Shown here: in pieces, positions 1-33,214 of the stretch
How positions within the stretch are numbered: the stretch's first letter is position 1
How the letters are laid out: every line of letters begins with the position of its first letter
Source: a virus
IMG/VR virus record: IMGVR_UViG_3300042470_000362
Location: 1-33,214 of that record
Reading direction: 5' to 3' (one strand)
DNA length: 33,214 bases
Position numbers and translations under genes: made by a program
The notes under the pieces: generated by a model
What the model was told of the DNA's origin: nothing
The model's database searches: none
The model's input: only the letters and a program-made list of their open reading frames with translations

Positions 1-818
1 TATCCATTAACACCATTTTGTATAATTTCTGGTATCATACACGTCGCTGTTGACACAACTGCACAACCACACGACATAGCCTCAAGTAATGACGTTGGAA
101 TAGGACTGATAGTGGAGCTATTAAAATATACCGCACACTTATTATATTCTTCTACCAATTCTTCTGTGGATGATGCTGATACTGATAATCCCTTTGTATC
201 ACCAACCAATTTAGTCTTTAACCCATCAGTAACTCTTTTCCAGCCACTATAATTAAGACAATAATCTCTATTTACAAAATCATTAGCCACGGTTAAAATA
301 TAATCTTCTTTTGGTATATTTAATTGGGCGAATGTTTCTGTGTCTATTCCATGATGAATCACCGTTGAGTTATAATTTATCCCCCAAATATTTTTTGAAT
401 ATTCCGAAATAAATACATTAATATCACCAACCATATTTTTCATTGATGATATTTGATCTGAGGATAATGTTTGTGGTGTTGGCAAAGTGTGTTCCAAGGA
501 AATAATGGGTATATTTAACTGTGAATTAATATCATTAGCTACTTGATACTGCCAAAATTTGCTTTGTGATAGTATAAAATCATACTTAAGATAATCGCAT
601 ATTTCTGACTCTGGTAAAATATGATAATTAGATGGAACTGGAATTTGTGATGAATTCCATTTTTTTAGATTTGGCAAATGAAAAGAATAAAATTCATGCC
701 CAGTTTTACACAGCTGTGTTTCATATCTTTCGTGGGTTGGGAAAGTAAGAATCTTATATTTCTCTGGCTTTATTTTATTACTTATATTAATTAGTCTTTG
801 TACTGAATTATTAATCAT
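1..818 (-). CDS. GT-B glycosyltransferase, family 4-like (3' end outside window)
   Basis: The reading frame is open from an ATG at 818 to the left edge, about 272 codons, so the C-terminus is missing. The product reads as a retaining GT-B sugar transferase: the first ~170 residues look like an acceptor domain (with the phrase SQSKFWQYQ), then VIHHGID and ILTVAND, the usual domain junction of family 4 enzymes, and near the cut end SPIPTSLLEAMSCGCAVV, the nucleotide-sugar binding E-x7-E region typical of the family. It would transfer a hexose from an activated donor to an unknown acceptor. It is the third of three consecutive glycosyltransferase genes; its start overlaps the stop of the preceding gene (8 nt), implying coupled translation. 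The substrate cannot be read from sequence; glycosylation of phage DNA, virion protein or host surface are all possible. Confidence 0.85.
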   Translation of the reverse strand, partial: MINNSVQRLINISNKIKPEKYKILTFPTHERYETQLCKTGHEFYSFHLPNLKKWNSSQIPVPSNYHILPESEICDYLKYDFILSQSKFWQYQVANDINSQLNIPIISLEHTLPTPQTLSSDQISSMKNMVGDINVFISEYSKNIWGINYNSTVIHHGIDTETFAQLNIPKEDYILTVANDFVNRDYCLNYSGWKRVTDGLKTKLVGDTKGLSVSASSTEELVEEYNKCAVYFNSSTISPIPTSLLEAMSCGCAVVSTATCMIPEIIQNGVNG

Positions 819-1929
819 TGAGAGCGTTCCTTATAATTTCACCAACGTTTTGATATGAAAATTTTTGAGCATTATTTAATCCAGCCGACCTATCTATATT
901 AGATCTATTTTCATAATAGTATCTCATAGCTTTTTTTATTTCTGATTCGCTAGGATGAAACCATTCTTCTTTACCCGTAAATAATTGCGGGAATGCCGGA
1001 TCACCATGATTACAAATATCATAAGTTCCATTTATTAACCATCCAGTATTTTTATTGTTTGGATCAATAAACTCTTTTGGTCCACCCTCATTACTACATA
1101 TTGGTGTTTTTCCATAACACATAGCTTCAAATGCTGGTATTGACCACCCTTCTCCACGGCTAGCCCCAACAAAACAATCACATGAACTATGTAATGAACC
1201 CATATAATCATCTGAGATATCATCTGCCAATAATGCTTCTTGATGATATGAGTCTATATTGGGATAAATTCTTAATTCTTTTTTAATTTGAGATGATAAA
1301 TTAGTAACATATTGTCTAATATCATTACTATTGGCACCAAACTTTTTTAATTTTAAAACTAATGCTACTTGTTCATAATTATAGAATTCGCTATGAAAGC
1401 ATCTTATAATAGATTCTATATTCTTTCTATCATTAAGATCAGCAATATAATAGAATTTAAATTTATGGTCCATATTACCTAAATTTAATTTATTTTTTGG
1501 CTCTGAATATTTAGCCAAATCAAAAGAATGTGGTATTACTTTAATTTTATTTTTAGATATTCCATCATTGGCTAGATTTTGTTTTAAAGTGTGATTTGGA
1601 ACCCAAACCTCATCTACTAATTGAAGATTAGTTAACCAACTATTATACTTTAATGTATTAGACTCACCAACGAAATACGCAATATTCTTTTTAAATTTTT
1701 GAGTACCAATAATATGATGTGGTAAAACGTGCTGTATACAAACATCAATATCATGTAGAGGTTTATTTTCCAACTGCATAATTGCTGGATTTAATTGCGC
1801 GTTATATCCAGTTAATTTAATATTTCTGCACACAACGTCCATAGTTGTGTTAGCCGCCATAATTAAATCTGTAGCAGCTTTGGACCAACCACTGCCTTCT
1901 TTATAATGTCCTATATATAGTATTTTCAT
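811..1929 (-). CDS. GT-B glycosyltransferase, family 4-like
   Basis: This is a 372-residue sugar transferase of the GT-B fold. The N-terminus has the short beta-strand start KILYIGHYKEGSGW; the middle has VWVPNHTLKQNL and IKVIPHSFDL (the linker into the donor domain), then a donor domain with FYYIADLNDRKNI and the diagnostic GEGWSIPAFEAMCYGKTPIC with the E-x7-E pair that contacts the nucleotide sugar. It begins at ATG 1929 within an ATGA overlap with the preceding glycosyltransferase, with GAGGCG upstream as ribosome binding site. It is the second of three adjacent glycosyltransferases that probably act in one glycan or modification pathway. Family assignment is firm; donor and acceptor are unknown. 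Confidence 0.9.
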   Translation of the reverse strand: MKILYIGHYKEGSGWSKAATDLIMAANTTMDVVCRNIKLTGYNAQLNPAIMQLENKPLHDIDVCIQHVLPHHIIGTQKFKKNIAYFVGESNTLKYNSWLTNLQLVDEVWVPNHTLKQNLANDGISKNKIKVIPHSFDLAKYSEPKNKLNLGNMDHKFKFYYIADLNDRKNIESIIRCFHSEFYNYEQVALVLKLKKFGANSNDIRQYVTNLSSQIKKELRIYPNIDSYHQEALLADDISDDYMGSLHSSCDCFVGASRGEGWSIPAFEAMCYGKTPICSNEGGPKEFIDPNNKNTGWLINGTYDICNHGDPAFPQLFTGKEEWFHPSESEIKKAMRYYYENRSNIDRSAGLNNAQKFSYQNVGEIIRNALND

Positions 1930-3584
1930 TGCTTAATCGCCTCTATTCTTTTTTGTTCCCAAAAATTTCTACGATTACATAGAGCCACCATATAATCATA
2001 AGCTGTATTAAAATCAAATTGGGATCTAGCCATTTTACCATCAAAGGCGGCTGAACTTTCATTAAAATACATACCACCAGTTGTAGACGTTGAACTCCCA
2101 TACATTAAATCTCTAATAATTCTAGCTTGCATATGAGAATTTAATAATTTTGGTTCACATAATACGCTGCTAATTAACCAATTTGAGATTTGCTTGAAGG
2201 ATAAATTTGGTGGTAGAGACTGTGGTTTTGGTTCCGGTTGCCTAATTCTTGGTGGTGAATACCAGCTTTCATTATCTGGTAAAATATCAACAGAATCAAA
2301 ATAATTAGCCCAAGCGTCACCGCTCTTATTCCATTGATAATGCTCAATAAATGCTTCTCTAGTTTCTTGACTCATTTTATTTCTTTCAGCATTAGTCAAA
2401 TTAAAAAATTCTAATAATTTATTAGCTGCTAAGTCATTATCTGGAACAGCCCTTAAACATCCAGTTTCTAATTCTTTATATAATGTTTTGGGTTTGATCG
2501 GAATTCCTTTAAGATTCCTTACCACGCTTTCCATTGCAGAATAGTCTGTTGCCATTACTGGAACGCCACACGCTGCTGCTTCAACCTGCGGTAAACCAAA
2601 CCCCTCACAATTAGCATATTGAACGTAAATATCAAATAAGTTAATAATTTTAGATAGATCTTCATACTCAACACCATTTTTAACATTTGATAAGGTTGCA
2701 CCAAACTGATTAGTAAATGGAGACTGAGTTACCGCCCCTCTAAATAGTGACACGAATGGCTTATTAGTTTGAGGACAAATATAAGTAAATAATACTTTAG
2801 ATGATAATCCGTATTGCTGTAACAATTCTGGAATATCCCATCCTAAATCTGGATAACTAGTATGGCAATATAGCATATATTTAGAATTATCTTCTACTTT
2901 ATCAAGAAGAATTCTAAAAGTTTCAAATAGATCTGGATACAGTTTTCTTCTTTGATTTCTCATTACTGTACCAATAATCTTAGCGTCTGGATCAACTCCC
3001 ATATCAATGCGTAACTGTGTTTTATTTTTAATGGGTTGATATGCTGAATGTGCTGATGGTGACGATATTCCTATATAATTAATCTTTCCACCAGACTGCT
3101 GTTTAAGAACTTCTCCAGCCCATTCCGAATATGTCAAACAAGCATCAGCGGATTGATATGTTGAAATCCATTGTCTTGCCTGCGGTCTGGCATCAACAGT
3201 TGGCATAATACACCATTTAAAGAATGGTCTGAATGGTGACCTTTCTTGAAAATCCAACATCCAGAAATCTCTGATATCACAAACAATATCTGGCTTAAAA
3301 TCTAAACACACTGGCTCAAACATTAATTCACCAAATTGAGCCGTGGGGTGACTATGATACTGATCTATTTCTTCCTTAGATGAATGTTGATTGGGAATTA
3401 CTCCATAAAATTTCCAAGGTATATTCTTAGCTCTAGGATCATTTTTTTCACCATAACTTGCCATTTCTGCTAGTTCATACTTACCAGTGCTATATAAATA
3501 GCTTAGTATTTCTCTGGTATATGTGGCATAGCCAGTATTTAAAAAAGTGGCTTCGCTACAAAATAATATGCGTTTTTTTCTCAT
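1926..3584 (-). CDS. GT-B glycosyltransferase with C-terminal extension
   Basis: This 552-residue protein is a GT4-like glycosyltransferase. The N-terminal acceptor domain opens with KRILFCSEATFLNTGYA; the C-terminal donor domain has GTVMRNQRRKLYPDL (arginine/lysine pair after the first strand of the donor domain) and ANCEGFGLPQVEAAACGVP, the E-x7-E motif. Residues after ~440 form an extra ~110-residue tail, starting with a proline-rich linker (PPRIRQPEPKPQSLPPN), not needed for catalysis in the family and unknown to me; it may bind a partner or the acceptor. The gene is first in the three-gene glycosyltransferase run, starts 15 nt after the SSB-like gene, and overlaps the next gene by 4 nt. 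The substrate is unknown. Confidence 0.88.
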   Translation of the reverse strand: MRKKRILFCSEATFLNTGYATYTREILSYLYSTGKYELAEMASYGEKNDPRAKNIPWKFYGVIPNQHSSKEEIDQYHSHPTAQFGELMFEPVCLDFKPDIVCDIRDFWMLDFQERSPFRPFFKWCIMPTVDARPQARQWISTYQSADACLTYSEWAGEVLKQQSGGKINYIGISSPSAHSAYQPIKNKTQLRIDMGVDPDAKIIGTVMRNQRRKLYPDLFETFRILLDKVEDNSKYMLYCHTSYPDLGWDIPELLQQYGLSSKVLFTYICPQTNKPFVSLFRGAVTQSPFTNQFGATLSNVKNGVEYEDLSKIINLFDIYVQYANCEGFGLPQVEAAACGVPVMATDYSAMESVVRNLKGIPIKPKTLYKELETGCLRAVPDNDLAANKLLEFFNLTNAERNKMSQETREAFIEHYQWNKSGDAWANYFDSVDILPDNESWYSPPRIRQPEPKPQSLPPNLSFKQISNWLISSVLCEPKLLNSHMQARIIRDLMYGSSTSTTGGMYFNESSAAFDGKMARSQFDFNTAYDYMVALCNRRNFWEQKRIEAIKQ

Positions 3585-3599
3585 GGTATTCCTATTATT

Positions 3600-3911
3600 T
3601 TAGTCTTCGCATTCTTGGTTGCAAAAATCAAATTCATTGATACGAAACACTATACCAGCATTATCTTTTGATATATTCTTAGCAGAAGCATGGACTGTTA
3701 ATTTTGTTCCTTTTAGAGCATACTTTTCCAATGTTTCAGCACCAGTATGCCACGCTTCACAATATAGATATGTTGGCATTCTATTCTTTTCGCCACTTTT
3801 GGTTTTGCGATAAGTATAAACAACCATTATGAACTCTGCCCGTACAACATCTCCAACCATAGAAATTCTTGGGTTTTCCATTAGATACCCAGTAAAAGAA
3901 CATAAATTCAT
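3600..3911 (-). CDS. ssb: Single-stranded DNA-binding protein, SSB-like OB fold
   Basis: This 103-residue protein resembles the OB-fold core of bacterial SSB: an opening strand NLCSFTGYLMENPRI, a central AEFIMVVYTYRKTKSGE with basic and aromatic residues, then YLYCEAWHTGAETLEKYALKGTKLTVHA, which matches the SSB pattern of W-x-x-x-A-E-x-x-x-x-Y-x-x-KG. The C-terminus is acidic (NQECED), a short version of the acidic tip that recruits partners in SSBs, although the canonical DDDIPF is absent. It lies directly after the polymerase genes with an AAGGAG ribosome binding site, fitting a role in coating single-stranded DNA at the phage fork. It is shorter than E. coli SSB (178 residues) because the disordered linker is missing. 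Confidence 0.8.
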   Translation of the reverse strand: MNLCSFTGYLMENPRISMVGDVVRAEFIMVVYTYRKTKSGEKNRMPTYLYCEAWHTGAETLEKYALKGTKLTVHASAKNISKDNAGIVFRINEFDFCNQECED

Positions 3912-3963
3912 CTTATTCTCCTTGATCTTAATATATTAGCAACGACAGTCACAAAAAACACAC

Positions 3964-5529
3964 TCAGATTTCATGAATTTGATTAATAATAAATGAGTTA
4001 TCATTTTCACCAACAGATCCACAAAAGATTAGATTATTACCTTCATAAAGTATATACTTGTATTTTTCTTTTACTTTTGGAAAAACAATAACGCTGTCCA
4101 AAAGACATGTATCATCCTCTATAGTTAGAAAGGACATTAATTGCCCCTTAGATTCGCCCTTGGTTATCTTATAATCCGCCACGCGCTGAACGTTAGCAAC
4201 AATACATAAATCTTTACCTTTCTTACCATTTACAATTTCTTTGCATGTGGTATTTGCGGCAGATGTATCAGACGTTTCAACTTTGGTCATACTTACGGGA
4301 CAACCTAAGAATTTTACTTCTTGATCAATTAGCCAACTCGGATCATCTTCTAGATCATATGGAGGATTGATTAATAATTGTACCTCATTCTCTATTGCTT
4401 GTTTTCTATCAGCACGACTAGTGCCACCACCTTCTTTTTTAGTTGGTGCCAAATCATTTAAGCATTCTATAAAAGATGACCACTTCTTTTCTGAGTATTT
4501 TGTTTTTATCCATTCTTGTTCAGACTTTGTTAAAATTCTATAAATGTCATAATCATATATTGCTTTATTTCTTGTTATCTTATCGGCAAAATCCCTAAAA
4601 AATCCTACAGATGCTAATGCTTTGAATGCCGTTGAACTAATCTTGGGGCTTAAATATAATAATATTTCTAACCAAGTAAATTTAGTTATATTCTTAGATA
4701 GTTCTTTTTCTGATTCTGATATAGCCTCTATTAATTTATCACCAGTTTTACCAGCAAGAGACTTAATATCTTTGATACCAAAATAGATCTTACCCTTTTT
4801 AATATTGAATTTATTCTCATAATTGGCTAGTGACGGTGTTTTTACCTGAATATCAAATAATTTAGCTTCTGAAATTAATTCATATGTCTCTTGCTGTGGG
4901 TCTTGTTTTTCTATAGCATGATATAAATATGATAGGAAAAATTCATGGGTATGATGAGCTTTATAATAAGCACTCCAATAGGAGCATACTGCGTAAGAAA
5001 CACTATGAGATTTATTAAATGCATATCTTGATGATTTCTCAATCCATCCGAATATTTGTTCCGCTTCTTCTTTGGTAACTATACTAATCTTCTGTGCGCC
5101 CTCCATGAATGATTTCTTTACTTCATTCATCAAGGCAGCATTTTTCTTTCCAATGGCCTTACGAAGAACGTCAGCCTCTTGTAAATTGAATCCTGCGATC
5201 TTCTGTGCGATACGCATAGACTGTTCTTGGTATACTAAAATACCATAGGTTGGCTTTAATATTTCCTCCAAGGCTGGATGTAAATATGAAACTTCTTCAC
5301 GCCCATGCTTTCTATCAACATAGTGCTGTGTCATGCTTTTGCCGTCAACGAAAGCCTTTAGTGTTCCCGGTCTAATAATAGCAATTAATGCGGATAATTC
5401 TTCAATATTAGTTGGTGCCAATTTCTTTGACCAAGATTTACCAAGATTACTTTCTAATTGAAAAATACCCTTAGTTTTACCTTCAGCAAATAATTGCCAT
5501 GTATCCTTATCATTATAATTATCTAACAT
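3964..5529 (-). CDS. dnaE: DNA polymerase III alpha (C family), C-terminal half of a split gene
   Basis: This half (521 residues) carries the part of bacterial Pol III alpha after the catalytic palm. It starts in the linker before GIFQLES (E. coli AVFQLES), followed by IAIIRPGTLKAF, YVDRKHGREEVSYLHP, LKPTYGILVYQEQSMRIAQ and YAFNKSHSVSYAV, all close matches to fingers-domain motifs, then a tandem helical (HhH-type) region and a C-terminal OB domain (~residues 430-520, LCIVANVQRVADYKITKG onwards). A tau-binding C-terminal domain is absent. I chose ATG 5529, overlapping the exonuclease stop by 11 nt; the longer frame to 5559 would need a TTG inside the exonuclease gene without a better ribosome site. 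It must assemble with the N-terminal half (6192-7802) to work, since all three catalytic aspartates lie there. Confidence 0.9.
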   Translation of the reverse strand: MLDNYNDKDTWQLFAEGKTKGIFQLESNLGKSWSKKLAPTNIEELSALIAIIRPGTLKAFVDGKSMTQHYVDRKHGREEVSYLHPALEEILKPTYGILVYQEQSMRIAQKIAGFNLQEADVLRKAIGKKNAALMNEVKKSFMEGAQKISIVTKEEAEQIFGWIEKSSRYAFNKSHSVSYAVCSYWSAYYKAHHTHEFFLSYLYHAIEKQDPQQETYELISEAKLFDIQVKTPSLANYENKFNIKKGKIYFGIKDIKSLAGKTGDKLIEAISESEKELSKNITKFTWLEILLYLSPKISSTAFKALASVGFFRDFADKITRNKAIYDYDIYRILTKSEQEWIKTKYSEKKWSSFIECLNDLAPTKKEGGGTSRADRKQAIENEVQLLINPPYDLEDDPSWLIDQEVKFLGCPVSMTKVETSDTSAANTTCKEIVNGKKGKDLCIVANVQRVADYKITKGESKGQLMSFLTIEDDTCLLDSVIVFPKVKEKYKYILYEGNNLIFCGSVGENDNSFIINQIHEI

Positions 5530-6199
5530 ATAAGCCACCACTTGCAAATGCTTTATCAAATGTTATATTCTGATATACTGATCGATGTGTTTTCATTAGC
5601 TTTATAAATATATTAGCTTCATCCTTAACGTCTTGCAGAGCATCGTGAGCATTAACGGTGCTTAATCCCATTCTTTCTCTTAGTGAATCCATGCTAATAG
5701 ACTTTATATTAGGATCACTTTCTGTCCACGCAAAAACGTTATCCATAATATCTATCTTATATACTTTACTAAACAATTTTTGTTGTTCTCGTTCTTTATC
5801 CCAAGGCCCATATTCTTTACATAATCTATTTATTATGTGCATATCAAAACCAATAATATTAAAACCAACAGGAATTGGTGCAAAGAATGGTTCACCCTTC
5901 CAATTATATTGATCGACAAACTTTGTAAACTTTGACCAAACAGCTTTTAATGATGGTGCCTGCTCCAGCTTTTCTCTAGTTTTACCAGTAATTTTTAATG
6001 CTTCGTCTTGTATTGGGTCTAAACCAGCCGCTCTAGCCTTTTCCTCATCAAATATGGGTTTAATTTCACTATTAAACTGACCTTTAAGAGTAAGACTTCT
6101 ACCATCTAATGCCAACGCAGCAATTTGTGTCGGTTGAGTTTTGTGTGGATTGCGTGACCCAGTTTCAAAATCAAATATAATATAATCTCTATTAGCCAT
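5519..6199 (-). CDS. dnaQ: DEDDh 3'-5' exonuclease, DnaQ-like proofreading subunit
   Basis: This 226-residue protein has the three exonuclease motifs of the DnaQ/epsilon superfamily: ExoI FDFETG (D10, E12), ExoII GFNIIGFDMHII (D119) and ExoIII NAHDALQD (H185, D190), so it is of the DEDDh type with a full set of metal ligands. It most likely removes misincorporated nucleotides for the split polymerase: its ATG lies inside the last codons of the N-terminal polymerase gene (8-nt overlap ATGGCTAA) and its stop lies inside the beginning of the C-terminal polymerase gene. No clamp-binding motif is obvious. An independent role in DNA processing is possible, but placement argues for proofreading. Confidence 0.9.
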   Translation of the reverse strand: MANRDYIIFDFETGSRNPHKTQPTQIAALALDGRSLTLKGQFNSEIKPIFDEEKARAAGLDPIQDEALKITGKTREKLEQAPSLKAVWSKFTKFVDQYNWKGEPFFAPIPVGFNIIGFDMHIINRLCKEYGPWDKEREQQKLFSKVYKIDIMDNVFAWTESDPNIKSISMDSLRERMGLSTVNAHDALQDVKDEANIFIKLMKTHRSVYQNITFDKAFASGGLYVR

Positions 6200-7802
6200 T
6201 TATAGTTTCCTTATTTTGTATAAACATTAGCTTATCTAAAAGAGATAAGCCTAGAACATCAAATTTTACATGACCTAGACTTTCAAGGTCTGCCATTTCT
6301 AATCCAGCAATCTTTTCGGATGAATCACGCTGATCAACCATTGGACAAACGGTATTCAATTTATGTTTAGATATAACCACTCCAGCGGCATGTTTACCCT
6401 GTGTTTTAAATGTGCCTTCGATTTTTATAGCTTGATCAAAATATTCTGCATAGTCACCATCTAATTTACCGTCTTCATTAATATGGCAAAAATCTCTTAG
6501 ATCATTAGCATTATTTAATAATGCCCACCTAATAATAGATCTATCCTCATCATCCATGTCTGCTAATTGATCAGAAATCTCTGCTTCATTAGGTATGCTC
6601 TTGGTAATAGTATTCATTTCAGCAAAAGAACATGCCTCATTAACACGAAGAACTTCTTTAATAGCACTTCTTCCTTGTAGCCTACCAAATGTAATCATTT
6701 GGCTAACATGATCTTGACCATACTTATTTTTTAAATATAATAGAACATCATCACGCCTCTTGGCTGGAACATCCATATCAATATCTGGTAATGATATATG
6801 ATCAGCACTATTTCTTCCAGCGTTATAAAACCTAGAGAATAGTAAATCAAATTCTAATGGATCAATCTTAGTAATACCAATTAAATATGATATTAAACAT
6901 CCTGCGGCGGAACCTCTACCGGGACCAGATAACCATCCCTGATCATTAACATATTTAATAATATCTTGTACAATGAGAAAATAACCAAACAAATTTGCAT
7001 TTTTTATAACATTGAATTCTTCATCAAAACGTTCAGCATATTTTTGCTTATCTTCTGGATTTGACACTTTATTATTTTTAATGAGCAGAGTCTTCCAGCC
7101 ATCTCTACATAATTGTTTTAGATAATCTTCTTCTGATTGATTGTCTGGACAGGAAAATACTGGAAGCATTGGCTTACTTAATATATCATATTCCTCACAA
7201 TTATTAACAATATTATCTATAAATTCTAAATCTTTCTTATTAGCATTTTGTGTTACAGAGTGTAGTTTATCCTTTGACCATACGCAAAGATCGTCATGAG
7301 TAAACTGGTATTCAATATTTTTATCTAATTCACCACTATGGATCAACTTGTTAATTTTGGGTAATGTTGTTTTTAATTCAGAGCATAGTAATATTCTATG
7401 TAATTTAGCATCTTCGCTATTTACATAATAGCTTACCGGTAACAGATTAATATTGTTCTCAATCTTAATTATATTTTGCTTTTTCAATATACTAGATAAA
7501 ATATCTTTATTTAAATTACCTTCATTATCTAGTGATGATACTAGGTGAATAAGATCATACCAACCATCTTTATTCTTTGCAAATAAAGTAAAGTCATCAA
7601 ATGAACAACCTATTATGGGCTTTATGCCAAACTTTTTACAAGCTTTATAAAACGCAACAGCGCCGGATATTGTTTTATAATCAGCAATACCACACGCAAT
7701 ATATCCTTCTGACTTACACTTGCTAGCTAATTCTGAGGGTTTAGAAAATCCCTTTAGTAGACTATAATGTGTAAAATTTCTTAATGGACACCAATTCAAC
7801 AT
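6192..7802 (-). CDS. dnaE: DNA polymerase III alpha (C family), N-terminal half with PHP and palm
   Basis: This 536-residue protein is the N-terminal half of a C-family replicative polymerase. Residues ~5-90 are a PHP domain (THYSLLKG; KFGIKPIIGCSF), residues ~290-530 the palm: SGPGRGSAAGCLISY, the catalytic LPDIDMDV (D340, D342), VSQMITFGRLQGRSAIKEV, KHAAGVVIS and the third catalytic aspartate in HVKFDVLGL (D515). The reading frame stops 21 codons later, before the fingers domain, which is in a separate gene (3964-5529). In the PHP domain the first HxH and the later Asp-His-type ligands are replaced (RNFTHYS, IADYKT), so it should not bind metals. I chose ATG 7802 (AAGGA five bases upstream) over a TTG at 7829. 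A promoter lies just upstream. Confidence 0.92.
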   Translation of the reverse strand: MLNWCPLRNFTHYSLLKGFSKPSELASKCKSEGYIACGIADYKTISGAVAFYKACKKFGIKPIIGCSFDDFTLFAKNKDGWYDLIHLVSSLDNEGNLNKDILSSILKKQNIIKIENNINLLPVSYYVNSEDAKLHRILLCSELKTTLPKINKLIHSGELDKNIEYQFTHDDLCVWSKDKLHSVTQNANKKDLEFIDNIVNNCEEYDILSKPMLPVFSCPDNQSEEDYLKQLCRDGWKTLLIKNNKVSNPEDKQKYAERFDEEFNVIKNANLFGYFLIVQDIIKYVNDQGWLSGPGRGSAAGCLISYLIGITKIDPLEFDLLFSRFYNAGRNSADHISLPDIDMDVPAKRRDDVLLYLKNKYGQDHVSQMITFGRLQGRSAIKEVLRVNEACSFAEMNTITKSIPNEAEISDQLADMDDEDRSIIRWALLNNANDLRDFCHINEDGKLDGDYAEYFDQAIKIEGTFKTQGKHAAGVVISKHKLNTVCPMVDQRDSSEKIAGLEMADLESLGHVKFDVLGLSLLDKLMFIQNKETING

Positions 7803-7852
7803 ATATTTCCTTATCAAATTGATCAACAATAAACATCGCCAAGGACTATACT

Positions 7853-7881
7853 ATAATAGCCTCTAGCGAAATTTTTTTCAA
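7853..7881 (-). promoter_or_regulatory. Sigma-70-type promoter for the polymerase operon
   Basis: Reading the minus strand, TTGAAA (7881-7876; 5/6 to TTGACA) and TATTAT (7858-7853; 5/6 to TATAAT) are separated by exactly 17 bp, in one of the few real intergenic gaps. The predicted start near 7846 would leave a ~44-nt leader before ATG 7802. This suggests recognition by unmodified host polymerase and thus early or middle expression of the replication genes. AT-rich sequence can give such matches by chance. Confidence 0.5.
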
Positions 7882-7904
7882 GATCAAGATTTTTTAAGAT
7901 CAAG
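7873..7904. repeat. Short imperfect tandem repeat at a gene end
   Basis: TTTTTTCAAGATCAAG (7873-7888) is followed after one base by TTTTTTAAGATCAAG (7890-7904). The copies straddle the stop of the methyltransferase gene, and the downstream copy carries the -35 element of the promoter above. It looks like a slippage duplication that separated the methyltransferase end from the polymerase promoter. Confidence 0.65.
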
Positions 7905-8459
7905 TTTTCCGATGTGTAATACTAACCTATCTTCATGATAGAATTCACTAGGTAGGTAATATTGGTCTGTTATCCTTTTTTTTATTAATTCTACTACTTT
8001 ATCAGAACTAATATCTTCCCAATTACATACCTCATTATTTTTATTTGGACCCATGCCAAATAATCTAACATCATCTATTATTATAATTGCACTATCTTGA
8101 TGATATAAATTAATATCAGATATTTCTTCCAATAATGGGCAGTCCTTGATTCCTTTCCCGGTATTGCCAGCACTCCAATGACCATCTAAAAAGATAATAG
8201 ATTTTCCAGAAATGTTGGGTAACAATTTTCTTAATTCTAGTGAACTGTCACCCAAGATAAATTCTATTTTATCTCCAGTATATCTATTTCTAATGTTATT
8301 ATATAAGTCAGGTTTAATTTCTATTGTATATAATTTTGAGAATAAAGATTCCATAACCATAATGGTGTCGCCCATATAGGTTCCGGTTTCTATAAAATTA
8401 CTATAATTATTGTAATCATCCTTAAGACTTAATAATAATTCTTTACCAATCGATGGCAT
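7884..8459 (-). CDS. Class I SAM-dependent methyltransferase, FkbM/TylF-like
   Basis: This 191-residue protein has a Rossmann-type methyltransferase core: motif [12 protein letters not shown] (a variant of ExGxxxG for SAM binding), an acidic end of strand 2 in [11 protein letters not shown], motif with IEFILGDSS (strand 3), [12 protein letters not shown] (strand 4, aspartate-glycine-histidine) and [11 protein letters not shown]. The DGHWS and IDDV phrases resemble small-molecule or sugar O-methyltransferases rather than DNA methylases, as there is no DPPY or PCQ motif. With several glycosyltransferases in the window, sugar methylation is a reasonable inference. The gene ends just before the polymerase promoter, and has its own possible promoter upstream. 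Confidence 0.75.
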
Positions 8460-8491
8460 AACTTATTATCCCTAATTGATTCTCTACAGAT

Positions 8492-8520
8492 TTTATAATT
8501 TTATTTACCATGATTTACAA
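8492..8520 (-). promoter_or_regulatory. Possible sigma-70-type promoter upstream of the methyltransferase gene
   Basis: On the minus strand, TTGTAA (8520-8515, 4/6) and TATAAA (8497-8492, 5/6) are 17 bp apart, partly within the end of the preceding gene; transcription would start ~26 nt before ATG 8459. The match is modest in AT-rich DNA, so this is tentative. Confidence 0.3.
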
Positions 8521-9533
8521 GCCCAATAACGAGCCTTCCATTTTGGGCCGGGATTGTCACAATTGTGTCTAGCTCTGAAACTCTTTCGCCTCTCTGGATT
8601 GCTCTTTTTGATCGTCATATTTGGATCACCAAATCTAACGATAACAACGTTACCGCTTTCGTTTTTAACATAAACAGCAAATTTCTTTGGACCATTTGAA
8701 GTTCTAAATGGCTTGTTTAGTGTTACTTTTCGTCCTTGATATTCAGATGATCTACCAACATATATTAATCTACGACCTTCTTTTTCATATAGTCCATGTC
8801 GTTGATAAGTATATATTTCACCAGTATACGGGTCTTTATATTCAAATTTACCGCCATCTGTTTCCATTTCTGGTTCTTGTGTTTCTAATTCTGATGGTTC
8901 CTCCACTTCATCTTCTTTTTCTGTATATTCGTCTTCGTACTTCCCCGGCTCGTAATATTTAACAAAGTCATATACATTCTGAATATAGATTTCTGCTTTA
9001 GAAATCATATCCTTAGTCCAATCTTGAAATTCTACAGAAAGCTGCATACTTTGTAATCTCATGACAATTTCCATGAGTTGATCGTGCATTTTTTGTATTT
9101 GTTCAAGAGCCATCTCGTTGCCACTATCAGATTGAGCCTTTTTCCAAGATTCCTTACTAGGACGGTCTGGATCACCGGGCTTTGCTGGTTTATAGTTTTT
9201 TCCTTCCCGTTCTTTCTTTTTACGAATATTTTCCCATAAACCGGGTTTTGCTACTGCAATATCCCACAGTTCTGTTTCCTCGCCAAAGTCTTCATATTCG
9301 GCTTCTAGTGGAATATAAAAGTTTTCTTCATTAATTTCTTCTGCGTAGCCAGCTTCCATTTGTAGTTCAAAATCTGCTATTTCCACACAATCACAATCTG
9401 CGGTTGCTTGATCTAAACAAATAGCAATCCTTTGCTGATTATTTGGATAGTCCTTTTTCATAACTTTGTCACCCATACAACGTGAAACAAATTTTGTTTT
9501 ATCTTCATCTTTTCTTCTTTGTGGAATTGGCAT
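8505..9533 (-). CDS. Three-module phage protein, probably virion or head-maturation related
   Basis: This 342-residue protein has three recognisable pieces joined by acidic linkers. Residues 1-45 (RRKDEDKTKFVSRCMGD, YPNNQQRIAICLDQ) resemble short leader segments seen on phage portal, scaffold or prohead-protease proteins. Residues ~95-140 (KPGLWENIRKKKEREGKNY, KPGDPDRPSKESWKKAQ) form a basic segment common in phage proteins. After a strongly acidic linker (~205-230), residues ~235-342 end with VRFGDPNMTIKKSNPERRKS, FRARHNC and KARYWACKSW, a Cys-containing basic motif also found at the ends of phage virion-associated proteins. These resemblances come from memory of phage protein sequences and are not tested here. 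No enzymatic motif is seen. It sits among sugar-modifying genes, far from capsid genes. Confidence 0.55.
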   Translation of the reverse strand: MPIPQRRKDEDKTKFVSRCMGDKVMKKDYPNNQQRIAICLDQATADCDCVEIADFELQMEAGYAEEINEENFYIPLEAEYEDFGEETELWDIAVAKPGLWENIRKKKEREGKNYKPAKPGDPDRPSKESWKKAQSDSGNEMALEQIQKMHDQLMEIVMRLQSMQLSVEFQDWTKDMISKAEIYIQNVYDFVKYYEPGKYEDEYTEKEDEVEEPSELETQEPEMETDGGKFEYKDPYTGEIYTYQRHGLYEKEGRRLIYVGRSSEYQGRKVTLNKPFRTSNGPKKFAVYVKNESGNVVIVRFGDPNMTIKKSNPERRKSFRARHNCDNPGPKWKARYWACKSW

Positions 9534-9541
9534 GATATCTC

Positions 9542-10396
9542 CTATTTTAATATTAATTGTTTAGCGTTAGTGAAAATATTATCTATACTGCCCGATGGTA
9601 TTGTGTCTTTAAAGTAATCGTATATACTACTAATCATTGGATGATTTTCATCTTGTGTAATTTCTAACCATCCGATAAAATAGTTCCATATTCTATCTTC
9701 TAAAATAAGTGGATATTTAACACCATTAGGGCGACCAAATCTATGATTCCATTGTAATTGTGGAATACAAATATTCTTTCCACCCCACTTTTTAAATTTT
9801 TCGGCTATATATCCTTCTTCACCACCAAAGCCCTTGAAATGATTATTTATACCTTGCCAGCATGATTTCTCAAAAGATAATAATCCCATACCTTGCATTG
9901 GTATTTCGAAGGGAATTCCTTTTGAATATGCCTCAAAGTTTGTTGCCCATACCCCATACATATGACCACTCCATTTAGGTTCAAAATGAGTAGAAATATT
10001 ATGTAAATTATCATACAGTAATGGACCCTGTACTAAATCTTTACAATTTGGATTAGAGTTGAAGTAAGATAATAGGTGTGCTATTGCTCCTTCTGCTAAT
10101 AAAACATGACAATCTATAATTAGTATATATTTTCCAGTTGCATAATTTACAATCTTATATTTATTGAATGAACTTTGTTTTTCATAAAATTCTATATATC
10201 TAATATTATTTCTATGTTCTGCAAAAGATTTACAAGCCTGACCATGTGGACTTTTAGGATTGTTATCCAGAATGATGAATTCTACTTTATCGCTTTTACA
10301 TATAGGATGATACATTTGTAACGCTTGTATGGAGAAAAATACTCCATCAAAATCATCATAAGTAGCCATTCCTATTGATAGTAATTTATCAGACAT
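9542..10396 (-). CDS. GT-A glycosyltransferase, family 2-like
   Basis: This 284-residue protein begins with SIGMATYDDFDGVFFSIQAL and continues with VEFIILDNNPKSPHG, the nucleotide-binding start of inverting family 2 glycosyltransferases. YILIIDCHVLL occupies the place of the DxD metal-binding motif, here D-C-H, as in some family members. GFGGEEGYIAEKF supplies the probable catalytic acidic residues, followed by a basic/aromatic C-terminal region (QWNHRFGRPNG). A soluble enzyme is expected, with no membrane segment. It follows the PD-(D/E)XK nuclease gene by one base. The acceptor is unknown; other glycosyltransferases at both sides of the polymerase region suggest a common modification pathway. 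Confidence 0.85.
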   Translation of the reverse strand: MSDKLLSIGMATYDDFDGVFFSIQALQMYHPICKSDKVEFIILDNNPKSPHGQACKSFAEHRNNIRYIEFYEKQSSFNKYKIVNYATGKYILIIDCHVLLAEGAIAHLLSYFNSNPNCKDLVQGPLLYDNLHNISTHFEPKWSGHMYGVWATNFEAYSKGIPFEIPMQGMGLLSFEKSCWQGINNHFKGFGGEEGYIAEKFKKWGGKNICIPQLQWNHRFGRPNGVKYPLILEDRIWNYFIGWLEITQDENHPMISSIYDYFKDTIPSGSIDNIFTNAKQLILK

Positions 10397-10397
10397 A

Positions 10398-11417
10398 TTA
10401 TCCCGGTGCAGAGTAGTATCCTATATCAAAGCCTTGTTTTGAGCAATCTTTGATAGTTTGTTCCATACCATTAGATTTTAAGCTATTCTCTATATATATA
10501 CACATGTTTTGGTCTGTTCCCGGCCAGTTGGTTTTGCAATAATGGCATAATTTAGTACATTTCCAGTTCTCTCTATTTGGAGATATTGGCTGTGGTTTTT
10601 GGTTATTTTTAATGTCCTCAAATTTAGCTTTCAACATCTTAAGAAATCTTTTTTGGTCAGATTCATCAAAACACATGGAAAATGGGCCACCATCCTTGAT
10701 AAAAAAGATGCTCATAATTGACTGTTTATACCCAGGAAAAAGTTTTGATATTGCATAGTTATATAATAACAATTGAGGGTCCGAACAAAGTTTTTCATAT
10801 GTTTTTTCTTCGCCAGTAGCCCAATCTAGCCTACGTCCAGTTTTCCAATCTATAACCTCAATAATCCCCTCAGAAGTTTCTGTAACTAAGTCTATGGTTC
10901 CTTTAATAGCTAATTGACCCTTAATCACCTTGCCATTATATTCATATTCAAAGTGCGCCCAATCTTCATCTATTGGAATATCAAAATGAGGTTCAGCCGC
11001 CACGATATTTCTATATCTAGGATCGAATTGACCGTCATTATAGTTTAGGGTATCCCAAACTAATTGTAGACAGTTTTCATTATCACCCTTAGTAAAATTA
11101 TGATTTGAACCAGAAGTATAAAAAGTAAAACTTTTTGATAATAAGGTATTAACAATATCCTTTTGGAATAATTCAGATTTTTTAATAGCTACCGCTCCAA
11201 TAGCGTCATCTTCAATAATCAATTTATTTTTTTTAGGATTGTCCTGCTGATATTTTTTTAACTTGGCTAATACTTCCATTACCTTATGGACTATGGTTCC
11301 AAGTTCAGCTTTTTTACCACTAGTTTGTTGATGCCCTAGCACATAAGTTATAAAGTATTGCATTTGACAATACGAATAATTATTGTAGCTAGATGATCTA
11401 ATATATGTTACGATCAT
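10398..11417 (-). CDS. PD-(D/E)XK nuclease, RecB/Cas4-like
   Basis: The 339-residue product has the RecB-family nuclease pattern: RSSSYNNYSYCQMQYFITY near the N-terminus, a G-T-I-V-H helix (ELGTIVHKVMEVL), KGTIDLV (motif II aspartate) and IEVIDWKTGRR (motif III D-x-K), then QLLLYNYAISKLFPG, the usual motif IV helix. One cysteine near the N-terminus and a C-terminal cluster (CTKLCHYC, MC) could hold a Cas4/AddB-type iron-sulphur cluster. ATG 11417 is preceded by GGAG at six bases and overlaps the upstream stop as TGATG; a TTG 12 bases earlier is unlikely. It may resect DNA ends for the RecA-like recombinase. Confidence 0.82.
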   Translation of the reverse strand: MIVTYIRSSSYNNYSYCQMQYFITYVLGHQQTSGKKAELGTIVHKVMEVLAKLKKYQQDNPKKNKLIIEDDAIGAVAIKKSELFQKDIVNTLLSKSFTFYTSGSNHNFTKGDNENCLQLVWDTLNYNDGQFDPRYRNIVAAEPHFDIPIDEDWAHFEYEYNGKVIKGQLAIKGTIDLVTETSEGIIEVIDWKTGRRLDWATGEEKTYEKLCSDPQLLLYNYAISKLFPGYKQSIMSIFFIKDGGPFSMCFDESDQKRFLKMLKAKFEDIKNNQKPQPISPNRENWKCTKLCHYCKTNWPGTDQNMCIYIENSLKSNGMEQTIKDCSKQGFDIGYYSAPG

Positions 11418-12160
11418 CACGCACTCCAAATTCTATTGTTAGATTTCAATGTTTCGCATAAATCTTCTATGGTCATATTAGAATTATCAATAATAATATC
11501 GAAATTTTTCCAATCAAACATTTCTATATCTAGAGCTTTTTCTGAATCATGGTCACTGTGATATAAATCTCTTGTTAGTCTAATAACAATGCCACCATTG
11601 TCCCTAATGGCAGATACTTCATTTGGAAATCTAACATCTGGAATAATAGCTATTTCGGATTGCTCATTAATAACTCTATTTAATGTAGCATTTACCCATG
11701 CATTATTATATATTTTACGCACAACATCAGTTCCAAAATATTGCAAAAATTCTCTTGCTGTCATTGGGCCAGTTTTATCACTAGATGAATTTGGAATATC
11801 ATCCCATAATAAATGGGTTGGTTTATTTTTATCATCATCACTACCATAGACTTGTTGATGATCTATATCAAATAAACCTATAGCTATTTCTTTTAGAGTG
11901 TCAGCAAAATGATAAATCTTAATATAGGGCCACAGTTCTCTATGGGCATACTCAACAAATGACATATCTTTTCTAGTCACATCAAATTCGCCATACCCAA
12001 GAGTACCTGTGGAATCTGATGTTTGCACAATCAATTTACCATTTGTATCAATATAAAAATCTTTTATCATATCTCTAGATAATAATACAGAACCATTAAT
12101 ACAATTGGCTACGGTATTCTTTCCAGCTTGCTTGCGACCAGCAATTCCAATAATTTTCAT
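11417..12160 (-). CDS. Deoxynucleoside monophosphate kinase, T4 gp1-like
   Basis: This 247-residue protein matches phage dNMP kinases in length (T4 gp1 is 241) and pattern: P-loop GIAGRKQAGKNT at residues 5-16, a central YHFADTLKEIA, TAREFLQYFGTDVVR, then IIPDVRFPNEVSAIRDNGG and RLTRD, the characteristic DVRFPNE segment and basic lid. It would phosphorylate dNMPs to dNDPs in the cytoplasm, feeding the dNTP pool with the phage ribonucleotide reductase and dUTPase. It overlaps the primase gene by 4 nt and the nuclease gene by 1 nt, so it belongs to the same translational unit as the replication genes. The segment around residues 40-60 is longer than in simple kinases. Confidence 0.88.
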   Translation of the reverse strand: MKIIGIAGRKQAGKNTVANCINGSVLLSRDMIKDFYIDTNGKLIVQTSDSTGTLGYGEFDVTRKDMSFVEYAHRELWPYIKIYHFADTLKEIAIGLFDIDHQQVYGSDDDKNKPTHLLWDDIPNSSSDKTGPMTAREFLQYFGTDVVRKIYNNAWVNATLNRVINEQSEIAIIPDVRFPNEVSAIRDNGGIVIRLTRDLYHSDHDSEKALDIEMFDWKNFDIIIDNSNMTIEDLCETLKSNNRIWSA

Positions 12161-13185
12161 GAGTATAAACCCTTTATTTGTGGTAAAACTATATTTTGAA
12201 TTTGATCAATAGTCATTTCGCCAATATCTTTTGTTGGTATCTTGGGAAAGGATAGTTTGTACATTCTATTTAATTGTCTTTGAATTTGTATCTTTGCTTC
12301 TCTGCCTGCTTGGTCATTATCGGTCAAAACAACAATATGTGTTATTGGCATCCTATTTAATTGAATTTCTTGTTCTTTACTTAATGACTTTCCGAATATG
12401 CTAATTACATTGTTAATGCCAGCCTCATATAATCTCCAAACATCACCCTGACCCTCAACAATGAATAAAGAGTGGGTTTGTTTAACTTTTTCTAAGGCTC
12501 TGTGATAATTGTAAAATAATCCAGTTTTAGTGAATCCAGTAGGATAAAATAAAAACTTTGGTGTCTTATATTCTTTTACCGATCTGCCTATGATTCCAAC
12601 AACATTTTGTCCATTATGGTCATGAATGGGAATAACTGCCCTATCATACATTTTGGATTTTGGATTATGACAATCACCAACCTCAAAATATTTTAATGTT
12701 TCTTCTTTAAATCCTCTGCCAACAAAATACTTTGATGGATATGTTAATTTTTCTACTATAATTGGTTCATATTCTTTAGCAATAATATTATCATTTAATG
12801 TTGATACTAATTGTGCAAACTCGTCTGGATTATCATCTTTAATATTAATCGTGTTAGATTTGCTTTTACTCTTTTTAACATTTAATAGATCACAGGACCA
12901 CTTTAACGCTTGTGCAAAGCCAACATCTTCGCCCTCTTCTTTTGATAATGTTCCGCGTATCAAACCAAAAATATCATTACGGTAGTGGTGCTGACAATCT
13001 CTGGTCCAGCATTTCCAAATACCTTTATCAATAGAAAACGAAAAAGCTCTAGGATTATCACTAGACTCATGAACCGGACAAGTGGAGTAAATATTATCTC
13101 CAAATACTTCACATGTCATGCCAAGTTTCTTAAACACCAATTCGGCATTCTTATTCAGCTTCTGTTTGATCGTATGTAAATCCAT
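12157..13185 (-). CDS. dnaG: DnaG-type DNA primase
   Basis: The 342-residue protein combines an N-terminal CHC2-like zinc finger (CPVH at 36-39 with C59 and C64) and a TOPRIM catalytic domain: FIVEGQGDVWRLYEAG (E244) and VVLTDNDQAG (D289, D291), the metal-binding residues for RNA primer synthesis. Between them DRAVIPIHDHNGQNVVGIIGR is the RNA-polymerase basic region found in DnaG. It lacks the C-terminal helicase-binding domain of cellular DnaG (~580 residues), as is common for phage primases. It begins inside the end of the helicase gene (35-nt overlap), and primase plus helicase almost certainly act together at the fork. Confidence 0.92.
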   Translation of the reverse strand: MDLHTIKQKLNKNAELVFKKLGMTCEVFGDNIYSTCPVHESSDNPRAFSFSIDKGIWKCWTRDCQHHYRNDIFGLIRGTLSKEEGEDVGFAQALKWSCDLLNVKKSKSKSNTINIKDDNPDEFAQLVSTLNDNIIAKEYEPIIVEKLTYPSKYFVGRGFKEETLKYFEVGDCHNPKSKMYDRAVIPIHDHNGQNVVGIIGRSVKEYKTPKFLFYPTGFTKTGLFYNYHRALEKVKQTHSLFIVEGQGDVWRLYEAGINNVISIFGKSLSKEQEIQLNRMPITHIVVLTDNDQAGREAKIQIQRQLNRMYKLSFPKIPTKDIGEMTIDQIQNIVLPQIKGLYS

Positions 13186-14626
13186 CTTGCTTTATTTTGT
13201 TAAGTGACTCTGTGTTAACTAAGCCAGTATCGCCAACTGGTTGATTCTTGAACTCATTACGTGTTTTTAATTCTCTTAATTTTGCATGAGCGCCCTGCAT
13301 TATCATATTAATATAATCGCCATCATCTAAGCCTGCTCCATGCCTAGCAACAATAGGAACAAGTTTTCTATTACCAGCATTTGGCCCATCTTCTGCTAAT
13401 TCTTCTGGAGATTTAATCTTAAATATTGTGAATGATGTACACAGCCAGATTAATCTATCGGATCCGCTCACAGCATCTGTGCTTTCTTTTGTGATGCCAT
13501 CTCTATTTAATTGAACAAAGGATAAGCATGGAATATCTAGCTTAACACATAGATTATGTAATGATGTTATCTGAAAACCGAGTGCTTGATATTCCTGTAT
13601 ATTATTAGTGATAGATGATGATGACATTAGCTTAAGATAATCATATATAATAACACAGTCCTTTGTTTTGCCATTATCATCTAGTTTTACCTCTTGCATC
13701 ACCCATCGTCTAACAAGATTTAATATTTGATCAAATGGTTTACCCGCAACGCTGATATAACTATAAGGAATAGATTCTATGCTTTTCATAGCCTCTATAA
13801 CTTTTTGATGCTTATCTTCATCTTCAATAAATTGACCTGTGGCAATTTCGTTAATTGGAACACCGCTAATATTAGCAATTAATCGGTTTAAATGATCTTC
13901 TTTTGACATTTCAGTATCAAGCATTAATACTGGAACATTTTTAGAAGCCACATTAAGAGCAACATTATCCGCAAATACACTCTTACCAACTTTTGGTCTA
14001 GCGGCAATTAGATCAACACACTTTCTTCTTAATCCGCCACCTATTGCTTCATCAAAGCGATTAAACCCTGTTGGTATTCCTATAATATCGCACTTGTTCT
14101 TTTCTAAGAATTCGATATAATTTTTAATATCTTTACCAATCTTTTCTGGATTTTCTCCACCATCATCCTCTCTTAAAAAGTCTGTAACGGGATTCTCTAG
14201 AATCTGTATAATTTCATTAATAGATTCTGATCCTGTGATATCATCAATATCCTTATGAACTTTTGCTGTTAGCTTTTTGATCTTACGAGCAAATTCAAAC
14301 TTCTTAAGCTGAACACTGAAGCTGAAAATATTTTCTTTACTAATTGGAAAATCTAATAAAGATTTAATATATTTTAATTCCTGTGGAGTATTAACAGTCT
14401 CCGATAAATTTAATTGTGAGGCTGCGGCTAATAATGATGGAATATCAATCTTTTGCTCATTACTAATAACTTTTTCTATACACCTGTAGAGTACTTGATT
14501 ATTAGAGTGACCAAAAGTTTCGTGATTAATCAGATCTGATACTGATATATAACCATCTAAACCGTGCTGTAATATACCAGCAAGGACTGCTCGTTCAGCA
14601 CCAATATCTGTTAATTTTACTTCCAT
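13151..14626 (-). CDS. dnaB: Replicative DNA helicase, DnaB family
   Basis: This 491-residue protein has a DnaB-like layout: a helical N-terminal domain (residues ~5-110, with AERAVLAGILQHG), a linker helix, and a RecA-type ATPase domain opening with GIPTGFNRFDEAIGGGL. Walker A is ARPKVGKS (209-216), the catalytic glutamate lies in VLMLDTEMS, Walker B in VIIYDYLKLM, followed by SFVQLNRD and SGSDRLIW, matching the DnaB sensor and arginine-finger regions. It unwinds DNA as a hexamer ahead of the polymerase. A ~50-residue tail after the ATPase core carries no known motif. It is followed at once by the overlapping primase gene. Confidence 0.93.
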   Translation of the reverse strand: MEVKLTDIGAERAVLAGILQHGLDGYISVSDLINHETFGHSNNQVLYRCIEKVISNEQKIDIPSLLAAASQLNLSETVNTPQELKYIKSLLDFPISKENIFSFSVQLKKFEFARKIKKLTAKVHKDIDDITGSESINEIIQILENPVTDFLREDDGGENPEKIGKDIKNYIEFLEKNKCDIIGIPTGFNRFDEAIGGGLRRKCVDLIAARPKVGKSVFADNVALNVASKNVPVLMLDTEMSKEDHLNRLIANISGVPINEIATGQFIEDEDKHQKVIEAMKSIESIPYSYISVAGKPFDQILNLVRRWVMQEVKLDDNGKTKDCVIIYDYLKLMSSSSITNNIQEYQALGFQITSLHNLCVKLDIPCLSFVQLNRDGITKESTDAVSGSDRLIWLCTSFTIFKIKSPEELAEDGPNAGNRKLVPIVARHGAGLDDGDYINMIMQGAHAKLRELKTRNEFKNQPVGDTGLVNTESLNKIKQDGFTYDQTEAE

Positions 14627-15019
14627 TTATTTACCTGTACACCTATTGCATCGTGGAAATTCTCCATATACAAATCTTGCGTCTTCTTTAAAAGACTTGC
14701 CGCACACATGACATTCTAGATCTAGCTTCTTTGACGCTTCTCGACGCCTTGGTGTTTTCTGAAATTCGGGAGTTTCAATATCTCTAAACTCTCCCTCATC
14801 ACGCCACTTGTTTTCTCTGCCTCTCACGGGTTCTTTTCTCCTATTGTTAGTAGAATCTGCTTTGGTTACCATAAAATCTTCACCAACAACTTTGGGAGGT
14901 TTGGTTGTGGTGACTTTAATTTGAGTTGTTTCTTTAGGTTCAGAAGGCATCAAGGCTTGCATTAATTGTGCCTTTTGTTCGTCTGATAATGATGATAAAA
15001 ATGCATCAAAATTACTCAT
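14627..15019 (-). CDS. Small protein with C-terminal Cys4 zinc ribbon
   Basis: This 130-residue protein has a short helical N-terminus (FLSSLSDEQKAQLMQALM), a charged probably disordered middle (~35-95), and a C-terminal zinc ribbon with CHVCGK and, 17-19 residues later, CNRCTGK. I do not recognise the family. It lies exactly one base upstream of the helicase gene and overlaps the preceding gene by 4 nt. Position suggests a helicase accessory factor, such as a loader or single-stranded DNA-binding helper, but nothing in the sequence proves it. Confidence 0.75.
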   Translation of the reverse strand: MSNFDAFLSSLSDEQKAQLMQALMPSEPKETTQIKVTTTKPPKVVGEDFMVTKADSTNNRRKEPVRGRENKWRDEGEFRDIETPEFQKTPRRREASKKLDLECHVCGKSFKEDARFVYGEFPRCNRCTGK

Positions 15020-15495
15020 TGTCTTTTCCCTTTCTCTAACAGTATATCGGCTTTTCGCTTTAATTCATATACTTTACCATCTAAAGCTTGAAGTCTAGAC
15101 TCTGCTACCTCTCTCATATTGTCCACAGAAGCAGCATAGCTATTATTACTAACTATCATTTGGCGTTTTGATTCATGCTTTGTGTATTGACTAAATTCAT
15201 GATTATGTTGCACAACCAATTTTTCTAATTGATCATTACACCAATTTAATGCTATCTTATTTTTATTAATCTCATCTTGAATATACGTTGAATAACTATA
15301 TAATAAATATGCTGTGTCAAAGGACTCTTGCTGTGTTAACTTTTTTAAATCCTCAGAAGATAAATTCGCAGCTAATAGATATTCCTCTCTAAATGATGAG
15401 AACTTAGTATTACTAAGATCAATATAGGAATTAATAGTCTCAAGATGATCCGCTAACTTTTCAGATGCCTTTAATTTGTTTTCGCCACTCATCAT
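15016..15495 (-). CDS. Coiled-coil protein of unknown function
   Basis: The product is 159 residues, almost entirely helical and charged, with no cysteine and no catalytic motif. Likely coiled-coil stretches cover ~75-105 (KNKIALNWCNDQLEKLVVQ) and ~125-158 (VAESRLQALDGKVYELKRK). The start is ambiguous: GTG 15498, ATG 15495 and ATG 15492 are consecutive codons, with only weak AGAAAG upstream; I used the first ATG. It overlaps the endonuclease gene by 35 nt and the zinc-ribbon gene by 4. Within a replication operon it might be a scaffold or loader, but that is guesswork. Confidence 0.7.
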   Translation of the reverse strand: MMSGENKLKASEKLADHLETINSYIDLSNTKFSSFREEYLLAANLSSEDLKKLTQQESFDTAYLLYSYSTYIQDEINKNKIALNWCNDQLEKLVVQHNHEFSQYTKHESKRQMIVSNNSYAASVDNMREVAESRLQALDGKVYELKRKADILLEKGKRQ

Positions 15496-15883
15496 CACTT
15501 TCTGAATATTTTAGGGTTATTAGTTGTATGCCATTTAGTTCGCACCACTCTATTTTATCCTCGTCCCTAGCTTTGCTTTTTAAGAAGTCTCCGAGACTTT
15601 TATGAAAGAATTCACAGTACTCATAATGCTGTTGACCATGAACTTCAATGCCAATCTTAATAGATGGAATATAAAAGTCAAGGTACAATACGGATTTTCT
15701 ATGTAGCGATGTGCTTCCCGGCAATTTAACTTCTTCTAGAACCCTATAACTATTATAGATTTCTTTTAATAAGTTTCTAGCACGAATGTGATACTTTGAA
15801 CGCTTTCTAGTATCATCATAGAATATATCGTATTTGGTAAGACTCCAAACATATTCTTTACCATTTATACCACGAACTTTCAA
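15461..15883 (-). CDS. Vsr-like PD-(D/E)XK endonuclease
   Basis: The 140-residue protein has the compact fold signature of Vsr-like endonucleases: YLDFYIPSIKIGIEVHGQQH with the acidic/His catalytic set (D in LDFYIP, E-x-H, then Q-H), a helix with Lys-Asp-x-x-Lys pattern (KARDEDKIEWCELNGIQLI) and a closing strand TLKYSE. The N-terminal basic region may bind DNA. It starts at TTG 15883, supported by AAGGAG six bases upstream and a TTGA overlap with the recA stop. Related domains serve as mismatch nickases, homing endonucleases (EDxHD type) or recombination nucleases. Lying inside the operon, tightly coupled, it may act in recombination; it could also be a domesticated homing enzyme. Confidence 0.72.
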   Translation of the reverse strand: MKVRGINGKEYVWSLTKYDIFYDDTRKRSKYHIRARNLLKEIYNSYRVLEEVKLPGSTSLHRKSVLYLDFYIPSIKIGIEVHGQQHYEYCEFFHKSLGDFLKSKARDEDKIEWCELNGIQLITLKYSESDDEWRKQIKGI

Positions 15884-16980
15884 TGTAACTCCTTGATTTT
15901 TTCGTAAACAAAATCTGCAATTTTTGTATGTTCATTTAGAAAATCCGCAACAGCATTTACTCCTTGAAACTTTAATGCTCTTTCAATATCTTCTGGAGCT
16001 TTGGCGTTAGCAGATTCTAGGAATGACTTAATAATTGGATTATCTGGTTGATCAACGGCACATGATATTGTATACCAAGCACCAGCCGCTTTGATTAGTC
16101 TAAATTCACAGGCTATCTGAATAATTTCTTGTATCTCATCCACACCAATACCATATCTTATCCATCCTTCTGCTGTACTATTTGGTCTACCGCCAGCGTT
16201 AGAAGTTTTAATTGACCAGTTAGCAATTTGACCAACGTGTGGGCCAGTATCTTTAGGAACTTGCCACTTGCCACGATGAGTAATAACCATATTAGTACCA
16301 GCTTGATATTGTAACATATTACCACAATCTGCCATTTTTTGTGGAGCATATGGTGATCCTCCGGTGTTAGCAATATTGTGTGTTATACAAATCAATATAG
16401 TCTTATTTTTCATTAATGTGCCACTAATTCTTTTGAAAAACATGGACAATAATCTAGGTAACGCATTCCTTACACCAGTTCTCACTTCACCCTCTAATTC
16501 AACTGCGGGAACCATATTAGATAATGAGTCTGCAATAATTAAACAACCGGAATCATTATTGACATAATATTCAATTATATTGAGAAAATCTTCTGCTGAT
16601 AATACTCTTTCATCTGTAGATTCTATGATAAGAATATTATCTGAGTTTAGCCCCTTAATGCCATCAAAGTTTTGTTTAGATAATCTACCCTCAGTATTAA
16701 CATAAATAACTCTCTTATTATGCTTTTGACATTTGGCTGCAAAATGCAAAGCGGTTGTGGTTTTACCGCTTTTTGGATCACCGGTCATAACAACAACTGA
16801 GCCTTCCCTTAATCCGCCACCCAATGCAATATCTAATGCTGGAGATACTCCGATCACATTAAGGCTATTGATATTTTGTAGAACTTCTGTGCCACTACGT
16901 ACAACATCCCCATACTTGCTAACAATAGAATTACTAATATTATCTTCGGCAAACTTGTTTGGTTTCTTTACTTTACTCAT
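15880..16980 (-). CDS. recA: RecA/UvsX-like recombinase
   Basis: This 366-residue protein is a RecA-fold strand-exchange protein. After SPALDIALGGGLREGSVV comes Walker A GDPKSGKTT (67-75), an acidic strand VIYVNTEGRL with the catalytic glutamate, Walker B CLIIADSLS, a loop 1/loop 2 region with ILICITHNIANTGGSPYAP and GTNMVITHRGKW, resembling RecA DNA-binding loops. The C-terminal ~90 residues form a small helical domain. It would coat single-stranded DNA and drive recombination and recombination-dependent replication. Neighbours are a Vsr-like nuclease downstream and DnaB/DnaG beyond, a common phage arrangement. It could equally be named UvsX; the distinction cannot be made by eye. Confidence 0.9.
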   Translation of the reverse strand: MSKVKKPNKFAEDNISNSIVSKYGDVVRSGTEVLQNINSLNVIGVSPALDIALGGGLREGSVVVMTGDPKSGKTTTALHFAAKCQKHNKRVIYVNTEGRLSKQNFDGIKGLNSDNILIIESTDERVLSAEDFLNIIEYYVNNDSGCLIIADSLSNMVPAVELEGEVRTGVRNALPRLLSMFFKRISGTLMKNKTILICITHNIANTGGSPYAPQKMADCGNMLQYQAGTNMVITHRGKWQVPKDTGPHVGQIANWSIKTSNAGGRPNSTAEGWIRYGIGVDEIQEIIQIACEFRLIKAAGAWYTISCAVDQPDNPIIKSFLESANAKAPEDIERALKFQGVNAVADFLNEHTKIADFVYEKIKELH

Positions 16981-17486
16981 AGGTTCCTCAGTTGGTTCAG
17001 TGTGTTCCTTTTTGTATTATAGCCCTGTGTTGATCGCGTTTCAAGAGTTTCTTTCTCGGTTTCAACATTTAGATCAACTTCCACTTTATTATTTTTCTCT
17101 TCTAATAATTTCTGATGTTTAGCTACTATCTTTTCTGCCAAAGGATTAACTTTATACCCTCTGCCATTTTGAATTCCAAGAACTAGTAATCCATCAAAAT
17201 CTTTAGATTTAATTGCTGATAATATAGCTTCCTCACTATATTTCTTTTTTAATTGTAGTGCTGCTCCGTGTTGCTTTTTCCACAACCAGTGTAGAGGATC
17301 TCCCTTGGTCCAAAATTTATATGACGGCTTACCAAGATTCAACTTTTCTGATCGTCTTAAAACAATGAACTCGGCCACATAAGCTTCAAACGTACAGTAT
17401 TCTCCCGTATGAATATGCTTATATTTATGAGTTTCGGACCACTGTTTTTGATAATCTTGATTAAACAGTTCCGGCTTGTTTTTCAT
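16977..17486 (-). CDS. Hypothetical replication-region protein
   Basis: This 169-residue protein is not recognised. The N-terminal ~110 residues look globular and rich in aromatic and basic residues (YKFWTKGDPLHWLWKKQHG), followed by FDGLLVLGIQNGRGYKVNP, then a charged helix (~120-150) and a disordered end. The aromatic and basic composition suits nucleic-acid binding. It overlaps recA by 4 nt (ATGA) and the preceding gene by 26 nt, so it is probably co-translated with recombination genes and may be a recombination mediator; no motif establishes this. Confidence 0.7.
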   Translation of the reverse strand: MKNKPELFNQDYQKQWSETHKYKHIHTGEYCTFEAYVAEFIVLRRSEKLNLGKPSYKFWTKGDPLHWLWKKQHGAALQLKKKYSEEAILSAIKSKDFDGLLVLGIQNGRGYKVNPLAEKIVAKHQKLLEEKNNKVEVDLNVETEKETLETRSTQGYNTKRNTLNQLRNL

Positions 17487-17898
17487 AATTTAATATCAAT
17501 GCTTCTTTAAAAGAGTCTTCAATGGTATCTTCACTAGATAATTCTTCAACTAATTCTGGAGTGATCCACATAGTTTTTTTTATGGTGGACCCATATAATT
17601 TACCAATAGTAATAGTTTGTTTACTATTTTCTCCAATGACACCAATAAGTGATCGCACCAAGTATACACCATCGGTATCTGATGTGTCAACTTCAATAGA
17701 GTGAGATCGATACTGTAGTCCAACTTTATTAACTTTTAATTTTTGATCTTCACAAATCTTTTTAAGTTCTAGCCATTTAGAAAATTCTGGAAGATAGTAC
17801 TCAATATTATTTGATACTATAACTCTAATCCAAATCTTCAATTTATCTTTTCTATAAGCTTCTAACCATTGATCATAACTAGTAATAAAGTTTGACAT
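17461..17898 (-). CDS. Hypothetical protein
   Basis: This protein of ~145 residues has no recognised family. It shows alternating strands and helices (IWIRVIVSNNIEYYLPEF; VYLVRSLIGVIGENSKQT) and a C-terminal acidic helix. I chose ATG 17898, two bases after the glycosyltransferase stop with AAGAAAG upstream; an ATG at 17922 would add eight residues but lacks a ribosome site and would overlap. It overlaps the next gene by 26 nt. The middle motif TDGVYLVRSLIG may be a small beta-sandwich; nothing more can be said. Confidence 0.68.
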   Translation of the reverse strand: MSNFITSYDQWLEAYRKDKLKIWIRVIVSNNIEYYLPEFSKWLELKKICEDQKLKVNKVGLQYRSHSIEVDTSDTDGVYLVRSLIGVIGENSKQTITIGKLYGSTIKKTMWITPELVEELSSEDTIEDSFKEALILNYEKQAGTV

Positions 17899-17900
17899 AT

Positions 17901-18548
17901 TTATATCTTTCTTGCTGTCCATTCTTTCATTTTGTTAGTTCTATCAGGCCACATGGTTGCGTGTAACATAATTCCATCATTTTCCCAATCTCGTTCATTA
18001 AATCTGATATCATTTTTATGTACATTAAATTCATATGGTAGTATATTGCTATATTTTACATAATTACCATTGTCTTGCATTAATTTTATATTCGCACCTT
18101 GCTCCCACCATTTATGATGAATAAAGTCAGTTTGATTCCATATATCGATTAATAATGGGATGGCGGATTTTTTTAATGCCCATATGCCACAATTAGGAAT
18201 ATTTCCTTCTGTTATATCATGATGAACAACAAAAGATTGTATACAATGATTATTCTGAAATTCTGCATTTATGTCTTTATCAAATTTATTAATAACAACA
18301 TCGCTATCTATCCATTGAACAAGATCATATTTTTCTAATAAATATCTTATAATAGGGACTTTTAACCAAGATATCGGCCTATCATGATCCCAGCCATAAT
18401 TTTTACATATATCTATAACTTGATTATGGGTTGGTATGAAAAGATCATAATTATATTTTATTGAGTATTTATAGAATGATGGTAATGCTATATTGAGCAA
18501 ATCTGTAAATAATTCCCCAGCAGCAAAACTAGTTATAACTTTATTCAT
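17901..18548 (-). CDS. GT-A glycosyltransferase with DSD motif, GT34-like
   Basis: This 215-residue protein has a GT-A pattern: VITSFAAGELFTDLLNIALPS, then YDLVQWIDSDVVINKFD, with DSD as metal-binding DxD, and a later NCGIWALKKSAIPLL and WWEQGANIKLM, typical of galactosyl or mannosyl transferases of the GT34 kind (the donor-site segment with acidic-Gln pair). Near the end GIMLHATMWPDRTNKMKEW matches the final HxxG-like region that binds the nucleotide phosphate. It is a fifth glycosyltransferase in this window and sits inside the replication operon between an HTH-like gene and a hypothetical gene. Acceptor unknown. Confidence 0.8.
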   Translation of the reverse strand: MNKVITSFAAGELFTDLLNIALPSFYKYSIKYNYDLFIPTHNQVIDICKNYGWDHDRPISWLKVPIIRYLLEKYDLVQWIDSDVVINKFDKDINAEFQNNHCIQSFVVHHDITEGNIPNCGIWALKKSAIPLLIDIWNQTDFIHHKWWEQGANIKLMQDNGNYVKYSNILPYEFNVHKNDIRFNERDWENDGIMLHATMWPDRTNKMKEWTARKI

Positions 18549-18849
18549 CTGCCTTAATTTTAGTTACGCAACTTGCAGTTTTATTTGGTAATGTCTTTTT
18601 ATATTTTCTATCACCCATTGAAGAAGCATTTTCTGTCATTACTGTAACACCGGGGCGACGAGCAAATTGATCACCAGCAGTCATTGGCTTTTGAGCGTTC
18701 TCTTTTTGTGCTTTTTCGACACATTTTGATATTGACTTAACAGCCCTATCTAAATCGATAGCGATCTGATCAATACCCTGACCAGATTTTACATGCTCAT
18801 TAATATAAAATACCTCTGCTTTACTTAACGGTCCCTTTTTATTAGCCAT
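18541..18849 (-). CDS. Small protein with N-terminal HTH-like segment
   Basis: This is 102 residues. LSKAEVFYINEHVKSGQGID followed by QIAIDLDRAVKSISKCVEKA has the spacing of a helix-turn-helix as found in sigma region 4 or GcrA-like domains, and the second helix is basic enough for DNA contact. Residues ~50-102 are basic and probably disordered (KKTLPNKTASCVTKIK). It might regulate transcription or bind DNA; no proof is available. It overlaps both neighbours by 8 nt, so it is expressed with them. Confidence 0.65.
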   Translation of the reverse strand: MANKKGPLSKAEVFYINEHVKSGQGIDQIAIDLDRAVKSISKCVEKAQKENAQKPMTAGDQFARRPGVTVMTENASSMGDRKYKKTLPNKTASCVTKIKADE

Positions 18850-19186
18850 TGATATAGCTCCTTTGAGTCCTTGTCATATATAAAGAATTTTTAGTTTGAA
18901 GATATGTTAGATAGAAAGTAAACGTATCTTCGCTAACCTTTTTTAGAGTTGTCCTTCTCCAAATATCTCGTCGTGCTTCTGGCCCCATAGGATCAAATGG
19001 AAGATTATTATAGGTTCTTATAAGATATTGCGTTTGGGTGTTATTCTTACCAAGGTCAATAACTAGCATCTCTGCAAATATCTTACCATCTTTATCGTCT
19101 AATACATCACCCTTGGAACCATAAAATATTTGAGAACTCTCATTAGATTTAATATTTTCTTTAGAATATGAATCAATAAATTTCAT
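18842..19186 (-). CDS. Hypothetical protein
   Basis: This 114-residue protein is not recognised. It contains IFAEMLVIDLGKNNTQTQYL, a strand-turn-strand segment, then YNNLPFDPMGPEARRDIWRR and FTFYLTYLQTKNSLYMTRT. The ends are basic and the core mixed alpha/beta. It overlaps the HTH-like gene by 8 nt and the zinc-ribbon gene by 4 nt, so all three form a compact cluster of small regulatory or structural candidates. Confidence 0.65.
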   Translation of the reverse strand: MKFIDSYSKENIKSNESSQIFYGSKGDVLDDKDGKIFAEMLVIDLGKNNTQTQYLIRTYNNLPFDPMGPEARRDIWRRTTLKKVSEDTFTFYLTYLQTKNSLYMTRTQRSYING

Positions 19187-19536
19187 TTTTCACCCGTTAT
19201 GATATATTTCTTCTTTTGTTCAGGGGTCATTTTGTTTATCTCTTTTTTAGTAGCATTACCAGATTTAGAAAATAAAGATTCATCTTTAGGCTTATTTTCT
19301 AAAGACTTATGCTCTATCTCTGATTTTTGATAATGCCCCATTTTAGACCAATTTCTATCGGCTAGCTGCCCGATAGTTTTGGCATCCTTCATGAATGATC
19401 CTAGTCCACCATATATTACCCTGTACAGTGTGTCTTTTCCACAGCTAGGACACAATGTAATAGCATCATCTTTTATGGACTGATAAACATCGTTCATTTC
19501 GTGTGAACATTCATCACACTTATAATCATATAACAT
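19183..19536 (-). CDS. FmdB-type zinc ribbon protein
   Basis: The first ~45 residues form an FmdB-like zinc ribbon: MLYDYKCDECSHEMNDVYQ with CxxC at 7-10, then LCPSCGKDTLYRVIYGGLG with CxxC at 29-32. This small domain is common in phages and bacteria as a putative regulator or protein-binding module. The rest (~50-117) is charged and basic, ending KKYIITGEK. FmdB-like proteins are often encoded in phage genomes near replication genes, which fits its position after PhoH. The function is unproven. Confidence 0.78.
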   Translation of the reverse strand: MLYDYKCDECSHEMNDVYQSIKDDAITLCPSCGKDTLYRVIYGGLGSFMKDAKTIGQLADRNWSKMGHYQKSEIEHKSLENKPKDESLFSKSGNATKKEINKMTPEQKKKYIITGEK

Positions 19537-19543
19537 TATTTCC

Positions 19544-20230
19544 TCAAGATTCTAGTGCGTGTAAAACCGCCCCCAATATTCCATTTCTTTGAATATCATG
19601 GTAATCTAATTTGCAAATACCAATACCATTAATATCTTTTAATCTATCTAGACAAAAATTTAGCCCATTAGTATTATAAAGATCGGTCTGTTTGGTATCT
19701 CCATTAATCATAACTTTAGAATGTTCGCCCATTCTTGTTATAAACATCTTGATTTGTTCAAGAGTACAATTTTGGGCTTCATCTAATATCATATATGAGT
19801 TATGGAATGTTGATCCTCTCATTGTTTCTAGTGGTTCAAATCTAATGCGTCTAGTATTATAGTAGAGTCCAAACCTATCTCTTCCAAGAAAAAATTTAAG
19901 ATTTTCTTCCATTGGCTGTAAATATGGTTTGATTTTTTCGTTTAATTCTCCCGGTAAAGATCCAATATCTTTGCCAGTACAAATAAGCGGCCTAGTTACT
20001 ATAATAGTCTCAATCTTATCCTTTAGTAGATGTTCAGCAGCTATACCGGCAGCAATAAATGATTTGCCAGTACCCGATGGTCCAGTACAAAAAGTAATAT
20101 CATTTTCTACAATAGATCTGATATATTCTTTTTGATTGTCCGTTTTAGCTACTAGAGTATTACCTTGAGGTTGTTTATTCTTTTTAGATTTTGTGTGATT
20201 CTTCGAATTGTTATGTGCCGCTGCTGCCAA
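19544..20230 (-). CDS. phoH: PhoH-like P-loop ATPase
   Basis: The 228-residue protein has a basic N-terminal tail (residues 1-25) and a PhoH ATPase core: CTGPSGTGKSFIA (Walker A, 50-57), IIVTRPLICTG, GDLPG-like segment SLPGELNEKI, MILDEAQNC (Walker B) and MINGDTKQTDL, which match PhoH and RecD-like ATPases. PhoH is often phage-carried and has been tied to phosphate stress, RNA handling or replication. The only plausible start is TTG 20230, with GGGGAG nine bases upstream inside the dUTPase glycine-rich motif 5 codons; the two genes overlap by 20 nt. No RNA-binding KH domain is fused, as in typical phage PhoH. Confidence 0.88.
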   Translation of the reverse strand: MAAAAHNNSKNHTKSKKNKQPQGNTLVAKTDNQKEYIRSIVENDITFCTGPSGTGKSFIAAGIAAEHLLKDKIETIIVTRPLICTGKDIGSLPGELNEKIKPYLQPMEENLKFFLGRDRFGLYYNTRRIRFEPLETMRGSTFHNSYMILDEAQNCTLEQIKMFITRMGEHSKVMINGDTKQTDLYNTNGLNFCLDRLKDINGIGICKLDYHDIQRNGILGAVLHALES

Positions 20231-20630
20231 AGCCGTTGTCTCCCCGTTGCGAGGAACCTAACGTATTCTGAACTTCCATAGTAACGCGAGGTACCTCTTG
20301 GAATATAATCTGAGCGATTCTATCCCCGATATGTATTCCAACATTTTCATCAGAAGTGTTGTAAAGACATACCATTATTTGTCCTCTATATCCACTATCC
20401 ACTACTCCCGCTAAAACATCTATGCCTTGTTTAACCGAAAGGCCCGATCTAGGCCAAATTAAACCAGCCATATGTTCTGGCATTTCTAGTGCAATCCCAG
20501 TATTGACAGTCTTGCGTTGTTTTGGTGGTATGATGGTTTCGGAAGTGGAATATAAATCCCATCCAGCATCATTAATATTGGCTCTTGTGGGAACCTTGGC
20601 GTTGTTATCTAATAGTTGCACAGATATCAT
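20211..20630 (-). CDS. dut: dUTP diphosphatase (dUTPase)
   Basis: This 139-residue protein has all five trimeric dUTPase motifs in order: motif 1 DAGWDLYS (21-28, aspartate), motif 2 PRSGL (60-64), motif 3 GVVDSGYRG (75-83), motif 4 GDRIAQ (102-107) and motif 5 RGDNGFGSSG (129-138), which folds over the substrate. It converts dUTP to dUMP, keeping uracil out of phage DNA and supplying dUMP for dTMP synthesis. It overlaps nrdB by 4 nt and phoH by 20 nt. The size and motif spacing are those of cellular dUTPase, so it should be active as a trimer. Confidence 0.95.
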   Translation of the reverse strand: MISVQLLDNNAKVPTRANINDAGWDLYSTSETIIPPKQRKTVNTGIALEMPEHMAGLIWPRSGLSVKQGIDVLAGVVDSGYRGQIMVCLYNTSDENVGIHIGDRIAQIIFQEVPRVTMEVQNTLGSSQRGDNGFGSSGT

Positions 20631-21706
20631 AAATCAAATCCTCCTAAATCAATCTCTTCTAAATCATTTTTACTAGCACCAATTTTGTATGATGTTATTT
20701 CATGTTCTTGTGGTGCAACCTGTACAGACTCGCTATTCATCCAAGGATCTGTCCAACCAGATATAGGATTTCTGCACCCCTTGTCATATGGTAAGCCGAT
20801 AGTTTTTCTACGGCTCATGCATAACCAATCTACATAATCGGCCATCACCTTTTCGTTTAGTCCTATTATTGAACCATCCTTAAATAGATAATCTGACCAT
20901 GCTTTTTCTTCTTTAGCAGCAGATTCAAACATATTAATAGCGTCCTCTTGACATTCTTTTGCTATTTTTGAGAATCCTTCATCTGGATTATTATGCAAAA
21001 TCTTTATAATTTCCTGAGTATTATAAAGATGTAATGCCTCATCTCTTTTAATGAGTTTTATAATATCCGCATTACCTATCATCTTTTTGTTCTCTGCAAA
21101 AGCAAAAGCACAAATAAATGAAACATAAAAGCGAACTGCTTCTAGAATATTAACGCTGATGAGAGTTAGGTAAATCTGCTTTTTAATGTCTTTAAGTTTG
21201 CCGGAATGTCCTATCTCTCGTAGAGCGTTATATTCTTTAATTGCTACGTCTGCTCTTTTTAATATTTCTTTGTCTGTTAAACAACTATCTAATATTGCAC
21301 TAGGATTATTGTAAACATTTTTAATAATATACGTGTAACTATAACTATGAATTTGTTCAAAGAATTGCCACACATTCATGCAGGCTTCTAATTCTGGATT
21401 AGAAACATATTGTGTTAATGTTGGCACACCACGGCAGATAACACTATCCATCATGGTTTGATATTTTAGATTTGATGTAAATATGAAACGTTCATTTTCT
21501 GACATTATATCGTCATTCTTGAAATCATTTCTATCTTTTTTTAATTCAATTTCCTCTGGTCGCCAGAAGAATTCTAGCTGTTTCTTATATAAGTCAAAGA
21601 ATACTGGATATTTAAATTTATCATATCTTTGTAGAGATAAATCCTCACCCAAAAAGAGTGGTTGATTAAGATAGTCAACATTGTGTTTATTTAAAATTGT
21701 TTTCAT
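20627..21706 (-). CDS. nrdB: Ribonucleotide reductase class Ia, beta subunit
   Basis: This 359-residue protein aligns with E. coli NrdB: FFWRPEEIEL, IFTSNLKYQTMMDS, FFEQIHSYSYT, LEAVRFYVSF and LIKRDEALHLY. Diiron ligands appear as D87, E117, H120, E189, E222 and H225, and the radical tyrosine as Y124. It provides the tyrosyl radical to the alpha subunit for reducing ribonucleotides. It follows the acidic 34-codon gene by 3 bases and overlaps dut by 4 nt. Its C-terminal tail (EEIDLGGFDL) resembles the short acidic/hydrophobic peptide by which NrdB binds NrdA. Confidence 0.95.
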   Translation of the reverse strand: MKTILNKHNVDYLNQPLFLGEDLSLQRYDKFKYPVFFDLYKKQLEFFWRPEEIELKKDRNDFKNDDIMSENERFIFTSNLKYQTMMDSVICRGVPTLTQYVSNPELEACMNVWQFFEQIHSYSYTYIIKNVYNNPSAILDSCLTDKEILKRADVAIKEYNALREIGHSGKLKDIKKQIYLTLISVNILEAVRFYVSFICAFAFAENKKMIGNADIIKLIKRDEALHLYNTQEIIKILHNNPDEGFSKIAKECQEDAINMFESAAKEEKAWSDYLFKDGSIIGLNEKVMADYVDWLCMSRRKTIGLPYDKGCRNPISGWTDPWMNSESVQVAPQEHEITSYKIGASKNDLEEIDLGGFDL

Positions 21707-21709
21707 ATT

Positions 21710-21814
21710 TTACTCATCGTATGGGTATCCATCTTCGTGATCTTCCGAATAAGTTCCTTCGCTCTCATTGTCCCACCAAGCTGGCCCAACATCTGGTAAA
21801 TCTTCGTTAGTCAT
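21710..21814 (-). CDS. Acidic 34-residue microprotein between nrdA and nrdB
   Basis: A 34-codon frame fills the gap between nrdA and nrdB: its ATG (21814) overlaps the nrdA stop as ATGA, and its TAA ends three bases before the nrdB start. The product has 12 Asp/Glu, no Lys or Arg, two adjacent Trp (PAWWDNE) and ends HEDGYPYDE. The exact filling of the gap and the coupled start argue it is translated. It does not resemble glutaredoxin or NrdI (no CxxC). A role with the reductase, for example binding one subunit through its acidic tail, is inference only. Confidence 0.55.
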   Translation of the reverse strand: MTNEDLPDVGPAWWDNESEGTYSEDHEDGYPYDE

Positions 21815-24039
21815 ATTGAACATGAGCCAGATTCACAACCAGATTGTTTTTCAGTATTACCGTCGCCATCAGGAGTATTGCAGTAATAAAAATTCTTTAC
21901 ACCATATTTATACCCATAAATCTGATCTTTAATCAAGATACTCAAGGGTATATTGCCCTCTGGATAATGAGAATAATTATAGTACAAATTAACACTAATA
22001 CTCATATCTACAAATTTTTGTAAAACAGCACAAATATTTAAGATTGCTTTATTGTCTTTCATTTCCCATGCTAAAGTGTAATAATTTTTTCTTGAGGCAA
22101 AATTTGGTACCAGCTGCTTTAGAATGCCATTTTTAGCCTTCTTGTAAGGAAGTAGACTTCTGACAGGTTCTATTCCATTGGTGCTGTTCTGGATGACGCT
22201 AGAGGACTCACAGGGCATTATAGCGGTTAGTGTAGAGTGGCGAAGCCCGTAAGTTTTTATCCTTTGTCGTAACCCTTCCCAATCCATAGTATACTCTGGT
22301 TTAATGAGTTTGTCAACTGTTTTTTTGTACCAATCAATAGGAAGTAAACCCCTAGAGTATTTGGTTTCATTAAATTTATTACATGGGCCAAGTTCTTGAG
22401 CTAATTTACAAGATTCATTTAATAAATGCCATTGAATTTTTTCCATAGTAGCATGAACTAAAGACAGGGTATCATTATCATCATATTTTAATTTATTTTT
22501 TGCTAAAAAACCAGCTAGGTTAGTTATTCCTATTCCTAATGATCTACGGTTTTTTGTAAAGTTTTCACCAGCAGCAACTGGATAATCTTGATAATCAATA
22601 ACATTTTCTAGAGTGCGAACCGTCACAGAACATGCTTGCTCAATATCATTATCATTTTCTAGTTCTAATAGATTTAATGCTGATAAAATACATATGCCAA
22701 TCTCACCCTCTTTATCATCAATAGAATTTATTGGCTTTGTTGGGTGAAGAATTTCTTGACATAGATTACTCATGTATACTGGAGCGTCCCACGATCCATG
22801 CTCATTAGCATTATCAATATTCATAACGTATATACGGCCAGTTTCTAGTCTTTCTTTTGTAAAAATCTCTGCCAATTTTCTAGCACTGATTTTCTTTTTC
22901 ATTTTAACGTGGCGACTATTTTCATATTTCTCGTATAACTTTTTAAAGTCATCATTATTATTCATAGAACTATATAGCCCACCGGTTTCTTCTGGACTCA
23001 TTAGAGTAATATCTTCATTTTTAATTAATCGTTCATAGAATAATTTATTAAATTGTACAGAATAATCCAGCTTTCTTACTCTATTATCGTCAGTTCCAGC
23101 ATTATTCTTTAGCATCATAACATCTTCAATTTCATAATGCCAAAAAGGAATATGAACTGTGGCTGAACCCCCACGAATACCATTTTGACTGGTGGCCTTA
23201 ACAGTAGATTCAAAAATTTTAAGATACGGAATTAGACCAGTATGAATAACTTCTCCACCGCGAATACTAGAATTAATCGGTCTGATACGTCCTATATTTA
23301 GTCCTATGCCAGCCCGTCTTGCTGTATACTTTCCAACGGCATGAACGCTGGAAAAAATAGATGCTAAATCATCTTCTACGTCCACTAAAACACAGCTAGC
23401 AAATTGTTTTATTTTAGTTCTTACGCCAGCCATAATTGGTGTTGGCAAGTTGATCTTAAATGTGGAAAAACATTCATATGCTTCTTCAACATCTTTAACG
23501 GTGTTAAATAACGCCATAGCAATACACATGTATGCGAATTGTGGGGTTTCATATATTTGGCCCGTTGCCCTATTCTTAACAAGATATTTGTCAATTAGTT
23601 GCTGCAAACCGGCATATGTGAATAGATAATCTCTATCATGATTAATAAATGATTGTATTTTTTCTAATTGCTTTGAGTCCCACTTAGTAAATAATGATGA
23701 GTCATAAATACTATTCTCAATATTCTTTTTAATATGGCTAACTAAAGATGGTGGGCTATCATATCGCTCCCATAAATCTTTTCTAAGAGACATGTTCAGT
23801 AGTCGAGAAGCAACGTACTGATAGTTTGGTCTACTTGGAGAAGTCAAATCATTAGCAGATTTGATTAATATTTGGTGAATATCTTTTGTAGTAACGCCAT
23901 CAGTTAATGATAACTTGGCATTCATCTCTATATCTGACCAAGAAACATTATTAATATCCTTGATCGCCCACTCTAGCACCTTATGAATCTTTTCTACATT
24001 ATATGCTTCAACACTACCGTTTCTTTTCTGAACCTGCAT
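21811..24039 (-). CDS. nrdA: Ribonucleotide reductase class Ia, alpha subunit
   Basis: The 742-residue protein has an N-terminal ATP-cone (VQKRNGSVEAYNVEKI), followed by the ten-stranded barrel: FASCVLVDVEDD (C216), SNLCQEI with N425, C427 and E429 as the thiyl-radical site, GICILSALNL (C450, partner of C216), MPCESSSVIQNSTNGIEP and the radical-relay YY (718-719). It ends with CESGSC (C735, C740), the redox pair that re-reduces the active site, as in E. coli CESGAC. ATG 24039 is chosen over a TTG at 24057 because GGGGGAG lies 9 bases ahead. It makes deoxyribonucleotides with NrdB and is allosterically regulated by the ATP-cone. Confidence 0.96.
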   Translation of the reverse strand: MQVQKRNGSVEAYNVEKIHKVLEWAIKDINNVSWSDIEMNAKLSLTDGVTTKDIHQILIKSANDLTSPSRPNYQYVASRLLNMSLRKDLWERYDSPPSLVSHIKKNIENSIYDSSLFTKWDSKQLEKIQSFINHDRDYLFTYAGLQQLIDKYLVKNRATGQIYETPQFAYMCIAMALFNTVKDVEEAYECFSTFKINLPTPIMAGVRTKIKQFASCVLVDVEDDLASIFSSVHAVGKYTARRAGIGLNIGRIRPINSSIRGGEVIHTGLIPYLKIFESTVKATSQNGIRGGSATVHIPFWHYEIEDVMMLKNNAGTDDNRVRKLDYSVQFNKLFYERLIKNEDITLMSPEETGGLYSSMNNNDDFKKLYEKYENSRHVKMKKKISARKLAEIFTKERLETGRIYVMNIDNANEHGSWDAPVYMSNLCQEILHPTKPINSIDDKEGEIGICILSALNLLELENDNDIEQACSVTVRTLENVIDYQDYPVAAGENFTKNRRSLGIGITNLAGFLAKNKLKYDDNDTLSLVHATMEKIQWHLLNESCKLAQELGPCNKFNETKYSRGLLPIDWYKKTVDKLIKPEYTMDWEGLRQRIKTYGLRHSTLTAIMPCESSSVIQNSTNGIEPVRSLLPYKKAKNGILKQLVPNFASRKNYYTLAWEMKDNKAILNICAVLQKFVDMSISVNLYYNYSHYPEGNIPLSILIKDQIYGYKYGVKNFYYCNTPDGDGNTEKQSGCESGSCSI

Positions 24040-24069
24040 ATATAGTATCTCCCCCAAATATTGTGTAAA

Positions 24070-24082
24070 ATCTAAATTAGAT
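24070..24082. repeat. Perfect 6-bp inverted repeat upstream of nrdA
   Basis: ATCTAAATTAGAT forms a 6-1-6 dyad between the end of the preceding gene and the nrdA ribosome site, covering its stop. It could be a protein-binding site for nrdA control, but AT-rich dyads of this size arise by chance. Confidence 0.3.
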
Positions 24083-24717
24083 CAATTACTGAAAAGCTTT
24101 TTAAACAATCTTTCAAGAACAAACTTTAAAATCATTGGCAAAACAACATAGAAAAATAAGAAGGTTAAGATAACGGACCCAGCAACTATTTCTGGATCAT
24201 TTTTAATGTTATCCATTACAAAGTTTTTACAATCTTTTTTTAATTGTCTTCTTGATCTTTCGTTGCATTCAGCAAAATTTGTACCGTTGTGACTAGTTAT
24301 TGTAGCCCATTCAGATGCATAATGCAAACACTTGTCAGCAATTTTTTTGCTGTTAGGATCTTGATATTCTCCACTAATTTCTTCAGATATATCGCTAAAG
24401 TCATAAGTTTGACCAAATAAATCTTCACTCTTTTGATCATAACCAAATCTGATGTCTGGTAAATACTTTAATCTTAAAACACCTTCATTTTTACCAAGAG
24501 TTAAACCTTGAACCCAAGCAGTTAATGTTATAAACTTTTGCCAATTAACTTTGGGTAGTGACTTCGTAAAACTTAAAATGATGCTATCGTCCTCATGGCG
24601 CACAATTTTAATATCAAGAGGATGTGGAAAACTAATGTTAAGATTTTTAACAGTATATCCACTTTCTGAAAATATCAAATTCACAATATCTCTAATTTGT
24701 TGTATTGGTAGTGCCAT
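24082..24717 (-). CDS. Protein with C-terminal membrane segment
   Basis: This 211-residue protein has a soluble N-terminal part with alternating strands (FPHPLDIKIVRHEDDSI; GVLRLKYLPDIRFG) and one hydrophobic C-terminal segment (~178-198, VILTFLFFYVVLPMILKFVL) followed by basic residues, so it is a tail-anchored membrane protein with the bulk probably cytoplasmic. Residues ~115-165 hold three cysteines (DKCLHY, AECNER, KKDCKN). It is the last of four consecutive membrane or secreted proteins and is adjacent to nrdA but not overlapping. The family is unknown; a role in lysis or the virion is possible. Confidence 0.7.
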   Translation of the reverse strand: MALPIQQIRDIVNLIFSESGYTVKNLNISFPHPLDIKIVRHEDDSIILSFTKSLPKVNWQKFITLTAWVQGLTLGKNEGVLRLKYLPDIRFGYDQKSEDLFGQTYDFSDISEEISGEYQDPNSKKIADKCLHYASEWATITSHNGTNFAECNERSRRQLKKDCKNFVMDNIKNDPEIVAGSVILTFLFFYVVLPMILKFVLERLFKKLFSN

Positions 24718-24720
24718 GTT

Positions 24721-25167
24721 TTATCTTTTTTGAATGAGTGACCAAGCGAAACCCATAAAGTACGCTGATAATTTATTCTTTTCTTCTTGTGTTAATTTAT
24801 GATTATCACTGCCAGAACATTTTTCCATGAGAGTCACAATAATTTGGTCCAATTCATCATATTTATCTTTTAGTTCGTCTTTAAAAAATTCTGATCCAGC
24901 AAGTACATAAACATCATTTATTTGCTGCACATCGGCATCATAGTTTTTTACCCTATTAGCAAACTCTTGATTAAATATTGCTAGTTTAGCTCTATGAGTT
25001 GGATCAGTCACAATGTTAGACATTGGTGTTACCAACTCAATAATATCTGGAGTTGGCTTTTCTATATTCAATAAAGCAACCTCAACCGGCTTCTTTGTTG
25101 GATAAAGAGCGGCTATAATTAAAATTAATCCAATCAGTGTTCTAATATTAATTAGTTTTTTGATCAT
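24721..25167 (-). CDS. Small protein with N-terminal membrane anchor
   Basis: The 148-residue product starts IKKLINIRTLIGLILIIAA, a positively charged N-terminus followed by a hydrophobic span, then a mostly helical charged region (KYDELDQIIVTLMEKCSG), so it is likely anchored with the rest outside the cytoplasm. I chose ATG 25167 because GGGGTG lies just upstream; ATGs at 25200 and 25179 are poorer. It overlaps the preceding gene by 20 nt. The layout resembles an inner-membrane spanin partner, but no spanin pair is demonstrated. Confidence 0.68.
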   Translation of the reverse strand: MIKKLINIRTLIGLILIIAALYPTKKPVEVALLNIEKPTPDIIELVTPMSNIVTDPTHRAKLAIFNQEFANRVKNYDADVQQINDVYVLAGSEFFKDELKDKYDELDQIIVTLMEKCSGSDNHKLTQEEKNKLSAYFMGFAWSLIQKR

Positions 25168-25438
25168 CAAGCACCCCATTAAGTAAAGGGAATACCTCAT
25201 CTAACTTTGTCGAAGCAACATGAAGATCAAACTCGTCACATTTATTTTTTAATTGATACCATAGACTCACAATTTCTAGGAAATCTTTTTGAGTATCGTG
25301 GAGCAACTCAATATCTACTTTTGGATTTTTATTTTTCATTAGTAATTTTGATACTAATGCTGGAACATTAACTAAATTTAATAATACTATTAAACCACCA
25401 ACTACTAACAGTCCTAATTTAATATACAACTCTAACAT
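25148..25438 (-). CDS. Small membrane protein with helical tail
   Basis: The 96-residue product has an N-terminal hydrophobic segment (LYIKLGLLVVGGLIVLLNLV, ~3-23) and a charged helical remainder with one cysteine (YQLKNKCDEFDLHVAS). One membrane pass is expected. It lies 7 bases after the lipoprotein-like gene and overlaps the next membrane protein. It could be a holin or spanin component; its length suits either. No family recognised. Confidence 0.68.
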   Translation of the reverse strand: MLELYIKLGLLVVGGLIVLLNLVNVPALVSKLLMKNKNPKVDIELLHDTQKDFLEIVSLWYQLKNKCDEFDLHVASTKLDEVFPLLNGVLDDQKTN

Positions 25439-25445
25439 ATTTTCC

Positions 25446-25754
25446 TCATTTTCTTTGTGATTGTAATGCCCTTACACCGTGGTATGGGCAAACCGTTTTG
25501 TGGCCATCGCCCTGAACAATTATGCCAGTGCCTTTACAAATACATTTAGCAGCATCTGGATTCGTTCCATCGTCTGGTTTGGGTGCCACTTTAAACACTT
25601 GAGGTTCAGCTTCTTCAAAAGCTTGTTTAGCCTGTGTTTGCCATTCTTCCACGTAGGAAGAATACATATTGGTGACATCTTCATTTTTAAATGTACACAA
25701 TGATTCAGAGCAACACCCGCAAAATAATACTGATACTAAAAATAAATGTCTCAT
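25446..25754 (-). CDS. Lipoprotein-like secreted protein with zinc-knuckle motif
   Basis: This 102-residue protein has a signal-peptide-like start (RHLFLVSVLFCGCCSES) with three cysteines in an imperfect lipobox, so lipid attachment is plausible. The C-terminal half contains KCICKGTGIIVQGDG and VCPYHG, with CxCxGxG and CxxH spacing reminiscent of a DnaJ-type knuckle, probably zinc-binding. It overlaps the preceding gene by 4 nt and is first of four small membrane or secreted proteins. It might be an outer-membrane spanin, but zinc cysteines in such a protein are unusual. Confidence 0.65.
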   Translation of the reverse strand: MRHLFLVSVLFCGCCSESLCTFKNEDVTNMYSSYVEEWQTQAKQAFEEAEPQVFKVAPKPDDGTNPDAAKCICKGTGIIVQGDGHKTVCPYHGVRALQSQRK

Positions 25755-25972
25755 GCGTTTCCACCGTCTACTGTTCTTAGATTATCAATATTATTCTGAA
25801 AGCGATCAGTATATTTGGTTTCTAAATCATCATATGAAATATGTTCTTCGAATACCGGGTGAGTATAACTAAATTCGCCAGTTCTTAAACATGATACTAT
25901 TACCGAACCAGTATATTGGTTTTCAACACCAGACACTACATTTGTGATCACATCGACTGTTGTTATTGCCAT
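25751..25972 (-). CDS. Small hypothetical protein
   Basis: This is a 73-residue protein without recognised family: ITTVDVITNVVSGVENQY then VIVSCLRTGEFSYTHPVFEE and an acidic helical end. AAGGG precedes the ATG. It lies between the repetitive protein and the lipoprotein-like gene. It may be a fibre accessory, chaperone or capsid decoration protein; the sequence does not decide. Confidence 0.62.
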   Translation of the reverse strand: MAITTVDVITNVVSGVENQYTGSVIVSCLRTGEFSYTHPVFEEHISYDDLETKYTDRFQNNIDNLRTVDGGNA

Positions 25973-26011
25973 TATTATACCCTTTATTTTGAGATTATTA
26001 AATTTAATTTA

Positions 26012-27403
26012 CTATGCCCATGATGGATTGAAACTTTGGTCATCAGTACCGTTCTGTGTACTTGCACTATAGTAGTAAGCGCTCCCATTAACATCTCCAC
26101 CACTTTCATTGGTTGAGAAGTCATTAAATACAGCATCAGCACTAGGAGATCCAATAGTTCCATAATTTTTACTAAAATCATTAAATACAGCATTACCATT
26201 AACAGTACAAGAAGAACGATTTTCTGAATAATCATTAAAAATAGCTTTTCCACCAATAGTTGCACTATTATAACTACTATCATTAAATTCTACCAAACTG
26301 TTACTATCTCCAGCGGTTCCATCATTATAAGATTCATCGTTAAATACTATTTTTGCTGGAGTCGCTGGACCACTAAGAGAACCACTACTACTCCAATAAG
26401 AAGTATCATTAAATACAACTTTAGCAGCACCTAGAACATTCGTTCCAGAATAATAACTAACACCATTAAAAATCAGAGTGCGGCAATCTATAGAGTTGGT
26501 GCCGCTGATACCGTGAAACATCCAACCATAACTAGGAATTTTACTATTAACAATTATTGTTAGAGCATTATCATTATCATTTATACTAGCAGAATAAACA
26601 TTAGCAGTATTGTCGAAATTATCTAATATTAATTGAGACTCACCATAGAAAGTCACATTTGTGCTACTAGCAATATAACTACTGTTTTTGAGAATTAATT
26701 TACCATAATATATACTATTACTTCCATTACTATAAGAGCTATTATTTAAAGTTAAGTCTCCGTAAATTGACATGTTGCTCACACCCACATTACTATTAAC
26801 AATAACATTACTATAATAATTTACAGCATTAGTAGTACTAGTAGAATTTATAATCACATTTGGACAATTTAAACTAGAAGCGCTACCAAGATATGAGCTA
26901 TCATCAAAAGTAACGGTTCCATTAATGTGAACACCAATACTGGTAGTAATATATGAACTATTCTTCAAAGTAAGATTACCAGTTATAACTGGAGTCCCAC
27001 TCGCACCACCAGTTCCTAAGTATGAAGTGTCATAAAATATAACATTTCCAGCTATTTGACCACTACTGATATATGTTGACTCATAAAAATAAACATCACT
27101 ATAAATAGTAGTACTAGAATTCAAATACCCAACACCTTCAACAATGATGATTTTGGCTACTATATTTCCGCTACTTACACTGGTAACTCCAGAACGAATT
27201 CTAGCAATATCTTTATCATTTGGAATTCTATCAGCAGGAATAGTATGGTCATAATCTAGCCACCAATTACTGGTGGTTGCCCAGTCTCCACTGCCGCCAA
27301 TATTCCAAAAATATAGAGTATTGCTACCATCCACAATATCTATAGCATTAGATGTAACTTTACCTGTTGTAACAACATTATGAGAACCATAATTAATAGC
27401 CAT
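26012..27403 (-). CDS. Repetitive Ser/Asn/Tyr-rich probable beta-helix surface protein
   Basis: The 463-residue protein consists of tandem short repeats with the recurring core FNDSSY or variants (LKNSSY, FDDSSY, FNDTSY, FNDESY, FNDYSE, FNDFSK), spaced ~15-25 residues, with Ser, Thr, Asn, Tyr and Gly between and almost no Lys or Arg. The N-terminus (NIGGSGDWATTSNWW) is a distinct cap of the sort found on bacterial repeat adhesins. Such arrays generally form a right-handed beta-helix, and next to a fibre gene it is probably a tail fibre or spike, or a decoy/adhesion protein. GGGGA precedes the ATG. No catalytic residues are apparent. Confidence 0.75.
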   Translation of the reverse strand: MAINYGSHNVVTTGKVTSNAIDIVDGSNTLYFWNIGGSGDWATTSNWWLDYDHTIPADRIPNDKDIARIRSGVTSVSSGNIVAKIIIVEGVGYLNSSTTIYSDVYFYESTYISSGQIAGNVIFYDTSYLGTGGASGTPVITGNLTLKNSSYITTSIGVHINGTVTFDDSSYLGSASSLNCPNVIINSTSTTNAVNYYSNVIVNSNVGVSNMSIYGDLTLNNSSYSNGSNSIYYGKLILKNSSYIASSTNVTFYGESQLILDNFDNTANVYSASINDNDNALTIIVNSKIPSYGWMFHGISGTNSIDCRTLIFNGVSYYSGTNVLGAAKVVFNDTSYWSSSGSLSGPATPAKIVFNDESYNDGTAGDSNSLVEFNDSSYNSATIGGKAIFNDYSENRSSCTVNGNAVFNDFSKNYGTIGSPSADAVFNDFSTNESGGDVNGSAYYYSASTQNGTDDQSFNPSWA

Positions 27404-27420
27404 AGCTGAATTTCCCCGTA

Positions 27421-27744
27421 TTAGTTGATTGTGACTGAGCCATCATCGTTCATTGTGAAATTACCAACAACAGCAGAACCCTCGCTAATTGCTTCTGGTT
27501 TAACACTAGCTATTAGCGCGCCTAGTTTAGCATGAAGCTCAAAAATCTCTTTAGCATCAGAACCAAGGGCCACAGCTATTTCTGCTGGGGTTGCTCTACT
27601 ATTACTCCAAAATAATTTTGAACCTTTATTAAAAGCATCAGCCATATCCTTAAATGCTGATCTAGCTTCAGCTTTAATTTGTCTAGCAATTTTTTCTGGA
27701 ACTGGAATGGTTACAGGAATCTCATTATTATCTAAAACACCCAT
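27421..27744 (-). CDS. Small protein of the fibre region
   Basis: This 107-residue protein starts at ATG 27744 with AAGGAG upstream; a longer frame from a TTG at 27792 is rejected. It is mostly helical in the first part (EKIARQIKAEARSAFKDM) with Ala-rich repeats (ATPAEIAVALGSDAKEIFEL) and a short strand ending (GNFTMNDDGSVTI). It lies between the fibre gene and the repetitive protein. It may be a fibre-associated structural protein or a chaperone; no family recognised. Confidence 0.72.
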   Translation of the reverse strand: MGVLDNNEIPVTIPVPEKIARQIKAEARSAFKDMADAFNKGSKLFWSNSRATPAEIAVALGSDAKEIFELHAKLGALIASVKPEAISEGSAVVGNFTMNDDGSVTIN

Positions 27745-27757
27745 CGTATTCTCCTTA

Positions 27758-29824
27758 TTATAGTATTGATTGTGTGATGTTAACAGCGGCAACCCAGCGT
27801 ATATTTTTACTATTAAGACCAGTAACTCTAAGTTCTAATGCTTCATTAGTATCATCAGCAACAACACTAGCGATTGTTGAACTCATATCTCCCTCGCTCC
27901 AATTTTCTGAAATTACAGATTCTATTAATGATGTTGCATTGGAATTATTTCGTCTTAAACATCCTCTAAAAACCCACGATGCGGCAGTATGATCAGTATC
28001 ATTATGAGCCACTAATTGAATAATAAAATTCCATGTTGTGCTAGCAGGAATAACTAATCTATTGCCACCACCAGCGGCATCGCCGTTTGTTGTTAATACA
28101 ACATTAGCAGTATTATCTGTGGTATTCTTTTTAAGAATTTTAGTAATAGTATTAGCATTGCTAGATCCAACATATAGTCCGTTTGTGGCAGTATGAATAG
28201 CATCAATTGTACGAGCATTGTCTATATGCACATATTGAGAATGATCATCATCACCAAGACCGAATAACAATCCGTGATCGTTCTGAGTCACGCCGTTAAT
28301 TGTTGATGATACACTCTCTCTTAGATCGAGTATACTCTGTAAACTACTCTTTGGAGTATTAGTATAACTATTATTTGTTAAAAATATTAATCTATAGAGT
28401 GGTTTAATTTCACTAGCTGGAATATTAGCTAAATTCAGATCTGACCAATTATTGTGATTTTCAGCACTTCCTAAACTACTGTCTTCTTTTTGACCAACAA
28501 TTGCTAGTATAGGATCATTAATATCATTAGTGGCCACAATCCACATAGCAAAATATCGGTTATTAGGAACGTTTGGAATTGTCCAAGTTCCACCAGAATA
28601 CAAATTATATTGCGCTCTTGTGCCATTATATTTAACTGGATATGGTGTTCCAGAATCTCTTACCCATTGACCAGTACTTCCGCTGTGATAGTATGTTGGA
28701 ATATAAGCAATAGGATCCAGTTGTTGAGTAAATTCAACTCCATTGTCTCCATCAGCAATATTAATAATGATATCTTCTTGATAAAGAGTTCCATTACTAA
28801 TACTAACTTGAGCATGACTATTTGAGGTACCATTTCCTAATAATACATAATTACCAATACTTAATCCCTCAATATATTGAACACCAAAAGTGCGATGAAT
28901 CCACTTGTGGGTTGAAGAATCCATTCGGATACCGTGGCGTTCTTCTCCAAAAAATGTGCTTTGATTAATATCAGCGTTCCAATGAATATACGCAATTGGC
29001 ACATCAGTATCAAAATCGAATTCTGTTGTTTTATTATCTAATAATCCAGTATTAGTATTAAAATGTAAATAGTTGAGTGCTGTTCCACTACCTATAACAA
29101 CTGTTTCTGTAGCTGTTTTGGTAACCTTAACGCCTTCTATGTATATAGCATAACTAGATCCACTTGGTTGAATGGTAAAAGTTCTAGTGCTATCATTAAA
29201 ACTGATAACGCTATCTGTTCGATTTACGAATCCTTGAGGTTCTTGACTTAGTACATTAATCTCTGTATGACGATTATTTAGTGTGAGGGTGTTACCGCTA
29301 TCAATATAGGACAGATTAATACCAGTGCCAGCAACTAATAATTGTGCTGTTCTATCATCAACACTTTCTGCAAAATTAGTAGCATAATAAATATTATTAC
29401 CAGATGTTAGAATAAAGTCTCCAGAGGCTGTGCTGGTTATATTTTCTAAACCTACTAAACTATTTGGCTTGCTTGTTATTTGTAGCCATGCTGGACTAAT
29501 ATCTGCTAATTGAACATAAGAAGCTTCTAAAATTTTACTTCCACTACCCAAATAAACCCATCTAACACCATCAGATGTTAAAACTATTGTACCTTCAACA
29601 ATTTGGTCTTGTTGATTAACAGTTAAATCAGCAATTCCGCCAGCCGATACGATATTAATAAAATCTTGCGTGACATAACTTAAACTATTCCACGCCGAAG
29701 TTCCATCCCCAAATTTAATTTTGTTTGTATCTGTTTCAAAACCCGGCTCACCAAGAGATAGAACTGGATTTATACTAGACCAATTTGAAGATGTGTCTCT
29801 TCTTAATTGAATTTTGACTGTCAT
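27758..29824 (-). CDS. Large tail fibre-like protein with Mtd-type N-terminal domain
   Basis: The 688-residue protein begins with a short domain, IQLRRDTSSNW, SLGEPGFETDTNKIKFGD and GTSAWNSL, which is the N-terminal attachment module of Bordetella phage Mtd-like and related phage fibre proteins. The rest is beta-rich, Ser/Thr/Asn-rich, with few Cys, and includes IYIEGVKVTKTATETVVIGSG (repeated domain edges), YDLHNDTDHTAASWVF-like segments and a C-terminal globular part ending VAAVNITQSIL. It probably forms a fibre trimer for receptor binding. There is no template repeat or reverse transcriptase in the window, so no evidence of Mtd-like hypervariation. Confidence 0.75.
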   Translation of the reverse strand: MTVKIQLRRDTSSNWSSINPVLSLGEPGFETDTNKIKFGDGTSAWNSLSYVTQDFINIVSAGGIADLTVNQQDQIVEGTIVLTSDGVRWVYLGSGSKILEASYVQLADISPAWLQITSKPNSLVGLENITSTASGDFILTSGNNIYYATNFAESVDDRTAQLLVAGTGINLSYIDSGNTLTLNNRHTEINVLSQEPQGFVNRTDSVISFNDSTRTFTIQPSGSSYAIYIEGVKVTKTATETVVIGSGTALNYLHFNTNTGLLDNKTTEFDFDTDVPIAYIHWNADINQSTFFGEERHGIRMDSSTHKWIHRTFGVQYIEGLSIGNYVLLGNGTSNSHAQVSISNGTLYQEDIIINIADGDNGVEFTQQLDPIAYIPTYYHSGSTGQWVRDSGTPYPVKYNGTRAQYNLYSGGTWTIPNVPNNRYFAMWIVATNDINDPILAIVGQKEDSSLGSAENHNNWSDLNLANIPASEIKPLYRLIFLTNNSYTNTPKSSLQSILDLRESVSSTINGVTQNDHGLLFGLGDDDHSQYVHIDNARTIDAIHTATNGLYVGSSNANTITKILKKNTTDNTANVVLTTNGDAAGGGNRLVIPASTTWNFIIQLVAHNDTDHTAASWVFRGCLRRNNSNATSLIESVISENWSEGDMSSTIASVVADDTNEALELRVTGLNSKNIRWVAAVNITQSIL

Positions 29825-29845
29825 GTTTAATCTCCAGTTATATAA

Positions 29846-30763
29846 TTAAAATATTTTGTCTATAGTCCAAGATACTTTTCTTGGTGGGAATCCATCTACA
29901 TCACTAAATACCCAAGAACCATTAGATGATAGCATATCAGCGGCATCACTTTCTCTAATCCAAAAACTACCATCAGGTTGATCGTGACGTTTTTCACCAT
30001 TATTCCATAATCCCCAACTATTTTGTACTAAGAATAAGGTTTCGTTATATATTTCATGGGTGTCATCCATTCCTATCCATGCCATCGCGTGACTCCAAGA
30101 GCCACTTCTAGCAGCAATTCCATATTTATCTCTACGAGAACTAAATCCTAATCCGCTGCATACACTAATAGCATAACCATTAGCAATAGCATCTCTGGCT
30201 TGTTCAATAGTATTGATTAGACTAATTGTTTTAACTTTATGTTTATTGGCTTCTTTGACTAATGATAATGGAACTCCGCTTCTTCCCCATTTACCACCAA
30301 TAGCACTATATTCTGATAGATCGTATTCTCCATATTTTTGTCTTAATAAAATACCACCAGACTCATTAACAAACTTTGCTGCACCAGCACAAGTCATTCC
30401 TTCGCCACCATGACCGCGACATCCATAAATACCTTCTGTTGCTCCACGGGCAATAAATTCTTCTTTTTCTCCATTAATTATTTCACAACTCCGTGTAACA
30501 TCAACGCTATTTCGCGTTGCATGACTTACACAATCTCCTTGTACTTGTCTTTCTGATGGACCAAATGAGGGATCAAATTTAAGCAATGATTTAAATGGTA
30601 ATGATAGTTTACCTTTACCGCTACCAGATAAATCATGAGCGGCCACACCAAATAAAGGGTGTGGTAATCGACCCAAAAGTTGATCTAGTTCTTTTGGGTC
30701 ACAATAAGATCCAACAAAGCCTTCTTTATAGGCTTTTAATAAATCCCTAGAATTTTTAAACAT
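29846..30763 (-). CDS. Papain-like (C1 family) cysteine peptidase
   Basis: This 305-residue protein shows the papain catalytic set: ERQVQGDCVSHATRNS with oxyanion Gln (Q73 or Q75) and C78, SGSWSHAMAWIGMDD with H225, and LFLVQNSWGLWNNG with N248, in the correct order and followed by FWIRES. The expected papain fold would span about 60-300; the N-terminal ~55 residues could be a propeptide or anchor domain. No signal peptide is seen, so export would rely on a holin-type route or packaging into the virion. It lies 10 bases downstream of the holin-like gene. Possible roles are lysis, virion penetration or attack on host proteins. Confidence 0.85.
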   Translation of the reverse strand: MFKNSRDLLKAYKEGFVGSYCDPKELDQLLGRLPHPLFGVAAHDLSGSGKGKLSLPFKSLLKFDPSFGPSERQVQGDCVSHATRNSVDVTRSCEIINGEKEEFIARGATEGIYGCRGHGGEGMTCAGAAKFVNESGGILLRQKYGEYDLSEYSAIGGKWGRSGVPLSLVKEANKHKVKTISLINTIEQARDAIANGYAISVCSGLGFSSRRDKYGIAARSGSWSHAMAWIGMDDTHEIYNETLFLVQNSWGLWNNGEKRHDQPDGSFWIRESDAADMLSSNGSWVFSDVDGFPPRKVSWTIDKIF

Positions 30764-30773
30764 TTAGATATCC

Positions 30774-30992
30774 TTATTTGGTATTATCTTTAGCCCACTT
30801 AATAACAGTATTCATTACTACTACCACAACTGGAACAATAAGTGCTGACATATTACCAAGATCCACTTTGGTTACGTTCTCACCAACATATGTTAGTACA
30901 GCAGCAAGGCCAACCAATAAAGCATTTTTACCAACATGAACTAAATCTGTGGTATTTAATGCGAAGGCGGGTGAACCATATAGCTTTGACAT
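30774..30992 (-). CDS. Holin-like two-pass membrane protein
   Basis: The 72-residue protein has two hydrophobic spans, NALLVGLAAVLTYVG (~22-37) and SALIVPVVVVVMNTVIKW (~48-66), a short polar loop, and a positively charged C-terminus (KDNTK), the arrangement of small class II/III holins. It sits between a PAS-domain protein and a papain-like peptidase. Holin assignment rests on topology and context, not on a family match. Confidence 0.65.
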   Translation of the reverse strand: MSKLYGSPAFALNTTDLVHVGKNALLVGLAAVLTYVGENVTKVDLGNMSALIVPVVVVVMNTVIKWAKDNTK

Positions 30993-30993
30993 T

Positions 30994-31587
30994 TTAATTC
31001 TCCTTGAATTCTGAGATGCTAACTAAAAAACCACCGTGCGACGTTTCGTTAATTTTATATGGAAATCCTACTAGCTTGATTTTCTTACCATCACAGTTTT
31101 TTGTGATCTTAAAAAATTTTCTATTCATGTCTAAACAGGATTTAAATTCAGAAAAAAAATCTTCTCTTTCTTCTTCATCAATATAGGTTAACCAATCGTA
31201 ACCATCCACACTATCTATACTATCGCTAGTTAATTCATAAAAACTATTGTTTGTCCAAATTAACCTTCCGTGGTCATCAGTTTCAAATAATGCTATATTA
31301 TTATAGTGTAATGCAGCTTTTGTTCTTTGCTCCATTACTTTTTGGCGAGTTTCTATTCTATTACAAGTACTTTTAAGTTCTAATATTGAGTCTTTTATGC
31401 TATTACCACCATTGGTAGTTAGTTCTTTTTTAATAGCTTCTATACTTTTGATAACTTTGTCATGGCTATTTAATAATCTAATAGTTGGCTTAACTATTTT
31501 AGCCCAAATTAAACCACATAAAGTTCCAATGCCGCCAACTAAACTAAAAAATACAGTAATTTGTTCGGGATCTTTAAAATTTATCAT
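30994..31587 (-). CDS. Membrane-anchored PAS-domain protein
   Basis: The 197-residue protein has a membrane segment (residues ~10-30, VFFSLVGGIGTLCGLIWA), a charged coiled-coil linker (38-90) and a PAS domain (95-193: LFETDDHGRLIWTNNSFYEL; FFKITKNCDGKKI; GGFLVSISEF). PAS domains sense small ligands, redox state or light and usually signal through attached domains. No output domain is fused, so it might act by contact with the holin-like protein one base downstream. The ribosome site is GGGGG upstream of ATG 31587. Phage PAS proteins are rarely noted. Confidence 0.8.
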   Translation of the reverse strand: MINFKDPEQITVFFSLVGGIGTLCGLIWAKIVKPTIRLLNSHDKVIKSIEAIKKELTTNGGNSIKDSILELKSTCNRIETRQKVMEQRTKAALHYNNIALFETDDHGRLIWTNNSFYELTSDSIDSVDGYDWLTYIDEEEREDFFSEFKSCLDMNRKFFKITKNCDGKKIKLVGFPYKINETSHGGFLVSISEFKEN

Positions 31588-31610
31588 TTAAACCCCCAAA
31601 AGAAGAAACA

Positions 31611-31642
31611 GATGCCCCAAAATCATATAGTAATGAGGCACC
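31611..31642 (-). terminator. Weak hairpin after a putative structural gene
   Basis: On the minus strand GGTGCCTC and GGGGCATC pair over 8 bp with two G-U pairs around a 16-nt loop, followed by T-rich sequence. It lies in the 69-nt gap between the structural gene and the PAS gene. No clean U-tract is present, so an attenuator or RNA-stability element is as likely as a terminator. Confidence 0.25.
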
Positions 31643-31656
31643 TGAATCTAAATTTC

Positions 31657-32286
31657 TCAGCTTTCGTAACTATTCTTAGCCTTATAAGTATCAACCTTTG
31701 CTGTTTTGCCACCAAACATATAAATAAGTTCGCCGGGAACACTTCTTGTTGGGGTAGCGGCATCGTCTACAGCGGCTGTTACGCCATCATCAGCTTGAAC
31801 ATAGTTAGCGTCATTACCATAGCCAGTGCCTCTGGTAAGGCCGGGGAAAACATAACCATTTGGAACAGCATAAAGATTAAATACTCTATCAGAGTACGCA
31901 CCAATTCTGCGAGTATCCACAATCTTATGAATACTTACAGGAGTCTTATTACCGCCAACTGATAGTGCTGTTGATGATACGTTGCTAACTTTAGCAGCAT
32001 TATCACCAGCTAATCTCATGATAAAGTTTGTGCCTGCTGCTGGATTATAAGCAAATGTTCCAGCACTATAAGCTTTCTTTATACCATGAGGATCAGCATT
32101 CTGACTTCCGCCAGAATTGCTATCATCAACTAGTACCTTTGACCCATAACTGCGTTTTGACCCATTAACTTCTACTAGATCAAGAACATTGGCAACTGGG
32201 CCAGTAGCAGACACATTACCAGCATTGATAAGTGTGCCACCATTTCTTTTTTCGATTCCAGAACCTTGTGGGCTTGCGATTGACAT
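31657..32286 (-). CDS. Ala/Gly/Ser-rich putative virion structural protein
   Basis: The 209-residue protein is low in Cys and rich in Gly, Ser, Ala, Val and Asn (TGPVANVLDLVEVNGSKR; VSSTALSVGGNKTPV; ADDGVTAAVDDAATPTRSV), with alternating strand-like segments, as in capsid decoration, tail-tube or fibre-base proteins. GGAG precedes the start and the gene has a longer leader than neighbours (77 nt), which holds a TATAAATT sequence. It directly follows the phage sigma-factor gene, suggesting expression as a late structural protein. No family match; virion role is inferred. Confidence 0.68.
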   Translation of the reverse strand: MSIASPQGSGIEKRNGGTLINAGNVSATGPVANVLDLVEVNGSKRSYGSKVLVDDSNSGGSQNADPHGIKKAYSAGTFAYNPAAGTNFIMRLAGDNAAKVSNVSSTALSVGGNKTPVSIHKIVDTRRIGAYSDRVFNLYAVPNGYVFPGLTRGTGYGNDANYVQADDGVTAAVDDAATPTRSVPGELIYMFGGKTAKVDTYKAKNSYES

Positions 32287-32351
32287 AATAATTCTCCTAT
32301 ATTTAGAAAAAGTTTATATTTTCCACATCCTTTATGCGTCCGGTTCCTACT

Positions 32352-32359
32352 AATTTATA
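32352..32359 (-). promoter_or_regulatory. Possible T4-late-like promoter element
   Basis: TATAAATT on the minus strand (7/8 match to the T4 late consensus TATAAATA) lies in the 77-nt gap just after the sigma-factor stop and ~66 bases before the next start, without a good -35 element. The location is consistent with recognition by the phage sigma factor. In AT-rich DNA this is weak support. Confidence 0.28.
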
Positions 32360-32363
32360 CACA

Positions 32364-32840
32364 TTATGAGAACTTTTTCTTGATATTTTTTATGATTTTA
32401 TGCATTTTTCGTCTTGTGCTTTCCCTATTTGTGTTGTATTTTTGTGACATTTCTGAGATGGTCATATTGCTTAATCTATCGATAAACATCTCTTGATCAG
32501 ATTCAGACAACTCATCAAGAATATCAATCATCAGAAATTGATTCTTTTTAGAGGGAATATTATCATGCAATGTACCACTAAATCTATCTATTTTCTTACT
32601 AAACTTTATTTCTTTCATACACTCTATAAACACGCCATTATACAGGTATGTGGTGAACTTAGCACCCTTTTCTGGATTATGGTTAACAAAGGTTTTCCAT
32701 AGTGCATTTAATTGACAGGTATTGATAGTGTCTTTATCTAATTGATTTCTAAATCGTTTAGATGCTTTATTCATTATCTTTACTATATTATCATCTTTAA
32801 GAGCATTCTCAATTTTTGTGTTTATGCAATCATCGCTCAT
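32364..32840 (-). CDS. Phage sigma-70-family transcription factor
   Basis: The 158-residue protein has two sigma-like regions. Residues ~20-85 (IMNKASKRFRNQLDKDTI, LNALWKTFVNHNPEKGAKF, TYLYNGVFIECMKEIK) match region 2 with the aromatic -10 recognition helix and the GAKF segment. Residues ~105-157 (DELSESDQEMFIDRLSN, MTISEMSQKYNTNRESTRR) match region 4, a helix-turn-helix for -35 or co-activator contact. Regions 1 and 3 are absent, as in ECF or T4 gp55-like factors. It probably directs host RNA polymerase to late phage promoters. It is followed by a structural gene and preceded at one base by an acidic protein. Confidence 0.82.
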   Translation of the reverse strand: MSDDCINTKIENALKDDNIVKIMNKASKRFRNQLDKDTINTCQLNALWKTFVNHNPEKGAKFTTYLYNGVFIECMKEIKFSKKIDRFSGTLHDNIPSKKNQFLMIDILDELSESDQEMFIDRLSNMTISEMSQKYNTNRESTRRKMHKIIKNIKKKFS

Positions 32841-32841
32841 T

Positions 32842-33198
32842 TCAATCTCCTTCTAAAAGTGCTTTTTCAATATCATTTCTAACCTTAGTAAAATCAAACA
32901 TTGTGCCAATTCCAATAAAAAATCGGTATCTACTAAATATTTTTAATAACTCAACGCCGGGAACCTTATTAAGTACATCTTTAGTGGAGTGAGTTAAATC
33001 AAAATTTGTGTGACCAATCCAACAATCAAAACTAGAAAGCATAGCGATATCTTCCATTAATTTTTCAGTCACAGGAACCATCGGTCCAACCTGTAAAATA
33101 CTAGATTGATCTTCATAATCATCATCGTCATCAATATCCTCATCATCTTCAACAGAATCTTCAATATCACTATCAATTTCATCCCCCAAATATTTCAT
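32842..33198 (-). CDS. Hypothetical protein with acidic N-terminus
   Basis: The 118-residue protein starts with a run of Asp/Glu (~6-30) with few other charges, then a folded-looking region (VTEKLMEDIAMLSSFDCWIG; VPGVELLKIFSRYRFFIG; MFDFTKVRNDIEKALLEGD). The acidic end resembles DNA mimics or interaction tails. It is separated from the sigma gene by one base, so they are co-transcribed; it could be a partner or a regulator of the sigma factor, but that is speculation. Confidence 0.65.
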   Translation of the reverse strand: MKYLGDEIDSDIEDSVEDDEDIDDDDDYEDQSSILQVGPMVPVTEKLMEDIAMLSSFDCWIGHTNFDLTHSTKDVLNKVPGVELLKIFSRYRFFIGIGTMFDFTKVRNDIEKALLEGD

Positions 33199-33214
33199 AG
33201 CAATATTTTGTAGA

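Follow-up and report, generated by a model that had tools for sequence, protein, structure and literature searches.

The DNA analysed here, hereafter the window, corresponds to the whole IMG/VR record IMGVR_UViG_3300042470_000362 (33,214 bases), which is flagged as linear and is possibly a fragment. It encodes a C-family DNA polymerase in two separate genes with an exonuclease gene lying between them, in the vicinity of other replication genes:

6192..7802, minus strand: N-half of the C-family DNA polymerase (PHP, palm and thumb, with the three catalytic aspartates), 536 aa from the ATG, identified by domain search, AlphaFold2 and Foldseek
6192..6199, minus strand: overlap of 8 nt between the N-half stop and the exonuclease start, ATGGCTAA
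5519..6199, minus strand: DEDDh 3'-5' exonuclease of the RNase_T family (protein X), putative proofreading subunit, 226 aa
5519..5529, minus strand: overlap of 11 nt between the exonuclease stop and the C-half start, ATGTTAGATAA
3964..5529, minus strand: C-half of the C-family DNA polymerase (fingers, HhH region and OB fold), 521 aa from the ATG
3600..3911, minus strand: SSB-like protein, a conserved neighbour directly downstream of the C-half, assigned by synteny and by a Pfam match (E 3e-5) whose score of 24.3 bits is slightly under the cut-off of 26
10398..14626, minus strand: upstream replication genes encoding a DnaB helicase, a DnaG-type primase, a dNMP kinase and a PD-(D/E)XK exonuclease, in an order common to split and fused relatives

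The window also encodes a RecA/UvsX-like recombinase and a ribonucleotide reductase. The ORF coordinates, the sizes of the two halves (536 and 521 aa) and the 8- and 11-nt overlaps given in a preliminary description of this DNA were all correct. In Pfam searches, the N-half matched PHP (PF02811) and DNA_pol3_alpha (PF07733; E 2e-69), and the C-half matched DNA_pol3_finger (PF17657; E 1e-48). These domains, all above cut-off, follow the order of the Pol III alpha subunit but are spread over two chains. The single polypeptide expected for a DnaE protein is thus replaced by two ORFs in the window, and was found only in one subgroup of relatives (L132–L136 and L177–L181, see below). Protein X matched RNase_T (E 3e-14) and contains the D-E-D-D-H residues, confirming that a complete exonuclease gene lies between the polymerase halves.

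A phmmer comparison with solved structures located the break at about residues 577–587 of E. coli DnaE, residue 532 of the N-half corresponding to DnaE residue 563 and residue 16 of the C-half to DnaE residue 592 (532 and 16 being in the numbering of the longer ORFs). Residues 577–587 correspond to the palm–fingers boundary of the E. coli structure, and the alignment with full-length DnaE thus agrees with the initial placement of the break between palm and fingers. The N-half tail and the C-half head have a median summed length of 40 residues (quartiles 36.5–44.5, n = 73 distinct split loci), and the same linker measures 38–44 residues in fused polymerases. This similarity indicates a clean cut, in which nothing was lost or added and no extra association domain was acquired.

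Modelled alone by AlphaFold2, the N-half (mean pLDDT 92.4) ends in a helix spanning residues 520–534, and the C-half (mean pLDDT 92.1) starts with seven loop residues followed by a helix at residues 8–15. Foldseek matched the N-half model to the Pol III alpha subunits of E. coli, Taq and Mtb (E down to 3e-34) and the C-half model to Pol III alpha (E 2e-21). The palm aspartates D340, D342 and D515 of the N-half are invariant in 38 diverse rows of the alignment, as are D10, E12, D119, H185 and D190 of protein X in 34 diverse rows. The metal-binding motif of the PHP domain has been lost in the clade of the window (FTHYS...ADY), whereas the HxH...TDH motif is retained in the other split clades and in the fused group. 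Protein X is present with or without this motif, so the loss is not linked to the split; since other split clades retain the motif, the binding mode of protein X may differ between clades.

The two halves could in principle be joined after transcription or translation, by trans-splicing of a split intein, by a split intron, or by frameshifting through the overlaps. In some relatives, split inteins are indeed present in this polymerase, at positions away from the break, and overlapping ORFs could allow frameshifting. However, we found no intein sequence in the N-half tails and C-half heads of about 60 loci. A search with Rfam detected no ribozyme of a group I or group II intron at the interruption, nor any match at gathering score in the window, the region 3900–7900 giving only sub-threshold chance matches; moreover, the overlapping ORFs leave no space for an intron. 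Nor could a fusion by frameshifting be a conserved feature, because gaps or extra genes separate the N-half from the exonuclease gene in over half of the loci. We thus consider a later joining of the halves very improbable. The motif AFNKSHS is intact within the C-half of the window and the halves of a cyanobacterial-type intein are absent at the break, so that the earlier statement that no intein is visible and that the break is not at the cyanobacterial split site also holds.

The inteins detected in relatives lie elsewhere. The palm motif GPGRG|SAAG is cut by a split intein in five loci (L045, L057, L069, L125 and L132), and in two of them (L045 and L132) an endonuclease-like gene is located between the intein parts. 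The C-half of L131 is interrupted by a split intein at FNA|SHA, within the motif FN(A/K)|SH, here also with a gene in between, and a cis intein occupies this site in L124 and L125. In L217, an intein follows RPG in the C-half, and the N-half of L126 is spread over three ORFs. Some of the extra inteins come close to the cyanobacterial site but do not coincide with it, being about three residues off. Because the intein sites fall in conserved motifs and the inteinless break falls in a variable linker, the break is unlikely to be the relic of an intein.

Relatives were gathered by searches of IMG/VR, followed by an HMM scan of all loci. A search for the same gene trio in other phage genomes recovered the order N-half, exonuclease, C-half as separate ORFs in 92 distinct IMG/VR sequences, a recurrence that chance cannot explain. 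Clustering at roughly 97% identity reduced them to about 70 groups, and the contigs reach 231 kb; only five distinct sequences of the lineage carry the fused form. In comparisons of the window with three relatives, pN/pS ranged from 0.21 to 0.32 for the N-half, from 0.11 to 0.13 for protein X and from 0.13 to 0.15 for the C-half, so that purifying selection acts on each of the three genes. Near the window, protein X shows the strongest conservation of the trio, with identity decreasing from 91% to 72% in close relatives. No prophage or host copy was detected when GTDB genomes were scanned with the exonuclease. The phages of INPHARED offered no close match to the exonuclease (best identity 27%) or to either polymerase half (below about 38%), and the cultured relatives reached through the terminase and the ribonucleotide reductase were all remote or unspecific.

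Fragmented DnaE records that are probably erroneous do exist, such as that of Serratia phage KKP 3709, whose gene is in many pieces, probably by sequencing error, and which we did not retain as a comparable split. The arrangement of the window could likewise be thought to reflect an assembly error, a pseudogene or a decaying polymerase. This is hardly conceivable given its recurrence across many independent assemblies (92 distinct sequences), with the same break and with open frames, together with purifying selection and invariant catalytic residues, and the initial judgement that the split is no assembly error is upheld on these grounds. The conserved split, lacking both intein and intron, makes a DnaE-type polymerase of separate chains the likely product, as had been proposed, and the two conserved halves provided in trans without splicing match one feature of non-covalently assembled split polymerases such as gp43A/B.

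The gene overlaps had also been read as a sign of co-translation. This is plausible for the window genome but does not extend to the relatives, most of which have a gap or another gene in at least one junction. The N-half and exonuclease genes overlap in 37 of the 92 distinct loci, 29 of which show an overlap of the identical length of 8 nt; in the remaining 55 the two genes are set apart by a gap or by an entire additional gene. Many of these 55 loci have further genes between the parts, among them genes for HNH/endonuclease VII proteins and methyltransferases, and glycosyltransferase genes also occur at junctions of relatives. Since the overlaps are not general, translational coupling is optional and not the factor that maintains the arrangement. 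In each of the 92 split loci, the exonuclease gene nevertheless keeps its place between the two polymerase genes, despite the gain and loss of other genes at both junctions.

The split enzyme is probably the only replicative polymerase of this lineage, judging from the gene content of the large related records. A single C-family polymerase was found per record in 27 of 27 (the gene of record G012 being in several pieces), and no polymerase of family A (PF00476) or family B (PF00136) was detected in 18 large records. The middle domain of the beta clamp was absent from 18 large records and its C-terminal domain from 27. These absences, drawn from 13–27 large related records per family, are not proof, as some of the records may be fragments.

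The subgroup formed by L132–L136 and L177–L181 carries the exonuclease gene first, followed by the whole polymerase as one uninterrupted ORF, with the exception of L132, in which the palm is cut by the split intein mentioned above; the single ORF of L133 amounts to 1142 aa. The neighbouring genes are those of the split form, with DnaB, primase, dNMP kinase and PDDEXK genes upstream and (SSB), GT1926 and GT811 genes downstream, indicating that one locus exists in two alternative states, split and fused. It had been suggested that relatives in which the two halves are adjacent with a spliced intron or intein would speak against the split. Relatives with adjacent, fused halves do exist at the same locus, but they contain neither intron nor intein at the position of the break, and their exonuclease gene has moved upstream; the fused subgroup informs the history of the split and does not refute it.

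As for this history, we somewhat favour a scenario in which the split came first in the lineage and L132–L136/L177–L181 later re-fused the halves, with the exonuclease gene moving upstream. In a mixture-model tree the fused rows fall within the split clade with supports of 99/99, as they do in a larger tree with an SH-aLRT of 99, and the linker of the fused polymerases is similar to what results from joining the two stumps of a split one. On the other hand, a single split clade was not rejected by the AU test (p 0.118), the base of the exonuclease tree is unresolved and the fused branch is long. In the converse scenario, the exonuclease gene followed by a fused polymerase gene would be ancestral, and the exonuclease gene would have entered the linker once. 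Duplication of the exonuclease–polymerase block followed by complementary losses could, conjecturally, interconvert the two orders.

Taken together, these data suggest that the sole replicase of these large uncultured tailed phages is very probably a DnaE-type alpha subunit of two non-covalently associated chains, served by a separate DEDDh proofreader. The alpha subunit would consist of two polypeptides, divided at the flexible palm–fingers linker; each would fold on its own, and the two would come together again through the native palm–fingers interface without a peptide bond. The reassembled halves should possess polymerase activity. Protein X would bind to this polymerase and proofread in trans, as DnaQ/epsilon does for DnaE, and the three chains may form a physical complex. 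The enzyme would presumably use the sliding clamp of the host, no phage clamp having been found.

Alternatively, the exonuclease could act as a structural bridge between the halves. The three chains would then be an obligate unit, and the constant position of the exonuclease gene would be accounted for. Its strict position in the split loci and its conservation, the highest of the trio near the window, are compatible with this idea. Gene order, though, is no proof of contact; the exonuclease is also retained beside the polymerase in the fused subgroup, and is thus needed even where there are no halves to bridge, and the two-gene DnaE polymerases of the phages phiT1, Fowlmouth and Cuke have no exonuclease between their halves. 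We therefore regard a bridging role as unlikely. Equally doubtful is the combined reading in which assembly of the replicase depends on protein X, such that no polymerase would form without its proofreader, and in which one subgroup has since re-fused the halves. The reading that we prefer remains the two-chain polymerase with a proofreader acting in trans.

The arrangement described here represents a widespread, natural main replicase in two pieces, shared by the uncultured bacterial viruses of one large family. One orthologous locus comprises intact, split and intein-fractured polymerases, with the proofreader inside or outside the polymerase gene, and this series makes the steps from one to several proteins, and possibly the reverse, directly testable. 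A naturally split Pol III may also offer a scaffold for controllable polymerases.

The splitting of phage polymerases is already known, and what may be new here is the proofreader located between the halves. The preliminary description knew of no earlier account of this arrangement, but its general idea is present in the published split polymerases (gp43, Pol III of jumbo phages and cluster EF). We found no description of a proofreading exonuclease between DnaE halves in the open-access literature or in phage records, although an earlier account may exist. Bacteroides phage DAC19 and Luteibacter phage Pluto, considered as candidates for the same arrangement, encode DnaE as a single ORF, and the gene models of a further candidate, Aeromonas phage Gekk3-15, are heavily broken.

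The closest parallels for the break itself are Rossellomorea phage phiT1 (gp20/gp18) and the Mycobacterium phages Fowlmouth (85/86) and Cuke (86/87), in which DnaE is interrupted at the same linker without intein. The halves are separated by a 49-codon ORF in phiT1 and overlap by 4 nt in Fowlmouth and Cuke. These polymerases are only distantly related, so that the breaks look independent, and the fact that unrelated phages cut DnaE at the same palm–fingers linker suggests that this linker tolerates breakage. The Pol III alpha relative of Microbacterium phages of cluster EF has been described as the product of two genes (PMC7302621); in AnnaSerena (gp56/gp57), gene lengths (345 and 767 aa) place the break elsewhere, and nothing is inserted. 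In jumbo phages of group 2.2, a minimal Pol III alpha is split into two standalone proteins (PMC7824862), encoded by distant genes beside a family B replicase, whereas the window encodes a full-length enzyme in adjacent genes as the only polymerase found. The family B polymerase gp43 is made as two chains in the T4-like phages 25 and 44RR, and in phage 25 the two parts co-purify and are active as a polymerase (PMC2988022), a precedent for assembly without a covalent bond; unlike in the window, the gp43 gene is interrupted by a homing endonuclease gene or an untranslated spacer. The split-intein DnaE of cyanobacteria and the 'fractured' genes of phages are also encoded in separate pieces, and the intein-split relatives with an endonuclease gene between the parts are comparable to them, but the break of the window is inteinless and precedes the FNKSHS intein region by about 170 residues. 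Finally, the enzyme of the window resembles DnaE with DnaQ/epsilon in its domains, their order, its three catalytic aspartates and its separate DEDDh exonuclease, and differs from it in having an alpha subunit of two chains with the exonuclease gene between them.

Split inteins interrupt the N-terminal half of the polymerase in several of the IMG/VR relatives, with a cut site between GPGRG and SAAG present in the loci L045 (2581-5345), L069, L057, L125 and L132, the last of these from the group in which the exonuclease X is encoded upstream of the polymerase. At this break, the first N-half piece carries IntN and the second IntC, and an endonuclease-like gene is located between the two pieces in L045 and L132; in L045, the product of this gene gave a TnsA-like Pfam match (E 6e-4). 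Three ORFs make up the possibly non-functional N-half of the relative L126 (3130-5840), one break being a split intein and a second, apparent break being located past residue ~344, with extra sequence in between.

In the C-terminal half, an intein site between FN(A/K) and SH, which lies about three residues off the cyanobacterial DnaE intein site, is occupied in L131 (7647-10528), L124 (7584-9638) and L125 (7842-9836). The L131 intein is split, with a gene between its halves, and those of L124 and L125 are in cis. A further C-half intein is located past the RPG motif in L217 (12697-14847).

The N-X and X-C junctions are insertion hot spots in many relatives (e.g., L007:7613-8176, L016:6653-7042 and L028:5327-6001), the inserted genes being HNH/endonuclease VII-like, FkbM-type methyltransferase or glycosyltransferase-like. 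The start of an X-C insert often corresponds to the overlapping start position used by the C-half in other loci. The PHP metal-binding motif is degenerate (FTHYS...ADY) in the window (7700-7802) and relatives of its clade; it is intact (HxH...TDH) in the fused group, with its single-ORF polymerases (L132 apart), and in other split clades.

Elsewhere in the window, a tail-fibre-like protein (27758-29824) contains an N-terminal Major tropism determinant domain (Pfam Mtd_N). The ribonucleotide reductase large subunit (21811-24057) is closest to those of marine T4-like cyanophages and pelagiphages (~54% identity), whereas, for the terminase encoded by the relative L232, all cultured relatives are remote.

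Among cultured phages, Rossellomorea phage phiT1 and Mycobacterium phages Fowlmouth and Cuke, each annotated in its record with two genes for Pol III alpha, encode DnaE in two genes cut in the palm-fingers linker, as in the window. These two-gene arrangements look like independent breaks.
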